Assembly: GCF_009909615.1 (NCBI RefSeq)
Contig: NZ_WWNE01000007.1
Location: 63,052-127,051, forward strand
Direction: 5' to 3'
Length of the DNA stretch: 64,000 bases
Source: Acidiluteibacter ferrifornacis
Lineage (GTDB): Bacteria > Bacteroidota > Bacteroidia > Flavobacteriales_E > Vicingaceae
The translations under genes and the position numbers were made by a program. Shown one piece after another: positions 1-64,000 of this stretch. The notes below the pieces were generated by a model. The model searched no databases and was not told the origin of the DNA. It saw only the letters and a list, made by a program, of their open reading frames with translations. Each line of letters begins with the position of its first letter. The stretch's first letter is position 1.

Positions 1-1085
1 GAAATATAACCTCCCATAAAAAACCCGAAAACCTATTAAGTCCCATTAATTCGATTTCAAATGATTTATATTTCCAAGAATTTGAAGAGCATTTCTACCT
101 AACTACCAATCGAACTGGTTCATTGACCTTTAAAAATGATAATTGCTGCAACGACATCTATTATTCTCCCATTGTTGCAGACACAAATAATACTATTGTA
201 GAAAACACCTATCAAAGTATCAACAACTTACTCCCATTAGCTTTGTACTTTGATAATGATTCACCTAAAAAAAATAAAACTGACACTACTACCAATGCAA
301 TCTACACAGATCTGCTAAATGAATACATGAATAGAAAAGCAACCTATATTTCACAAAACCTAAAGGGCCTAAATAAAAACGAAGCGATGGATAAAGAGGA
401 TGACCTAATCGACTTCTTTGAATTTCAATTAATAAATGGGTCAAATCAATTAGACGAAATCACCAAATTTGTAGAAAAACAAATATCAAATAATGAACAA
501 GTAAAACTAATTGTTAGAGGATATTCTAGTTCTCTTTCGAATTCGGACTATAACTTTAAACTAAGTCAAAGAAGAATAAATAGCTTACAAAATTATTTCA
601 ATAAAGTTATCGAGAAAACAAATGCGTTGGAAATATTAGCCCTACCAATGGGTGATTTGATTTCTACAGAAAAGAGTCAAGACAATAAGCGAGATCAAAT
701 TTATGGATTAGATGCTGTTTACCAGAGGAAGATAGAGATCGTTGGACTTGTAGGAAGAAGCATTTTTACTGAAAATCAATCAATCAGTCCGAAATTAGTT
801 TTACCAAACCCAATAATTAACTTAGGTAAAATAAAGTCTAATGTGGTGAAATATAGCTTGACTATAAAAAATACGGGTAATACGGACCTACAATTAATTA
901 AAATTGTAGGCTCCCATTTAAGTAATGCTATATTCCCTCAACTCATAATCCCCAATGAGTCGACCACAATAGAACTTCAATTTAATTTTGATAGCGAATT
1001 AGAAACGAGTAAATCTTCTGTTTACTTCATTTCCAATGAAACTGATAAGGTAAAAAGTATTGAATTTAGGTATCAATTTGAGTAA
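1..1085 (+). CDS. OmpA-family envelope protein with DUF1573-like C-terminus (5' partial)
   Basis: The reading frame is open from base 3 at the window edge, so the gene starts upstream; 360 codons are visible. The first visible residues (EEHFYLTTNR, then NCCNDIYYSP) resemble the last blade of the PD40/WD40-like propeller that precedes OmpA domains in Bacteroidota. An OmpA-like peptidoglycan-binding domain follows: ALYFDNDS at its start and VKLIVRGYSS plus LSQRRINSLQNYF at its end. The last ~90 residues (LGKIKSN, then SLTIKNTGNTDLQL) look like a DUF1573 immunoglobulin-like domain. An internal TTG at 123 is not the start, because the homologous sequence continues upstream of it. The role is probably anchoring an outer-membrane or periplasmic assembly to the cell wall (inference). 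It ends 2 nt before the convergent gene. Confidence 0.75.
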   Translation, partial: NITSHKKPENLLSPINSISNDLYFQEFEEHFYLTTNRTGSLTFKNDNCCNDIYYSPIVADTNNTIVENTYQSINNLLPLALYFDNDSPKKNKTDTTTNAIYTDLLNEYMNRKATYISQNLKGLNKNEAMDKEDDLIDFFEFQLINGSNQLDEITKFVEKQISNNEQVKLIVRGYSSSLSNSDYNFKLSQRRINSLQNYFNKVIEKTNALEILALPMGDLISTEKSQDNKRDQIYGLDAVYQRKIEIVGLVGRSIFTENQSISPKLVLPNPIINLGKIKSNVVKYSLTIKNTGNTDLQLIKIVGSHLSNAIFPQLIIPNESTTIELQFNFDSELETSKSSVYFISNETDKVKSIEFRYQFE

Positions 1086-1087
1086 CC

Positions 1088-1594
1088 TTAAAACTCAAAT
1101 TTTAATGACAATTGCTCAATAACCTTATCTTGTTCTTTAGCCATAGATTTGGTGTAAGAAGAAACATATTCAAATTGGCCCTTTCTTTCGTTCAACTGAA
1201 TAATTGTAATTGGAAAATCCAATTGAGAAGCGTCAATTCCATCTTTAAATGGAATAAGTTCACAAAAAAAGTCGAAATTCTCAACCCTTTCTTTAATCAC
1301 TTTTTTTGAAGTTGCATTTACCGCTAATCTTTTCGTAATGTAACCTTCTTTTTCTACTTCAAAAGTATAACTATTCCCCAGTTCTATCTTTACTTCGAAA
1401 TTCCCAGAAGCATTAGTAACAATTGTATTAACTAATTCGTTTCTTTTATACAATTTGATTGTCACGTCAGCCAGGCTGTTATCTTCGATAATAACTTTCC
1501 CTTTAAATTTTACTTCCCCTTGGTTAGACCCATAAGAAGATTGAACAAATAAGATTAAAGAAAGAATAACAAAAGTTTTAAATATATTTTTCAT
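1088..1594 (-). CDS. Secreted carboxypeptidase-regulatory-like domain protein
   Basis: The 168-residue product has an N-terminal signal peptide (hydrophobic residues 5-22, ending SSYGS). A single carboxypeptidase D regulatory-like beta-sandwich follows at about residues 27-95, recognisable by GKVIIEDNSLADVTIKLY, the TNASGNFEVKI turn and the GYITKRL strand. Such domains occur alone or on TonB-dependent receptors in Bacteroidota. The C-terminal ~70 residues are not recognised. It is probably exported to the periplasm or cell surface; no enzymatic residues are visible. A TAnnTTTG box (TACTTTTG, minus strand, 1620-1627) lies about 25 nt upstream of the ATG. Confidence 0.65.
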   Translation of the reverse strand: MKNIFKTFVILSLILFVQSSYGSNQGEVKFKGKVIIEDNSLADVTIKLYKRNELVNTIVTNASGNFEVKIELGNSYTFEVEKEGYITKRLAVNATSKKVIKERVENFDFFCELIPFKDGIDASQLDFPITIIQLNERKGQFEYVSSYTKSMAKEQDKVIEQLSLKFEF

Positions 1595-1619
1595 ATCCGG
1601 ATTGTTTTAGGTTTCGATT

Positions 1620-1627
1620 CAAAAGTA
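1620..1627 (-). promoter_or_regulatory. Putative -7 box (TACTTTTG)
   Basis: It matches the Bacteroidota -7 consensus TAnnTTTG on the minus strand, 25 nt before the ATG of the carboxypeptidase-regulatory-like gene. A T-rich stretch lies near -33 but there is no clean TTG, so support is moderate. Confidence 0.3.
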
Positions 1628-1861
1628 GCCTAGTCCATTTCCTAAAATTTCATGATTTATCCTAAATTATTAAAATAGGCAAAATACCTAAAGCGAAAGA
1701 CTCACTTATTAACTCATTAAATCTCAATAATATTCCAAAAAATAACTCTGTTAAAAAATGTAAAACAATTAAATAATTCATTAGCTTTACGCTTGCCTAT
1801 AAAAATTCCCGTTTTTATAGTCTTAGATAAGTAAACTATTATTCATTATAACCTCGTAATT

Positions 1862-4800
1862 ATGAGAAGAAAAATTATCTCAGGATTGCTAATGGGCCTA
1901 GCTTTCTTTGGTCTCAGGCAATCATTAAGTGCGCAATGCACACAGGTCTCTCCATATTTGGAGACCTTTGCGTCCTACACTCCTAGTTGTTGGACAGAAG
2001 CACAAGGTCGACTTGGTTCATCAACCTCACTAACAGGCACTTCATCAGCATGGACCAGTGATGGTTTCTTAAACGCAGGAACTTCAGGTTCAGCTCGTAT
2101 AAATATTTTTGGAACTTCTGCCGATGAGTGGGTAGTATCACCCATCATTGATCTAGGTAGTGGTGCCTCATCTTATCAATTGGAATTTGATGCCGGACTA
2201 ACTGATTACTCAGGATCAGGAACTGATTTAATGGGAGTAGACGACTCATTAGCTGTAGTAATATCATTAGATAGCGGAGATACATGGTCCAATGCTAATA
2301 TTTTAAAACTATACACCTCAGGAAATCAACCATCAAATAATGGAGAGTCAGTTGTCATTGATTTAACTGGCTATACTGGAAAAGTTAAAATTGGTTTTTA
2401 TGCCGCATCTTCGATTAGTAATACAGATTATAATGTATACATCGATAACTTTGCTATTAACCCTTTAGCCACCTGTCCAAAACCAAATGCCTTCATTGCA
2501 TCTGCAATTACTAGTAATAGTACTAGCTTAAATTGGAATGAAAATGGTTCGGCTACTTCTTGGCAAATTCAATACGGTGTAACTGGTTTCACATTGGGAA
2601 CTGGCACACTAAATGTTGTTACATCTGACAGTGTAAACATATCAGGTTTAACATCAAACACAATGTACCAAGCATATGTTAGAGCTATTTGTAGTTCTTC
2701 GGATTCTAGCGTTTGGGTAGGGCCAATTTCCTTCACCACTTTATGTACTCCATTCACAGCTCCATATTTCGATGATTTTGAGTCAGCAGCAACAAGTTCA
2801 ACTCCTGATTGTTGGACTGAATACAAAACGTATTCTTCCAGTTATGCTGAAGTAAGAGCAAGTAGCCCATTTTCAGGATCAAATGCTATAAACATGTATA
2901 GCAGTGGAGCTTCCACTACAGGAAATGACAGTTTAATTTTGGCTACTCCTCAATTTTCTGATTTAGTACTAGGCGACAAACAAATTTCATTTCAGGTGAG
3001 TTCTTCTAGTACTCAGAATGCCTTAATAATTGGTACGGTCGCTGCAACAGATCCGTCATCAATTTTCAACCCTATTGATACTATTACTTTTAGTTCAACA
3101 AATAGTTATTCAGAAGTTATCATTCCATTCACAACAGCAAATGGATATAATGGTACTGATCAATTTATTGTTTTCGCTAGCAATTTGGGTTCTACTTATA
3201 CCTACATTAGAATTGATAATTTTAACTATACAATCATTCCTTCATGTCCTAAACCAAATGGATTAATGACATCAGCTGTCACTAATAGTAGCGTTAGCTT
3301 CAATTGGACAGAAAGGGGTTCTGCTACTTCTTGGCAAATTCAATATGATACTGTAAACTTTCCTATTGGAACAGGTACCAAAAGTGTTGTGGCTTCTGAT
3401 AGTGTAAACGTTACTGGATTGATCGCTCAAACAGACTATGATGTTTATGTAAGAGCTATATGCGGTTCATCAGATACTAGTGTTTGGTTGGGACCAATAT
3501 CTTTCACTACTTTATGTAACGCAGTTAGTACTTTCCCTTTCTTTGAAGATTTTGAATCAACAAATACGGCCTCTCTTCCTAACTGTTGGTCAAGTCAAGT
3601 AATCAGTTCAACTCAAGATTGGGCAGTAAGATCTGGAAGCACAGGAGATATTTCAGGGCCCTATGCTGGTACTAAATTCATGGAAAAAAATTATTCTAGT
3701 TCTGAATCAATTCTATTTTCTCCAGCATTAGATTTAAGTGCTATAGGTTCAGCAAGCAGACTTAATGTTTGGTTACATAGACATGCATCTGCACATGCAA
3801 ATGATGAATATATCATTCTCATTAATAATGCTAAGACTTTAGTTGGTGCAGACACATTGTTACGTTTATATTCTAAAACAACTATTGCTCCTACTGAGCC
3901 TTCTACAGGCTGGTATAACTATAATATTTCTATTCCTGTTTCATATAGTAATAGCGCAGGCGCATATATCATGTTCCTTGGTAAAACATCAGCGGGCTTT
4001 TCATCCTATGATTTAGGTATCGACGACTATACCATTGAGGCTCTACCTGCTTGCGTTGCTCCAAGTGCTTTAACAACAGCTAATTTAACTCAGACATCAA
4101 TTGATCTTTCATGGACTGAAAACAATTCGGCAACTGAGTGGGAAATTAGTTATGACATAACAGGATTTACAGCAGGACAAGGAATACAAAGTATCGTAAC
4201 CAATAATCCTACTTCTATAAGTAGCTTATCTCCAAATACTACTTATGACTATTATGTAAGATCTATATGTTCTCCTGGAGATACAAGTGCATGGTCTACG
4301 AAAGGATCTTTCTATACTGGCTATTGTACGGTTTCTACTACTTATTCGGGTGATTACATTTCGTCTTTAACGAGTAATGGAGGAAACACTAACGTATCTT
4401 ATACTGCAAGCTCTAATCCTGCAGGATCATACTCAGATGAAACGGCGCAAACACTTACTAGCTATGCTACTGGTACATTTGATATAACTACAACTTATGT
4501 AGGTGGTGCAAATGGAGTTAAAGTATGGGTTGATTGGAATAACGATCTAGTATTAGATGATGCTACTGAATTGGTTGGTGCGCAAGCTTCAAGTGCTGCC
4601 TCCAAAACTATAATAGGCTCAGTACCAGCTTCCGCAAATGTAGGAAACTATAGAATGAGAGTGAGAGCTCAGTACGGATCATCAGCCAATCCACCTCCAT
4701 GCGGTAATGTTAGTTATGGTACTACCTTAGACTTCACACTTACCTTAGTTACACCACCTTCGTGCTTATCTGTTTCTAATTTTTCTAGTGCTGAAATCAC

Positions 4801-7513
4801 TTCTAGCTCTACAGATTTATTCTGGATAGAAAATAACAGTGCAACTTCTTGGCAATTAGAGTATGATATTGCAGGATATACTCAAGGTTCAGGAATAAAA
4901 AGTGTAGTAATGTCTGATAGTATTACTTTAGGTAGCTTACTCTCAAATACTTCTTATGACGCATATGTTAGGTCAATTTGTAGTTCTTCTGATACCAGTT
5001 CATGGGTTGGTCCGATTACATTTACTACCTTATGTGCTCCATTTAGCGCTCCTTTTGTTGAGGACTTCTCAACTTTTGTGCCTTCTTGTTGGTTCGAGGC
5101 TGCTGACGGAACACCAAACTCGGGAGTAACCAACCTTAACTCTGGCGACTGGAGATCAACAAATTACCTAAACACAACAGGTATAGGAAAAGGTGCTGCC
5201 TTAAATCTATATTCTAATGTAGACAAGGAATGGATAATCTCTCCAGTACTTGACCTATCCGTGGGTGCACCTTTAGAATTGGTTATTGGTGCAGGAGTAA
5301 CAGACTTTGTGAGCTCATCTCCAGCTACTATGGGGTCTGATGATGAAGTTTTAGTGCTTATCTCTGAAGATAACATGACAACATGGGATACCTTATACAC
5401 CTGGAACTTAGCTAATCAGCCTACCAACACAGGTTCTGATTACAGAATCAGTTTATCAGGTTATAGTGCAAGCAATAGTATTGTTGCTATATGGGCTACA
5501 GATGGTTCTGTAGATGATCTAGAAGATTACGATTTCCATATTGGACGATTTGAATTAAGAACTGTACCATCTTGCTTAGAACCAACATCTTTAGCTACTG
5601 CAAATGCTACAGGCTCTACTGTTGATTTGTCATGGATAGAAAATAATTCTGCTACAGAGTGGCAAATTACTTATGACACAGTAAACTTTAGTCCATCAAC
5701 AGGTAATAAAATAGTCGTTACATCTAACCCATATACCTTAACAGGTTTAAGTAATGGTACTAATTTAGAATGGTATGTTAGAAGTATTTGTGCAGTTGGA
5801 GATACAAGTACTTGGTCGAATGTATCTAGTTTAGCTACTATTTGCCCATCACCATCAACTGCAGCTGTACTGCCTTTTGTTGAAGATTGGGAGAATTATT
5901 CTGGCACTAATAAGGACTCTAGTATTGTACACTGCGACGCATCCTATAAATGGTACTTTAATACCAGCGATCCTAATGGTAGGGTTCGCTATGGTGCAGA
6001 CTCTGAAACAGGTTCTACAGCCCCAGGTGCAGTTACTTTAGATAGAGATCCTTCTGGTTCTGTAGTAATTAATCACCTTGATCTTACTCTTAACCTAAGT
6101 AATTACACCACGGATAATATTCAGATGTTTTTTGACTACAAAGAACACGGGGAAGAAAATCATCCAAACGATAGTGTATGGATAAGAGGTAGTGATGCTG
6201 ACACGTGGATTGGTGTTTATGATTTGTTTGCCAATAAATCAACAACCTTCAAAACAGTTGGCCCTATAAATATTGACAGTATCTTAGCGTCTAAAGGTCA
6301 AACTGTTTCGGCTACATTCCAAGTTAGATTTGGACAAGAAGATGATTATCCTGTTAGTTCAGATGGATTTACTTTTGATGATATCATCGTAGAGTTAGCT
6401 CCAACTCCACCTCTACCTTATTACCCAATTGGAACCATCAATACAGAAGATGTGACAACTGGTGTTGCTGACTCTTTAGGAGTTTTCTGTTGGACATCAG
6501 GAACCGTTGCAGGTATCGATTTAGATGGTAATGCTGGACTTTCTTTCACTATTATTGACCAGTCAGGTACTAATCCTGAAGGAATCAATATCTACAACTT
6601 TGCAGACGTTAGCAACTATGTGGTTAACGAAGGTGACTCCATTATGATTAGAGGAGAAGTTCAACAATTTAACGGGTTGACGGAATTATTCCCTGACTCT
6701 ATTGCAATTATTAAAACTGGTGCTTCTTTACCCAATGCTGTTTTGGTAACTACTCTAGACGAATCTACAGAGTCTGCTCTAATTCGTATCGAAGACCTTA
6801 CTGTTACCGCTGTTCCTACCGGAACTTCTATTAACATTAGTTTAACTGATGGTACGAACAACTTCATAATGAGAGTAGATGCAGATACCGATGTTTTGGA
6901 TAGCTTAACATTCGTAGTGGGTGATAAACTTTGCTCTGTAAATGGTATTGGTGGGCAGTTTGATAGCTCTAACCCCTATTTAGATGGTTATCAAATCTTC
7001 CCTATGAGTTATGCAGATGTAGTTTTTGCTCCTACTGTTGATTTGGGTCCTGATACTATCGTTTGTGATACTAACAACTTTATGTTAGACGCAGGCAATT
7101 TCGCTTCTTATGTTTGGAGTACAGGTGCATTGACTAGAACCATCACTCCTACTACTGCCAACTCTGTTTACAGTGTTATAGTAACGGATGCCAATGGTTG
7201 TGCTGGGACAGACACTGTTAATGTAACTGTATCTGTATGTGTTGGAATTAATGAGAATAAGCAAAACAATGCTTCTATCAAGTTCTACCCCAATCCAAAC
7301 AATGGTCAGTTTAAATTGCAAATTGACAATGTGAATGCGCCTAGTTCTAAACTTGAAGTAATGAACATCAAAGGGCAAATAGTTTATAATGAAAACCTAA
7401 TTATTAATGGTTCTATCAGTAAAGACATCAACATCAATGTTGAAAAAGGTGTTTACTTCGTAAGATTGATTAATAAAAATGGGGTGAAAGTTGAAAAATT
7501 AATCATTGAATAA
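1862..7513 (+). CDS. Giant modular T9SS cargo protein: MAM-like, fibronectin III and GEVED modules
   Basis: This 1883-residue protein starts with a signal peptide (about 1-25, ending LSAQ). Visible modules in order: MAM/jelly-roll-like 26-203, Fn3 204-294, MAM-like 295-460, Fn3 460-550, MAM-like 551-728, Fn3 730-820, GEVED 821-966 (VWVDWNNDLVLDDATE), Fn3 967-1058, MAM-like 1058-1236, Fn3 1237-1328, a module marked by HGEENHPNDSVWIRGS 1328-1516, an OB-fold-like module 1517-1720 (PYYPIGTINTEDV), an Ig-like module ~1723-1795 and a type A T9SS sorting domain ~1803-1883 (FYPNPNNGQF, KGVYFVRLI). Five Fn3 copies share the W-x-E-N-x-S-A-T-x-W signature. It is probably a surface or secreted adhesin carried by the type IX system; no catalytic site is visible. 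The next gene is a paralogue. Confidence 0.85.
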   Translation: MRRKIISGLLMGLAFFGLRQSLSAQCTQVSPYLETFASYTPSCWTEAQGRLGSSTSLTGTSSAWTSDGFLNAGTSGSARINIFGTSADEWVVSPIIDLGSGASSYQLEFDAGLTDYSGSGTDLMGVDDSLAVVISLDSGDTWSNANILKLYTSGNQPSNNGESVVIDLTGYTGKVKIGFYAASSISNTDYNVYIDNFAINPLATCPKPNAFIASAITSNSTSLNWNENGSATSWQIQYGVTGFTLGTGTLNVVTSDSVNISGLTSNTMYQAYVRAICSSSDSSVWVGPISFTTLCTPFTAPYFDDFESAATSSTPDCWTEYKTYSSSYAEVRASSPFSGSNAINMYSSGASTTGNDSLILATPQFSDLVLGDKQISFQVSSSSTQNALIIGTVAATDPSSIFNPIDTITFSSTNSYSEVIIPFTTANGYNGTDQFIVFASNLGSTYTYIRIDNFNYTIIPSCPKPNGLMTSAVTNSSVSFNWTERGSATSWQIQYDTVNFPIGTGTKSVVASDSVNVTGLIAQTDYDVYVRAICGSSDTSVWLGPISFTTLCNAVSTFPFFEDFESTNTASLPNCWSSQVISSTQDWAVRSGSTGDISGPYAGTKFMEKNYSSSESILFSPALDLSAIGSASRLNVWLHRHASAHANDEYIILINNAKTLVGADTLLRLYSKTTIAPTEPSTGWYNYNISIPVSYSNSAGAYIMFLGKTSAGFSSYDLGIDDYTIEALPACVAPSALTTANLTQTSIDLSWTENNSATEWEISYDITGFTAGQGIQSIVTNNPTSISSLSPNTTYDYYVRSICSPGDTSAWSTKGSFYTGYCTVSTTYSGDYISSLTSNGGNTNVSYTASSNPAGSYSDETAQTLTSYATGTFDITTTYVGGANGVKVWVDWNNDLVLDDATELVGAQASSAASKTIIGSVPASANVGNYRMRVRAQYGSSANPPPCGNVSYGTTLDFTLTLVTPPSCLSVSNFSSAEITSSSTDLFWIENNSATSWQLEYDIAGYTQGSGIKSVVMSDSITLGSLLSNTSYDAYVRSICSSSDTSSWVGPITFTTLCAPFSAPFVEDFSTFVPSCWFEAADGTPNSGVTNLNSGDWRSTNYLNTTGIGKGAALNLYSNVDKEWIISPVLDLSVGAPLELVIGAGVTDFVSSSPATMGSDDEVLVLISEDNMTTWDTLYTWNLANQPTNTGSDYRISLSGYSASNSIVAIWATDGSVDDLEDYDFHIGRFELRTVPSCLEPTSLATANATGSTVDLSWIENNSATEWQITYDTVNFSPSTGNKIVVTSNPYTLTGLSNGTNLEWYVRSICAVGDTSTWSNVSSLATICPSPSTAAVLPFVEDWENYSGTNKDSSIVHCDASYKWYFNTSDPNGRVRYGADSETGSTAPGAVTLDRDPSGSVVINHLDLTLNLSNYTTDNIQMFFDYKEHGEENHPNDSVWIRGSDADTWIGVYDLFANKSTTFKTVGPINIDSILASKGQTVSATFQVRFGQEDDYPVSSDGFTFDDIIVELAPTPPLPYYPIGTINTEDVTTGVADSLGVFCWTSGTVAGIDLDGNAGLSFTIIDQSGTNPEGINIYNFADVSNYVVNEGDSIMIRGEVQQFNGLTELFPDSIAIIKTGASLPNAVLVTTLDESTESALIRIEDLTVTAVPTGTSINISLTDGTNNFIMRVDADTDVLDSLTFVVGDKLCSVNGIGGQFDSSNPYLDGYQIFPMSYADVVFAPTVDLGPDTIVCDTNNFMLDAGNFASYVWSTGALTRTITPTTANSVYSVIVTDANGCAGTDTVNVTVSVCVGINENKQNNASIKFYPNPNNGQFKLQIDNVNAPSSKLEVMNIKGQIVYNENLIINGSISKDININVEKGVYFVRLINKNGVKVEKLIIE

Positions 7514-7544
7514 TGCATTAATCTATTTCGACCAACCATAGATT

Positions 7545-7579
7545 AAGCCTGTTTCGTTTCGACGAAACAGGCTTTTTTT
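7545..7579 (+). terminator. Intrinsic terminator after the first T9SS giant gene
   Basis: A perfect 11-bp stem (GCCTGTTTCGT with ACGAAACAGGC) with a TTCG tetraloop is followed by seven T residues. It lies 32 nt after the stop codon, so the two giant genes are probably separate transcription units. Confidence 0.9.
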
Positions 7580-7644
7580 GTGACCAAAGTATCTTTTAAG
7601 ACTCTTTTATTTAAAAAAGTTATTAACAAATAACTGTCATTAAT

Positions 7645-7675
7645 TTTGAAAATCATTTTAAATACAATAGATTTG
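7645..7675 (+). promoter_or_regulatory. Bacteroidota-type promoter for the second T9SS giant gene
   Basis: TTTG at 7645-7648 and TAGATTTG at 7668-7675 are separated by 19 nt. This fits the Bacteroidota primary-sigma consensus (TTG-N17..23-TAnnTTTG). The predicted start of transcription near 7682 leaves a 5' leader of about 80 nt before the ATG at 7761. Confidence 0.6.
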
Positions 7676-7760
7676 AGTTGTTCCTTCCCGGAATAGACTC
7701 CTGAATTCTGACTAGATAGGTTTATTAAATTGTAACTAATTATTTATTAAACTTTTATTT

Positions 7761-10700
7761 ATGAAGAAATTATCCTTATTGATTTCAGCATTTATTCTTT
7801 CCATCATTATGTATGGTCAAGTATTAAATGAAGGCTTCGAAGGTACTTTTCCTCCCACAGGATGGACACTGGATACTATATCTGGTAATGCAAGCTGGGT
7901 GGCAAGTGCCAATAATAACAATTCAACGGTTTCTGCCCGAACGGGTAGTAATATGGCCTATTTTTATTCAGGAAATTATAACGACGACCAAACGTTATTG
8001 ATTACTCCTTCATTTGACATTTCAACTACCTCCTCTCCGGAATTACGGTTTTTTCATACTCAAGTTGATTGGTCAGGCGATCAAGATTCTTTGAGAGTAT
8101 TTTATAAAACCTCAGCTGCTGGCACATGGACACTTCTAGCTAGTTATACAAATGCACAGCTTTCATGGATAGAGCGAGTTCTTCCATTACCTGCTCCTTC
8201 AAACGATTATTATATCGCATTTGAAGGCACTTCTGGTTATGGTCGTGGAGTGACAATAGACGATGTTACTGTAGGTGCAGCTCCTAGTTGTCTTGCTCCT
8301 ATGGCTAACTCATCTACGTATAGTTTGACTTCCAATTCAGCAGGTGTAAGTTGGATTGAAAATGGAACAGCAACTTCATGGAGAGTTGAATGGGACACTG
8401 CAGGATATGCTGCTGGTACAGCAAGAAATTCTATGGTAGTCGTTTCTGATACTTTTTTATTGATTACAGGACTTACCGCAGAAACCGGTTATGATTGGAA
8501 AGTAAAAGCCCTTTGCTCACCTACAGATTCAAGTGTGTTTAGTAACTCTTCGTTCTTTACAGGCTATTGTGCTGTAGGTTCTTCATCAGGAGATTATATT
8601 TCATCAATTACTAGTGTAGGTGCTTCACAAAATATTTCTTATACTGCTTCTAGTCAGCCTTCAGGGGCATATTCAAATGAAACTTCTCAACTTTTTTCTT
8701 CATTCCAAGGAGCTACGTTTGATGTCAATACTAATTATGTTGGTGGTAATAATGGCGTAAATATTTGGGTAGATTGGAACAACGATTTGGACTTTGACGA
8801 TGCAGGTGAGATTATTGGTAATTCATCAGGAGCTTCTGCTCATACTATTTCAGTAACCATGCCCGCTATGGCACCTGTAGGTACATACCGTATGAGAATA
8901 AGAGCTCAATGGGGAGTAACAAGTCCTCCTTCTTGCGGAATTGTTAATTATGGTTCTACAGTTGACTTCGAATTAAATTTAACCGCTCCCCCTGCATGCT
9001 TAACTCCCTCTCCTGCAGCGGAAACAGGTTTAAGCGCTACAAGTGCAACTTTAAATTGGGTTGAGAATGGTTTTGCTACTCAATGGGAAATAGAGTGGGA
9101 TACTGCAGGTTTTACTTTAGGAACTGGAAATTCTGTTATTGTAAATACGGATACCTTCACTACAATAATGGCTTTATCAGCTCAGAGCACATACAATTGG
9201 TATGTAAGAGCGATATGTGGATCAAACGATACCAGTGGTTGGACTTCAGTTTCCACTTTCAATACTCCATGTGCACCAATTTTGGCGCCATTTACAGAAA
9301 GTTTTGATAATACCACGGTACCGAATTGTTGGTCAAGATATCAAGTAACAGGTTCTGGATGGGTATTTGGAACACCAGGATTTTCATGGAATAACTCAGG
9401 TTGCCCTAGTTCAACACCAGCTGACCATACAGGAAATAGTGGAAATTATGCAGCTTTAGATTTTTCTGTACCTGATGCAGGTGTAGTATTGGAGTTGCCT
9501 ACAATAGATGTTTCTGCCTTGAACAACCCGATGCTTAGTTTTTACTTTCAAATGTGTGGCCAAGGATATTCACCACTAAATGTTCTTTTTATTGAAGCGT
9601 ATGATGGCACCAATTGGAATATTGTTACTACCATTCAGCAAGGAACCACAGGTTGGGAACTCTTTGAATTTGTTGTTAGCTCAGCAATTATAAATACTAA
9701 CCAAGTTAAATTAAGATTTAGAGCCGAAGATGGCGGTGGAGTGCAATACTATGGTGATATGGCTATTGATGATGTTTCGATAATCGAGGCTCCATCTTGT
9801 CCTGACCCAACCAATTTATCTGCTTTAATTGCTTCAAATACAAGCGCAGATTTAAGTTGGACTGAAAATGGTTCTGCCACTACTTGGCGTGTTGAATATG
9901 GGGCTCCAGGTTTTACACCAGGAACTGGTACTCAAACTGGCTTGGTCGGAAATCCATTTACCCTAACAGGGTTAAATACAAATAATAGTTATGATTATTA
10001 TGTTCGATCTATCTGTGGAGCTTCAGACTCAAGTCAATTAGTTGGACCATTTACATTTACAGTTGGAATGCCGCTTTCAGGTATTTATACTATTGATTCT
10101 TCAATGAGTACAAATGGAACTAATTTCCAAAACTTTACTGACTTTACTGCTGTAATTAATCACTTTGGTGTTGCGGGTCAAGTAACTGTGAATGTTGTTG
10201 CAGGTTCTGGACCATATAACGAGCAAGTTATTTTCAATACAATCCCAGGTGTTTCTGCAACAAATTCAGTGACGATTAATGGAAATAACAATACTATCAA
10301 CTACGAAGCTGTTTCAGGCGATTATAGACAACTTGGTTTCGATGGTTCGGAATACATTACCGTTAGAAATTTAAATATAACAAGTTTAAGCACTACTTAT
10401 GGATATGGAGTTCACTTTACAAACGGGGCTTCTAACATATTTATTGACTCTTGTAACTTTGATTTGAGTTCAATTACTAGTACAAGCTCTTCAAATTCTG
10501 GTGGCGCAATTAGTAGTTCTAGTGTAACATCTACTACAGGTGGTGCAGGATCTAACTACATTACAATTGCAAATTCAACCTTTGATGGAGGCTCTGGAGC
10601 AGGGATGTATTATGGAATGCGATTTAATGGAGCTAGCTCTTCTGCTATGGATAGCAATATTAGAATTATTAACAATCAAATTAGTAATTTTTATATCTAT

Positions 10701-13700
10701 GGAATTGCTTTAGATGATGTTTCCGCTTCATATATTGAAGGAAATGATGTCAACAGAGCAAGTAAAATTTCAGTTAGTTCTTTTTATGGTTTGTATACCA
10801 CAGGAGGATGTGAAAGAGATACTATAAATGCAAATGCATTTCATGACTCACACACCTCAGCTTCAAGCCTTACCGGACTTTCCTATGTTATCTATAATTC
10901 AGCTAACGATGCCCCAGCTAGCGGACCAAATATATTTGTTAACAATTTAATTTATAACATCAATAGCAACGGTACTACATATGCGATCTATAACTCTGGT
11001 AGTGATTACCAATATTATGTTCACAACACTGTTTCTTTAGATGATCCTAATGCAACAGGTGGTACAACAAGAGGTGTTTACCAAACTACTGCGGCAACTG
11101 GCGTCCTTGTCCAAAACAACATTATTTCTATTACCAAAGGTGGTTCAGGAGTAAAACATGGATTGTACTTTAACACATCGACGTCTAGCATTATTTCTGA
11201 CTACAACGACATCTATGTAAATAGCTCTGGAACAGGAGCTCAATATTATGGTTACACAGGTGGAAATAAGTCTTCATTAGCTGACTGGCAAGCCTCTAGT
11301 TATGGATTAAATAGTTTAGATGTTGACCCATTATTTGTAAGCAATGTATCTGATTTAACTCCAGGTAATCCATTAATTAATAATATGGGTACTAATTTAG
11401 GTGTCCCTACTGATTTCTATGGAGTTGCAAGAACTGCAACACCAGACCTTGGAGCAATTGAATTTGTTCCTCCTGCATGTATTCAACCAAGTATGGCTTC
11501 TGCTTCTGCTATTGGAACAGATAGTGCCATTGTTTCATGGGTTGAAGGTGGAAATGCAACTAAATGGGAAGTTCAATTTGGAATTACTGGTTTCACATTA
11601 GGTTCAGGAATTTCAACTATTGTTAATGTCGATACTTTTATGATCATAAATGGATTGACATCAAACACTAGCTATGATTTTTATGTGCGTGCAATATGTG
11701 GGAGTAGTGATTCAAGCGCTTGGACAAGTGCAACCACTTTTTCTACTTTATTCCAAACATGTGGGCCTTCATCAGCAACTACTCTGCCATTTATCGAAGG
11801 ATGGGAAAATTTAAATGATACTGCGACTGGTCCTGCAAATATTATTTGTAATCCAGATTATACTTGGTACATATTATCTAACGATCCAAATGGAAGAGCT
11901 AGATACGGAACTGCTGCTGTATTAGCTTCATCAGGTTCTGGTGCAATTACTCTTGATGCGATTACAACTTCAGCTGTTATTGCGAACGACCTAATTCTAA
12001 CATTGGATATTGCTGCCTACAGCTCTGCAACTGATTTAGAGTTATTGTTTGATTACGCAAATCACGGAGAGGAAAATCAAGCAAATGATAGTGTTTGGAT
12101 TCGTGGTAGTCAATCAGATTCATGGGTTGGAGTATATGATTTATATGCGAATAGACCGTCTACAGGTGCATACGCAAGTGTTGGACCTATTGATATAGAT
12201 GCTGTATTAACGGCTGCAGGTCAAACCGTTTCCTCTACTTTCCAAGTACGATTTGGTCAGGAAGATAACTTTCCTGCAACTTCTCCAACTGCTTCAGACG
12301 GTTTTTCTTTTGATAATATCTCAGTAAGACAAACCCCACTCTGTTTGGCTCCAACTACTTTATTTACTTCGGTGATAACAGCAACCTCAGCTGACTTTAG
12401 TTGGACTGACCCTAATGCTTCTGCTGCTCCTAATTACCAATACAGTTATGGGCCAGTAGGATTCACAGCAGGACAAGGAACACAAATGGTTGTTGCTTCA
12501 GATTCAGTTACAGTTAGCGGATTGGCTGCTGCTACGACGTATGATTGGTATGTTCGTTCACTATGCGGTGGAACAGATACTAGTGCATGGTCTTCTGTTT
12601 CTACATTTACAACGAGCTGTGCTACTTTTACTGCTCCTTATACCCAAACATTTGACGGGAATACTACGCCTATATGTTGGTCGCAGTCTGCAGTATTAGA
12701 TGGACCATGGGTATTTGGTGGACCAGGGTTTAGTTGGAACACACTTGGTTGTTCATTCGTACCAACTGATCACACAGGAAATTCTGGAAGTTTCGCAGCG
12801 CTAGACTTCTCTGGTTCAGGCGTTACCGATGTAGTTCTTGAAATGCCTGTGGTAGATGTATCTACTTTAACTAACCCATATTTAGAGTTTTACTTTGTAA
12901 TGTGTGGAACGGGTTATACTCCAATCAATAAATTATATGTTGAAGCTTTCAATGGTACTTCATTTGTGGCCATTGATTCCATACAGCAAGGAACGAATGG
13001 TTGGAAGTCGTTTGGTTACGATTTAACGAACTTTAAATACAATACCAATGATGTTAAAGTTAGATTTAGAGCTTCAAGTGGTTCAAACACTGTGACTATG
13101 TATTTAGGAGATCAAGCTATAGATGATGTTTCTATTAAAGAAGCTCCTGCTGATAACTTAGCTGTAACTGCAGTTGTAAATCCTAACAGTGGTTGTGGCT
13201 TAAGTGCGACAAGTACCGTAGAAATGACAATTGCCAATTTAGGTGCAGTTGCACAAAGCAATTTCTCAGTTGGTTACGCTGTAAATGGAGTATCAATAAC
13301 TCCTGAAACGTATACGGGTACAATTGCTCCAAATACATCAGCAAACTATACCTTCACTACTCCTGCAAACTTAAGTGCAGGTGGAACTTATGTAATTGAT
13401 GCGTATACTTCTTTAGCAAATGACTATGATATGTCAAATGACACTATGACCAAAACAGTGATTAGTTTAACTTCTGTAAGCACATTCCCATATAGTGAAA
13501 GTTTTGAAACTAACGCTGGTGGTTGGATAGCAGGTGGAGTTAACTCTTCATGGGCTCTAGGAACGCCTACAGGCTCCCTTATTGATACTGCTTCAAACGG
13601 AACGCAAGCTTGGGTAACAAATCTGACAGGTAATTATGGTGCCTCTGAATTTGCATATGTAAATAGTCCTTGCTTCGATTTTACATCAGTAGCAAATCCA

Positions 13701-14978
13701 TACTTGGAGTTAGATATTTTCTATGACATCGAATTTCAATGGGATGGAGCATTAATTCAGGCCTCTAGTGATCAAGGTGTGACTTGGAGCACTGTAGGAG
13801 CACAAGGTGATACAGTTAATTGGTATAATGATACGGCTGATGCAGTTGCGGCGGTAGACCCAACCGGTCAATCTTGGACAGGTGATGCTACTTTAGGTAG
13901 CCAAGGCTGGATTACTGCAAAACATGCTATTGATGGTATGGGAGGATTGCCTTCTGTACAAATTAGAGTATTGTTTATTTCTGATGGATCTGTATTTGCT
14001 GAGGGTTTTGCATTTGATAATGTGAAAATCTACGATAAAGCCCCTCCTGTTGCAACACTTCCATACTACCCTATTGGTACTATTAATACCGTGGATCCTA
14101 TAACAGGTGTAGCTGACTCAATAGGTGTTAACTGTTGGACTTCAGGTACAGTTGCAGGTGTTGACTTGGATGGTAATGCAGGGTTGTCATTTACTATAAT
14201 CGATCAGGTTGGATCATCTCCACAAGGAATCAATATTTTCAACTTTAACGATGTGAGTAATTATGTGGTTAATGAAGGTGATTCTATTATGGTGAGAGGT
14301 GGAATTCTTCAATTCAATGGATTGACAGAATTATCACCTGATTCAATTCGAATTATTGCCACAGGAAGATCTCTACCTCCACATCAATTGGTAACCTCAT
14401 TGAGTGAGGCTACTGAATCACAACTAATTGAAGTGAGAGATTTTGTAGTAATTACTCCTAGCGGAAGTGGTTCATACAATATGACCGCAACAAATGGAAC
14501 TGATACTATAACAATTAGAGTGGATGCCGATACAGACGTAAATGATAGTTTGTCTGTGGCAGGAAGAGCTCTTGTTGCAGGAGACACGATTTGTTCATTA
14601 AAAGGAATTGGTGGTCAATTTGACAGTTCAAATCCTTATACAAGTGGATATCAAATTTTCCCAATGCGATTCTCTGATATTGACACTACGTCGTGCTTAA
14701 CAATAACAGGAATTGTTCAAAAGGATGAGACTGGTTCAACTATCAACTTCTATCCGAATCCGAACAAAGGACAGTTTAAATTGAGTATATCAGGAGTAAA
14801 TGCAAACCATTCTACTTTAGATATTGTAAACATAAACGGTCAAATTGTTCATTCTGAAAACCTAATAATTAATGGATCTTTAAGTAAAGACATCAGCATT
14901 AATGTTGAAAAGGGTGTTTACTTTGTTAGATTAATAAATGAAAATGGTGTAAAAGTTGAAAAACTGATTGTCGAATAG
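7761..14978 (+). CDS. Giant modular T9SS cargo protein with Fn3, GEVED, MAM and parallel beta-helix modules
   Basis: This 2405-residue protein has a signal peptide at about 1-20 (ending IMYGQ). Module order, with rough limits: cleaved-adhesin/MAM-like 21-175, Fn3 176-270, GEVED 271-411, Fn3 412-502, MAM 503-678, Fn3 679-770, a region with right-handed parallel beta-helix character 770-1238 (ITVRNLNITS, NIFIDSCNF, IRIINNQISNF), Fn3 1239-1332, the HGEEN module 1333-1527, Fn3 1527-1618, MAM 1619-1795, a CARDB-like domain 1797-1905, MAM-like 1906-2095, OB-fold-like 2096-2310, and a type A T9SS sorting domain ~2325-2405 (FYPNPNKGQF). Modules are closely related to those of the preceding gene. It is probably secreted and surface-attached. 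The beta-helix could bind or cleave polysaccharide, but no catalytic motif was identified. Confidence 0.85.
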   Translation: MKKLSLLISAFILSIIMYGQVLNEGFEGTFPPTGWTLDTISGNASWVASANNNNSTVSARTGSNMAYFYSGNYNDDQTLLITPSFDISTTSSPELRFFHTQVDWSGDQDSLRVFYKTSAAGTWTLLASYTNAQLSWIERVLPLPAPSNDYYIAFEGTSGYGRGVTIDDVTVGAAPSCLAPMANSSTYSLTSNSAGVSWIENGTATSWRVEWDTAGYAAGTARNSMVVVSDTFLLITGLTAETGYDWKVKALCSPTDSSVFSNSSFFTGYCAVGSSSGDYISSITSVGASQNISYTASSQPSGAYSNETSQLFSSFQGATFDVNTNYVGGNNGVNIWVDWNNDLDFDDAGEIIGNSSGASAHTISVTMPAMAPVGTYRMRIRAQWGVTSPPSCGIVNYGSTVDFELNLTAPPACLTPSPAAETGLSATSATLNWVENGFATQWEIEWDTAGFTLGTGNSVIVNTDTFTTIMALSAQSTYNWYVRAICGSNDTSGWTSVSTFNTPCAPILAPFTESFDNTTVPNCWSRYQVTGSGWVFGTPGFSWNNSGCPSSTPADHTGNSGNYAALDFSVPDAGVVLELPTIDVSALNNPMLSFYFQMCGQGYSPLNVLFIEAYDGTNWNIVTTIQQGTTGWELFEFVVSSAIINTNQVKLRFRAEDGGGVQYYGDMAIDDVSIIEAPSCPDPTNLSALIASNTSADLSWTENGSATTWRVEYGAPGFTPGTGTQTGLVGNPFTLTGLNTNNSYDYYVRSICGASDSSQLVGPFTFTVGMPLSGIYTIDSSMSTNGTNFQNFTDFTAVINHFGVAGQVTVNVVAGSGPYNEQVIFNTIPGVSATNSVTINGNNNTINYEAVSGDYRQLGFDGSEYITVRNLNITSLSTTYGYGVHFTNGASNIFIDSCNFDLSSITSTSSSNSGGAISSSSVTSTTGGAGSNYITIANSTFDGGSGAGMYYGMRFNGASSSAMDSNIRIINNQISNFYIYGIALDDVSASYIEGNDVNRASKISVSSFYGLYTTGGCERDTINANAFHDSHTSASSLTGLSYVIYNSANDAPASGPNIFVNNLIYNINSNGTTYAIYNSGSDYQYYVHNTVSLDDPNATGGTTRGVYQTTAATGVLVQNNIISITKGGSGVKHGLYFNTSTSSIISDYNDIYVNSSGTGAQYYGYTGGNKSSLADWQASSYGLNSLDVDPLFVSNVSDLTPGNPLINNMGTNLGVPTDFYGVARTATPDLGAIEFVPPACIQPSMASASAIGTDSAIVSWVEGGNATKWEVQFGITGFTLGSGISTIVNVDTFMIINGLTSNTSYDFYVRAICGSSDSSAWTSATTFSTLFQTCGPSSATTLPFIEGWENLNDTATGPANIICNPDYTWYILSNDPNGRARYGTAAVLASSGSGAITLDAITTSAVIANDLILTLDIAAYSSATDLELLFDYANHGEENQANDSVWIRGSQSDSWVGVYDLYANRPSTGAYASVGPIDIDAVLTAAGQTVSSTFQVRFGQEDNFPATSPTASDGFSFDNISVRQTPLCLAPTTLFTSVITATSADFSWTDPNASAAPNYQYSYGPVGFTAGQGTQMVVASDSVTVSGLAAATTYDWYVRSLCGGTDTSAWSSVSTFTTSCATFTAPYTQTFDGNTTPICWSQSAVLDGPWVFGGPGFSWNTLGCSFVPTDHTGNSGSFAALDFSGSGVTDVVLEMPVVDVSTLTNPYLEFYFVMCGTGYTPINKLYVEAFNGTSFVAIDSIQQGTNGWKSFGYDLTNFKYNTNDVKVRFRASSGSNTVTMYLGDQAIDDVSIKEAPADNLAVTAVVNPNSGCGLSATSTVEMTIANLGAVAQSNFSVGYAVNGVSITPETYTGTIAPNTSANYTFTTPANLSAGGTYVIDAYTSLANDYDMSNDTMTKTVISLTSVSTFPYSESFETNAGGWIAGGVNSSWALGTPTGSLIDTASNGTQAWVTNLTGNYGASEFAYVNSPCFDFTSVANPYLELDIFYDIEFQWDGALIQASSDQGVTWSTVGAQGDTVNWYNDTADAVAAVDPTGQSWTGDATLGSQGWITAKHAIDGMGGLPSVQIRVLFISDGSVFAEGFAFDNVKIYDKAPPVATLPYYPIGTINTVDPITGVADSIGVNCWTSGTVAGVDLDGNAGLSFTIIDQVGSSPQGINIFNFNDVSNYVVNEGDSIMVRGGILQFNGLTELSPDSIRIIATGRSLPPHQLVTSLSEATESQLIEVRDFVVITPSGSGSYNMTATNGTDTITIRVDADTDVNDSLSVAGRALVAGDTICSLKGIGGQFDSSNPYTSGYQIFPMRFSDIDTTSCLTITGIVQKDETGSTINFYPNPNKGQFKLSISGVNANHSTLDIVNINGQIVHSENLIINGSLSKDISINVEKGVYFVRLINENGVKVEKLIVE

Positions 14979-14998
14979 ATTCCGCTTTCTTTAAAATT

Positions 14999-15034
14999 AA
15001 AAGCCCTTCCCGCATGTGCAGGAAGGGCTTTTTT
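14999..15034. terminator. Bidirectional terminator between the T9SS gene and rnpB
   Basis: A ten-base-pair stem (AAGCCCTTCC with GGAAGGGCTT) has a short inner GCA/TGC pairing and is followed by a T run on the plus strand. On the minus strand the hairpin is followed by TTTTAATTTT. It can therefore end both the plus-strand giant gene and the minus-strand rnpB, whose 3' end lies about 7 nt away. Confidence 0.85.
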
Positions 15035-15040
15035 AATAAA

Positions 15041-15382
15041 ACAAACCTATAAGCCGGGTTCTGTTTCCACCTAAATGGACTTCTATCATTTATCTAATCG
15101 GTCTACCCTCCGGGATCAGGCGAGCAACCCTCAAGCCCCGGTTTATTTGACTTTTCAACCCGCAAGGTTTACCTAGCTATCACCATTACTGATAATACTG
15201 GTGAGCTCTTACCTCACCGTTTCACCCTTAACTCGCCGAAACGAGACGGTCTACTTTCTGTTGCACTTTCTGTCATGCTTTATTTCGAAAGCATGCCCTT
15301 AGTTTCTCTAAGGTGCGGTGCTCTTTGTTGCCCGGACTTTCCTCTCTAATTATTTCTAATAGAGCGATAGAATAGTTTGCTC
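15041..15382 (-). ncRNA. rnpB: RNase P RNA (bacterial type A)
   Basis: Read on the minus strand this is the catalytic RNA that matures tRNA 5' ends. The signature GAGGAAAGTCCGGGC is at 15330-15344, GCAACAGAAAGTAGACCG lies near the middle, CCCGGAGGGTAGACCGA is towards the 3' side, and the 3' signature ACAGAACCCGGCTTAT is at 15049-15064. The ends are set by a P1 helix that pairs CAAAC near 15375-15379 with GTTTG near 15042-15046, giving about 340 nt, a normal size. It lies 12 nt downstream of the Smr-domain gene on the same strand, so it may be read through from that gene or from a promoter inside it. Confidence 0.95.
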
Positions 15383-15394
15383 TGCAAAACTACA

Positions 15395-15958
15395 TTATTT
15401 ATGAAGATTTCTGATCGTTATTTCAGTGGCACCAAAACCATACTTTCGTGTATTGGCATCCATATACTCTATATTGGGGTAATTGTCTCTTAAGATGGTT
15501 CTTATATTCTGCCTTAAAATCCCTTCACCTACACCATGAATCACTACTAATTTTGAAATCTTAAAGGCAATAGCTTCGTTGATACAATCTCTAAAATGTC
15601 GAATTTGAGTCTCTAACATCTCGCCAGGAGTTAATTTCTTCGGTTCTTCCACAAGTTCCTCTATGTGCAAGTCAATTTCAAATGGTGCGTGATTTTTGCG
15701 AACATCACTATTATAAGGAATAGAAGAGGTGAACTTTTTTTTAGATTGCTTTAACGACTTACTTTCAATTACTGCTTCTCTCTTTTTGTAGGTTACCGTA
15801 TTATCTTCATTTAACTTTAATAAGTCATCTTCGGAAAAAGGTAATTCCATACCCATATCGGTTTCTACCATTATTTGCGAAGGTGAAATAATTTCAACAA
15901 TAATCCCTTCTCCAACTTCATTCAATAACCTAACTTTATCGCCAACAGTAAAAATCAT
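15395..15958 (-). CDS. Smr-domain protein with N-terminal DUF2027-like region
   Basis: The N-terminal ~60 residues of the 187-aa protein (GDKVRLLNEVGEGIIVEI, then MELPFSEDDL) form a small beta-rich DUF2027-like domain that resembles the KOW-like part of MutS2-related proteins. After a basic linker, residues ~95-187 are an Smr domain with DLHIEEL and the catalytic-type HGVGEGIL loop. Smr domains act as endonucleases on branched DNA or on stalled-ribosome mRNA; which applies here cannot be told. Its ATG faces the divergent NUDIX gene across 59 nt, and rnpB follows downstream. Confidence 0.8.
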   Translation of the reverse strand: MIFTVGDKVRLLNEVGEGIIVEIISPSQIMVETDMGMELPFSEDDLLKLNEDNTVTYKKREAVIESKSLKQSKKKFTSSIPYNSDVRKNHAPFEIDLHIEELVEEPKKLTPGEMLETQIRHFRDCINEAIAFKISKLVVIHGVGEGILRQNIRTILRDNYPNIEYMDANTRKYGFGATEITIRNLHK

Positions 15959-16017
15959 TATTTATCTTTTCTGAACTGCAAATATCGAATTCATTTGCTT
16001 CAGATGAAAATATTCTT

Positions 16018-16572
16018 ATGAAACAAAGAGGATCTTGGAAAATAAAATCATCAAAAGAAATCTATGACAATGCTTGGATCAATGTGACTGAGCATAGCGT
16101 TATTAATCCAGGTAATGCAGAAGGAATTTATGGTGAGATTCATTTTAAAAATATTGCCATCGGTATAATTCCATTAGATGAAGAATACAATACGTGGATT
16201 GTAGGTCAACATCGATTCCCTATTGACCTTTATAGCTGGGAAATAATAGAAGGTGGTGGTCAGATTGGCGTAGACCCAATAGAATCTGCAAAGAGAGAAT
16301 TGGCAGAAGAAGCAGGTATTGTGGCTGAAAACTATGAATTAATTCTGCGCATGCACCTTAGTAATTCAGTCAGTGATGAATATGGATTAATTTACATTGC
16401 AAAAGGATTGAGCTTTCAAGAGTCTTCACCTGAAATAGATGAGGAATTAGTTATCAAAAAAGTTCCTTTCAATCAACTCTATAAATCTGTAATGAATGGA
16501 GATATGACAGACAGTCTAACTGTTGCAGGTGTTCTTAAAACAAAAATTTTAATCGATCAAGGAGTAATCTAA
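16018..16572 (+). CDS. NUDIX hydrolase, ADP-ribose pyrophosphatase-like
   Basis: The 184-residue protein carries a Nudix box at about residues 79-102 (GGGQIGVDPIESAKRELAEE, then AGI). The catalytic RELAEEAGI core is intact. The upstream Glu of the G-x5-E part is replaced, as in ADP-sugar pyrophosphatase subfamilies with a longer GGG-type loop. The preceding YSWEIIEGGG matches that subfamily. It probably hydrolyses ADP-ribose or a related nucleotide sugar as housecleaning. Its stop codon overlaps by 4 nt (CTAA) with that of the convergent DUF2279 gene. Confidence 0.8.
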   Translation: MKQRGSWKIKSSKEIYDNAWINVTEHSVINPGNAEGIYGEIHFKNIAIGIIPLDEEYNTWIVGQHRFPIDLYSWEIIEGGGQIGVDPIESAKRELAEEAGIVAENYELILRMHLSNSVSDEYGLIYIAKGLSFQESSPEIDEELVIKKVPFNQLYKSVMNGDMTDSLTVAGVLKTKILIDQGVI

Positions 16573-17468
16573 AAATAAATAGGATAAAATGTTATGCCCT
16601 TCTCCTCTTGAAAACGAAGGGTAGGCATAGGAATTTTGATAAAATTAAGTGTTCTAAAAGCGGTTTTCAATACTTTTGATTTCGTAGGAATTCGCTCCAA
16701 ATCAATATCTAATGACAAATAATACTGTCGATATCGATTAACCAATGGTATAGAGTTACCTGCTGCGTTTATTGTTGGGTTACTTCCACCTCCAAACATT
16801 CCTGTGGCACTATACCCCCCACTTACACTTAACCATTCGGGAATATAAGTTAGATGTGTAACATCCTTTAAATTCAAAGATATCCAGTATGTTTGTCCGT
16901 TATAATCCTTTAGAATTGAAGCAGTAGCATTTTCTCCCAAAGTCTCAGGTCGATACTCAGGAAATTCTGTGGAATGATAGGAAAATTTCACAATCGCAAT
17001 TTGCTTATGGAATAATAATTCTTGACTAATCGCTAAAGAGGCTCCGAGAGTGTTTGCAGCCATATCCCCCCAAGAAAAACCCCACTTGGACGAAAAACCA
17101 TCTAAAACCTCTACCCCACTCAGAAATGCTAATCCCAGTACACCGCCATAATATGCCGCCTTTTTTTGATTTACTCCACTCCATTTTAATACATCAATCC
17201 CTAACTTTCCTGTTTGATAAGCCGATGCTAAATGACCTACCTTGTCCATTTGCAACCATTGGCGATTATCATTAAAGAAATGAAAATTCCCTTGTTCATT
17301 ATCTGCATACCATTGAGTACTTAGGCCTGCCAATACTCCAACATACAAAACAGATTCGGTTAGGATTACCGCTTTTAATCGCTTCTTATTAATAGCAGTA
17401 GAGTCTTGACAATAACAATTTAATGTAATTGTCATACCTAATAAATATGTGAGAACTGACCGAATCAA
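16569..17468 (-). CDS. DUF2279 family envelope protein
   Basis: I place the start at a TTG (17468) whose last two bases overlap the TGA of the upstream Rieske gene (TTGA). This gives a normal signal peptide, MIRSVLTYLLGMTITLNCYC, and 299 residues. A longer TTG start at 17501 is possible but buries the signal. The centre (DKVGHLASAYQTGK, then SGVEVLDGFSSKWGFSWGD) is typical of DUF2279/YfiM-like proteins. These are predicted periplasmic or outer-membrane proteins of unknown role. The C-terminal ~120 residues have alternating beta-strand character. The 3' end overlaps the NUDIX stop by 4 nt. Confidence 0.7.
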   Translation of the reverse strand: MIRSVLTYLLGMTITLNCYCQDSTAINKKRLKAVILTESVLYVGVLAGLSTQWYADNEQGNFHFFNDNRQWLQMDKVGHLASAYQTGKLGIDVLKWSGVNQKKAAYYGGVLGLAFLSGVEVLDGFSSKWGFSWGDMAANTLGASLAISQELLFHKQIAIVKFSYHSTEFPEYRPETLGENATASILKDYNGQTYWISLNLKDVTHLTYIPEWLSVSGGYSATGMFGGGSNPTINAAGNSIPLVNRYRQYYLSLDIDLERIPTKSKVLKTAFRTLNFIKIPMPTLRFQEEKGITFYPIYF

Positions 17469-17821
17469 AATCCTAAAAAATTCTTTTTGAAACCTATCCA
17501 ATACTTGTCATCATGCAATATAACAGGGTAATTTTCTAAATAAAGTCCGTGTCCTCTTCCAGTTTTGAGATCAAATCCATACCTATGGATTGGACATACC
17601 ACCTTCCCGTCCTTACATTCTGAGCGAAATAATGAAGCACCGGCATGTGGACATTTATCTTTAAACGCATAAATTTCATCATCGTACTTTGTTAAACAAA
17701 GCCATTCATCTTCAATAAAACACCTAATGATTTTCCCCTCAGCTAAATTATCCACAATGGATCTTTCTTCCGATGTATATATGACTTCCCAATTGTATTT
17801 ATTAATCTCTATTTCTTTCAC
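17465..17821 (-). CDS. Small Rieske [2Fe-2S] ferredoxin-like protein
   Basis: The 118-residue protein has the two Rieske cluster motifs CPHAGASLF (C-x-H) and CPIHRYGFD (C-x2-H). It lacks a membrane anchor, so it is probably a soluble electron carrier of the NirD/dioxygenase-ferredoxin type. The only start in this frame near the domain is GTG at 17821. No oxygenase subunit is nearby, so its partner is unknown. It is probably co-transcribed with the overlapping DUF2279 gene. Confidence 0.85.
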   Translation of the reverse strand: MKEIEINKYNWEVIYTSEERSIVDNLAEGKIIRCFIEDEWLCLTKYDDEIYAFKDKCPHAGASLFRSECKDGKVVCPIHRYGFDLKTGRGHGLYLENYPVILHDDKYWIGFKKNFLGF

Positions 17822-17851
17822 TTGATAAATATAGTCAGATTTATATTTGTA

Positions 17852-17892
17852 TAAAAAACAAAAGCGTCTTACAAAATTATTGCAAGACGCTT
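17852..17892 (-). terminator. Intrinsic terminator of the M4 metalloprotease gene
   Basis: Nine-base-pair arms (AAGCGTCTT with AAGACGCTT) around a 13-nt loop are followed on the minus strand by a T-rich tract (TTTTGTTTTTT). It lies 28 nt after the protease stop codon. Confidence 0.85.
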
Positions 17893-17920
17893 CTATTCTA
17901 TAAATAAAGATTAAATTGTA

Positions 17921-20900
17921 TTAATCAATTACCACTAATTTCATAACTCTATTTATGTTTTCACTTTGAAAAGAAACAAAATAAATTCCTTTCTCAAAAG
18001 TATCAGTGCTAACACTTATGGTACTTTTACCGGCATTTATAGTTCCATTATGGATTTTCTTAACTAATTGACCATTAATATTCGTAATAAAAACATTTGC
18101 TTGCATCGTCATGTTTAAGTTCATATAAACCTTGACATCACCATTCGTTGGATTAGGCATCAATTTCATTGAAAGGCTATTCGTATTAGCTACAATTGAA
18201 GTCGCTATACAATTAGGATCGTAATAAGCTGTTACCGGTATTCTTGAAAACTTACAAACTTCTTGTACTTCCCAATCATAGAAGAAATAATAGTAATCTA
18301 ACGCAGCTCCCGAAGCACTATTGCTAGTAATACTAACTATTCCGTTATCGTAGGGATACTTTGCACCAGCGTTATTCCTAAATAAATTAGGATTTGAATT
18401 TAACGCCACACCTAACTGATAATCAACCCCTACTGGAACATCAAAATCTAAAGTTACTCGTTGTGTTCCATTAGGAATGTTAACAACTTTACTTTCTAAA
18501 ATAGCTCCATTACTATTTCTTAACTGGATAGTTCTGTTCCCTGCTCCATCAGCATAAACAAGAACTGATTTCAATTTAAAAGCTTTTAAAGCAGTAAAAT
18601 TTAGATGCTGATTTCCTGCGAATGAAGCTCCCGTTCCAAATGAGTTGTTTTTTGGACCTACAGATACTCTTCCAGCAGAACTAGTTGCCTCTGCGTAATA
18701 GGTGACATCATTAGTTACCAATGGAGCAGTAAAAGGATTTCCGGTACCAACCAAATTTCCTCCAGAGGAAGCATCATACCAATTAATTGTTCCAGTACCC
18801 GTTACTGAAATCACTGCAGCTCCATTTGGACAAGCCGTATCAGACTTAAAGTTGGTGACTCTAGGACGCCTTACGGTTACATATGAATTTCTTACAGTTG
18901 AGTCTGTACCAAATGAATTGGAAGTAACTAATTTAACATTATAAACTCCATTAGTAGTATATGCTTTATTTGGATTTTGCTGAGTAGATTGAGTTCCATC
19001 ACCAAAATCCCACGCCCATGTTGATGGACCATTTAATGAATAATCAAAGAATTGAACGCTTCCTGAGCAAGTTGTATCCTCACTCACATAAAAACTTGTG
19101 GTTGGTGCTGCTGTTGGTAAAATACACGTCCAATTAATTTCAAATCCTCCCTCAGTTTGACCTACATCAGTAATAAACCTTAAAGTAATTGCACTTCTTG
19201 TTGAGGTTATAGTCGTTGGAATATTATTATTACAGAAAACCCCTAAACTAGGGTTATTTACTGAAGGGCCATCAAAAACTTCTAAATAATCATAATTACA
19301 CGAATTTCCTTGTCCGGCCTCCACATCAAAATTGATAAAATCTAAACGAACAGCACTTGCTCCTGTAGGTGCAATAGTTATTGTAGAATTGGTATTATCC
19401 TCATAATTTGCAGAAGAACCACCTGAGTCAAATAGCTTCCCACTACAACCAGTTTGAGTTACGTTTACTCCATTAGTTAATTTAGTATTACATAGGTTCA
19501 TGGTATCAACTGAAATATAACCCAATTTCACTATGGAATCGATTCCACAAGTTCCTCCGTCGGTTATTAATGTAACATCAAAGTTTCCAATTGAAGTATA
19601 ATTTTTTACAGGGTTGTAGGCTGTAGAAGAAGTACCATCACCAAATCTCCAAATAAAACTAGAACCATTATTACTGTTGTTTTGAAAAACAACTCGGTGT
19701 GGTGCAATACAAGAAGATGTATCTGTAGAGTTAAAGTCAGAAAGGACTCCTGGTTGATAAGCATTACCAACACCAACTGCATACCATGCGTTGGTTACAG
19801 ATTCCACTTGACGTGAACAAGCTCCATATAAATCTATTGCAGAACGAATAGAATAAAACCTTGCATCTGCAAAATCAGAATTTTGTGATAAATACACTGT
19901 TAAAGTTCTAAATGCGATTTTACTAGCAGTATCAATTCCTAATCCATTCACGGAGTAGTTATTGGATAAATCATTCGTTCCAGTTCCTCCGTTTGTTAAC
20001 AAATAAAACCAAAAATTTTGAACCCCACTATTGGAATGCACTCCACAATAATCATTTGATTGAAGAGGAGTACCACAATTAGGATTCGTCCAAGAATTTC
20101 CTCCATAAGTATCTGGATCACCAAACGCATTAGGATTTACCATACTTCGAATGGCATTTCCTAAATCGTCTCCTATTAACCAATCTGCATTAGTAGGACG
20201 CGCATAAAATTCAATCGCAGTACCAAAAATATCAGAGAATGACTCATTTAACGCGCCGGATTCTCTTTGGTAAATAAGGTCCGCTGTATTAGAGGTTAGT
20301 CCATGAGCAATTTCATGACCCGCAATATCAATAGCTGTTAAAGGTGAATTTAAGCTTGAATTAGGATTCCCATCTCCATAAGTCATACGTTGACCATCCC
20401 AAAAAGCATTGGCATAATTTTGATCATAATGCACATAACTATATAAGGCAAAACCATTTCCATCAATACTATTTCTATTGTGAATATTCAAAAAGTAATC
20501 ATAGGTTTGCTCAGCTCCCCAGTGCGCATCTGTTGCATATTCGTCTTGCTGCGCATTCACATTATTCCAAACATTATCAGTGTCTAAAAAGTCAACAGCT
20601 GATCCATATGAAGTTCCGGTATTGCAATCTAATGTAATAATCCCATTTCCACGTTCTGCTTCTCTTAACCTGAAACTGTTTACTGCCGTACTGTCGGTAG
20701 TGATTACTCTTGTGCCACTATAAGCTGTATTAGCTGTACCTTTAGAATCGCCAGTATGAATTTGACCATTCATAAAAATCAATTCACCACTTGTAGCATC
20801 AATATAATATTCAGCTCTTGACATAGGTTCGTGGGCGTAAATATTAAATTTCCAAGCCGTTCTATAGTCCTTCTTTTCATAATCAATATGATGAGGAATA

Positions 20901-21457
20901 ATTACCAATTCCCCGCTTGGGTAATAAGTGGCATCTGCATCATTCATAATTATTTTAAGATGCCTTTCCTCTTCTTCAACTTCCCATTTGTATCGATTAG
21001 CCCCGATATGGTTTAATGCAAAAAGTAATCCTCTCTTTTCTGATAGAGAAGTATTCAAATTATAATTAGATAACATTAATGCAAATCCATTAATTGACTC
21101 TATTCTGCCATTTTTTGAGTGAACAATGTATCTAGCATGTTCAACTTTAACACCTTTGTAAAATTGCTGATAGGTGGCGTGAGTATAACCAAGACCATCT
21201 CCTTCTGTCTTTAGGAGTTTAAATGTAGTACCAGGACTTCTCTTAAAAATAATTTTTAAGATAGACTCTAATTGAGTGTCAGATGGTTGACTAAAATCAT
21301 TAAATCTGATATACGCTGGTGCTTCTGTTTTAGCGGTATACCTTATTTCTACTGCTCCGTTTATTTTAGCTTGAGCATCTGCACCTGTTAAGGTGTTTGC
21401 TGACAATGTAATGGATAAAACAAAAAGGAAGAATAGAGTTAAAAACTTATTATTCAT
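17921..21457 (-). CDS. Secreted M4 (thermolysin-type) metalloprotease with PKD and CUB domains and T9SS tail
   Basis: The 1178-residue preproprotein has a signal peptide (1-20, ending LSANT) and an FTP/PepSY-type propeptide over roughly the next 200 residues. The M4 catalytic domain follows: zinc ligands H381 and H385 in HEIAH, and E405 in GALNESFSDIFG. After it come a PKD domain 573-650 (WRFGDGTSS), a CUB domain ~655-776 (DYLEVFDGPS), a second PKD ~780-857 (WAWDFGDGTQS), an Ig-like domain to ~930, an unassigned beta-rich region and a type A T9SS sorting domain ~1095-1178 (LMPNPTNGDV, KGIYFVSF). It is probably an extracellular endopeptidase used to degrade proteins as nutrient. It has its own terminator. 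Confidence 0.93.
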   Translation of the reverse strand: MNNKFLTLFFLFVLSITLSANTLTGADAQAKINGAVEIRYTAKTEAPAYIRFNDFSQPSDTQLESILKIIFKRSPGTTFKLLKTEGDGLGYTHATYQQFYKGVKVEHARYIVHSKNGRIESINGFALMLSNYNLNTSLSEKRGLLFALNHIGANRYKWEVEEEERHLKIIMNDADATYYPSGELVIIPHHIDYEKKDYRTAWKFNIYAHEPMSRAEYYIDATSGELIFMNGQIHTGDSKGTANTAYSGTRVITTDSTAVNSFRLREAERGNGIITLDCNTGTSYGSAVDFLDTDNVWNNVNAQQDEYATDAHWGAEQTYDYFLNIHNRNSIDGNGFALYSYVHYDQNYANAFWDGQRMTYGDGNPNSSLNSPLTAIDIAGHEIAHGLTSNTADLIYQRESGALNESFSDIFGTAIEFYARPTNADWLIGDDLGNAIRSMVNPNAFGDPDTYGGNSWTNPNCGTPLQSNDYCGVHSNSGVQNFWFYLLTNGGTGTNDLSNNYSVNGLGIDTASKIAFRTLTVYLSQNSDFADARFYSIRSAIDLYGACSRQVESVTNAWYAVGVGNAYQPGVLSDFNSTDTSSCIAPHRVVFQNNSNNGSSFIWRFGDGTSSTAYNPVKNYTSIGNFDVTLITDGGTCGIDSIVKLGYISVDTMNLCNTKLTNGVNVTQTGCSGKLFDSGGSSANYEDNTNSTITIAPTGASAVRLDFINFDVEAGQGNSCNYDYLEVFDGPSVNNPSLGVFCNNNIPTTITSTRSAITLRFITDVGQTEGGFEINWTCILPTAAPTTSFYVSEDTTCSGSVQFFDYSLNGPSTWAWDFGDGTQSTQQNPNKAYTTNGVYNVKLVTSNSFGTDSTVRNSYVTVRRPRVTNFKSDTACPNGAAVISVTGTGTINWYDASSGGNLVGTGNPFTAPLVTNDVTYYAEATSSAGRVSVGPKNNSFGTGASFAGNQHLNFTALKAFKLKSVLVYADGAGNRTIQLRNSNGAILESKVVNIPNGTQRVTLDFDVPVGVDYQLGVALNSNPNLFRNNAGAKYPYDNGIVSITSNSASGAALDYYYFFYDWEVQEVCKFSRIPVTAYYDPNCIATSIVANTNSLSMKLMPNPTNGDVKVYMNLNMTMQANVFITNINGQLVKKIHNGTINAGKSTISVSTDTFEKGIYFVSFQSENINRVMKLVVID

Positions 21458-21554
21458 ATAATTAAACTATGTATGTGTAATTGCTTAATATAAAGCGACC
21501 CTAAATTAACAATTTATTTACGAAAGGGTTTTGTAAAGGGATTGACAAATGGGA

Positions 21555-23603
21555 TTATCTCGTTATAATTACTCCTTTTTCTAACAGTGAATGAGTCATA
21601 TTTAGATTGACTTCCCAATTTCTGGCATCCCATGGTTTTAAATTTGAAGAAAGGTATATCATCTTTGCGTTCTTAAATACCTGATTATTGTATTTTAAAT
21701 CAATTATTTGTTCAAATTCATTGTCCAAAAAGTAGTTGAATAGCAATTCATTTTCATGTATAATAATAGAGCTAAAATCACTAATTACGATACTATTACC
21801 ACTTATCTTATCAGCGTATACCCAATCTAATAAATTGGGAGAATTGATATAATATCTAGATACGCCAAGACTATCTAAAACCGGCTGAATGGAATAATTC
21901 CAATCTGACGAATTCTTTATGCTATCTACATCTGAATATAAAAAAGCCTCATCAGATCTGACAAGTGCGATGACATTTGCTTCTCGAATCGAGTAAAAAA
22001 TAACATTCTCCTGATTAAATGAACGATACGATTTGTATAAGAATGAGGTAAAAAGCAGTACAACTAAAGTTAAACTTATAAAAATTCCCTTTTTCCAATA
22101 CAACTGAAAAGCACAAATCATAAAAAATAGGATGAAATAAATTAGAAAAAGTTGTAAAGAGTCAATCCATAAACGATCTATAGAAGCATATGGTAATGAA
22201 CTTATATTATTGATGCCATATGCCAAAAAGTCGCCCAAATGGTCAATCAACCAACCACAACCTTTTGCCAATTCAGAAGATAGAAAATGAACTACAATTA
22301 ACAGCAAACCACCTACTAAAAGCATAAATGCCATAGGAATTGCTAAATAGTTAGATAATAAAAAATAGGTAGGAAATTGATGAAAATAATAAAGAGCGAT
22401 TGGGAAAGTTGAGATTTGTGCCGCAAAAGAAACGACAGTCAATCCCCAAACAGAATTCCAGATTCTATTATTGGTTTTTAAAAGCTTAAATAGTAATGGA
22501 TAAATGGAAACAATGCCTAACACTGCAATATAAGATAGTTGAAAGCCAACATGAAATAGATAGTTAGGATTCATAACTAAGATAAAAAATGCTGAAGCCG
22601 CCAAAGTATTGTACACATTTGGATGATTTAACTTCAGGTTAGCAATAACTATAAATGAAAACATCCAAACCGCTCTTAATACTGAGGGTGATAATCCAGT
22701 AATAAAAGCGTAACTCCATAAGAATATGAGAATTATAATTGCTTGGAGACGCTGATATTTTTTATTCTTAAATAAGAGGTTGAACAAAAATTCCAACACC
22801 TTATAAATTATTCCTACATGTAAACCCGAAACTGCTAATACGTGCATCGCACCAGCAATAGAAAAGCCTTGTTTTAGTTCTACCTCCAACTCAGATTTAT
22901 CTCCTACAACCAACGCGCTCACTATTGCCAGTGCTTCTTTTTTCTTTAGATATTTTTCAAAAATGTATTTAACTTGACGCTGAACTTTTTTAGCGATAAT
23001 GATGGGAGAAAAGTATGTTCCGACTTCTGCATTTGACCAGTTTTCAGAGGAAAGGTAGGTTTGTTGATAAATATACTTTCTTTTCATAAAGTTAGCATAA
23101 TCGAATGTAGCAGGATTTTTACGCCCTTGTATCGATTGAAATTGCGAACGAAAATAGATTTTATCCCCAACTTCTAATTCCAATGCCGCACGATCCTTCT
23201 CCAGGTATACTAGAACATCATTGTTAATAAATCTACCGGCATCCCCTTCTGAAGAAATAATATTTGCGATAGCTTGCACTGAATTTTCCTTTTCTAAAGG
23301 ATGGTCTATTATCTGTGCATAATAGATGTTGTTATCCTCCTCTGAAAACAAATAAATGTTTTGAGTATGAAAAGCACTTGCAAAATACCCTCCGATAAAA
23401 GAAGACATTAAATAAAATAGTCCAGGAATCCATCTATTATAATAGCTGAACTTTAATCTTAAGGAAAGTAAAAGTAGGGGAACGAATATCAATGCAATAC
23501 TGAGTACTACATTGAATTCGATGTAAAAATTATCACAACAAACTATACCCAATGCAAACGCAAAGAACAACCGAACTAATGGAATTTTTCCCCAATGAAA
23601 CAC
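21555..23603 (-). CDS. comEC: ComEC/Rec2-family DNA uptake membrane protein
   Basis: The 682-residue polytopic membrane protein has an N-terminal DUF4131-type region with a soluble OB-like loop, then the competence domain with MHVLAVSGLHVGIIY and GLSPSVLRAVWMFSF. About ten hydrophobic segments are visible. ComEC forms the inner-membrane channel for single-stranded DNA in natural transformation. The C-terminal metallo-beta-lactamase domain of longer relatives is absent: the last ~170 residues contain no HxHxDH. Short forms are common in Bacteroidota. The start is a GTG. It lies downstream of the SpoIID-like gene on the same strand, 35 nt away. Confidence 0.88.
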   Translation of the reverse strand: MFHWGKIPLVRLFFAFALGIVCCDNFYIEFNVVLSIALIFVPLLLLSLRLKFSYYNRWIPGLFYLMSSFIGGYFASAFHTQNIYLFSEEDNNIYYAQIIDHPLEKENSVQAIANIISSEGDAGRFINNDVLVYLEKDRAALELEVGDKIYFRSQFQSIQGRKNPATFDYANFMKRKYIYQQTYLSSENWSNAEVGTYFSPIIIAKKVQRQVKYIFEKYLKKKEALAIVSALVVGDKSELEVELKQGFSIAGAMHVLAVSGLHVGIIYKVLEFLFNLLFKNKKYQRLQAIIILIFLWSYAFITGLSPSVLRAVWMFSFIVIANLKLNHPNVYNTLAASAFFILVMNPNYLFHVGFQLSYIAVLGIVSIYPLLFKLLKTNNRIWNSVWGLTVVSFAAQISTFPIALYYFHQFPTYFLLSNYLAIPMAFMLLVGGLLLIVVHFLSSELAKGCGWLIDHLGDFLAYGINNISSLPYASIDRLWIDSLQLFLIYFILFFMICAFQLYWKKGIFISLTLVVLLFTSFLYKSYRSFNQENVIFYSIREANVIALVRSDEAFLYSDVDSIKNSSDWNYSIQPVLDSLGVSRYYINSPNLLDWVYADKISGNSIVISDFSSIIIHENELLFNYFLDNEFEQIIDLKYNNQVFKNAKMIYLSSNLKPWDARNWEVNLNMTHSLLEKGVIITR

Positions 23604-23638
23604 TGCTATTTGAATTTAATAGCAGACAAGTTAATAAA

Positions 23639-24781
23639 TTAATCTTCTCTAAAGAACTCTAATGCAGAAAGATTGATTAGATGAACCCCTTTATAATACT
23701 TGTGAAGAATATCTGAATAGGAAAATCCAAGACGTGCCATTTCCATTGCACCTTGTTGGCAAAGCCCAACACCATGGCCGTATCCTCTTCCTTTCAAAAC
23801 CACTTTATCGCCTCTATTGTACACTGAAAAAAAAGTAGAACGTAGTTTCCAGTCATATCGAATATCTTCAACAGGTAACATTGATTGATTCATGTAGCTT
23901 AATGCTCTGGTGGTCTGGTTAAAATCCTTTCGTAAATCTTCTCGCGAAACCTTTGGCGCCTTTGACATAACGTAGTTATACCAGCTGTCCTTCGCAATTT
24001 CCTTTTCCCAGAAGGCATTAGATGTTTTAATGCAAAAAGTGTCCTTTACAACGTCTAAGTAGTACAAATTTTTACTCCACACATCTCCTGATTTTACAGT
24101 TTGTCCTCCGCAATTACTGTGAAATGCAGCAGTAATCAAATCGATGTCGCTATCTACAATAACGATACCTCTGGTACTCAGACTTGCTTTGGTGATTTGT
24201 TCAAAAAATGTCTTTCCATGATATGCTTGACAATGAACTCGATCGCATAAGTTATACCCATCAGCGTAGTGCTTGTTTAAATTAGCTAAAGCATAAGTCC
24301 GGCAAATGATTGCTTGTAGTTTATGATACTCCTCTACTGGTTTTCTACCAACCTCAGCTTCAACAACACCTGCAATATAGTTATCTAAGTCAATATTGTT
24401 GACCAACTGAAGACCTTTATTAGTCAATTGGATTTTTAAATTGTCATCATATCGCGTATCCTTTACGATTGGAGACTTTATTGAAATTTTAAAATGATTA
24501 TACCACCCTGTTCCAATAAAGTTTACTTTGCTAAAACTCCCAACCACACGGTTATTTTGAATCAATTGAATATGGGTGTCTACATACTTAACTACAACAA
24601 TATCTTGTGAATTAATTTCTTTTAAACGGCCCTTTTCTGTGAATATAGTATAGCTACCTGCACGTGGATTAAACTCAAAATGACTCACGGAATAATCTGC
24701 AAAAATGCCAATATTGATCAATTCAGCATGAATCAATAAGGTGTTAAAAAACAAGAAGAGAATGCAAATCAGCGACTTCAA
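23639..24781 (-). CDS. SpoIID/LytB-domain protein (peptidoglycan-related)
   Basis: The 380-residue protein starts at a TTG directly abutting the lpxB stop codon, with signal peptide MKSLICILFLFFNTLLIHAE. The SpoIID domain includes YIAGVVEAEVGRKP, KLQAIICRTYALAN, FHSNCGGQT and the C-terminal GYGHGVGLCQQGAMEMA. In sporulating Firmicutes SpoIID is a lytic transglycosylase; in Gram-negatives the family (LytB-like) is presumed to act on peptidoglycan in the periplasm. It probably forms an operon with lpxB upstream and comEC downstream. Confidence 0.85.
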   Translation of the reverse strand: MKSLICILFLFFNTLLIHAELINIGIFADYSVSHFEFNPRAGSYTIFTEKGRLKEINSQDIVVVKYVDTHIQLIQNNRVVGSFSKVNFIGTGWYNHFKISIKSPIVKDTRYDDNLKIQLTNKGLQLVNNIDLDNYIAGVVEAEVGRKPVEEYHKLQAIICRTYALANLNKHYADGYNLCDRVHCQAYHGKTFFEQITKASLSTRGIVIVDSDIDLITAAFHSNCGGQTVKSGDVWSKNLYYLDVVKDTFCIKTSNAFWEKEIAKDSWYNYVMSKAPKVSREDLRKDFNQTTRALSYMNQSMLPVEDIRYDWKLRSTFFSVYNRGDKVVLKGRGYGHGVGLCQQGAMEMARLGFSYSDILHKYYKGVHLINLSALEFFRED

Positions 24782-25900
24782 TTATTGTAAGTTTTCTAGC
24801 ATTAATCGAGCAGTCAATTCCGACGCTCCTACACCACCAAGAAGCTCAATTAGCTCTTTGTAATCTGCTTGCAATTTATTCCTCTTTTCTCCACCTATCA
24901 ATACCTTACCTAATTCTTCTTTCAACATCTTGGTGTTAAGTTCTCCTTGTATCAATTCTTTTACCACTTCTCGATCCATAATTAAGTTAACCAAGGAAAT
25001 ATACTTCACCTTTATTAACTGCTTTGCAATGTGATAAGAGACAAAACTCCCCTTATAACAAACCACTTCAGGCACTTGAAATAGCGCCGTTTCTAATGTT
25101 GCTGTACCAGAAGTTACTAACGCCGCTTCAGATTGCTGCAGTATATCATATGTTTTCCCAAAAATGACAGAGATTGAATTATCTTTTAAAAATGGTCTGT
25201 AAAGACTTTCATCTTGAGACGGAGCTCCTGCAATTACAAATTGGTGATTTGGATAATCCTTGACGACACTCAACATAATTGGCAACATCGTTGAGATTTC
25301 TTGCTTTCTACTTCCGGGTAAAAGAGCAATAATTGGCTTTTTTGTCAAATCATTTGTCCTTAAAAAATCCTCGAAGGTTGGTTGTTCTTTTCGCTCATTC
25401 TCAATAGCATCAATCAATGGGTGACCTACAAAATCAACCTCTACTTCAAACTTCTTATAAAAATCCTTTTCGAATGGTAAAATAACAAACATCTTGTCTA
25501 CCACTTTTTTAATCTTGTGAACTCGATTTTGTTTCCAAGCCCAAATTTGTGGAGAGATATAATAGAACACCTTTGTATTTAATGCCTTAACGTACTCAGC
25601 AATACGTAGATTAAATCCAGGATAATCAATCAAAATCACACAATCAGGCTGAAATTTGACAATATCTTGTTTACAGTGGTCAATATTCTTCAAAATGGTT
25701 CTTAAATTCATTACCACCTCAATAAACCCCATAAATGCTAAGTCTCTATAGTGTTTTACGAGAGTACCACCTTGCTCCTGCATCAAATCACCACCCCAAA
25801 AACGAAATTCAGCATTCGCGTCTTTTTTCTTTAACTCTTTCATCAAGTTAGAGCCATGTAAATCTCCCGAAGCTTCTCCAGCAATTATATAATACTTCAT
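24782..25900 (-). CDS. lpxB: Lipid-A-disaccharide synthase
   Basis: The 372-residue glycosyltransferase (GT19) joins UDP-2,3-diacylglucosamine and lipid X to make the lipid A disaccharide at the inner membrane. Diagnostic segments are the N-terminal GEASGDLHGSNLM, YISPQIWAWKQNR, FVGHPLID, LLPGSRKQEI and SGTATLETALF. The length is standard. The ATG is immediately next to the stop of the small membrane protein upstream. Together with lptD and a kdsC-like gene elsewhere in the window it shows an LPS outer membrane. Confidence 0.95.
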   Translation of the reverse strand: MKYYIIAGEASGDLHGSNLMKELKKKDANAEFRFWGGDLMQEQGGTLVKHYRDLAFMGFIEVVMNLRTILKNIDHCKQDIVKFQPDCVILIDYPGFNLRIAEYVKALNTKVFYYISPQIWAWKQNRVHKIKKVVDKMFVILPFEKDFYKKFEVEVDFVGHPLIDAIENERKEQPTFEDFLRTNDLTKKPIIALLPGSRKQEISTMLPIMLSVVKDYPNHQFVIAGAPSQDESLYRPFLKDNSISVIFGKTYDILQQSEAALVTSGTATLETALFQVPEVVCYKGSFVSYHIAKQLIKVKYISLVNLIMDREVVKELIQGELNTKMLKEELGKVLIGGEKRNKLQADYKELIELLGGVGASELTARLMLENLQ

Positions 25901-26203
25901 TTAAAGTGTTCCATTAACTAGTTTATAAACCACCACACCAAAAGCATATAAGAAGGTAGAAAATACAACACCTCTAGCAGCTTTGTCCATTTCTTTGTAA
26001 TAAAATAAAAAGAATATTCCCATGTTGGAAATAGCACACAAACTCAAAATTTTCACCATTGTTTCTGCAAATGCCAACTTTCTTAAAAAATCAGGAACTT
26101 GAAGATATGCATATGTCGAGAGGTAAAATCCGCCTAAAACAAGAAGTGGTAATATTAGTCCCACAATTATTCCAAACAGTATCGTATCTAGTTTATCCCT
26201 CAT
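25901..26203 (-). CDS. Small conserved membrane protein
   Basis: The 100-residue protein has three hydrophobic segments (about 8-33, 45-68 and 78-97) and a charged KEMDKAARG loop between the second and third. I do not recognise a named domain. It sits between surE and lpxB in a tight run: its ATG overlaps the surE stop by 11 nt and its own stop abuts the lpxB ATG. Translational coupling with both is likely. Confidence 0.75.
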   Translation of the reverse strand: MRDKLDTILFGIIVGLILPLLVLGGFYLSTYAYLQVPDFLRKLAFAETMVKILSLCAISNMGIFFLFYYKEMDKAARGVVFSTFLYAFGVVVYKLVNGTL

Positions 26204-26972
26204 TTTCCAACTCTTTTAATTGATCAATCGATTTGTAAGCAGTTACGTCATACTGAACAGGAACGATGCTAACAAAACCATTTGCTAAGGCCCATTCATC
26301 AGTATCCTCATTGTTCGGCTCATGATTGACAAATTTACCACTTAACCAATAATAAGGTTTACCTGATGGATCATGACGTTCGTCAAATTCCTCCTCCCAA
26401 ACTGCATTAGCTTGACGACATACTTTAATCCCACGAATTAAGTCTGAAGTAAGAGCCGGAAAATTAACATTCCAGCAGGTGTGTTTTTTCATTGGGTTAG
26501 CTAAGGCGAACTTGATGATTCGCTCAATATATGCTGTTGCAGGTATAAAATCAGCGTCAATACTATGATCGCACAATGAAAAACCTATGGAAGGAATACC
26601 TTCAATGGCACCTTCTACTGCAGCTGACATCGTTCCGCTATATATTACATTAATAGATGAATTAGAACCATGATTAATTCCTGAAATGATTAAGTCAGGT
26701 TTGGATTCCAACACTTTTGCCATCGCTATTTTAACACAATCGACTGGAGTGCCCGAACAACTAAAAGCCTTTACTCCCTCAATTGGAGCAGGCACTATTC
26801 GTAGCATCGAATTCATCGTGATGGCATGTCCCATTCCACTTTGTGGTTTATCGGGAGCTACAACAACAATATTATTGGTTATTTTTTTAGCCGTTTCAAT
26901 CAATGTTAAAATCCCTGGAGCAGTGATTCCATCATCGTTTGTTACTAAAATTAATGGATTTTCTATCGACAT
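26193..26972 (-). CDS. surE: 5'/3'-nucleotidase SurE
   Basis: The 259-residue metallophosphatase dephosphorylates nucleoside monophosphates (and often 3'-AMP or polyphosphate) in the cytoplasm. The metal site is visible as ILVTNDDGITAPG at the N-terminus and SGINHGSN near residue 95. YSGTMSAAVEGAI and the C-terminal VPVQYDVTA match the family. The length is typical. It heads the minus-strand run with the small membrane protein, lpxB, the SpoIID-like gene and comEC. Confidence 0.95.
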   Translation of the reverse strand: MSIENPLILVTNDDGITAPGILTLIETAKKITNNIVVVAPDKPQSGMGHAITMNSMLRIVPAPIEGVKAFSCSGTPVDCVKIAMAKVLESKPDLIISGINHGSNSSINVIYSGTMSAAVEGAIEGIPSIGFSLCDHSIDADFIPATAYIERIIKFALANPMKKHTCWNVNFPALTSDLIRGIKVCRQANAVWEEEFDERHDPSGKPYYWLSGKFVNHEPNNEDTDEWALANGFVSIVPVQYDVTAYKSIDQLKELENEG

Positions 26973-27059
26973 AATTCAACCTCTATAATTGAGTTACAAA
27001 CTTAAGTTTAAAATAATAAAAAGCGATTGCTACAAGAAGGGTATAAACTATAGTTTTTC

Positions 27060-27067
27060 TAAGTTTG
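27060..27067 (+). promoter_or_regulatory. -7 box (TAAGTTTG) 4 nt before a GTG start
   Basis: It is a perfect TAnnTTTG match ending 4 nt upstream of the GTG start of the flavoprotein gene. If used, transcription would start at or within a few bases of the start codon, giving a leaderless mRNA. No clear -33 TTTG was seen at normal spacing. Confidence 0.4.
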
Positions 27068-27071
27068 TAGT

Positions 27072-28247
27072 GTGAAGAAAAAGGTAGCTATAATCGGAGG
27101 AGGACCATCAGCATTAATCGCTGCATTCTTTCTAAGTGAGCAGTTCGAAGTTCATATTTATGAGAAAGAGAAAACAATAGGAAGAAAGTTTCTAGTGGCA
27201 GGTAAGGGTGGATTTAATCTAACCAATGCAATATCTCCAAAGGAGTTACCATTTAAATATACTCCTGAACCAAAGTTAGTCAGTGCACTTGCTGCCTTCA
27301 CTAATAAATCTTTAAGAATGTGGTTGGCTCAGCTATATATTCCAACTTATGAAGGAACCAGTGGTAGAGTATTTCCTGAAGAAGGTATAAAACCGGTAGA
27401 GGTATTAAGACGGATTGAATACACATTATTGGAAAAAGGTGTGAAAATCCATACGGGCTTCGAATTAATTGATTTCGACACTGATTTGTCTCTGCAATTT
27501 AAAAATCAAAAAGAAAGGAAAGTAGATTTTCTAATTTTAGCATTAGGTGGTGCTTCATGGAGCAAAACTGGAAGCGATGGTAATTGGATCGACTGGATCA
27601 ATAAAAAAGGGGTTACAACTGTGCCCTTTCAAGCGTCTAACTGTGGAATCGAAATAAACTGGCCTTCGTCCATTTTAGAAGCCCATGAAGGAAAACCTTT
27701 AAAAAACATTGCTGTCAGTTGTAATGGAACGACGCTAAAAGGAGAAGCTGTTATCACCAAATACGGGTTAGAAGGCAATGTAATTTATCCTATTTCTGCT
27801 CTAATTAGAGAGCTTATCCATAAAAAATTATCATTAGAGATTCTTATTGATTTGAAACCTCAAAATACTATTGAAGAATTGATTCACAAAGCATCAAACG
27901 CGAAGGAATATAAAAGATGTTGGCAATTAAACACCTCTCAAATAGCTCTATTTAAAGCATATTCAGACAAAGAGAGTTTCCTTTCGGTAGAAAAAGCCGC
28001 TGAAATAGTGAAAAACCTTTCCATTCCAATTAAGGGGCTTCGTCCAGTTGAGGAAGCCATTTCAACTGTTGGAGGAATCAGCTTTGATGCAATTGAAGAT
28101 GACTTTTCTCTAAAGTCTAATTCCAATGTATTTGTAATGGGTGAAATGTTGGATTGGGACGCCCCAACTGGCGGTTTCTTACTACAAGGTTGTTTCTCTA
28201 CAGGTTTTTGGGTCGCTAAAAAATTATCTAAAAAGCACTCGGAATAA
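27072..28247 (+). CDS. HI0933-like flavoprotein (TIGR03862-type NAD(P)/FAD oxidoreductase)
   Basis: The 391-residue protein starts at GTG with a Rossmann dinucleotide fold (KVAIIGGGPSALIAAFFLSE), followed by the family-specific GRKFLVAGKGGFNLTN. The C-terminal FAD contacts VMGEMLDWDAPTGGFLLQGC are characteristic of the HI0933/TIGR03862 group. Substrate and role are unknown; some HI0933 relatives act on modified nucleosides or are called BaiN-like. The 3' end overlaps the convergent lycopene cyclase gene by 24 nt. Confidence 0.85.
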   Translation: MKKKVAIIGGGPSALIAAFFLSEQFEVHIYEKEKTIGRKFLVAGKGGFNLTNAISPKELPFKYTPEPKLVSALAAFTNKSLRMWLAQLYIPTYEGTSGRVFPEEGIKPVEVLRRIEYTLLEKGVKIHTGFELIDFDTDLSLQFKNQKERKVDFLILALGGASWSKTGSDGNWIDWINKKGVTTVPFQASNCGIEINWPSSILEAHEGKPLKNIAVSCNGTTLKGEAVITKYGLEGNVIYPISALIRELIHKKLSLEILIDLKPQNTIEELIHKASNAKEYKRCWQLNTSQIALFKAYSDKESFLSVEKAAEIVKNLSIPIKGLRPVEEAISTVGGISFDAIEDDFSLKSNSNVFVMGEMLDWDAPTGGFLLQGCFSTGFWVAKKLSKKHSE

Positions 28248-29375
28248 AGCCTTCAAGAATGGGATTGGCGGAAAGGAAAGTATAATTTTCAACTCATCAA
28301 TTAAGTTACTTTCCTCGTCCAAAAACCTAAAAATAAGATCAATCGAATTTCGTGTATACATGGTTTCAAAAAGTTTGGAGCCACTTTCATTTTCTTGTCT
28401 AAGCACCTCTAAAAAGATAGCGTCATACCATCGACCTCTCTTCTTCCATGGCACTTCATTTAATGGTTGATGGTGAATGATTCGCTGTGTCATCGCTTCT
28501 GCAAACTTCATTGAAGTTTTAAAAGAATAACCTGTAGATGGTTTCACCCATCCACCAGCCGTTCCTATTAGCGTAACATTTGGCAAATGATGTTTCTCAA
28601 ATGGGTAATCACTCATAGGAATTACTCCTTGTTCCGTTTCAATGATTTTATATTGTTGACACTCTATATTTTCCTCTAAATAGTTTTGAATGGCTAAATC
28701 ATATACCTCGTCTCTCACCAAAGTGGAATTAAAAAAGGTAAACTCCAATAATGCTCGATTGGCAGAGAAAGGCAACACATACATAAAACTACAACTGTTC
28801 TGATAGTTAACAGAAAAATCCATCATGGCAAATGAAGAATCGTCAAATACAGCCTGTTCAGTCTCAACAATCCATCCTTTAAAATGCTGCTTTAAATGAG
28901 TGAATTTATGTTCCTTAAAAAAATCCTCTGGTACCCGACTATCGAAAACGTGTGAAGCAACGAACTCATTTGAACTTGTTCTTATTCTAATTCCTGATGA
29001 AATCTCAATGATCTCCTGAACTTCAGACAATTCAAATGAAAATTGAGGTTTTGTTTTTAAGCTCTGATAAGCTGAGTTTAAAAATTTAGATGCATCGATC
29101 GTATAATAAGTATAGTCGTTCAGTGCAATTCTCCGCTCAAGATTTTCTGATTTAAATTGTGTGAACTTCCATTGCTTTTCAATTGAATCGGGGTATTCAA
29201 ATGGTTCTTGCTGCCAAAAACTCCACTTTTTATTAACCTCCTTCCCAATATTAGAATCTAGAATTAGGATTCTTTTGTTGTCAAAAAAAGGTTCATTAGC
29301 AAAAGATAGTGCAAGGTTCATTCCTGCTGCACCTGCTCCAATAATTGCAAAATCGTATGTAGACTCTAAATTCAA
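28224..29375 (-). CDS. crtY: Lycopene beta-cyclase family protein
   Basis: The 383-residue flavoenzyme has an N-terminal FAD-binding fold (FAIIGAGAAGMNLALSF) and lycopene cyclase signatures KWSFWQQEPF, VFDSRVPEDF, YVLPFSANRALLEFT and GTAGGWVKPSTGYSF. It cyclises the ends of lycopene to beta-ionone rings, leading to beta-carotene or zeaxanthin-type pigments. The frame is closed by a TAA a few codons upstream and the only start before the domain is TTG at 29375. No other carotenoid genes are in the window, so this gene is separate from crtE/B/I/Z here. Confidence 0.9.
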   Translation of the reverse strand: MNLESTYDFAIIGAGAAGMNLALSFANEPFFDNKRILILDSNIGKEVNKKWSFWQQEPFEYPDSIEKQWKFTQFKSENLERRIALNDYTYYTIDASKFLNSAYQSLKTKPQFSFELSEVQEIIEISSGIRIRTSSNEFVASHVFDSRVPEDFFKEHKFTHLKQHFKGWIVETEQAVFDDSSFAMMDFSVNYQNSCSFMYVLPFSANRALLEFTFFNSTLVRDEVYDLAIQNYLEENIECQQYKIIETEQGVIPMSDYPFEKHHLPNVTLIGTAGGWVKPSTGYSFKTSMKFAEAMTQRIIHHQPLNEVPWKKRGRWYDAIFLEVLRQENESGSKLFETMYTRNSIDLIFRFLDEESNLIDELKIILSFPPIPFLKALFRVLFR

Positions 29376-29444
29376 AGCTTGTTTTTAATAGTACTCAAAT
29401 TTAAACTAAAGCAGATGAAAAGCTATTTTGTTTTGGCTTAAATT

Positions 29445-29476
29445 AAAAAGGGCCTATTTCGTATGAAATAGGCCCT
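29445..29476 (-). terminator. Intrinsic terminator of dnaK
   Basis: A perfect 12-bp stem (AGGGCCTATTTC with GAAATAGGCCCT) with a 4-nt loop is followed on the minus strand by five T residues. It starts 20 nt after the dnaK stop codon. Confidence 0.9.
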
Positions 29477-29495
29477 AGTATATATCTAAAAAGAA

Positions 29496-31397
29496 TTATT
29501 TTTTCTCTTCAGTCACTTCTTCGAAGTCAACATCAGTCACTTCATCATCACCCTGAGCAGTTTGGCCTTGACCTGCATCAGCTCCAGGATTTTCACCTGT
29601 ACTTTGATACATGGTTTGAGCAGCTTCTTGGAAGATTGAATTCAACTTATCCATTGCTGGGTCTAAAGCATCTAAATCTTGAGCTTCATGAGCTTTTTTC
29701 AATTCAGCCAAAGCAGCTTCAATTGGCTCCTTCTTGTCAGCTGGTAATTTATCACCAAACTCTTTCAATTGCTTCTCGGTTTGGAAAATTAAAGTATCTG
29801 CTTTATTCAGTTTTTCTACCTTTTCTTTTGCTTTAGCATCTGCATCCGCATTTTCTTCAGCATCCTTCTTCATCTTCTCGATTTCCTCGTCAGTTAAACC
29901 TGAAGATGCTTCGATACGAATAGACTGCTCTTTGTTTGTAGCTTTATCTTTTGCAGAAACATTCAAAATACCATTTGAATCGATGTCAAAAGTTACTTCA
30001 ATTTGAGGAACTCCTCTTTGCGCTGGTGGAATACCATCTAGGTGGAAACGACCAATTGTTTTGTTTCCGCTAGCCATTGGACGTTCTCCTTGCAATACAT
30101 GTATCTCAACTGAAGGCTGGTTGTCAGAAGCTGTAGAGAAAGTTTCAGACTTCTTCGTAGGGATTGTGGTATTTGCTTCGATTAATTTAGTCATCACACC
30201 ACCCATAGTTTCAATACCCAATGATAATGGAGTAACATCTAATAAAAGAACATCTTTCACTTCTCCTGTTAATACACCACCTTGAATAGCTGCTCCAATT
30301 GCAACAACCTCATCAGGGTTTACACCTTTCGAAGGCTCCTTCCCGAAGAATGCTTTAACTGCTTCTTGAATAGCTGGTATTCTGGTAGATCCACCAACTA
30401 GGATTACTTCGTCGATATCTCCAACACTTAGTCCAGAAGCTTTCAGTGCAGACTTACAAGGCTCAATTGTTCTTTTGATTAGAGAATCTGCCAATTGCTC
30501 GAACTTAGATCTTGATAAAGTTCTTACAAGGTGCTTTGGTCCAGATGCTGTTGCTGTAACATATGGCAAGTTAACTTCTGTTGAAGAAGTACTAGATAAT
30601 TCTATCTTAGCCTTTTCAGCAGCTTCTTTCAAACGTTGCAAGGCCATTGGGTCTTTTCTTAAGTCGATCGACTCGTCTTTGATAAATTCTTCAGCTAACC
30701 AATCTATGATTACTTGGTCGAAGTCATCTCCACCTAAGTGAGTATCACCATCAGTAGATTTCACTTCAAACACGCCATCTCCTAACTCTAGAATAGAAAC
30801 GTCATGAGTACCTCCACCACAGTCAAAAACTACGATTTTCACATCATCCATTTTTTTATCTAATCCATAAGCCAATGCTGCTGCAGTAGGTTCGTTAATG
30901 ATTCTTCTCACTTTCAAACCAGCGATTTCTCCTGCTTCTTTCGTTGCATGACGCTGAGAATCGTTAAAATATGCTGGTACAGTAATAACAGCCTCTGAAA
31001 CTGTAGTTCCAAGATAATCCTCTGCCGTTTTCTTCATTTTTTGAAGAATCATTGCAGAAATTTCTTGAGGAGTATATTTTCTGTCATCTATTTCAACTCG
31101 AGCAGTGTCATTATCTCCTTTTACTACTTTATAAGGTACACGTCCAACTTCCTTCTCAATTTCGCTAAATTTATTACCCATAAATCGCTTAATCGAATAG
31201 ATTGTCTTGGTTGGGTTTGTGATTGCTTGTCTTTTAGCAGGATCTCCTACTTTTCTTTCTCCACCTTCTATAAAGGCTACAATCGAAGGTGTTGTTCTTT
31301 TTCCTTCGCTATTAGGGATTACAACTGGTTCGTTACCTTCCATTACGGATACGCAAGAGTTGGTTGTTCCTAAGTCGATTCCAATTATTTTACTCAT
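29496..31397 (-). CDS. dnaK: Chaperone DnaK (Hsp70)
   Basis: The 633-residue Hsp70 binds and releases unfolded proteins in an ATP cycle with DnaJ and GrpE. The actin-like ATPase domain shows [45 protein letters not shown] and [14 protein letters not shown]. The substrate domain includes [14 protein letters not shown], and the acidic C-terminus ends [12 protein letters not shown]. Length is standard. dnaJ and grpE are not adjacent, so dnaK is monocistronic here with its own terminator. A sigma-54-like element lies 55 nt upstream of the ATG; no CIRCE (HrcA) operator was seen. Confidence 0.98.
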
Positions 31398-31452
31398 AAC
31401 TTATTGTTTTATTCGGTTTTCAAAAATTCAAATTGATTTCGTTTCGACAATA

Positions 31453-31469
31453 GTCAATGACTATGCCAA
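31453..31469 (-). promoter_or_regulatory. Sigma-54-like element upstream of dnaK
   Basis: On the minus strand the sequence is TTGGCATAGTCATTGAC, with the -24 GG and 10 nt between it and a GA at the -12 position (the consensus is GC). A 13/17-identical element lies at the comparable place upstream of lon. The predicted leader is about 45 nt. This is a motif-based inference, weakened by the GA. Confidence 0.4.
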
Positions 31470-31542
31470 TAGAAAATCTTTTCTTAAAATTGAAATAATG
31501 ACATAAAACAACGGGGAGAAGTCACTTTGGGATGGCAGTTTG

Positions 31543-31555
31543 TGACAAATAGTCA
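31543..31555. repeat. Inverted repeat TGAC-N5-GTCA upstream of dnaK
   Basis: The palindrome TGACAAATAGTCA lies just after the stop codon of the lipoprotein gene and about 75 nt upstream of the sigma-54-like element of dnaK. GTCAC at 31521-31525 also pairs with GTGAC at 31542-31546. It may be an operator or activator site; chance is not excluded. Confidence 0.3.
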
Positions 31556-31559
31556 GTTA

Positions 31560-32579
31560 TTAATTGGTTCTAAAGTTCAAATGTTTGGTCAAATCACTTT
31601 CAATTAACTTTTGAATACTTTGAGGGTTGAAGGGTAACTGCTTTTGAGCCACATTTCTATAATTCCTGGAAGAAAATAAACCAATACCATTACTAAGATT
31701 AGAATAACTGGGCTTATTTTGATTAATATCATTAGATGGCTTAGTAGCATCAATATAGAGGGATAAATCTTCGTGAGCGGCAGCAATTAAAACTTCTACT
31801 CTTGGAAGACGTTTTACGGTGTTGGGAGGTGTTTCAACTGACCTACCGATTACCGTATAAAATAGTTCAGGTGAAAAATCAACTGTCATTACAGTACCTG
31901 AGTTAGCTCTGGTATTTGAATTTGCACCTACATAAAAATCAAAATATTTACCCACAATAGTATCATTGGTCGATAAATCAATTTCGTCATAAACCAACCT
32001 CAAGGTTACTTCATATTTTACAGCATTTTCACTAGATCTCCAATTAATAGTGAAACTTCTCCCAAAACAATATCCTTCTTCAGAACAGTTTCGAATAAAG
32101 CTAACATCAAAGTTTGGATTAGGATCGTTCAATGTCAAGTTATCAATCAAAGATGTTTTACCAGTTATTACTTCTCCAGTTAAATTATTAGTCACTCTAA
32201 GTTCATAAAGTTTATCTGCTGATGAAAATGTAATTGGGGCAGTTGTATAATAAACGATATAATCCGAATTATTAAAATATCCTGCCTCTTTACTTACTAA
32301 ATCACCTTCTAACCGGATAACATTTCCTTCATCAATTATCTCAACATTCAAATCACCCGACTTATAGTTAATAGAATCCTCATATTTAACCATATCATCT
32401 GCACTGTTAGAACCAAGAAAAGCTCTATTAACTCGTACAAACTGAGTATCTGCGTTTTGATCCAATAAACAAAAAACATATGAATTAAATTCATAGTCAT
32501 CATTTAGTTCTACTTCAGTTTCACAACCTACTATAAAAAAGCTAATAACAACTAATATCGACAAGGAGATTCTTTTCAT
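31560..32579 (-). CDS. Uncharacterised outer-membrane lipoprotein
   Basis: I choose the ATG at 32579 rather than the upstream one at 32612, because it gives a standard lipoprotein signal (MKRISLSILVVISFFIVGC) with the lipidated Cys at residue 19. The next residues, ETEVELND, are acidic, as in Bacteroidota surface-export signals. The 339-residue product is rich in beta-strand-like segments and contains a conserved-looking start (NSYVFCLLDQNAD, then FVRVNRAFLG). It resembles the DUF4249-type lipoproteins in layout, but I cannot assign a family. It lies upstream of dnaK on the same strand with a 162-nt gap. Confidence 0.65.
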   Translation of the reverse strand: MKRISLSILVVISFFIVGCETEVELNDDYEFNSYVFCLLDQNADTQFVRVNRAFLGSNSADDMVKYEDSINYKSGDLNVEIIDEGNVIRLEGDLVSKEAGYFNNSDYIVYYTTAPITFSSADKLYELRVTNNLTGEVITGKTSLIDNLTLNDPNPNFDVSFIRNCSEEGYCFGRSFTINWRSSENAVKYEVTLRLVYDEIDLSTNDTIVGKYFDFYVGANSNTRANSGTVMTVDFSPELFYTVIGRSVETPPNTVKRLPRVEVLIAAAHEDLSLYIDATKPSNDINQNKPSYSNLSNGIGLFSSRNYRNVAQKQLPFNPQSIQKLIESDLTKHLNFRTN

Positions 32580-32623
32580 AAGCGCTAAATTACCAATTTT
32601 ATATTTTCCCAAAATAGATTTTG

Positions 32624-32631
32624 TAGTTTTG
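32624..32631 (+). promoter_or_regulatory. Putative -7 box for panB (TAGTTTTG)
   Basis: It is a TAnnTTTG match 34 nt upstream of the panB ATG. A second, weaker candidate (TAGATTTT) lies 9 nt before it. A clear -33 element was not found. Confidence 0.3.
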
Positions 32632-32665
32632 TTAAAACATACTCAAGACACATAAAATAGAGGAA

Positions 32666-33487
32666 ATGTCTACAGGAAAATCAAAAAACACAAAAAGAAT
32701 TACCACACATACGCTTCATGAAATGAAAGCTCGTGGAGAAAAAATATCAATGCTAACGAGTTATGATTATTCGATGGCAAAAATTGTAGACAAAGCTGGA
32801 ATTGATATCATCTTGGTGGGAGATTCAGCATCGAATGTGATGGCAGGACATGAAACTACTCTTCCAATTACTTTAGATCAAATGATTTATCATGCATCTT
32901 CAGTGGTTCGTGCAATTGAGCATTGTTTGGTTGTTGTCGATTTGCCTTTTGGTACTTATCAAGGTAATTCTAAGGAAGCATTATCATCGGCTATTAGAAT
33001 AATGAAAGAATCAGGTGCACATGCCGTAAAATTAGAGGGTGGGAGTGAAATTTTAGAATCCATCAGTCGAATACTTTCTGCAGGAATCCCAGTGATGGGT
33101 CATCTTGGACTAACGCCACAATCTATATATAAATTTGGAACCTATGTAGTAAGAGCTAAGGAAGAAGAAGAAGCGAAAAAACTGATAGAAGATGCCAAGT
33201 TGTTAGAAGAAGCAGGTTGCTTTAGTATTGTACTTGAAAAAATTCCTGCGAAATTGGCCCAATTGGTTTCAGAGTCGGTTTCCATTCCTATAATTGGTAT
33301 CGGTGCTGGTAATGGTGTAGATGGTCAAGTCCTAGTTATTCATGACTTGTTAGGGATTACCAATGAATTTAACCCTAGATTTATAAGAAGATATAACAAT
33401 TTATATGAGCAAATTGAGCACTCCGTATTGAGCTATATCAAAGACGTAAAATCCAAAGACTTCCCAAATGAGAATGAGCAATACTAA
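32666..33487 (+). CDS. panB: 3-methyl-2-oxobutanoate hydroxymethyltransferase
   Basis: The 273-residue enzyme transfers a hydroxymethyl group from methylene-THF to alpha-ketoisovalerate, the first step to pantothenate and CoA. Recognisable segments are [51 protein letters not shown] and [18 protein letters not shown]. The length is normal. The stop lies inside the next gene's start region (20-nt overlap), so it is probably co-translated with the pseudouridine synthase. panC is not in the window. Confidence 0.96.
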
Positions 33488-34172
33488 AAAGTTGAGAGCA
33501 CATTCTTTGAACGTTCTATATGAAGATAATCACCTTATAGCAGTCAACAAAAGGTCTGGAGATATTGTACAAGGAGATAAGACTGGCGATCAACCCCTAA
33601 ATGAAATAGTAGCTTCTTTTTTAAAAGCTAAATACAATAAACCTGGAGATGCTTTTGTGGGTACGATTCATCGTATAGACAGGCCAGTAAGTGGCGTTGT
33701 TCTTTTCGCAAAAACAAGTAAGGCGCTTGCACGAATGAATGCTCAATTTCAAGACAAAGAGGTACAAAAAACATATTGGGCAGTTGTGAAAAATCAACCA
33801 CCTCAAACAACTGAAACAGTCACCCATCACCTATTGCGAAATAGGCAGAAAAACAAGTCTTTCGCTTATGCTCATAAATACAAAGATTCAAAAGAATCTA
33901 GTCTTAAATATGAAATTATAAAGAAGTTAGACCGTTATTTTTTATTAGAAATAACACCTTATACAGGTCGGCATCATCAAATTAGAGTACAGCTTTCAAC
34001 TTTGGGATTCCCGATAAAAGGAGATGTAAAATATGGATTTGATCGGACTAATCCTGATGCCTCTATCCACTTACATGCTAGAAAGATTTTCTTCGCACAT
34101 CCAGTTACAAAAGAACCTGTTGAAATAATCGCACCTACACCTGATGAAGTCATTTGGAATGCTTGTGATTAA
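33468..34172 (+). CDS. RluA-family pseudouridine synthase
   Basis: The 234-residue protein has the RluA-family catalytic motif [16 protein letters not shown], with the active-site Asp in the HRIDR segment. Further signatures are [15 protein letters not shown] near the N-terminus and [17 protein letters not shown] towards the C-terminus. It isomerises uridine in rRNA or tRNA; the target cannot be told and no S4 domain is present. A second ATG at 33474 is an equally plausible start. The stop codon overlaps that of convergent arfB by 4 nt (TTAA). Confidence 0.9.
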
Positions 34173-34573
34173 AAGTCCTTTTTTCGCAAACTCTTTTTTT
34201 CGGATAGCCTTTTCTTCTTGAGTAATCGTTTAGCATTAGCGGCTTTACTTGGTTTACTTGGCTTTCTCTTTTTATTCACTAACAACGCTTTTTGTAGAAT
34301 TGAATACAATTGCTGTGTTACCAACTCCTTATTTTTTAATTGACTTCTCGATTCAGAATTAGAAATAATTAAATTGCCTTCTTGAGAAATACGATTTCTC
34401 AATTTTAAAAGAATTCGCTCCTTTTGAATAGCTGTAAGCAAATTAGAATTTTGAACATTAAATACTAATGTCACTTTAGTTTCTGTCTTATTGACATGCT
34501 GTCCCCCTTTACCTCCACTTCGACTCGTTTTATAGCTTATTTCGGCAGAAAGATCGACATCATCAAAATTCAT
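34169..34573 (-). CDS. arfB: Peptidyl-tRNA hydrolase ArfB (ribosome rescue)
   Basis: The 134-residue protein carries the release-factor GGQ loop (SGGKGGQHVNKTETKV) near residue 20 and a lysine/arginine-rich C-terminal tail (KPSKAANAKRLLKKKRLSEK) that in ArfB/YaeJ enters the empty mRNA channel. It hydrolyses peptidyl-tRNA on stalled ribosomes. Size and layout fit ArfB and exclude a full release factor. It is convergent with the pseudouridine synthase, with a 4-nt stop overlap. Confidence 0.92.
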   Translation of the reverse strand: MNFDDVDLSAEISYKTSRSGGKGGQHVNKTETKVTLVFNVQNSNLLTAIQKERILLKLRNRISQEGNLIISNSESRSQLKNKELVTQQLYSILQKALLVNKKRKPSKPSKAANAKRLLKKKRLSEKKSLRKKDF

Positions 34574-34614
34574 AATTCTTTATAGTTTTAAAGGTGTATT
34601 TTAAGAAACTAAAT

Positions 34615-34622
34615 TATATTTG
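34615..34622 (+). promoter_or_regulatory. -7 box (TATATTTG) for the TerB-like gene
   Basis: It is a perfect TAnnTTTG match 31 nt upstream of the ATG at 34654. It falls inside the longer open frame that begins with GTG at 34594, which supports the shorter start for that gene. Confidence 0.45.
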
Positions 34623-34653
34623 TCTACAATTTAAAGTAACAAAAATACAGATT

Positions 34654-35121
34654 ATGCCAACAGAAATAGAACGTCTATCTGAAGAGGATCAATTGATATT
34701 ATTAAAATCTCCAGCCATCGTGGCTTTATTAGCAGCCATATCAGACGATGGTGTAGTTAGTAAGCATGAAAGAGCAGAGTCTATTAAATTGGCTCATGTG
34801 CGCACCTACTCTTCTCCCGAAATATTGAGAAACTTTTACACCATGGCTGAAAGTCATTTTGTAGATGCATTTGAATCAGAATTAGCTAATTTACCAGAAG
34901 GACAAGAAGAAAAAGAAGCTTATTTGGAAAACAAACTAACTGAATTGAATCAGGTCTTGCCAAAACTCAACCAAGTTTATGCAAAAGAACTAGTGGCTAG
35001 TTTAAAAAGTTTCGCAAAACATATTTTTGAGTCTGACTCTTCTGTATTAGAATATTTCATACTTCCTATTTTCATGAATAAAATTGAAAAAGAAAGTTTT
35101 AATCCAAAAATTGGAGAATAA
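34654..35121 (+). CDS. TerB-like conserved protein
   Basis: The 155-residue all-helical acidic protein has a segment LLAAISDDGVVSKHERAES near the N-terminus, resembling the calcium- or metal-binding start of TerB (tellurite-resistance) folds, and a C-terminal SSVLEYFILPIF. Function is unknown. A longer frame from GTG 34594 is rejected, since a -7 box lies inside it and the extra residues do not look conserved. It overlaps the SixA-like gene and is probably co-transcribed with it. Confidence 0.65.
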   Translation: MPTEIERLSEEDQLILLKSPAIVALLAAISDDGVVSKHERAESIKLAHVRTYSSPEILRNFYTMAESHFVDAFESELANLPEGQEEKEAYLENKLTELNQVLPKLNQVYAKELVASLKSFAKHIFESDSSVLEYFILPIFMNKIEKESFNPKIGE

Positions 35122-35617
35122 AACTACCAAAACTTTACTTTTAGTGAGGCACGCAAAGTCCGATTGGACAACAAAGTGCCCTGATTTTGATCGTCCATTA
35201 AATCATAGAGGAGAAAGCGATTTAATAGTAATGGGAAATCAATTATCTCAACTTGATTTGAAGATAGAATTAGTTTTAACTAGTCCCGCAAAAAGAACAC
35301 TATTAACAGCAGAAAGTATTGCAAAATCTATTGGTTATCCAACTAAAAACATTCTAAAAGAGCCTTCCATTTACGAAGGCTCTTTTTATAATTTGAATAC
35401 TATTATTGAGCAATTAAATAACGATTTGTCTACTGTATTAATAGTTGGACATAACCCCACATTTACCACATTAGTTGAATATTATTCAGGCTCAGCAATA
35501 GGAAATTTGCCAACTTTAGGAGTTGCAATTATTACTTTTGATATTACAGAATGGGGAGCCATATCATCAAATGCAGGAACCTTAAATCAGTTTATCTATC
35601 CTAAACAATTTGGCTAA
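35111..35617 (+). CDS. SixA-like histidine phosphatase
   Basis: The protein begins almost at once with the phosphohistidine motif LLLVRHAKSDW, followed by RPLNHRGE, TSPAKRTLLTAE and the second active-site VGHNPT. At about 168 residues it is a single-domain SixA-type enzyme that removes phosphate from proteins or small molecules; the substrate is unknown. There is no ATG. TTG at 35111 leaves a short N-terminus as in relatives, while TTG at 35084 would add nine residues. It overlaps the TerB-like gene's end. Confidence 0.82.
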   Translation: MENKTTKTLLLVRHAKSDWTTKCPDFDRPLNHRGESDLIVMGNQLSQLDLKIELVLTSPAKRTLLTAESIAKSIGYPTKNILKEPSIYEGSFYNLNTIIEQLNNDLSTVLIVGHNPTFTTLVEYYSGSAIGNLPTLGVAIITFDITEWGAISSNAGTLNQFIYPKQFG

Positions 35618-35647
35618 TCAATAGCTTTTAATCACCTCTATAAAATT

Positions 35648-36091
35648 ATGTTCGAAAAAGAGAAAGTTGACAGCATCATCGCTAGAATAAACTTATTGAC
35701 CACTAACAGTCAACCAGTTTGGGGCAAAATGTCTGTCAGTCAAATGTTAAGTCACTGTTGCGTTTCTTATGAGTTGGTTTATGAAAACAATCATCCTAAA
35801 CCAAAAGGAATAAAGAAGTGGTTGCTGAAAAAATTTGTCAAGCCAATTGTAGTGAGTGAAAAGCCCTATAAAAACAACAGTAGAACGGCACCTGAGTTTA
35901 TTATCGTTGCTGAAAAAGATTTTGATGTAGAAAAAAAGCGATTAATCGAGTATATAATCAAAACGCAAACACTCGGTGAGGCCTACTTTGATCATCTTGA
36001 GTCGCATGCTTTTGGAAAATTAACCGTACGAGAATGGAATACACTTTTTTCTAAACACCTAGAGCATCACTTAAAACAATTTGGTGTATGA
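35648..36091 (+). CDS. DUF1569 (DinB-like fold) protein
   Basis: The 147-residue protein has the DUF1569 pattern: PVWGKMSVSQMLSHCCVSYE near the N-terminus, where the His is a probable metal ligand, and a C-terminal FSKHLEHHLKQFG. The family shares the four-helix DinB/YfiT fold, whose members bind divalent metal and often use a low-molecular-weight thiol. Function is unknown; a link to bacillithiol would be inference only. It stands 30 nt after the SixA-like gene. Confidence 0.8.
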   Translation: MFEKEKVDSIIARINLLTTNSQPVWGKMSVSQMLSHCCVSYELVYENNHPKPKGIKKWLLKKFVKPIVVSEKPYKNNSRTAPEFIIVAEKDFDVEKKRLIEYIIKTQTLGEAYFDHLESHAFGKLTVREWNTLFSKHLEHHLKQFGV

Positions 36092-36115
36092 AACAAATTC
36101 CCCTTCTCCATTTAT

Positions 36116-36141
36116 AAAAAAAAGGGAATCATCTGATTCCC
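36116..36141 (-). terminator. Intrinsic terminator of the Fe-S reductase operon
   Basis: The stem GGGAATC/GATTCCC with a 4-nt loop is followed on the minus strand by eight T residues. It lies 25 nt after the last gene of the minus-strand operon. It has no T run on the plus strand, so the DUF1569 gene gains little from it. Confidence 0.8.
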
Positions 36142-36166
36142 CTATTTATATTAAAATTTCAACGCT

Positions 36167-36961
36167 CTATAAATCATTTGCTTGAGCTATCAACTCAGAC
36201 AAATCGAAAACTTTCAAGTCTTCTTCTTTATTCTTCGTTTTTACTCCGTCTGTCATCATTGTCATGCAAAAAGGGCAACCAACAGCAACGATATCAGCTT
36301 TTGTTTCTATCGCTTCTTCCGTTCTTTCAACGTTAATTTCCTTATTTCCTGGTTCAGCCTCTTTAAACATTTGAGCACCGCCCGCACCACAACAAAGCCC
36401 TTTACTTTTACAACGCTTCATTTCAACTAATTCAGCGTCTAACTTTTCAACAAGAGCTCTAGGGGCTTCATACACATCATTCGCTCTTCCTAAGTAGCAA
36501 GGGTCGTGAAAAGTGATTTTTTTTCCTTTAAAAACACCACCTTCAACTGTTAGTTTACCTTCATTAATTAATTGTTGTAAAAACTGAGTATGGTGCATTA
36601 CTTCATATTCCCCTCCTAAAGATGGATACTCATTCTTTAGTGTATTGAAACAGTGAGGACAAGTCGTTACAATTTTCTTTACCTCATAACCATTTAAGAC
36701 TTGAATATTTCCCATGGCCTGCATTTGAAAAAGGAATTCGTTTCCTGCTCTTTTGGCGGGGTCACCAGTACAACTCTCTTCTGTTCCAAGAACAGCAAAG
36801 TTTATCCCAACATGATTCAATATTTTTACGAAAGCTCGTGTTATTTTTTTAGCTCGATCATCAAAACTTCCTGCACATCCTACCCAAAATAATACATCTG
36901 CCGTTTCTCCTTTGGCCATCATTTTAGCCATTGTATTCACTTTCATTCCGTTATTGCTCAT
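36167..36961 (-). CDS. CCG-domain (HdrB/GlpC-like) Fe-S oxidoreductase subunit
   Basis: The 264-residue soluble protein has two cysteine-rich CCG regions. The first includes WVGCAGSFDDR, EESCTGDPAKR and TTCPHCFNTLKNEYP. The second includes FHDPCYLGR, KGLCCGAGGAQMF and VGCPFCMTMM. Such domains bind [4Fe-4S] clusters in heterodisulfide reductase B, GlpC and LutA-type proteins. Together with the membrane ferredoxin protein two genes upstream it probably forms an electron-transfer complex. ATG 36961 is preferred over TTG 36979, because it avoids overlap with the HAD gene and leaves a 7-nt spacer. Confidence 0.85.
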   Translation of the reverse strand: MSNNGMKVNTMAKMMAKGETADVLFWVGCAGSFDDRAKKITRAFVKILNHVGINFAVLGTEESCTGDPAKRAGNEFLFQMQAMGNIQVLNGYEVKKIVTTCPHCFNTLKNEYPSLGGEYEVMHHTQFLQQLINEGKLTVEGGVFKGKKITFHDPCYLGRANDVYEAPRALVEKLDAELVEMKRCKSKGLCCGAGGAQMFKEAEPGNKEINVERTEEAIETKADIVAVGCPFCMTMMTDGVKTKNKEEDLKVFDLSELIAQANDL

Positions 36962-36968
36962 AATAATA

Positions 36969-37400
36969 CTATCTTTCAAATACTTGTATCTTTTTTTCTA
37001 TATCAACCAAATCAGTAAACTTTCCGTTGTATTTAGTTGCTCTCACCATATGGTTATCAATCCAATGATAGTTTCCCCCCCTAGGTTTTCCCATTAATAA
37101 ACCATGAAATTTAAACCCCTTTTTGTTTAACCACTTTTCAGTTACCTCTCGATGCTCTTCTGTTCTGGAAGTAAAATAGGTAATGAAATGTCCTTCATCG
37201 TACCACCGATTTATGGTAGTTAGTGCATCTGGAAAATGTTCAGCCGTTTCCATTCGTTCGGGCTCCTCATTTGGGATATCATCACCAATTGTCCCATCAA
37301 TATCAATCAAATAATTTTTAACATCCGCTGGCAAAACAGGACTGATTTTTTGTCCGTTTACTTCAACCTCCTCTAATTTATTATTCAATTTAGTTTTCAT
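36969..37400 (-). CDS. HAD-superfamily hydrolase-like protein (often mislabelled phosphoheptose isomerase)
   Basis: The 143-residue protein starts its core with YLIDIDGTIGDDIP, the HAD motif I (DxDGT). ITYFTSRTEEHREVT follows as motif II and KPRGGNYHWIDNH as motifs III/IV. There is no SIS domain, so it is not a phosphoheptose isomerase, although Bacteroidota relatives carry that name. It is probably a small phosphatase of unknown substrate. It overlaps the membrane Fe-S gene by 11 nt and is followed by the CCG protein, so it lies inside the reductase operon. Confidence 0.75.
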   Translation of the reverse strand: MKTKLNNKLEEVEVNGQKISPVLPADVKNYLIDIDGTIGDDIPNEEPERMETAEHFPDALTTINRWYDEGHFITYFTSRTEEHREVTEKWLNKKGFKFHGLLMGKPRGGNYHWIDNHMVRATKYNGKFTDLVDIEKKIQVFER

Positions 37401-38715
37401 CTCTCCAATTTAATCTATCATTGGTTGCAAACTGCCATGGAGCTCCATTGTTTTCTATATTACTAAGCATAGAAGTTAACTCACTCGGTGCCTTAGAATC
37501 TTCCATGATTAGTGAGCGTCGCATATCTACAATAATCGACAATGGGTCAATTCCTACAGGACATGCTTCTACACATGCATTACAAGTGGTACACGCCCAC
37601 AACTCTTCCTCTGAAATATAATCACCTAATAATGACTTTCCATCTGTATAGTCCTTACCATGGGTATCTATATTCTTACCAACTTCTTCAAGTCGATCTC
37701 TCGTATCCATCATAATTTTTCTGGGAGACAACAACTTACCTGTTATATTGGCAGGACATTGTTGCGTACATCTTCCACATTCAGTGCATGAATAGGCGTC
37801 CATTAAGTTCTTCCAACTTAAATCGGTTACATCCTTCACGCCAAATCGCTCAGGTTCACCAACGGGTTCTGCTGGGGCTGCATATGGATCCGCTTCTGGA
37901 TCAAACATCATCGCTACTTCCTTCTGCACTGACTCCATATTACTAAACTGCCCTTTAGGACGAAGCTTGGAAAAGTACACGTTCGGAAAAGCAAGTAGTA
38001 TATGAAAATGCTTAGAATAAGGTAGGTAATTCAGAAAAGCAAAAATTCCGATAATATGAAACCACCATGTCGCTCTTTCAACGATTATTAATGAGTTAAT
38101 AGACATTCCATCAATTAAAGGAGCTACCAAGGTTCCACTCACTGGGAATGCTCCTGCTTGAATATAATGATCAGCATTTAATCCTTGTAATAGATAATCT
38201 GAGGCATTCATTGTTAAAAAAGCACCCATTAAAAGAATTTCAGCAATTAATATAATGTTTGCATCAGTTTTTGGCCATCCCAACATTTCCTTCAGTCCAA
38301 ATCGGTTGATTTTCAACACATTTCTTCGAATTAAAAATATAACACACGCCAACAATACACCTAAAGCTAACCATTCAAATGAAAAGATGAGAACATTGTA
38401 GAATGGACCCAAAAAGCTAGCAAAAAATCGATGAGTTCCGAAAATTCCATCAATAACAATTTCTAGTACCTCTATATTGATAATTACAAATCCAATATAA
38501 ACTACAATATGCAGTATACCTGAAACAGGTTTTTTTACCATTTTAGATTGTCCAACAGCCACCATTAGCATTTTCTTCCATCTCTCAGCCTTATTATCTG
38601 ATAAATCAATATCTTTTCCTAAATTGATATTCCTCGCAATAGTTTTAATGTTTTTTGAAAAAAGCAAAACTGCACCAACGGCAATTAAAATAAAAATGAT
38701 GTTATCAATTCCCAT
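37390..38715 (-). CDS. Membrane-bound 4Fe-4S reductase subunit (HdrC/GlpC-like)
   Basis: The 441-residue protein has about five to six transmembrane segments in its N-terminal 260 residues, resembling a NarI/HdrE-type cytochrome b module. A cytoplasmic region carries two [4Fe-4S] motifs, CTECGRCTQQCP and CTTCNACVEACP. It probably passes electrons between the quinone pool and the CCG subunit encoded downstream. It overlaps the HAD gene by 11 nt. The natural substrate of this widespread Bacteroidota complex is not known to me. Confidence 0.85.
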   Translation of the reverse strand: MGIDNIIFILIAVGAVLLFSKNIKTIARNINLGKDIDLSDNKAERWKKMLMVAVGQSKMVKKPVSGILHIVVYIGFVIINIEVLEIVIDGIFGTHRFFASFLGPFYNVLIFSFEWLALGVLLACVIFLIRRNVLKINRFGLKEMLGWPKTDANIILIAEILLMGAFLTMNASDYLLQGLNADHYIQAGAFPVSGTLVAPLIDGMSINSLIIVERATWWFHIIGIFAFLNYLPYSKHFHILLAFPNVYFSKLRPKGQFSNMESVQKEVAMMFDPEADPYAAPAEPVGEPERFGVKDVTDLSWKNLMDAYSCTECGRCTQQCPANITGKLLSPRKIMMDTRDRLEEVGKNIDTHGKDYTDGKSLLGDYISEEELWACTTCNACVEACPVGIDPLSIIVDMRRSLIMEDSKAPSELTSMLSNIENNGAPWQFATNDRLNWRDEN

Positions 38716-38766
38716 AATTCGAATCTATGTTAATATTTTTTGTCTCTCTATAACTCTATTCTAGCT

Positions 38767-39741
38767 CTAGTCTTTATCCTTATTCTTTCGTCCAAAGATA
38801 GAAAAATGAACATATCGCTCAGGATTCAATCTCAAATCCAAAAACAATTTATCCAAATCCTTTGCAGCAGCTTCGAGATTAGTATATAATGTGTCATTAT
38901 TCAGCAACTGGCCTACTGTACCCTCTCCATTTTCAATTTGTTTTAAGACTATTGAAGCCGACTCCATTGCAAGTGCTGCATTATTAATGGTTTGTTTTAA
39001 ATTTGATTGCGCCAAGGAATCACTGATCTGATTTATGTTAGAAATAGCCTCTGAAAGGTTTTCATTATTATTCTTTAGATTGGTTGATATGGATTCAACA
39101 TTTGCAAAAATAGCACTAAAGTGTTCCTTCTCTTCTCTGATCATATCATCAATGCGTTTTGCAGTCATTTCAAAAGTTAACAATGACCTTTTTATACTTC
39201 CAAAACTTTGATTTAAATCATTCCTGGCATCTTTATTAAAGATGGCACTAACAACCATAATCGCAGAGTCAACAGTTTGAATTAAATCTTCTGCCTTTCT
39301 TTTCAAAGGTAGAATTTGCTGATTAACTTCTTCGCTAAGAGAAGCTTCTATATCCGAGTTTAAAGTATCTCCATTTTGAACATAGGTTAGTGAAGTTCCT
39401 AACACCAGCTCGATTGATTTTGAGCCCAGAATATCAGCACTAACAATTTTAGCTCTAGTATCAGATGGAACCTCAAAATCTGTATTGTCTATAGAAAATT
39501 GAACAATTAAATCTCCATTCATTTTGGGGTCAAAGTAAATTTTTGTTACTCGACCAATTTTAAATCCATTTATAATTACTGGATTGGACACTCCTAACCC
39601 ATCAACCCTTGGATAGACTCCATAAAGTTTGATTTCTTTAGAAAAAACATCTTTCCCCTTCAGAAAGTTCGCTCCCCAAAATAATAATCCAATAGACAGA
39701 AGAACTATAAAACCAACTTTAACTTCTTTCTTTACTTTCAT
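38767..39741 (-). CDS. MlaD-type MCE-domain protein
   Basis: The 324-residue protein has one N-terminal transmembrane segment (about 7-27), then an MCE domain at ~37-115 (YPRVDGLGVSNPVIINGFK, VSADILGSKSIEL). A long helical, probably coiled-coil region (~125-290) follows, rich in NINQISDSLAQ-type repeats. MCE proteins form hexameric tunnels that carry lipids between inner and outer membrane. The permease and ATPase (mlaE/mlaF) are not in the window. It lies 5 nt downstream of the amidase gene. Confidence 0.88.
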   Translation of the reverse strand: MKVKKEVKVGFIVLLSIGLLFWGANFLKGKDVFSKEIKLYGVYPRVDGLGVSNPVIINGFKIGRVTKIYFDPKMNGDLIVQFSIDNTDFEVPSDTRAKIVSADILGSKSIELVLGTSLTYVQNGDTLNSDIEASLSEEVNQQILPLKRKAEDLIQTVDSAIMVVSAIFNKDARNDLNQSFGSIKRSLLTFEMTAKRIDDMIREEKEHFSAIFANVESISTNLKNNNENLSEAISNINQISDSLAQSNLKQTINNAALAMESASIVLKQIENGEGTVGQLLNNDTLYTNLEAAAKDLDKLFLDLRLNPERYVHFSIFGRKNKDKD

Positions 39742-39746
39742 TTATC

Positions 39747-40907
39747 TTATTTTAAATGCTTTAATGCTTCATTGACAGAAATTCTTTTTCCATCTTTAAA
39801 TGCAATTACGAACGCATCTTTAAACCCTTTTTCAATGGCGTCTTGTTGTAATTTAGATATCTTATCTAATGAGTTTTCACTACCATAAGTATATCTATAC
39901 AATCCTCCGGCTTCATAATATTCAACCCCTGAAAGTTGTTTAAAGTTTTCAGGTTTTGTTTCTACCAATTTGGATGACGTCGCCAATTGGACCATAAAGG
40001 TAATACCTTCATTTGAGGAGGCACTATTATTCTCTAACTTTCGTTCTGATTTTGTATTCTTTTTTTGGTCCTCTACCATCATTTCAGCTTTCCTTTCAGC
40101 CTCATTTATCAGTTCAGCTCTATGTTCAATTTCTGCATTATATTCCTTAAATGCTCTGTAAATTGCTGAGGCTAAATAATCTTGCCCTACATCAGATAAT
40201 AAAAATTTTTCCTCTGAATGATTGGTTAGAAAACCAGTTTCAATTAATACTGAAGGCATTGTAGTTTGATGCAAAACCAAAAAAGGTGCTTGTTTGACAC
40301 CTCTATCTCTACGACCTACTCGTTCTCTAAACTGTGTTTGAACCTTCTCTGCAAAAGCGATACTCTGTTGTTGGTACGCACTTTGCATTAATGTTAATGC
40401 GATGTACGATTCAGCAGAATTAGGATCAAAATTATCATATTTTGCTTCATAGTTTTCTTCTAAAAGAATAGAGGAGTTTTCTCGTTGCGCCGCCTTTAAA
40501 TTTGATTCAGATTTTGCATTACCCATCACATAGGTCTCCGTACCAAAAGCATTTGCACCTCCTGCGTTAGCGTGTATGCAAATAAACAAATCAGCTTTAT
40601 TTTTATTCGCGATTTTAGCACGTTCACTTAGCTCAATAAAAACATCTGTTTTGCGAGTATAAATAACCTGAAGATTTGGAAATGTTTCTTCCAAATACTT
40701 CCCTAGTTTAAGTGAAATTGAAAGTGCTACATCTTTCTCTTTTCCAATTGAACCAAGACAACCAACATCCTTTCCACCATGGCCTGCGTCAATTACTACA
40801 GTTTTAATCCCGCCAAAAAAATTGTCATCGTTCCCATTTTGAGCAAACAAGAAATTAATATTAGTTAAAAGTACAAGAAATAAACCTAGAATACGTTTTG
40901 ATTTCAT
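39747..40907 (-). CDS. N-acetylmuramoyl-L-alanine amidase (Amidase_3)
   Basis: The 386-residue periplasmic enzyme has a signal peptide (1-22, ending NINFLFAQ) and an Amidase_3 catalytic domain at about 30-240. The zinc-site motifs are VVIDAGHGGKDVG, FICIHANAGG and VLIETGFLTN. It cleaves the bond between muramic acid and the stem peptide. The C-terminal ~90 residues (VQLATSSKLVET, GLYRYTYGSENS) look like a SPOR-type peptidoglycan-binding domain. It is divergent from lptD across 89 nt and heads the operon with the MCE and Fe-S genes. Confidence 0.93.
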   Translation of the reverse strand: MKSKRILGLFLVLLTNINFLFAQNGNDDNFFGGIKTVVIDAGHGGKDVGCLGSIGKEKDVALSISLKLGKYLEETFPNLQVIYTRKTDVFIELSERAKIANKNKADLFICIHANAGGANAFGTETYVMGNAKSESNLKAAQRENSSILLEENYEAKYDNFDPNSAESYIALTLMQSAYQQQSIAFAEKVQTQFRERVGRRDRGVKQAPFLVLHQTTMPSVLIETGFLTNHSEEKFLLSDVGQDYLASAIYRAFKEYNAEIEHRAELINEAERKAEMMVEDQKKNTKSERKLENNSASSNEGITFMVQLATSSKLVETKPENFKQLSGVEYYEAGGLYRYTYGSENSLDKISKLQQDAIEKGFKDAFVIAFKDGKRISVNEALKHLK

Positions 40908-40938
40908 TCTGTAAAATCTGAAATTGATTTAATTTAAT

Positions 40939-40946
40939 TAGCTTTG
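40939..40946 (+). promoter_or_regulatory. Putative -7 box for lptD (TAGCTTTG)
   Basis: It is a TAnnTTTG match 50 nt upstream of the chosen lptD start, in the 89-nt gap to the divergent amidase gene. No TTG is found 17-23 nt further upstream. Confidence 0.35.
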
Positions 40947-40996
40947 GCACCTCTAAAATAGAGTATTAGTCTAACAACAAAAATAGTATTATTACC

Positions 40997-43594
40997 TTGT
41001 TATCTAGGGCATTTTTCACACAGTTTTTCATCTTCTCAATGTTAATAACTCAACTATTTTTGAGCGAGGCACTGGTTGCGAAAACTAACGATGCTCCTAT
41101 TTTTCATTTTCTTCATTTGGATACCAATCAATCTAAAATTGATAGCAATCAGGTAATCAAAGTTGATACCACAATTTCTAAAGACGCTGTAGAACAAAAA
41201 ACGAATTATAAAGCAAAAGATTCTATGCGGATAGATTTAATTTCTCAAAAAATCTATCTTTTTGGAAGTGCAGAAGTTACCTATGGAGACATCAACTTAA
41301 AGGCAGATACAATTATTGTTGACTTACACAATGATTTAGTTTTTGCAAAAGGAAAAACAGATAGTTTGGGAAAGCCTGTTGGGCAACCCGTATTCACCGA
41401 AAGTGGATCTTCTTATACAGCTAATGAAATGACCTATAACTTCAAAACTAAAAAAGGAACTATATCTGAAGTGACTACCCAAGAAGGAGAAGGTTATGTA
41501 AAAGGTGAAAAAGTAAAAAAGACAGCGACAGATGTATTGTATATAAAGGATGGTTATTACACCACTTGTAACCTTGATGAACCGCATTTTTCTTTAGCTA
41601 CTTCGAAACTTAAGATAATTCCAAACGATAAAATTGTAACAGGTCCAACTGTTTTAAAAATAGGGGATGTTCCTACTCCCCTTGGTCTACCATTTGGCCT
41701 TTTCCCCAATAAAAAAGGTCGATCTTCAGGAATCTTAATTCCAGCCTATGGAGACTCTCCAAGACTTGGTTTTTTTCTGAAAGACGGTGGTTATTATCTG
41801 TCCTTTGGCGAGAAAGCAGACTTAAAGCTCACAGGAGACATTTATTCAAAGGGAAGTTACTCAGGAAGAGTAGAATCTAATTATAGAAATAGGTATAAAT
41901 ATAACGGTAATTTTTCACTTTCCTATTCTAATATCAAGGATGGTTATCGAGAATTCCCAACCTACTCTGAAAGTAGAGAATTTTGGGTCAACTGGAGGCA
42001 CTCCCAAGACCCCAAAGCTCGTCCAAACAGCAACTTTTCAGCTAGTGTCCAAGCGGGTACTAATAGCAACTTTACAAACAACTTAAATAGTGCACCCAAC
42101 AATTATTTATCTAACAATTTTCAATCGTCTATTACATATAGTAAGCTTTTTCCTAATTCTCCTTTCTCACTAAATGTAGGGGCAAATCACAGTCAGAATA
42201 CTCAAACCAAAATAGTTTCGATTAGTGCTCCAAATGTTGGTTTAAATATGTCTAGAATTTTTCCTTTTAAAGGAAACAGCACTAAAAATAATCTAGGGAG
42301 GAATATCGGAGTTTCTTATTCAGGAAACTTCAAAAATTCGATTGCTGTAGCTGATTCCAATCTATCCATAAATCGATTGGATGATATCATAGCCAATGAA
42401 ATGCAAAACGGAGTAAAACATAATATTCCCTTGAGCACCTCTACTAAGGTATTGAAGTACTTTACTTTTAACCCAGCTATTTCTTACAATGAGTTTTGGT
42501 ATTTCAAATCAATTTCTAAGGAGTTTAATACTTCAGCAGGACTCATAGATACCAATGGAAATCCTATTCAAACCTTGGATGTAGACACTACCTTTGGGTT
42601 TCAAAGTTCAAGAAATGTCCAATTTTCAGCAGGATTAAGCACTAAGTTATACGGCCTCCTCCAGTTTAAAAAAGGCAAATTAAAAGCCATAAGGCACGTA
42701 ATGACACCTCAAATTTCATACAGTTTCACACCAGAGGTTAGAGATGGTTTAAGAAGCTATACCGACACATCAGGATCAGAAATTGAATATTCCATTTATG
42801 AGAGTGGTGTCTTCGGACGACCAAACACCAACAGGTCTAACCGATTAAATTTCAATTTAATCAATAATTTAGAAATGAAACTAGCAAAACGCAGTGATAC
42901 AGGTATGACTGTAAAAAAAGTTTCTATTTTCGACAATTTAGGCTTAAGCACCGGTATTGACTTTGAAAAAGACTCGCTTAAGTGGGATGCAGTTCGGTTG
43001 AGTGGAAGAACAAGAATTTCAGAAATTTTAAATATCGCATTTAGCGGAACGTTTGACCCTTACGCAATTGATGACTCAACAGGAGTAAGAATAAACAAAA
43101 CCAACTACTCTGATAATGGAAAGTTTTCTCGATTTACAAATGGTAATATCTCTTTTCAATTGCAATTTAAAGGTGGCGATAAGAAAAAGAAAACAAGTGA
43201 TAATGCAACTGAAGAAGAGCTTGAATACATAAACAATAATCTAGATCAATTTATCGATTTCTCTATTCCATGGTCCTTTGGAGTTTCCTATGTTATCAAT
43301 TATAGCAAGCCAGCTTTTGATGAAACGATTACTCAAACCCTAAACTTTAATGGAGAATTAAAGTTGACCGACAAATGGAAGATCGATTTTAATTCAGGAT
43401 ATGACTTTGAACAGAAAGATGTAACTTATACCAATGTAAATATATACAGGGACCTACATTGTTGGGAATTAAGTTTCAATTGGATTCCACTGGGTTTTCA
43501 AAAAAGCTATTCTGTAACTATCAACGTTAAAGCTTCAGTTTTGCAAGATTTAAAGCTAAACAGAAGAAGAAATTATTATGATTTAATTAATTAA
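40997..43594 (+). CDS. lptD: LPS-assembly outer membrane protein LptD
   Basis: The 865-residue protein has a signal peptide, an OstA-type beta-jellyroll at about 60-190 (KIYLFGSAEVTYGDINLKAD), and a long C-terminal beta-barrel with alternating strands. The conserved junction CNLDEPHFSLATSKLKI and VGPTVLKIGD-like segments match the family. LptD inserts lipopolysaccharide into the outer leaflet together with LptE. The TTG at 40997 gives a full signal peptide, while ATG 41039 would leave a short one; an in-frame TAG at 40967 limits the gene upstream. Confidence 0.92.
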   Translation: MLSRAFFTQFFIFSMLITQLFLSEALVAKTNDAPIFHFLHLDTNQSKIDSNQVIKVDTTISKDAVEQKTNYKAKDSMRIDLISQKIYLFGSAEVTYGDINLKADTIIVDLHNDLVFAKGKTDSLGKPVGQPVFTESGSSYTANEMTYNFKTKKGTISEVTTQEGEGYVKGEKVKKTATDVLYIKDGYYTTCNLDEPHFSLATSKLKIIPNDKIVTGPTVLKIGDVPTPLGLPFGLFPNKKGRSSGILIPAYGDSPRLGFFLKDGGYYLSFGEKADLKLTGDIYSKGSYSGRVESNYRNRYKYNGNFSLSYSNIKDGYREFPTYSESREFWVNWRHSQDPKARPNSNFSASVQAGTNSNFTNNLNSAPNNYLSNNFQSSITYSKLFPNSPFSLNVGANHSQNTQTKIVSISAPNVGLNMSRIFPFKGNSTKNNLGRNIGVSYSGNFKNSIAVADSNLSINRLDDIIANEMQNGVKHNIPLSTSTKVLKYFTFNPAISYNEFWYFKSISKEFNTSAGLIDTNGNPIQTLDVDTTFGFQSSRNVQFSAGLSTKLYGLLQFKKGKLKAIRHVMTPQISYSFTPEVRDGLRSYTDTSGSEIEYSIYESGVFGRPNTNRSNRLNFNLINNLEMKLAKRSDTGMTVKKVSIFDNLGLSTGIDFEKDSLKWDAVRLSGRTRISEILNIAFSGTFDPYAIDDSTGVRINKTNYSDNGKFSRFTNGNISFQLQFKGGDKKKKTSDNATEEELEYINNNLDQFIDFSIPWSFGVSYVINYSKPAFDETITQTLNFNGELKLTDKWKIDFNSGYDFEQKDVTYTNVNIYRDLHCWELSFNWIPLGFQKSYSVTINVKASVLQDLKLNRRRNYYDLIN

Positions 43595-43599
43595 AAAAT

Positions 43600-43977
43600 A
43601 TGAAAAGAGTAATCAAGTCAGCTAACGCACCAGCACCCATAGGCCCATATAGCCAAGCAATTTTAATTGAAAACACCCTTTATATTTCTGGACAAATAGC
43701 ATTAGATGCTAATACGGGAGAACTAGAGAATGAAAATATTCAGAAAGAGACCAAAAAAGTGATGGACAATCTTGGTTCTGTTTTGAATGAGGCCGGAGCA
43801 GACTACAGCAACATAGTAAAGTGTAGCATCTTTGTCTCTGATTTAAATAACTTTGCAGCAATAAATGAGGTATATGCTAATTATTTCACCTCCGATTTTC
43901 CGGCTAGAGAAACAGTAGAAGTGTCTAGATTACCCAAAGATGTAAATGTCGAAATATCTGCAATAGCTGTTATTTAA
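43600..43977 (+). CDS. ridA: RidA-family enamine/imine deaminase
   Basis: The 125-residue protein matches RidA throughout: APAPIGPYSQAILIENTLYISGQ at the start, ANYFTSDFPARETVEVSRLPK with the catalytic Arg near residue 105, and VEISAIAVI at the end. RidA hydrolyses reactive 2-aminoacrylate and related enamines in the cytoplasm. It follows lptD by 5 nt. Its TAA overlaps the ATG of the next gene by one base (TAATG). Confidence 0.95.
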   Translation: MKRVIKSANAPAPIGPYSQAILIENTLYISGQIALDANTGELENENIQKETKKVMDNLGSVLNEAGADYSNIVKCSIFVSDLNNFAAINEVYANYFTSDFPARETVEVSRLPKDVNVEISAIAVI

Positions 43978-44609
43978 TGCCTACTCTTTTTTCCACTTCT
44001 TACTTCCCTCCCGCTATTCAATATAGCGAATATTTAAAAGCAGATACTTGTTTGATTGAAGCATATGAACACTTCCCCAAACAGACATTCCGTAATAGGA
44101 CCTATATAATGACAGCAAATGGGGTTTTTATGCTATCTGTTCCACTAGAGAATAGAAAAAACCACCAGTTTACGAAAGATGTTAAAATTTCGTATGCTGA
44201 AAATTGGCAAAAGCTACATTGGAGAACCATCTCGAATGCATACCAACGCTCCCCGTTTTATGAATATTACGATTATAAAATAGAACCTCTTTTTAGTCAG
44301 AAAAAGCATACCTTTTTATTGGATCTCAATTTAGACATTGAAAACACAATCAGTCAGATATTGAAAGTTGACATTATCAGACAAAAAACAACTGACTTTC
44401 ACCCAATAGGAACAGATACTTTTAGAGATTTTAGAACTATAATAAGCCCCAAAAATAAATCACTTCAATCCAATATTAGTGAACCGAGCTATCTGCAGGT
44501 TTTTGCTGATAAATATCCATTTCAGCAGAATCTAAGTATCCTCGATGTAATTTTCAATCTAGGACCTGAAAGCATATCCCATCTGAAGCAAATAAAATCA
44601 ACATTTTAA
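43977..44609 (+). CDS. WbqC-family protein
   Basis: The 210-residue protein has the WbqC-family layout: FSTSYFPPAIQYSEYLKADTC at the N-terminus, then FRNRTYIMTANG and AENWQKLHWRTISNAYQRSP. Members occur in O-antigen loci and in many Bacteroidota genomes, and are presumed to take part in sugar-nucleotide or glycan metabolism; the reaction is unknown. It is translationally coupled to ridA by TAATG. Its stop overlaps that of the convergent DUF4293 gene by 4 nt (TTAA). Confidence 0.85.
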   Translation: MPTLFSTSYFPPAIQYSEYLKADTCLIEAYEHFPKQTFRNRTYIMTANGVFMLSVPLENRKNHQFTKDVKISYAENWQKLHWRTISNAYQRSPFYEYYDYKIEPLFSQKKHTFLLDLNLDIENTISQILKVDIIRQKTTDFHPIGTDTFRDFRTIISPKNKSLQSNISEPSYLQVFADKYPFQQNLSILDVIFNLGPESISHLKQIKSTF

Positions 44610-45079
44610 CGTAGACGATCAGCTGCCCTAATCATCTTTTCATCCTTCTTTATTGCTTTAATAGCGAGGAAAAGGAAAATTAGTGGAAACAAAGCTAACC
44701 AACTACCAGACTCATAATTAACATCCACGTCTATATTAGCAGATTCAGCTAGTTTGGTAGAAACTTGATCTACGAAAAAGAAAATTGCAGCAACAAATGC
44801 AGTTTGAAAAAATAAAGCCAATTGAGCTGTTTTGATCTGAATATTGCGTTTTTTAAATAAAAATATAGCTAGTAAAGTAACTAATATCGAAGAGATTGAT
44901 AAGGCTGGAATCAACCAGTTCTCAAATAGCATTTCTCCAGTTTCTCGATCGATCAACCCAAACAAAGAAAAAACATTTGAGAGTTCCTGATAATTAAAGG
45001 TGGCTAACGTTAAACTATATACGAAAGCATTGATTGCCAGTGCAACTAATAAATAAATGGTTTGAATTCGTTGTATCAT
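44606..45079 (-). CDS. DUF4293 membrane protein
   Basis: The 157-residue protein has four transmembrane segments and the DUF4293 hallmarks: N-terminal MIQRIQTIYLLVALAINA and C-terminal KDEKMIRAADRLR. The family is Bacteroidota-specific and has no known function. The conserved charged tail is probably cytoplasmic. It is convergent with the WbqC-like gene with a 4-nt stop overlap. Confidence 0.88.
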   Translation of the reverse strand: MIQRIQTIYLLVALAINAFVYSLTLATFNYQELSNVFSLFGLIDRETGEMLFENWLIPALSISSILVTLLAIFLFKKRNIQIKTAQLALFFQTAFVAAIFFFVDQVSTKLAESANIDVDVNYESGSWLALFPLIFLFLAIKAIKKDEKMIRAADRLR

Positions 45080-45191
45080 AGCTCAAAAATAGTTGTTTTT
45101 CTTCCAATCAGAAATAAGAAGGATTAAAATTTTACCTTAAAATAAGTTATCGATGCTGACCAAGTAGCAGTCCTTACTTCGTAAAAAAAAG

Positions 45192-45199
45192 TAGATTTG
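45192..45199 (+). promoter_or_regulatory. Putative -7 box (TAGATTTG) for the FemAB-like gene
   Basis: It is a TAnnTTTG match 25 nt upstream of the ATG at 45225, with no clear -33 TTG. Confidence 0.35.
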
Positions 45200-45224
45200 T
45201 GAAAGCAACAATTTAAGTTTCACA

Positions 45225-46154
45225 ATGACCGCCAAGGAAGAGTTCAAATTATTCTGTGAACAAAATGAGGTAGATTTATTCACCTCTTATTGGTGGTGGG
45301 CTAATGTTATTGAAAACAATTGGGATGTAATTACTTACAAAAAAGGCAACCAAGTATTAGCCTGTTTTCCTTTTCATTTTAGAAAAAAACTAGGCGTTTC
45401 TGCTATTATTCCTCCAGTCTTAACTCCTTATCAAGGAATTGCAATCGCTAAGCAACCAGGCGCTAAAATGGATAAGCAAATCTCACATATTCGAAAAGTA
45501 CAAGAAGCTATAATTGATCAAATCCCCAACAACTCCTTATTCATTCGACAGTTTAGAGTCAATGACCACTACTTACTTCCTTTTTACTGGAATGATTATG
45601 AATTAAAAGTGAGATACACCTACCTACTAAGTACAGAAAAATCTGAGAATGAATTATTTTCTAGCTTAAAAGATACCTTAAGGAAAGAAATAAATAAAGC
45701 TAAAAATTCATTACACTATTCAATTTCTGACGATGTAAATAACCTATTCCTATTGAAGCAAAAAAACCACAAAGTAAATTCAGAACCAATAGCTTACAAC
45801 TTAGAATACTTAAACAAGATCTGTCAGTTGATTCCACTTCAAAAGGCTCAATTAATGGAAATAAAAGAGGGCAATACCGTAATTGCAGCATTGTTAGTAA
45901 CTTGGGATCACACTCAGATGTATTACACTTGCGGAGCGGTAGACCCTAAATATAAGAACTCTGGGGCTTTAAGTTGGCTTCTATGGGAAGCTCTTCTAAA
46001 AGCCAAAAAGCTTCAACTTTCATTCAATTTTGAAGGGAGCATGATCAAACCTATTGAACGATATTTTGCAAGTTTCGGTGGCACACCCACCCCTTTTATT
46101 GAAGCAAGAAAAATTTCAACAAAGGTTTTAGAACCATTGCTCAAAAAGTTCTAA
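45225..46154 (+). CDS. GNAT/FemAB-like acyltransferase
   Basis: The 309-residue protein resembles the FemAB/GNAT-like group of Bacteroidota: an N-terminal half with FTSYWWWANVIENNWDV and PPVLTPYQGIAI, and a C-terminal acetyltransferase-like half with TVIAALLVTWD, YYTCGAVDPKYKNSGALSWL and FNFEGSMIKPIERYF. It may transfer an amino-acyl or acyl group to a cell-envelope or small-molecule acceptor; substrate unknown. Its stop overlaps that of convergent bshB1 by 4 nt (CTAA). Confidence 0.75.
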   Translation: MTAKEEFKLFCEQNEVDLFTSYWWWANVIENNWDVITYKKGNQVLACFPFHFRKKLGVSAIIPPVLTPYQGIAIAKQPGAKMDKQISHIRKVQEAIIDQIPNNSLFIRQFRVNDHYLLPFYWNDYELKVRYTYLLSTEKSENELFSSLKDTLRKEINKAKNSLHYSISDDVNNLFLLKQKNHKVNSEPIAYNLEYLNKICQLIPLQKAQLMEIKEGNTVIAALLVTWDHTQMYYTCGAVDPKYKNSGALSWLLWEALLKAKKLQLSFNFEGSMIKPIERYFASFGGTPTPFIEARKISTKVLEPLLKKF

Positions 46155-46867
46155 AGTAATGATGTTATATCATCTACACCAATCGGCCGTTCAACAGTAA
46201 ACCCCTCAGCATAATCCACATTGATTAACCTTCCAAAATTAGCCCATCTTCCTTTAATGTGTTTGATGAAATTCTCAGAGGAGATTGGAGATTCCGGCTC
46301 TTTTGAATTAGGATCATAAAACTGTGAAGAAAAAGCCATTATCGCTTTCAATTTTGTTTCTACAAAAGGAGTGATATCAACAACAAAATCAGGCTCTAAG
46401 TATCTATCTTGAATATAATTAAATATAGACTTTGGTCGCCAAGGCAATTGTTTTTTACCATCCAATTCAGTTTCTACTTTCACCAGACCAGAATAAAAAC
46501 AAGCATCAGAAATTAATTTACAAGCTCTACCATGATCAGGATGGCGATCTTGAAAAGCATTAGAAAGTACCACGTCGGGCTGGTATTTTCGAATTATTTT
46601 TGCGATTTCTATCTGATGTGCCTTATCATTCTGAAAAAAGCCGTCAGCCATTCCCAGGTTTTCTCTAATTTCAATTCCTTGAATTTTAGCTGAATTTGCA
46701 GCTTCTACAAGCCTTAACTCTCCACTTCCTCTTGTGCCTAATTCACCTCTTGTTAGGTCTAAGATTCCAACTTTTTTGCCCTGTGCAATTGATTTCAAAA
46801 GAGTTCCTGTAGCACTTAACTCAACATCATCTGGGTGCACGCCAATAGCTAATATATCTAATTTCAT
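46151..46867 (-). CDS. bshB1: Bacillithiol biosynthesis deacetylase BshB1
   Basis: The 238-residue zinc deacetylase (PIG-L/LmbE family) has the metal motif AIGVHPDDVELSATG near the N-terminus, GELGTRGSGELRL and RHPDHGRA. The match is specific to BshB1, which deacetylates GlcNAc-malate in bacillithiol synthesis. bshA and bshC are not in the window. It follows the glutathione peroxidase gene by 3 nt and probably shares its promoter. Confidence 0.93.
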   Translation of the reverse strand: MKLDILAIGVHPDDVELSATGTLLKSIAQGKKVGILDLTRGELGTRGSGELRLVEAANSAKIQGIEIRENLGMADGFFQNDKAHQIEIAKIIRKYQPDVVLSNAFQDRHPDHGRACKLISDACFYSGLVKVETELDGKKQLPWRPKSIFNYIQDRYLEPDFVVDITPFVETKLKAIMAFSSQFYDPNSKEPESPISSENFIKHIKGRWANFGRLINVDYAEGFTVERPIGVDDITSLL

Positions 46868-46870
46868 TAT

Positions 46871-47419
46871 TTACCTTCCTTCGATCCAGTTGATAATTTC
46901 ATCACATGCAGGACTTTCCTTAGGACTAACCATTCCCTCATAATCACCATTTTGGTCAATCATGAATTTCTGAAAATTCCAAGTTACAGGAGCGTCTTCT
47001 ACTCCATTCTGTTCTTTGGAAGTTAACCATTGATACAATGGATGAATATCTTCACCTTTGACAGAAATTTTAGACATCATGGTAAAAGTTACTCCGTAGT
47101 TCTTACTACAAAACGATTTTATTTCCGCGTTACTTCCGGGTTCTTGGGCTCCAAAATTATTTGCGGGAAATCCAATAATCGTAAAATCTTCCCCACCATA
47201 CTCTTGAAAAACCTCTTCTAAAGTTTCATACTGAGGAGTTAAACCACATTCAGATGCCGTATTTACAATTAAAACCTTTTTTCCTTTCAAAGATGAAAAA
47301 TCAAATTCATCTCCATTAATATCTTTTACTTTAAAATCGTGTAAACTCATTTCTTGAGCGTTAAGTTTGATTAATATCATTGGTAAAGTTACCAACATCA
47401 TTACTAATAGTTTTTTCAT
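46871..47419 (-). CDS. Secreted glutathione peroxidase-family thiol peroxidase
   Basis: The ATG at 47419 gives a signal peptide (MKKLLVMMLVTLPMILIKLN, then AQ) and 182 residues. A longer frame from 47521 would run through the promoter and into the divergent ccmB gene, so it is rejected. Active-site motifs are NTASECGLTPQYETLE (peroxidatic Cys), FPANNFGAQEPGSNAEIKSFC (resolving Cys) and VTWNFQKFM. Enzymes of this type usually use thioredoxin. Periplasmic location is inferred from the signal. It is followed 3 nt later by bshB1. Confidence 0.92.
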   Translation of the reverse strand: MKKLLVMMLVTLPMILIKLNAQEMSLHDFKVKDINGDEFDFSSLKGKKVLIVNTASECGLTPQYETLEEVFQEYGGEDFTIIGFPANNFGAQEPGSNAEIKSFCSKNYGVTFTMMSKISVKGEDIHPLYQWLTSKEQNGVEDAPVTWNFQKFMIDQNGDYEGMVSPKESPACDEIINWIEGR

Positions 47420-47461
47420 GCTTTTTATTATTGGAACAGAAATAGAACCGAAAGGTTTAGG

Positions 47462-47494
47462 CAAAGATAAAGCAATTGAATAAATTTGCCCAAA
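47462..47494 (-). promoter_or_regulatory. Promoter of the GPx-bshB1 operon
   Basis: On the minus strand TTTG (47491-47494) and TATCTTTG (47462-47469) are separated by 21 nt, a full Bacteroidota primary-sigma match. The expected leader is about 35-40 nt. It lies within the longer upstream frame of GPx and so supports the 47419 start. Confidence 0.6.
47481..47488 (+). promoter_or_regulatory. -7 box (TAAATTTG) for the ccm operon
   Basis: It is a TAnnTTTG match on the plus strand, 19 nt before the GTG start of ccmB. A weaker GTTTA sequence lies 21 nt upstream in the -33 position. The box falls between the -33 and -7 elements of the opposite GPx promoter, so the two promoters overlap face to face. 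Confidence 0.45.
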
Positions 47495-47507
47495 TAGTAT
47501 CATCCAC

Positions 47508-48164
47508 GTGATTAAACACATTTTAGCACTTATTCAGAAGGATTTTTTAATGGAATATCGTCAGCGTTATGCGCTTAATGGTATTTTATTGTATGTAGTA
47601 TCTACCATTTTCGTAGCCTATTTAATTTTTAACGTGCTCGAAGACACAAAAACATGGAATGCCTTGTTTTGGATTATATTGTTATTCTCAGCCACGAATG
47701 CTACATCCAAAAGCTTTCAACATGAATCAGATAATCGATTTTTATACATTTACACTCTTGCATCTCCACAGGCTATAATCATAGCAAAAGCCATTTATAA
47801 TATGTTGCTAATTGTACTAGTTGGAATTGTTCACTACACCTTTTTTAGCTTGTTAATTGGAAACCCCATTGATGGAACTGGTTTATTCATTTCCGGATTA
47901 TTATTGGGAAGCATGGGTATTGCAACAGTTTTAACTTTCGTAGCTGCAATCGCATCTAAAACCAACAATAACACTACTTTAATGGCGGTCTTGAGCTTCC
48001 CAATTATGCTCCCTTTATTATTAACAGTTATTAAGGTTTCTACCTTGGCAAGTGTAGGCTTTGGTTTTGAAGAAGGTGGCATTTACTTGTTGGTTTTAGG
48101 CCTTATCAATATCGTCATTCTCACCTTGTCATATATTTTATTTCCGTACCTTTGGAGAGCCTAA
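47508..48164 (+). CDS. ccmB: Heme exporter subunit CcmB
   Basis: The 218-residue, six-helix membrane protein starts at GTG (MIKHILALIQKDFLMEYRQR). It matches CcmB with NGILLYVVSTIFVAYLIF, ESDNRFLYIYTLASP and AKAIYNMLLIVLVG. CcmB is the permease partner of the ATPase CcmA and CcmC in system I cytochrome c maturation. ccmA is not in this locus. It opens the run ccmB-C-D-E-F. Confidence 0.9.
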   Translation: MIKHILALIQKDFLMEYRQRYALNGILLYVVSTIFVAYLIFNVLEDTKTWNALFWIILLFSATNATSKSFQHESDNRFLYIYTLASPQAIIIAKAIYNMLLIVLVGIVHYTFFSLLIGNPIDGTGLFISGLLLGSMGIATVLTFVAAIASKTNNNTTLMAVLSFPIMLPLLLTVIKVSTLASVGFGFEEGGIYLLVLGLINIVILTLSYILFPYLWRA

Positions 48165-48203
48165 AAATGGCATTTTTATACCGCTCAAAAGGCCAATAGT
48201 GAT

Positions 48204-48851
48204 ATGAAAAATTGGTGGAAAATACTCGCATTTATACTTCTCCTGTTCACCGTTATAGGTGGTTTTCTAATTGAAGTCCCGAAACAAGTAATTCTATATG
48301 AAACCATAAGAAATTTATATTTCCACGTTCCGATGTGGTTTACAATGATTTTCTTGTTTCTAATTTCTGTTATCTACAGTATTAAGCATTTATCAAGCTC
48401 AAATATGCACCATGATATTGTAGCTAAACAAATGGTAAACACAGGAATTATTTTTGGTATTTTAGGATTAATTACTGGAAGCATCTGGGCTAAATACACT
48501 TGGGGGACCTATTGGACAAACGATGTTAAGTTAAATGGGTCTGCAATTACCATGCTGGTATATTTTGCTTATCTCATATTAAGAAACTCTATGGATGAGG
48601 AGCAAAAAAGAGCCAGAATAGCTGCCGTTTATAACATTTTTGCGTTTGTAATGTTAGTTGTTTTCATTGGTATTTTACCACGAATGTACGATTCTTTGCA
48701 TCCAGGTAATGGAGGTAATCCAGGTTTCAATTCGTACGATACAGATAAGAATATGTTGATGGTTTTTTATCCCGCTGTATTAGGATGGATTTTACTCTCT
48801 TTGTGGATAGCAAACATCAATATTCGAATAAATAAACTGAAAGAAAAATAA
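48204..48851 (+). CDS. ccmC: Heme-handling protein CcmC (CcsA family)
   Basis: The 215-residue protein has six transmembrane helices and the tryptophan-rich WWD-type signature GSIWAKYTWGTYWTND, flanked by likely heme-ligand His in LYFHVPMWFTM and in RMYDSLHPGNGG. CcmC loads heme on CcmE at the periplasmic face of the inner membrane. The stop overlaps the ATG of ccmD by one base. Confidence 0.93.
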   Translation: MKNWWKILAFILLLFTVIGGFLIEVPKQVILYETIRNLYFHVPMWFTMIFLFLISVIYSIKHLSSSNMHHDIVAKQMVNTGIIFGILGLITGSIWAKYTWGTYWTNDVKLNGSAITMLVYFAYLILRNSMDEEQKRARIAAVYNIFAFVMLVVFIGILPRMYDSLHPGNGGNPGFNSYDTDKNMLMVFYPAVLGWILLSLWIANINIRINKLKEK

Positions 48852-49057
48852 TGATGAAAAAGTTTACACTAACCTTACTTTCAATTTTTACTTTTTTGAT
48901 ATCCAATGCTCAAGAGTCGATTGAAATGGCTGATCAATTGAGGTCAGAAGGTAAAATTTATGTTGTGGTAGCAGTTTTAGTCGTAATTTTAATAGGGCTT
49001 TTCATTTACTTATTCACCATTGATAAAAAGGTGAGACAATTGGAGAAAGAAAATTAA
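48851..49057 (+). CDS. ccmD: CcmD-family small membrane protein
   Basis: The 68-residue protein has an N-terminal signal-like segment (LTLLSIFTFLISNAQ) and one transmembrane helix (about 35-57, VVVAVLVVILIGLFIYLFT) followed by a basic tail (DKKVRQLEKE). Size, position between ccmC and ccmE and topology fit CcmD, which helps release heme-CcmE from CcmABC. Confidence 0.8.
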   Translation: MMKKFTLTLLSIFTFLISNAQESIEMADQLRSEGKIYVVVAVLVVILIGLFIYLFTIDKKVRQLEKEN

Positions 49058-49068
49058 AGTATTTCTAT

Positions 49069-49476
49069 ATGAAAAAGATACATATAATCGGAATAATAAT
49101 CGTTGCTGTGTCAATTGGAGTAATTCTCAGTACACTAGCCGATGCTGCAACCTATGCTGAGTTTGCTGTAGTAGAAAACAACCCAGGAAAAGAATTTCAG
49201 GTAGTTGGAACCCTTGCGGAGAATAGTGAAATAACTTACGACCCAAAAGTAAATGTAGAATTATTTACATTTAATATGGTTGATAACAACGGGATAGAGA
49301 AAAAAGTATTTTTCCATGGTGCCAAACCTCAAGACTTTGAAAGGTCAGAACAAGTAGTGGTTACTGGCAAACTGGAAGATGGTGAGTTTCATGCTAACAA
49401 AATCCTAATGAAATGTCCTTCTAAATACAATAATGGTAATGATACCGAATTCACAGAAGTGAAGGCAAACTCTTAA
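49069..49476 (+). CDS. ccmE: Cytochrome c maturation heme chaperone CcmE, CxxxY type
   Basis: The 135-residue protein has an N-terminal membrane anchor (5-27) and the CcmE OB-fold with FQVVGTLAENSEITYD, FFHGAKPQDFERSEQVVVTG and DGEFHANKILMKCPSKY. The last element replaces the canonical heme-binding HxxxY with CPSKY, so a Cys takes the place of the His that bonds covalently to heme in E. coli. CxxxY CcmEs are known from a variant system I in other phyla. It carries heme from CcmC to CcmF. Confidence 0.9.
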   Translation: MKKIHIIGIIIVAVSIGVILSTLADAATYAEFAVVENNPGKEFQVVGTLAENSEITYDPKVNVELFTFNMVDNNGIEKKVFFHGAKPQDFERSEQVVVTGKLEDGEFHANKILMKCPSKYNNGNDTEFTEVKANS

Positions 49477-49485
49477 TTCTAAATA

Positions 49486-51909
49486 ATGGATATCGAATAT
49501 ATTGGTGAAAATATTATTTCTGGTCAATTAGGAAATTTATTAATCATCCTCTCATTTGTTTGCTCTACATTAGCTGCTTTTTCTTACTTTAAAGCAATTA
49601 ATTCAAGTCCATTAGATGGTGACACTTGGAAAAAAATGGGACGAACATTCTTCCTGATTCATGTGGTTAGCATCATTGGAATTGTAGTTGTACTTTTCTA
49701 TTTACTTTTCAACCATCATTTCGAATATTATTATGTTTGGCGTCACTCTTCCTCTGACTTAGCCATGCGTTATGTATTTTCTTGTTTTTGGGAAGGACAA
49801 GAAGGCAGTTTTTTACTTTGGTCACTGTGGCATGCGGTATTAGGAGTCATATTAATGAAAACGGCTAAGCAATGGGAAGCAGGAACACTAGCAGTTGTTT
49901 CTACCGTTCAGCTATTACTCGGCTCTATGCTCTTAGGAGTTTATGTATTCGATGTTCAAATTGGAAGTAATCCGTTCATATTGTTAAGAGAGCATCCGGA
50001 TATGATCCATTTGCCGTTTGTTCAGAATCCTGATTATTTGAGTTTTGTGGAAGGAACTGGACTTAATCCATTGTTGCAAAACTATTGGATGACTATTCAT
50101 CCACCGATTCTTTTTCTTGGGTTTGCTTTAACACTAATACCATTTGCTTTTGCATTTGCCAGTTTAGTTGAAAAAAAATACACAGAATGGCTTAAACCTG
50201 CTTTACCATGGACATTCGCAGGAATTGCGATACTTGGTCTTGGTGTTTTGATGGGTGGTGCATGGGCTTACGAGGCGTTAAGCTTTGGAGGTTTTTGGGC
50301 TTGGGATCCAGTAGAAAATTCATCTTTAGTTCCATGGTTGATACTAGTAGGTGCTGGACACTTAATGCTAATCAATAAAGTAAAGCCCAACTCTATGTTG
50401 AGCACCTACTTGTTTGCTCTATTCTCCTTCTTATTAATAATGTACTCTTCCTATTTGACCAAAAGCGGTATTTTAGGAGAAACATCGGTACATTCATTCG
50501 CTGATGGATTACCAGGACAGTTGATTTTTATTCTACTTGTACTTGTAGTTGCAGCAGTTTCTTTATTGGTTCTTCGTTATAAAAATCTCCCTAAACAGCA
50601 AACAGAAGAAGACCTATGGTCTAGAGAGTTTTGGATGTTTTTAGGAGCTTTGGTGCTTTTAATTTCAAGTTTTCAAATTACTTTTTCGACCAGTATTCCA
50701 GTTATAAATGCCATTTTTGGAACCAATATGGCTCCTCCAACTGAGGCCAACGCACATTATAACTCCTGGCAGTTACCACTCGCCACTTTAATCTCAATGT
50801 TCATTGGAATCGGACACTATTTAAAGTACAAGAAAACAGATAAAAAACAGTTCTTAAAAGACACCGCATTTTCAGCTATTATATCCCTTCTGATAGCAAT
50901 TGTAGTAGCTACACAGTTGCAATTTCAACATTATTATCACGGACTATTAATGTTTGCTGCAACATATGCGGTAGTTGCCAATGCAGACTATTGGTTGCGT
51001 ATACTAAAAGGAAAAATTAAAAAATCTGGAGCTGCAATCGCCCATATTGGATTTGGGTTATTATTGATCGGAGCTTTAATTTCAGCTGGTAATAAGGAAA
51101 TCATTTCTGTCAATAATTCTGGTATTGAGATAAAAATGAATGAAAATGAAAATGCCAATAAAGAAAACATTATGCTAATCAAAGGCGATACTGTTTTAAT
51201 GGGCAATCATTTCATTAGTTATGAGGGCAGAGAAAAGGAAGGACATAACATATATTATAAAATCAATTATTACCAACTTGACGATAACGGTAAATATGAT
51301 ACTAAATTTCAATTACGCCCATTTGTGCAATTAAACGAACAAATGGGTAATGTTCCTGAGCCTGCTACTAAACACTTCTGGAATAAAGATATTTTTACTC
51401 ATGTAACTTATGCAGATCTGGATGACCCCGCACTTGAAGACCCTAATGCCTTCGAAGAGCCAGATACCAACTTGGTTCGAGTTGGAGATACTTTATTTGC
51501 TACTAATAGTATTATTGTAGTTAGAGGTATTGATAAAAATATTGATTTAGAATCCAATAATCTTCAACCAACTGACATTGCCGTAGGGTTAAATTTAGAA
51601 GCAATGAATGTGAAAGGTCAAACATTCGAAGCTAAACCCATTCTTGTAATTCGTCAAAATAGACTATTTAGCATCTCATCAGAAGTTGAAAATTTAGGGT
51701 TGAAGTTCAACTTTAAAAACATCAACACTGAAACTGGAGAATTCACTATTTTGAAGCAAGAGAAAACATCCAATGCCTCTGATTTTATTATCATGCAAGC
51801 CATTGTTTTCCCTTACATTAATATTCTTTGGCTAGGTTGCATTATTATGACAATTGGTAGTATAATTGCAGTAATAAATCGGATTCGTTATCCAAAATTA
51901 AAATCATAA
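49486..51909 (+). CDS. ccmF: Cytochrome c heme lyase subunit CcmF
   Basis: The 807-residue polytopic membrane protein has the CcmF/CcsA tryptophan-rich motif SFGGFWAWDPVENSSLVPWL, preceded by HPPILFLGFALTLIPF, and about fifteen hydrophobic helices. A periplasmic region at ~560-760 precedes the last helix. CcmF moves heme from CcmE to apocytochrome. It is somewhat longer than proteobacterial CcmF because of the soluble C-terminal loop. ccmG and ccmH do not follow; the next gene is unrelated. Confidence 0.93.
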   Translation: MDIEYIGENIISGQLGNLLIILSFVCSTLAAFSYFKAINSSPLDGDTWKKMGRTFFLIHVVSIIGIVVVLFYLLFNHHFEYYYVWRHSSSDLAMRYVFSCFWEGQEGSFLLWSLWHAVLGVILMKTAKQWEAGTLAVVSTVQLLLGSMLLGVYVFDVQIGSNPFILLREHPDMIHLPFVQNPDYLSFVEGTGLNPLLQNYWMTIHPPILFLGFALTLIPFAFAFASLVEKKYTEWLKPALPWTFAGIAILGLGVLMGGAWAYEALSFGGFWAWDPVENSSLVPWLILVGAGHLMLINKVKPNSMLSTYLFALFSFLLIMYSSYLTKSGILGETSVHSFADGLPGQLIFILLVLVVAAVSLLVLRYKNLPKQQTEEDLWSREFWMFLGALVLLISSFQITFSTSIPVINAIFGTNMAPPTEANAHYNSWQLPLATLISMFIGIGHYLKYKKTDKKQFLKDTAFSAIISLLIAIVVATQLQFQHYYHGLLMFAATYAVVANADYWLRILKGKIKKSGAAIAHIGFGLLLIGALISAGNKEIISVNNSGIEIKMNENENANKENIMLIKGDTVLMGNHFISYEGREKEGHNIYYKINYYQLDDNGKYDTKFQLRPFVQLNEQMGNVPEPATKHFWNKDIFTHVTYADLDDPALEDPNAFEEPDTNLVRVGDTLFATNSIIVVRGIDKNIDLESNNLQPTDIAVGLNLEAMNVKGQTFEAKPILVIRQNRLFSISSEVENLGLKFNFKNINTETGEFTILKQEKTSNASDFIIMQAIVFPYINILWLGCIIMTIGSIIAVINRIRYPKLKS

Positions 51910-51915
51910 GAGAAC

Positions 51916-52704
51916 ATGGCTATACCACTTAAAAAGAGGCGAATTACTTTGATTGGAGCAGGAAATGTTGCCACCAATCTTGGAGCAGCTTTAAAAAATA
52001 AAGGACATATCATCCATCAAGTTTTTAGCAGAAGTCATCAAAGCGCGATGATTTTAGGCCATACTTTTAATTGTGACTATACCACCAAACTTTCCGATTT
52101 AAGCGATAAGACTGATTTAATAATTGTTGCTGTTCATGATGACTCGATAACTAGTATTTTAGAAAACCTAAAAATCAAAGACAAGTTAATTGTACATACT
52201 TCAGGAACTACCCCTTTGTCTGTGTTTCAAGAAAATAAATTCAAACAATATGGTATTTTCTATCCTTTGCAGACTTTTTCTAAGCATGACATAGAAAGCT
52301 TATTGCCTATTCCAATTAGCTTAGAGGCTTCAAACAAAAAAGTAGAAAATGAACTTATTGAAATAGCAAGCAGCATCTCAAAGAAGGTATTCTTGTTGGA
52401 TTCAGAGAAGAGAAAGGCGCTTCATGTGGCGGCAGTTTTTGCAAATAACTTTAGTAACTACATGTTCCATATTTCGCAACAAATTTTAGAAGATGAAAAC
52501 ATATCATTCGAGCTTATAAAACCACTAATAAAAAGAACTGTAGAAAAGTTGGACAGCTCAACGCCTGCTGAATCACAAACTGGCCCTGCTTCAAGAAATG
52601 ACCAGAAAATCATTTCCAACCATCTAGAATTCCTTAAAGGAAAAAAAGAATTTCAACAAGTATATGCGCTACTAAGCGAAAGCATTACAAAAAGCCGTAA
52701 ATAA
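51916..52704 (+). CDS. Rossmann-fold DUF2520 protein
   Basis: The 262-residue protein starts with a nucleotide-binding fold (RITLIGAGNVATNLGAALKN), then VHTSGTTPLSVF and FYPLQTFSK, typical of the Rossmann-like plus DUF2520 pair. The C-terminal helical domain contains KALHVAAVFANNFSNYM and QTGPASRNDQKII. It is presumed to be an NADP-dependent reductase of unknown substrate. It sits 6 nt after ccmF, and its TAA directly abuts the ATG of the KdsC-like gene. Confidence 0.85.
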   Translation: MAIPLKKRRITLIGAGNVATNLGAALKNKGHIIHQVFSRSHQSAMILGHTFNCDYTTKLSDLSDKTDLIIVAVHDDSITSILENLKIKDKLIVHTSGTTPLSVFQENKFKQYGIFYPLQTFSKHDIESLLPIPISLEASNKKVENELIEIASSISKKVFLLDSEKRKALHVAAVFANNFSNYMFHISQQILEDENISFELIKPLIKRTVEKLDSSTPAESQTGPASRNDQKIISNHLEFLKGKKEFQQVYALLSESITKSRK

Positions 52705-53259
52705 ATGTCAAATTTCAAGCAGTCGTTAAAAAATATTTCAACATTTATTTTAGATGTAGATGGAGTTCTAACAGACGGCTCAGTGTTAGTTATGCCAGAC
52801 GGAGACCAAATAAGGAAGTTTAATATCAAAGACGGATACATCCTTCAATTAGCAGTAAAGTTGGGTTACCATATTGAAATCATATCTGGAGGAACATCTG
52901 AATCTGTTCGCAAACGGCTAAATGGACTCGGTATAGAACACGTCAATTTAGGTTGTAAAGACAAAATGGCCGTTTTTAATAATTGCTTGAAAAAACATCA
53001 AATAAAAGCTGAAAATGTACTTTACGTTGGTGATGACATCCCCGACTATGAAGTAATGCAGGCAGTTGGTCTAGCTTGCAGTCCATCAGACGCAGCCGAG
53101 GAGATCAAAGCCATTTCTCATTATGTTTCTCCAAAAAAAGGTGGAGAAGGTTGCATTCGAGATATTATGGAACAAACACTTAAGGTTCAAGATAAATGGT
53201 TCAATGCATCCAACTTTGGCGAAAAAGCAAAGGGGATAGGCGAACAGTTTGGTTGGTAA
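52705..53259 (+). CDS. KDO-8-phosphate phosphatase-like HAD protein (KdsC family)
   Basis: The 184-residue HAD-IIIC-type protein has motif I DVDGVLTDGSVLV, FNIKDGYILQLA, IISGGTSESVRKR and YVGDDIPDYEVMQ. This matches KdsC, which releases phosphate from 3-deoxy-D-manno-octulosonate 8-phosphate for LPS core synthesis. Bacteroidota use close relatives for other 3-deoxy-nonulosonates too, so the exact substrate is uncertain. kdsA/kdsB are not nearby. Confidence 0.85.
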   Translation: MSNFKQSLKNISTFILDVDGVLTDGSVLVMPDGDQIRKFNIKDGYILQLAVKLGYHIEIISGGTSESVRKRLNGLGIEHVNLGCKDKMAVFNNCLKKHQIKAENVLYVGDDIPDYEVMQAVGLACSPSDAAEEIKAISHYVSPKKGGEGCIRDIMEQTLKVQDKWFNASNFGEKAKGIGEQFGW

Positions 53260-53348
53260 TTTTTCAAAAATTGCTTTCCTTCTAATAAAATAAATAAAAA
53301 GGCTATATTTAAGCTTCTGAATTACAATTTACTATAATTCTAAAGCTT

Positions 53349-54257
53349 ATGAAACAGTTTTCCCTTCATGTTTGTCTTATACTTTCAATTAATCTTTTTT
53401 CCCAGAATAGTGACCCATCTCCTGCAGACCTACATCTTAAAAGTGGTCAATTAATAGATGCTATTCTGCTTTATGATTCTATTTATAATATAGATCCTAA
53501 CAATCGATTAAACACCTACAACTATGCATGCGCCTATGCGCTAATGGGTAACACAGACTCTGCATTTAAGTATTTGCATATCGCTACGGATTCCGATTCT
53601 ATGGTTCAGGCTTTAAATGACCCTGACTTTTATTTTTTAATTGATGATAATCGCTGGACAGAATTTGAGAATCAGATGATTGCAAAAATTGAGGCAAAAC
53701 ATCAAAAATACGCTAATCCTGAACTCTCAAAAGAGTTATGGCGTATGAAAATCAAAGATCAAGCTTTCTATTATCATCTAAAATTAGCGGACAAACAAAA
53801 TGGAATGGGTTCTCCAATTATTAAGGCATTATGGGAATTGAAGCACCTTATTAATGATGAAAACCTAGACCGAATCGAAGAAATAATCGCAGAAATTGGA
53901 TGGCCAAAAAGATCTGCTGTAGGAGGTAGTGCTGCTCAAACAGTATTCTTAATAATTCAGCATGCAGATTTAGAGACACAAAAAAAATACTTACCTATAA
54001 TGAAAGAAGCTGCTAATGAAAAGGAAGCAAGTTGGTCTTCTTTGGCATTATTAATCGATCGTATAGAAATGCGAGAAGGCCGTCCTCAAATTTATGGTTC
54101 TCAAATATCAAGAGATCAGGAAGGCAATTATAAGGTTTTTGAGATGATCGAACCCGAATATGTAAATCAACGCAGAAAAGAAGTCGGTTTGCCTCCACTT
54201 GAAAATTACGTTAAAAACTGGGGGATAACATGGGAAGTAGAACAGAAAACCAAATAG
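53349..54257 (+). CDS. Secreted DUF6624 protein with N-terminal TPR-like region
   Basis: The 302-residue protein has a short signal (LHVCLILSINLFSQN), a helical tetratricopeptide-like part at ~25-85 (NTYNYACAYALMGNTDSAFKYL), and a C-terminal DUF6624 domain recognisable by GWPKRSAVGGSAAQTVFLII, IQHADLETQKKYLP and RPQIYGSQI. The function of DUF6624 is unknown. It is probably monocistronic, with a shared bidirectional terminator towards lon. Confidence 0.75.
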   Translation: MKQFSLHVCLILSINLFSQNSDPSPADLHLKSGQLIDAILLYDSIYNIDPNNRLNTYNYACAYALMGNTDSAFKYLHIATDSDSMVQALNDPDFYFLIDDNRWTEFENQMIAKIEAKHQKYANPELSKELWRMKIKDQAFYYHLKLADKQNGMGSPIIKALWELKHLINDENLDRIEEIIAEIGWPKRSAVGGSAAQTVFLIIQHADLETQKKYLPIMKEAANEKEASWSSLALLIDRIEMREGRPQIYGSQISRDQEGNYKVFEMIEPEYVNQRRKEVGLPPLENYVKNWGITWEVEQKTK

Positions 54258-54262
54258 TTAAA

Positions 54263-54300
54263 ACAAAAAAACCTCATTCCTATAAAAAGAATGAGGTTTT
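54263..54300. terminator. Bidirectional terminator between the DUF6624 gene and lon
   Basis: A ten-base-pair stem (AACCTCATTC with GAATGAGGTT) is flanked by an A run on the left and a T run on the right. It can end the plus-strand DUF6624 gene and the minus-strand lon gene. Confidence 0.9.
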
Positions 54301-54320
54301 TAATTTTATAAACGCTCTAA

Positions 54321-56765
54321 TTAACTAATCTTAATCGGGTTATCTACTTTTGTTTTTAATAAAGCCAAATCAATGACTTCAATCATCTCAGTTACGTAAT
54401 GAAACTTTAAACCCTTTAAATAAGCTGCGTCAATTTCATCAATGTCTTTCTTATTGTCTATTGACAATATAATTTCCTTGATATCAGCTCGCTTAGCTGC
54501 CAAAATCTTTTCTTTGATCCCTCCTACTGGTAATACTCTACCTCTGAGGGTAATTTCTCCGGTCATCGCCAAATTTCTCTTCACTTTTCGTTGTGTAAAT
54601 GCCGATGCCAAAGCCGTCATCATAGAAATACCTGCAGATGGGCCGTCTTTTGGAGTCGCTCCTTCAGGAACGTGCAAATGAACATTCCAGTTTTCGAACA
54701 CTTCAGCATCCAATCCTAACGCTTCTGAATGAGCTTTTAAATACTCTAAAGCCAATGTAGCTGACTCTTTCATCACATTACCTAGATTTCCAGTCAACGT
54801 AAACTTGCCTTTACCTTTACTCAAACTAGTCTCAATGAACAAAATATCCCCTCCTACTGAAGTCCATGCTAAACCTGTCACCACTCCTGCAACATCATTG
54901 CCTTGATATTTATCTTTTGAATGTCCCGGTCCTAATATGGATTGCAAATCTGCTACAGAAATCTTTGGATTATAATCTTCTTCTAAAGCAATAGACTTTG
55001 CTGCATAACGCACTATACTAGCTAGCTTTTTCTCCAATCCTCTTACTCCCGACTCTCGTGTGTATTCTTCACATACCTTCTCAATGATCTCTTTTGAAAT
55101 TACTACGTCGGTTTTCTTTATTCCGTGAGACTCTAATAGCGTAGGAATTAAATGCTTCTTCGCTATTTCGACTTTTTCTTCGACAGTATATCCATTGATT
55201 TCAATGATTTCCATTCGATCTCTCAACGCAGGTTGAATGGTACTCAGACTATTCGCAGTAGCGATGAATAAAATTTTTGACAGATCGTAATCCATTTCTA
55301 TAAAGTTATCATAGAATGTGCTATTCTGTTCGGGATCTAATACTTCAAGCATTGCAGAAGAAGGGTCTCCATGATGATCGGAACCTAACTTATCAATTTC
55401 ATCTAAAACAAAAACAGGATTAGAAGTCTTTGACTTTTTTAAGCTTTGTAGGATTCTTCCAGGCATGGCACCGATATATGTTTTACGGTGTCCTCTTAAC
55501 TCAGCTTCATCCCTCAATCCTCCCAAAGACATTCGCACATATTTTCTCCCTAATGCCTCTGCTATTGACCTACCCAACGATGTTTTACCTACACCAGGAG
55601 GTCCGTACAAACATAAAATAGGAGATTTCATATCTCCCTTCAGTTTCAAAACTGCTAAATGTTCAATGATTCTTTTTTTCACTTCTTTCAGGCCAAAATG
55701 GTCTCTATCCAATACTTTTTGCGCCTTCTTTAAATCAAATTTATCTTTGGTGTATTCACTCCATGGTAAATCTAATAAAGTCTCTATATAATTGATCTGG
55801 ACAGAATATTCTGCAGAAGAAGAATTCATCCGTTGAAGTTTGTTCAACTCCTTCTCAAATCGTTCTTTCACCTCTTTAGTCCACTTTTTCTTTAGGGCTC
55901 TCTTTTTATACTCTGCAATCTCTTGCTCTTGAGGATTACCACCCAGCTCTTCTTGAATCATCTTCATTTGCTGATGCAAGAAATACTCCTTTTGCTGTTT
56001 GTCTATGTCCGTTTTTACTTTACTTTGAATATCGTTTTTAAGCTCTAACATTTGTAGATCTTTCGACAAATGAGTGAGTAACAACAAGGCTCGTTCTTTA
56101 GTATCCTTTTCTGATAATATTTGTTGTTTTTGAGCAACGGTAGCATTCATGTTGCTCGCTATAAAATTGATTAAGAAAGAAGGACTCTCTATATTTTTTA
56201 TCGCAAAAGACGCCTCAGAAGGTAGGTTTGGAGAATTATCTATAATTCTGAAAGACATATCCTTAATAGAATCTATTAGTGCAGTAAAAGCTTGATCAGT
56301 TGGAACCTCGCCTACCTCGTAATCTTCAACTTTAGCCTTGTGGTATGGCTCAGTTGCTGTTAATTCTATTATCTGAAATCTTTTCTTACCTTGAATAATC
56401 ACCGTAGTATTTCCGTCAGGCATTCTGAACATTTTCAAAATACGCGCGACGGTTCCCACTTTATTCATTTGCTCAAATACAGGATCTTCGATTTTATCAT
56501 CCAATTGAGAAACTACACCAATAGTCTTATCTCCCTTATTGGCATCTTGTATCAATTTTATTGATTTATCACGTCCTACTGTGATTGGAATAACCACACC
56601 AGGAAACAACACTGTATTTTTAAGCGGTAAAATTGGCAATTCATCAGGGGTTTCTTCAGAGTTCATATTCTCCTCATCCTCTGATGTCATTAATGGTATA
56701 AATTCTGTCTCATCATCAATCAATCCTGAAAAATTCAAGTGATCGAAATTAAAGCTATTCTTCAT
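54321..56765 (-). CDS. lon: ATP-dependent protease Lon
   Basis: The 814-residue cytoplasmic AAA+ protease has the LonA layout: N-terminal substrate domain (ELPILPLKNTVLFPGVVIPI), ATPase with Walker A GPPGVGKTSLG at 388-398 and Walker B VFVLDEIDKLG, and a Ser-Lys protease domain with S710 in PKDGPSAGI and K753 in GGIKEK. It degrades misfolded and regulatory proteins. The N-terminal extension before ELPIL is about 40 residues, common in Bacteroidota. A sigma-54-like element lies 78 nt upstream of the ATG, similar to that of dnaK. Confidence 0.97.
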   Translation of the reverse strand: MKNSFNFDHLNFSGLIDDETEFIPLMTSEDEENMNSEETPDELPILPLKNTVLFPGVVIPITVGRDKSIKLIQDANKGDKTIGVVSQLDDKIEDPVFEQMNKVGTVARILKMFRMPDGNTTVIIQGKKRFQIIELTATEPYHKAKVEDYEVGEVPTDQAFTALIDSIKDMSFRIIDNSPNLPSEASFAIKNIESPSFLINFIASNMNATVAQKQQILSEKDTKERALLLLTHLSKDLQMLELKNDIQSKVKTDIDKQQKEYFLHQQMKMIQEELGGNPQEQEIAEYKKRALKKKWTKEVKERFEKELNKLQRMNSSSAEYSVQINYIETLLDLPWSEYTKDKFDLKKAQKVLDRDHFGLKEVKKRIIEHLAVLKLKGDMKSPILCLYGPPGVGKTSLGRSIAEALGRKYVRMSLGGLRDEAELRGHRKTYIGAMPGRILQSLKKSKTSNPVFVLDEIDKLGSDHHGDPSSAMLEVLDPEQNSTFYDNFIEMDYDLSKILFIATANSLSTIQPALRDRMEIIEINGYTVEEKVEIAKKHLIPTLLESHGIKKTDVVISKEIIEKVCEEYTRESGVRGLEKKLASIVRYAAKSIALEEDYNPKISVADLQSILGPGHSKDKYQGNDVAGVVTGLAWTSVGGDILFIETSLSKGKGKFTLTGNLGNVMKESATLALEYLKAHSEALGLDAEVFENWNVHLHVPEGATPKDGPSAGISMMTALASAFTQRKVKRNLAMTGEITLRGRVLPVGGIKEKILAAKRADIKEIILSIDNKKDIDEIDAAYLKGLKFHYVTEMIEVIDLALLKTKVDNPIKIS

Positions 56766-56843
56766 CTTATCTCCTCTCGTTTTTTAGTCAAAATGGCAGA
56801 CTACTTCATAGTCGCAACCAATTTTAATTCAGGGGTGGGTTTA

Positions 56844-56860
56844 TTCAAGGGCTGTGCCAA
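56844..56860 (-). promoter_or_regulatory. Sigma-54-like element upstream of lon
   Basis: On the minus strand it reads TTGGCACAGCCCTTGAA: TGGCAC at -24, with GA instead of GC at the -12 position and the right 10-nt spacing. It matches the dnaK upstream element at 13 of 17 positions. Confidence 0.45.
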
Positions 56861-56886
56861 TCTGGAGAATCGGCAATTTTGTCAAT

Positions 56887-58068
56887 TTAATGTTTTCGAT
56901 AATTCGCTGTATGATCATATATCGACTTTAAAATGGCTTTATTCGTTTCATCTAAACTCATTCCTCGTCGCTCCATCATTCGGTTTCCTACTTCAAATGC
57001 TTTATCTAGTCTAAATGTTTCAAATCCATCACTTCCCCCCCAACTAAAGCTAGGGATATGTTTTATAGGAAATCCTCCACCAAAAACATTTGCGCACACT
57101 CCTACCACTGTGCCAGTATTAAACATGGTATTGATACCGCTTTTGGAGTGGTCTCCCATAGCTAAGCCACAAAATTGCAAGTTGGTATCCTCAAATCGTT
57201 CTGTTGTGTAACTCCAACAGCTTACAGTCCCATAATTATTTTTTAAATTCGAATTGTTGGTGTCGGCGCCTAGATTACACCATTCTCCAACAACAGAATT
57301 TCCCAGAAAACCTTCATGTCCTTTATTGGAATATCCAAAAATGACCGAATTATTTACCTCTCCACCTACTTTACAGTGAGGGCCAATTGTAGTTGGGCCA
57401 TAAATTTTTGTAGCACATTTTAATGTAGCACCCTCACCCATCGCAAAAGGACCGCGTATAATGCTTCCTTCCATAACTTCGGCATCCTTGCCGATATATA
57501 TAGGGCCGTTTTTTGTATTCAAAATAGCTGCTTCTACCTGAGCTCCCTGCTCTATAAAGACTTTACTCACATCACCCAATATAGTATTAGAAGAATCTAT
57601 TGACCTGCTAGTTCGGTTGGCGATCAGTTGGACAAAATCTTGCATCAATACAGTTCCATTCTTCCTAAAAATATCTGACCAATGTTGAATTGAAATAACT
57701 TCGGCTTTCAGTAATTGATTTCCTTCTAATTGTTCTATATCATTAAAACCTATTTCTTTACTTGATCTAAAAGCTACCAATGAATCATTGTCAAACAACA
57801 CCTCTTCTTGCTTTAAGTGCAGAATCTCCTTAATCAACTCCTCATTTGGTATATACCTTCCATTAATATAGATATTTTCAATTCCATACCGAACTGCATA
57901 TTTATCAGACAAATATTCGGGGCATAGAAATGACACTTCTTTACCCATTTTTCTTCTCCACTTCTCACTAATAGTGTCAATTCCTATTCTTAACTCTGCT
58001 GATGGCCTAGTAAGAGTAAATGGCATTAAGTCGGTACGATAATGATCATCAAATAAAATTACATTCAT
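56887..58068 (-). CDS. GlmU-like sugar nucleotidyltransferase with left-handed beta-helix
   Basis: The 393-residue protein starts with FDDHYRTDLMPFTLTRPSAE, typical of the Bacteroidota GlmU-like family, and has a degenerate nucleotidyltransferase domain (~1-160). A left-handed hexapeptide beta-helix follows (~170-340) with turns such as GPIYIGKDAEVMEGSIIRGP and KIYGPTTIGPHCKVGG. It is probably an acyl- or nucleotidyltransferase for amino sugars, but the classical GlmU loop GxGTRM is missing, so it need not make UDP-GlcNAc. It lies upstream of lon on the same strand. Confidence 0.8.
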   Translation of the reverse strand: MNVILFDDHYRTDLMPFTLTRPSAELRIGIDTISEKWRRKMGKEVSFLCPEYLSDKYAVRYGIENIYINGRYIPNEELIKEILHLKQEEVLFDNDSLVAFRSSKEIGFNDIEQLEGNQLLKAEVISIQHWSDIFRKNGTVLMQDFVQLIANRTSRSIDSSNTILGDVSKVFIEQGAQVEAAILNTKNGPIYIGKDAEVMEGSIIRGPFAMGEGATLKCATKIYGPTTIGPHCKVGGEVNNSVIFGYSNKGHEGFLGNSVVGEWCNLGADTNNSNLKNNYGTVSCWSYTTERFEDTNLQFCGLAMGDHSKSGINTMFNTGTVVGVCANVFGGGFPIKHIPSFSWGGSDGFETFRLDKAFEVGNRMMERRGMSLDETNKAILKSIYDHTANYRKH

Positions 58069-58133
58069 CTGTTTTGAGTATTTATAGTCAAAAGTAGTGA
58101 AAATGGATGCGCCTTATTCCCCAAAGAGTTTAC

Positions 58134-58141
58134 TAAATTTG
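58134..58141 (+). promoter_or_regulatory. -7 box (TAAATTTG) 4 nt before a small ORF
   Basis: It is a perfect TAnnTTTG match ending 4 nt upstream of the ATG at 58146. The predicted transcript starts at or near the start codon, as in the flavoprotein gene at 27072. Confidence 0.45.
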
Positions 58142-58145
58142 CCTT

Positions 58146-58325
58146 ATGTATAGAAAAGATCAACTCAAAGGAATTGTTGCAATTATATTGTTTGGACTAA
58201 TTGGGATTAGTTTTTTCATCTTTGGTGATGAAAGTACGATAACAAGATATGTTGCCATAATATCCTTTGCAATCTGGTTGATTTCTATCTATTTTATCAA
58301 TAAAAAATTTGAAAAAAAAGATTAA
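58146..58325 (+). CDS. Small two-helix membrane protein (59 aa)
   Basis: A short open frame starts with ATG (MYRKDQLKGI) and encodes 59 residues with two hydrophobic helices (about 9-27 and 35-52) and a basic tail (INKKFEKKD). A -7 box lies directly upstream and the stop is 3 nt before the ybaB ATG, so the two are probably co-transcribed. The composition (positive ends, two clean helices) looks like a real small membrane protein. Family and function are not recognised. Confidence 0.6.
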   Translation: MYRKDQLKGIVAIILFGLIGISFFIFGDESTITRYVAIISFAIWLISIYFINKKFEKKD

Positions 58326-58328
58326 AGT

Positions 58329-58634
58329 ATGTTCGGAGATATGATGGGTAAGTTGCAAGAAATGCAACAGCAAACTGAGAAAATTAAAAAGAGATTAGAT
58401 ACTATAAGCGTGGAAGGAGAAGCCGAAAATGGACTAATAAAAGTAGTTGCCACCGCTAATAAAAAAATAACTTCTATCGCTATTGACGACCGTTTAATGT
58501 CTGAAGGTGACAAAGAGCAGATTGAGGATTTAATGATGGTTGCCATCAACAAAGCAATTGAGAAAGCTGAGAATGTTTCCAATGCCGAAATGGCAGGAGC
58601 TGCAAAAGGAATGCTACCAGGATTTGGGATGTAA
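58329..58634 (+). CDS. YbaB/EbfC nucleoid-associated protein
   Basis: The 101-residue protein has the YbaB/EbfC pattern: MFGDMMGKLQEMQQQTEKIK, then VVATANKKITSIAIDD and DLMMVAINKAIEKAENVS, and a MAGAAKGMLPG tail. It forms a dimer that binds DNA without strong sequence preference. recR and dnaX, common neighbours in other phyla, are absent here. It follows the small membrane protein by 3 nt. Confidence 0.93.
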   Translation: MFGDMMGKLQEMQQQTEKIKKRLDTISVEGEAENGLIKVVATANKKITSIAIDDRLMSEGDKEQIEDLMMVAINKAIEKAENVSNAEMAGAAKGMLPGFGM

Positions 58635-58637
58635 GTT

Positions 58638-59348
58638 TTATTGGTGAAGTCCCAATTGAAGTGCGATTACCATATTGGGTAATTCTCCATATTTTGCTTT
58701 TGAGTCAAAAACATCTGACAAACGATACCTAAAGTCTAGTGCAAATCGGTTAAATCCAATTCGCGCAGTTAGACCATATGCATAGTCGTTCATGTATTCC
58801 AAAAAGTAATTCTTTACAACAGTTCTACCTGCTCCCGGAATAGCATCTTCATTTTTAGTGTAGTGAACATTCCTATAATTCCAATTTCCGTAGGCTCCTA
58901 TATCTATAAAAATCCCAGCAGAATGGTCTTTATTTTTCAACTTAAATCGATTAAAAACTAAAACCTCTAAAGCATTATTTGCTAACATCTCTTTATCGTG
59001 CAACTCTCCATCCGGCAAATTCTTTAATGAATCTTGAACTGGTAAATAACGTGTTCTTAGGTAAGCAATCTCATATCCCAATTCATAAAACTTAGTAAGC
59101 CTATATTTTGATCTAAACCCAACACTAAAGGTAGATGAATTACCATACTTTATAGAACTACTATCTCCAACAGATTCCCCTATAATGAAACCATATGACA
59201 AGAAGGCATGAGTATATTTGGCTTTGTTTGGACCTCTTTTAGGAATGGTTAAATCATCCAAATTTCGATTGTATTCATCTACTCTATCTTCTTGGGCATA
59301 ACTGGTAGAAAGAAATAAAAGCAAAACTAAACTAGTAATTATTCGCAT
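58638..59348 (-). CDS. Outer-membrane beta-barrel protein
   Basis: The ATG at 59348 gives a signal peptide (MRIITSLVLLLFLSTSYAQ) and 236 residues. The longer frame to 59495 would run through threonine aldolase on the other strand. The mature part has alternating beta-strands with aromatic residues (AFLSYGFIIGESV, STFSVGFRSKYRLTKFYELGY, LDFRYRLSDVF), as in small outer-membrane barrels. No family was recognised. A TATATTTG box (minus strand, 59383-59390) lies 34 nt upstream. Confidence 0.7.
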   Translation of the reverse strand: MRIITSLVLLLFLSTSYAQEDRVDEYNRNLDDLTIPKRGPNKAKYTHAFLSYGFIIGESVGDSSSIKYGNSSTFSVGFRSKYRLTKFYELGYEIAYLRTRYLPVQDSLKNLPDGELHDKEMLANNALEVLVFNRFKLKNKDHSAGIFIDIGAYGNWNYRNVHYTKNEDAIPGAGRTVVKNYFLEYMNDYAYGLTARIGFNRFALDFRYRLSDVFDSKAKYGELPNMVIALQLGLHQ

Positions 59349-59382
59349 AGGTCGTAAATTGGCCATTAGAAAATTAAGACCA

Positions 59383-59390
59383 CAAATATA
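59383..59390 (-). promoter_or_regulatory. -7 box (TATATTTG) for the beta-barrel gene
   Basis: It is a TAnnTTTG match on the minus strand, 34 nt before the ATG at 59348. It touches the start codon of the divergent threonine aldolase gene. Confidence 0.4.
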
Positions 59391-60409
59391 TGATAATTGA
59401 TCTTCGAAGTGATACCGTAACACAACCAACACCAGCAATGTTATCAGCAATGATGCAAGCCGTTGTAGGTGATGATGTTTTAGGCGACGACCCAACCGTT
59501 AGGAAGTTGGAAGTTTACGCTGCCGATTTATTTGGAATGGAGGAGGCTTTGTTCTGTCCGTCAGGAACCATGACCAATCAAATTGCAATAAAAGTTCACA
59601 CCAATAGCCCCGGGGAAGTCATTTGTAGTGACATAGCGCATATCTACAGGTACGAAGGAGGAGGAATAGGGTTCAATTCAGGATTATCTACTCGATTATT
59701 AGATGGAGACCGTGGACAAATCTCGGCAGAATCAGTTGTGCAGAACATCAACCCAGATGATGTGCATGCTCCTCCTACTCAATTAGTATCGATAGAAAAT
59801 ACCTGTAATAAGGGAGGAGGAAGCATTTACGATTTTGAAGAAGTAAAAGCCATTGCGGCCATTTGTAAGGAACATCAGATACCTTTTCATCTGGATGGGG
59901 CTCGATTATTCAATGCTATTGTAGAAACAGAGCAAACACCAAAAGATTATGGTGAACAATTCGACTCCATTTCTATCTGTCTTTCCAAAGGTTTAGGTGC
60001 ACCAGTTGGATCCCTCTTATTAGGCAACAATTCTTTTATCAAGAAGTCAAGAAGAATTCGTAAAATTTTAGGCGGAGGTATGCGTCAAGCAGGATTTTTG
60101 GCCGCAGCTGGTCTTTTTGCTTTGACCAATAATATCGATCGATTGAAAGACGATCATGAATTAGCAAAAAAAATAGCTGAAATTTTGGATTGTCACCCTT
60201 TAGTAGAACATGTTCTAGAAGTAGAAACCAACATTGTCATTTTTGTTCATTCAGAGCGTATCACTACCGCTAATTTTCTAACACAACTTAAAGAAAACGG
60301 GATACTTGCTGTTCAAATGGGACATCAACAAATTCGATTGGTAACTCATCTAAGTTTACCTAAAAATGTGCTTCAATTGTTCAAAAATGCAATTGAAAAA
60401 ATCCAGTAA
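59390..60409 (+). CDS. ltaE: Low-specificity L-threonine aldolase
   Basis: The 339-residue PLP enzyme cleaves L-threonine or L-allo-threonine to glycine and acetaldehyde. Family features are [16 protein letters not shown] at the start, [35 protein letters not shown] and the PLP-lysine segment [15 protein letters not shown]. Length is normal. The gene is divergent from the beta-barrel gene across 41 nt. Confidence 0.95.
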
Positions 60410-60474
60410 AACAAATGGTTGATAATTCAATAAATTTAGAAGAGTAACAAAAGTGACATCTTTTATAATTTTAT

Positions 60475-60482
60475 TAGTTTTG
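60475..60482 (+). promoter_or_regulatory. Putative -7 box for class I aldolase (TAGTTTTG)
   Basis: It is a TAnnTTTG match 38 nt upstream of the ATG at 60521, with no clear -33 TTG in the T-rich upstream stretch. Confidence 0.35.
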
Positions 60483-60520
60483 TCCTCCAGTATATTAACA
60501 ATCTATAAAAAGAAACAAAA

Positions 60521-61579
60521 ATGTCCTATAACAATATTGTAGACTTGCTTGGTAAAGAATCAGACAATTTACTGAACCATGAGTGCAAGACCATAAGTAA
60601 AGATATGCTTCACCTTCCAGGTGCAGACTTTATTGATAATGTGTTTAAGGACACCAATAGAAGTCCACAAGTATTAAGAAGCCTACAAGCATTATATGGA
60701 CATGGACGATTAGCAAATACTGGATATGTATCTATCTTACCTGTAGATCAAGGAATAGAACATTCAGCAGGAGCTTCATTTGCACCCAACCCTATTTACT
60801 TTGATCCTGAAAACATTATAAAATTAGCGATTGATGGAGGATGTAATGCCGTTGCCTCTACTTTTGGAGTTCTAGCTTCTTGTTCAAGAAAATACGCTCA
60901 TAAAATTCCTTTCGTTGTAAAATTAAATCACAATGAATTTTTGACCTACCCTGAGACTTATTCTCAAATTTCATTTGGTTCGGTAGAAGAAGCATGGAAT
61001 CTTGGGGCTACTGCTGTAGGAGCCACAATTTATTTTGGTTCTGATGACAGTAACCGCCAAATTGTTGAAATTGCTCAGGCATTTGAAAGAGCTCACGAAT
61101 TAGGAATGGCTACCATTCTATGGTGCTACTTAAGAAATCCAGGCTTCAAGAAAGACGGAGTAGATTATCATACTGCAACTGATTTGACTGCACAAGCCAA
61201 TCACCTTGGGGTAACAATTCAAGCTGACATTATAAAACAAAAATTACCTACTAACAATGGTGGATATAATGCCATCAATTTTGGTAAAACACATAAAAGT
61301 GTCTATTCACAATTAACCACTGATCATCCAATTGATTTATGTCGTTACCAAGTTGCAAATTGCTACATGGGAAGAAATGGATTAATTAATTCAGGAGGAG
61401 CATCAGCAGGGGCTACAGACTTATCTGAAGCTGTAACAACTGCAGTAATCAATAAACGTGCAGGTGGACATGGTTTGATTTCTGGAAGAAAAGCATTCCA
61501 AAAACCAGTAAATGAAGGGATTCAATTATTAAATGCCATCCAAGATGTTTACCTTGCAAAGGAAATCACAATAAGCTAA
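60521..61579 (+). CDS. fbaB: Class I fructose-bisphosphate aldolase (DhnA type)
   Basis: The 352-residue TIM-barrel enzyme shows [41 protein letters not shown] and [18 protein letters not shown], as in bacterial DhnA/FbaB class I aldolases. It interconverts fructose 1,6-bisphosphate and triose phosphates through a lysine Schiff base, without metal. It is followed by accD on the same strand, 24 nt away. Confidence 0.93.
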
Positions 61580-61603
61580 AGAATATTGGAGACAGAAGAG
61601 CAA

Positions 61604-62449
61604 ATGAGTTGGTTTAAACGAATAAAAGAAGGAATTCTTACTCCTACTAAAGAGAAAAAAGAATTACCGGAAGGCCTTTGGTACAGTTGTCCCAAATGTA
61701 AGCATGTAGTGCCCAACAATGATCATATCGAGAATCAAAAGGTATGTGAAGAATGTGGATATCACGAACGAGCTAGCTCCGAGGAGTATTTTAAAATCAT
61801 TTTTAATGATGGAAAATACTTGGAGTTAGATGCAGACATGACATCAGGTGACCCACTAAAATTCACCGATACTAAAAAGTATACGGATCGTTTAAAAGCG
61901 ACCCAAAAGAAGACCAAATTAAAAGATGCTGTAAGAACGGCTGTTGGGGAAATAGGGGATAATCAATTGGTAGTAGCTGCTATGGACTTTGCCTTTATTG
62001 GTGGATCGATGGGTTCAGTAGTTGGTGAAAAGATTGCAAGAGCTATTGATTATTCCATTGCGAATAATATTCCTTTTTTGATGATTTCAAAATCGGGTGG
62101 TGCAAGAATGATGGAAGCTGCATTTTCTTTAATGCAAATGGCTAAAACATCTGCAAAGTTATCTCAGCTCTCTAAGGCAAAAATTCCATATATCAGCTTG
62201 TTAACAGACCCTACAACCGGAGGTATTACTGCTTCCTTTGCCATGTTAGGAGATATCAATATTTCTGAACCCGGAGCGTTGATAGGTTTTGCAGGCCCTA
62301 GAGTAGTAAAAGAAACCATTGGTAAAGACTTACCTAAAGATTTTCAAACTGCTGAGTTTGTTTTAGAACATGGGTTCCTTGATTTTATAGTTAATAGAAA
62401 AGAGTTAAAACAAAAATTAATTCAAGTATTGAATTTATTTAAAAAGTAA
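61604..62449 (+). CDS. accD: Acetyl-CoA carboxylase carboxyltransferase subunit beta
   Basis: The ATG at 61604 gives the usual start [14 protein letters not shown] and 281 residues; an upstream in-frame TTG at 61586 is ignored. The N-terminal zinc ribbon has CPKC and CEEC pairs. The carboxyltransferase fold shows [32 protein letters not shown] and [18 protein letters not shown]. With AccA it moves carboxyl from biotin to acetyl-CoA, the first step of fatty acid synthesis. accA is not in the window. Confidence 0.96.
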
Positions 62450-62470
62450 TTTATTTTTAAATAAATTTAT

Positions 62471-62478
62471 TACATTTG
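62471..62478 (+). promoter_or_regulatory. -7 box (TACATTTG) for rpsO
   Basis: It is a perfect TAnnTTTG match 34 nt before the rpsO ATG, preceded by a T/A-rich stretch. The layout fits a strong ribosomal-gene promoter in this phylum. Confidence 0.5.
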
Positions 62479-62512
62479 CAGCCTTAAAATTTACAAGAAT
62501 AAAAGAAGAGAT

Positions 62513-62782
62513 ATGTATCTTACTACAGAAATTAAAGAAGGATTTTTCGAGAAATACGGAGAGAAGAAAACAAATACTGGTTCTACAGAAGGTCAAATTG
62601 CATTATTTACCCACAGAATTAGTCATCTTACAGAGCACTTGAAAAAAAATCATAAAGATTTTAACACTGAGCGTTCATTAGTAAGATTAGTAGGTAAAAG
62701 AAGAAATCTTTTAGATTACTTAAAAAACAAAGACATTAACAAATACAGAGAATTAATTAAAGATCTTGGAATTAGAAAATAA
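62513..62782 (+). CDS. rpsO: 30S ribosomal protein S15
   Basis: The 89-residue protein carries S15 signatures NTGSTEGQIALFTHRISHLT and HSLVRLVGKRRNLLDYL-like segments (here RSLVRLVGKRRNLLDYL). It binds the central domain of 16S rRNA early in 30S assembly. Its place directly before pnp is conserved in many bacteria. An intrinsic terminator lies in the gap to pnp. Confidence 0.97.
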   Translation: MYLTTEIKEGFFEKYGEKKTNTGSTEGQIALFTHRISHLTEHLKKNHKDFNTERSLVRLVGKRRNLLDYLKNKDINKYRELIKDLGIRK

Positions 62783-62825
62783 TTTCTTGAAAGCAACTTT
62801 AATTTTCATAGCATAAGAATCATTT

Positions 62826-62855
62826 GGGGGACTGTTTTACATTCCCCCTTTTTTT
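62826..62855 (+). terminator. Intrinsic terminator between rpsO and pnp
   Basis: GGGGGA pairs with TCCCCC around an 11-nt loop, followed by seven T residues. It lies 43 nt after the rpsO stop and may end most rpsO transcripts, with partial read-through to pnp. Confidence 0.85.
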
Positions 62856-62886
62856 ATTTATCAACTGACAACAGAAAACAATAATT

Positions 62887-64000
62887 ATGTCAAAATTAGG
62901 AATTGAACAAACAATCGATTTAGGAAATGGAACGACCATTTCAATCGAAACAGGAAAATTAGCGAAACAAGCCGATGGATCGGTAGTTGTTAAGCAAGGA
63001 GACACAATGCTTTTAGCAACTGTAGTTTCAGCAAAATCAGCAGGAGAAGACGTTGATTTTATGCCTTTAATGGTAGATTATAGAGAAAAATTCTCAGCAG
63101 CAGGTAAATTCCCTGGTGGCTTTTTAAAACGTGAATCAAGACCTTCAGACTACGAAATATTAGTTTGTAGATTAGTAGATAGAGCATTAAGACCACTTTT
63201 TCCAAGTGATTATCATGCAGATACACAGGTACAAATTTCATTAATTTCAGCTGGTCAGGATACTACTCCTGACGCATTAGCATGTTTAGCAGCATCTGCA
63301 GCACTAGCGGTTTCTGATATTCCATTTAATGGTCCAATCTCAGAAGTTAGAATTGCAAGAATTGATGGAAAGTGGGAAATAAACCCCAACTTCACAGCAA
63401 TTAAATCAGCAGATATTGACATTATGGTTGCTGCTACTCAGGACAGTGTGGTAATGGTAGAAGGTGAAATGTTAGAAGTTTCTGAAAAAGAAATGTTAGA
63501 GGCCATTAAATTGGCACACGATACTATCCGTATCCAATTAGCAGGAATAAATGCATTAGCTGCTCAGGTAGAAAAGGCTCAGGTAAAGAGAGAATATAGT
63601 CACGAGAAAAACAACGAAGAGCTTTTGAAGCAAATTGAAGCTGCTTGTTACCAACCATGCTACGATATCGCTAAGCAAGGTTTAGCAGATAAACATGAAA
63701 GAGCTAGATTGTTTAAAGAAGTAAAAGAAAACTTTGTTGCTACACTTGATGAAGAAACAGTAGCAGGAAACGCTTTTTTAATTGGAAAATATTTTCACGA
63801 TGTTGAAAAAGAAGCTGTACGCGATGCAGTATTAAATGAAAAAGTTCGTTTAGATGGACGTAAAACTACGGAGATTCGTCCTATTTGGTCTGAAGTAAAT
63901 TACTTACCAGGCTCACATGGATCTGCAGTTTTTACTAGAGGTGAAACACAATCATTGACTTCTGTTACTTTGGGAACTAAATTAGATGAACAAAGAATTG
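62887..64000 (+). CDS. pnp: Polyribonucleotide nucleotidyltransferase (3' partial)
   Basis: The gene starts at ATG 62887 and runs off the window after 371 codons, about half of the usual ~700. Visible are the first RNase PH domain ([52 protein letters not shown]), the helical linker and the start of the second RNase PH domain ([32 protein letters not shown]). It degrades RNA from the 3' end by phosphorolysis. The KH and S1 domains lie beyond the window. Confidence 0.97.

Follow-up and report, generated by a model that had tools for sequence, protein, structure and literature searches.

The 17-nt element that precedes dnaK and lon in Acidiluteibacter ferrifornacis is quite probably the -24/-12 promoter of a sigma-54 regulon, accompanied by an upstream TGNCA enhancer that would be read by an enhancer-binding protein (EBP) encoded next to miaB; this joint explanation accounts best for the data. 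The two elements lie in a stretch of 64,000 nucleotides, here called the window, in which the following features are relevant (PWM scores refer to the enhancer matrix, with a site threshold of 10):

29496..31397, minus strand: dnaK (Hsp70), putative regulated gene; Pfam PF00012, E=4e-263
31453..31469, minus strand: putative -24/-12 (sigma-54) promoter element of dnaK, TTGGCATAGTCATTGAC, a 17-mer with class-wide conservation 5' of dnaK
31490..31504, minus strand: enhancer-like site of dnaK, proximal copy, ATGTCATTATTTCAA; lies 20 bp 5' of the promoter element and has a PWM score of 10.9
31542..31556, minus strand: enhancer-like site of dnaK, distal copy, CTGACTATTTGTCAC; lies 72 bp 5' of the promoter element and has a PWM score of 16.9
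54321..56765, minus strand: lon (ATP-dependent protease), putative regulated gene; Pfam PF05362 and PF02190
56844..56860, minus strand: putative -24/-12 (sigma-54) promoter element of lon, TTGGCACAGCCCTTGAA, a 17-mer with class-wide conservation 5' of lon
56871..56885, minus strand: enhancer-like site of lon, weak, TTGACAAAATTGCCG; lies 10 bp 5' of the promoter element, with PWM scores of 6.4 (forward) and 7.6 (reverse), both below 10

When the sequence was re-checked, both 17-mers were found on the minus strand, 55 nt (dnaK) and 78 nt (lon) before the ATG, and identical to each other at 13 of 17 positions with 10 nt between GG and GA, all as an earlier note on this DNA had it. They have the layout of sigma-54 promoters: GG at -24, G at -13/-12 and 10 nt in between, in the context TTGGCA-N6-TTGM. 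On its own the pair is little proof, being modestly unlikely within the window (0.21 matches were expected and 2 found, a number also reached in 4 of 100 shuffles). Because these window statistics are weak, the question was taken to the rest of the genome and to relatives. The open reading frame directly upstream of dnaK (window 31560-32612, minus strand, 350 aa) has no Pfam match.

The pattern TTGGCAN6TTG has 36 matches in the whole genome, nearly all within coding sequence. The clearly intergenic matches with a downstream gene belong to dnaK, lon, grpE and one transposase-like gene. The grpE element, TTGGCAAAAGAATTGAC, lies 33 nt before the ATG, and a relaxed pattern also finds an element upstream of groES, TTGGCATAAAATATGAC; that of htpG reads TTGGTACAGCCTTTGAC. 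The remaining match, TTGGCACCCATTTTGAC (L003/L141, genome C9:9629-9644), lies 12 nt upstream of the transposase-like reading frame and was taken as a chance occurrence, no enhancer-like repeat being visible by eye. The genome encodes RpoN (PF04552, E=5.8e-53), and the translation contains the canonical RpoN box ARRTVAKYRE. The proposal of the earlier note, an RpoN-controlled proteostasis regulon, is thus supported both by the presence of rpoN and by the occurrence of the element at grpE, groES and htpG in this genome and at dnaK, lon, groES and htpG throughout the class. Sequence comparison supports reading the 17-mer as the promoter of a regulon common to dnaK, lon, grpE-dnaJ, groESL and htpG, with clpB in a weaker form; that these genes depend on RpoN and respond to heat in this organism is what we infer.

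Conservation was scored within 260 nt upstream of each gene in sampled genomes of the class, some of them fragmented, with a promoter score that has a maximum of 18.1. A score of at least 16 was reached upstream of groES in 52 of 55 species, of dnaK in 47 of 56 genomes, of lon in 47 of 59 and of htpG in 26 of 30, as against 1.3% of shuffled sequences and 3.4% of the upstream regions of other genes. This comparative footprint puts the element, as judged from sequence, far beyond chance. A point against the proposed regulon is clpB, where only 7 of 30 promoters score at least 16 and the -24 part is degenerate (TTGGAN), perhaps giving lower or tighter expression. The clpB promoters (L292-L321) combine this degenerate element with a phased enhancer. 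The -12 dinucleotide was counted with a score from which its second base had been removed for the purpose: among 176 promoters it is GA in 128, GC in 22, GT in 22 and GG in 4. The earlier remark that GA replaces GC in both copies is correct, but the accompanying worry that this might betray the site of a different regulator loses its ground: with GA in 128 of 176, the supposed variant is the local rule at these promoters.

RpoN was found in 56 of 60 class genomes. Two genomes, G017 and G039 (L288, L289), have no RpoN match, yet their EBP is retained and its sigma-54 contact loop is intact. Both are without a good lon element and G039 is also without a good dnaK element, while G017 has an in-phase clpB site. 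As the EBP is kept in both and the clpB site in G017, an assembly gap is the probable reason for the missing RpoN, with true loss as a possibility, and the two genomes were dropped as an RpoN-less negative test and not used as evidence.

The second component of the proposed system is a repeat further upstream. De novo motif discovery was applied to the dnaK, lon and groES sets one by one, in the 110 nt that precede the promoter, and gave the same kind of element in each, TGNCA-N3-TGNCA, with a pooled log-likelihood ratio of 598 compared with about 52 for shuffled sequence. If recognition is measured as the share of sites above the 95th percentile of other upstream regions, the dnaK-trained matrix recognises 60% of groES and the lon-trained matrix 62% of dnaK; lon sites are poorly recognised by the other two matrices (11-13%). 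The gaps between site and promoter cluster at 10, 20-21, 31, 41, 52, 62-63 and 72-73 bp. In a scan of periods from 6 to 16 bp the best is 10.5 bp, with R=0.82 over 198 sites. Since homologous promoters are not independent, the value for unique gaps per gene family (n=82, R=0.66) is the safer number. The same phasing is seen in families not used to derive the motif, htpG (R=0.89) and clpB (R=0.84), and shuffled sequence yields 0.013 sites per promoter and no phase. The htpG family is the most regular of all, with sites in 26 of 26 scored promoters. Such a conserved repeat at set positions relative to the promoter is characteristic of a sigma-54 enhancer (UAS), and the 10.5-bp phasing fits, as expected, an enhancer presented on one face of the DNA.

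Within the A. ferrifornacis genome, enhancer-like sites are also found at grpE and htpG, both with a gap of 10, and at groES with a gap of 62 and, narrowly missing the threshold with a score of 9.6, with a gap of 10. The exact pattern CTGNCANNTTGNCA has six matches in the genome, among them the upstream regions of grpE and htpG. A repeat first considered at dnaK, CTGCCATCCCAAAGTGAC, was dropped because it deviates from the motif that was recovered. The distal groES site overlaps a terminator-like hairpin after secG, GTGTCAGAATGTCAtaTTCTGACAcTTTTTTT (L049:8546-8580, secG-groES intergenic region, minus strand), and the same design recurs in several species (several of L060-L139), so that terminator and enhancer may be one and the same sequence. 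Some observations count against the enhancer reading. Textbook sigma-54 enhancers lie roughly 80-150 bp away, and the closest centres here, near -45, are nearer than that. Furthermore, the lon site in the window, with the gap of 10 that is usual for lon in relatives, is weak, and of 47 lon promoters in the class just 19 have a site above the threshold.

A candidate for the protein that reads the repeat is encoded close by: the operon upstream of groES-groEL consists of miaB, an EBP gene, lptE, a TPR-like gene and secG, the names of all but the EBP being given by sequence resemblance. In the EBP, the AAA+ sigma-54 domain begins at residue 11 (PF00158, E=2.9e-66); the protein also has a lid, a long linker and a Fis-type HTH (HTH_8, E=1.5e-13), and a Pfam domain search found no sensor domain in it. 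Its closest relatives by identity (80-82%) are from Vicingaceae (Flavobacteriales) genomes. In 75 relatives the sigma-54 contact loop reads GSFTGA (59) or GAFTGA (16), and the HTH helix SERTLYRKI is nearly invariant. The linker is variable, except for a strongly conserved short segment, sEReiLYk.LFDmk.D..dLKklV, which is suggested to be the place where a partner sets the activity of the protein. None of the curated NCBIfam models names this EBP. It resembles the PspF type, likewise an AAA+ sigma-54 activator with a Fis-type HTH and no N-terminal sensor, which controls a stress operon; however, it stays under the curated cut-off of the PspF equivalog TIGR02974 (277.7 bits against 443.55), has the long linker with its conserved segment and is linked to miaB and groESL. 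At E<=1e-100 it was found in 55 of 60 class genomes; its apparent absence from one of them (G043) is an artefact of this E-value cut, the protein being present.

Two to four EBPs per genome are found in most cases. For nine of the genomes that have two, the second protein was checked against Pfam; it has a receiver-AAA architecture, GAFTSA in place of GAFTGA and no HTH, so that the miaB-linked protein is the sole self-sufficient DNA binder among the EBPs there. Receiver-domain GAFTSA proteins of this kind, without a DNA-binding domain, are widespread (L048:12472-13638, L353-L366). A 490-kb genome has kept RpoN and exactly one EBP, the miaB-linked one, and its dnaK promoter reaches a score of 18.1; its dnaK enhancer-like site, with a gap of 45, is about 3 bp out of phase, which counts against the reading. 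Taken together, the sequence data make the sensor-less miaB-linked EBP the likely activator acting through the TGNCA enhancer.

The following mechanism is proposed. One or two copies of TGNCA-N3-TGNCA just upstream of the promoter, with centres at an estimated -45 to -107 or so from the start site, would be bound by the EBP through its Fis-type HTH. With the enhancer-promoter distance near a whole number of helical turns, the EBP would be held on one defined side of the helix with respect to the sigma-54 holoenzyme and would use ATP hydrolysis to open the promoter. As it lacks a sensor domain, its activity would probably be set by a partner, perhaps a chaperone that is titrated by unfolded protein. 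We infer which EBP occupies the enhancer and in which direction it controls the genes, and likewise the stress signal and the titration. The stronger proposal, in which this single sensor-less EBP is the master heat-shock activator of the Bacteroidota, acting from helix-face-locked proximal enhancers with its activity set by a chaperone or other partner on the linker segment, is put forward tentatively, as a possibility that we would stop a little short of calling probable.

It is scarcely conceivable that the 17-mer is a chance match and that the ordinary Bacteroidota promoter, TAnnTTTG, drives dnaK and lon. The mild improbability of the pair within the window would allow it, but the conservation at the same genes across the class, against 1-3% in controls, would not, and an exact TAnnTTTG, which the earlier note had named as the alternative start, occurs upstream of neither gene. 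A search for the CIRCE operator (TTAGCACTC-N9-GAGTGCTAA) in the dnaK and groES upstream sets of the sampled genomes gave a best match of only 13/18, in agreement with the earlier observation that the operator is absent. Moreover, homologues of these genes have mapped sigma-54 start sites: a Flavobacterium psychrophilum transcriptome study places start sites with a sigma-54 motif, SM4, before groES-groEL, lon, dnaK, grpE-dnaJ, htpG and clpB, most of them in one co-expression cluster; the protein quality-control cluster with SM4 promoters is designated B254 (PMC9723704).

Granted a sigma-54 promoter, the TGNCA repeat might instead be the site of another EBP, such as a response regulator, or of several EBPs. 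This genome has five, so another could contribute here, and F. psychrophilum has three proteins with a sigma-54 interaction domain; the authors of that study leave the activator open and suggest that different co-expression clusters may have different activators (PMC9723704). We nevertheless consider it unlikely, given the nine two-EBP genomes in which the other EBP has no DNA-binding domain, the 490-kb genome with the miaB-linked EBP alone, and the position of its gene in an operon adjoining groESL. Less likely still, indeed very improbable, is a reading in which the sigma-54 promoter is overlaid with an operator, the repeat, to which a repressor or a two-component regulator such as RprY would bind. 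RprY of Porphyromonas gingivalis does bind fragments of the groES, dnaK and clpB promoters, with apparent repression (PMC3646045), and as a probable repressor at these promoters it does indicate that other layers of control exist. Yet it did not bind htpG in that study (PMC3646045), where the sites are most regular (26 of 26), and a phase that is kept across seven helical turns would be expected if an activator touches polymerase, not if a repressor blocks it. Recognition of the repeat by the miaB-linked EBP thus remains our preferred reading.

The sigma-54 reading of these genes is correct and is already in print for the relative F. psychrophilum, in which the same genes (groESL, lon, dnaK, grpE-dnaJ and htpG) carry -24/-12 elements with mapped starts; the main text of that paper gives neither an enhancer site nor an activator, (PMC9723704), and to this the present analysis adds the helical phasing, the rule of GA at -12 and a survey across the class. 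A PSSM survey of 2025 reports predicted sigma-54 promoters enriched before GroEL/ES, DnaK/J, GrpE and IbpA in Bacteroidota, most strongly in Flavobacteriia, and its available text mentions no activator or enhancer for the chaperone genes (PMC12316311). Literature searches, with most subscription journals outside their scope, returned no enhancer or activator for these genes in Bacteroidota; the TGNCA-N3-TGNCA enhancer is apparently undescribed, an earlier description in those journals being possible.

The chaperone promoters considered here are without the CIRCE operator. Heat-shock control by sigma-32 (RpoH) or by HrcA/CIRCE acts on the same target genes; in contrast, sigma-54 and an enhancer seem to be used here, and no CIRCE is found upstream of dnaK or groES. 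One species was already known to have the sigma-54 promoters; with a defined enhancer and one candidate activator across the class, the question of how Bacteroidota sense protein damage becomes testable. The natural set of phased enhancers also offers a good system for studying short-range sigma-54 activators. If the proposed scheme is confirmed, sigma-54 and an EBP would do in Bacteroidota what sigma-32 does in Escherichia coli.
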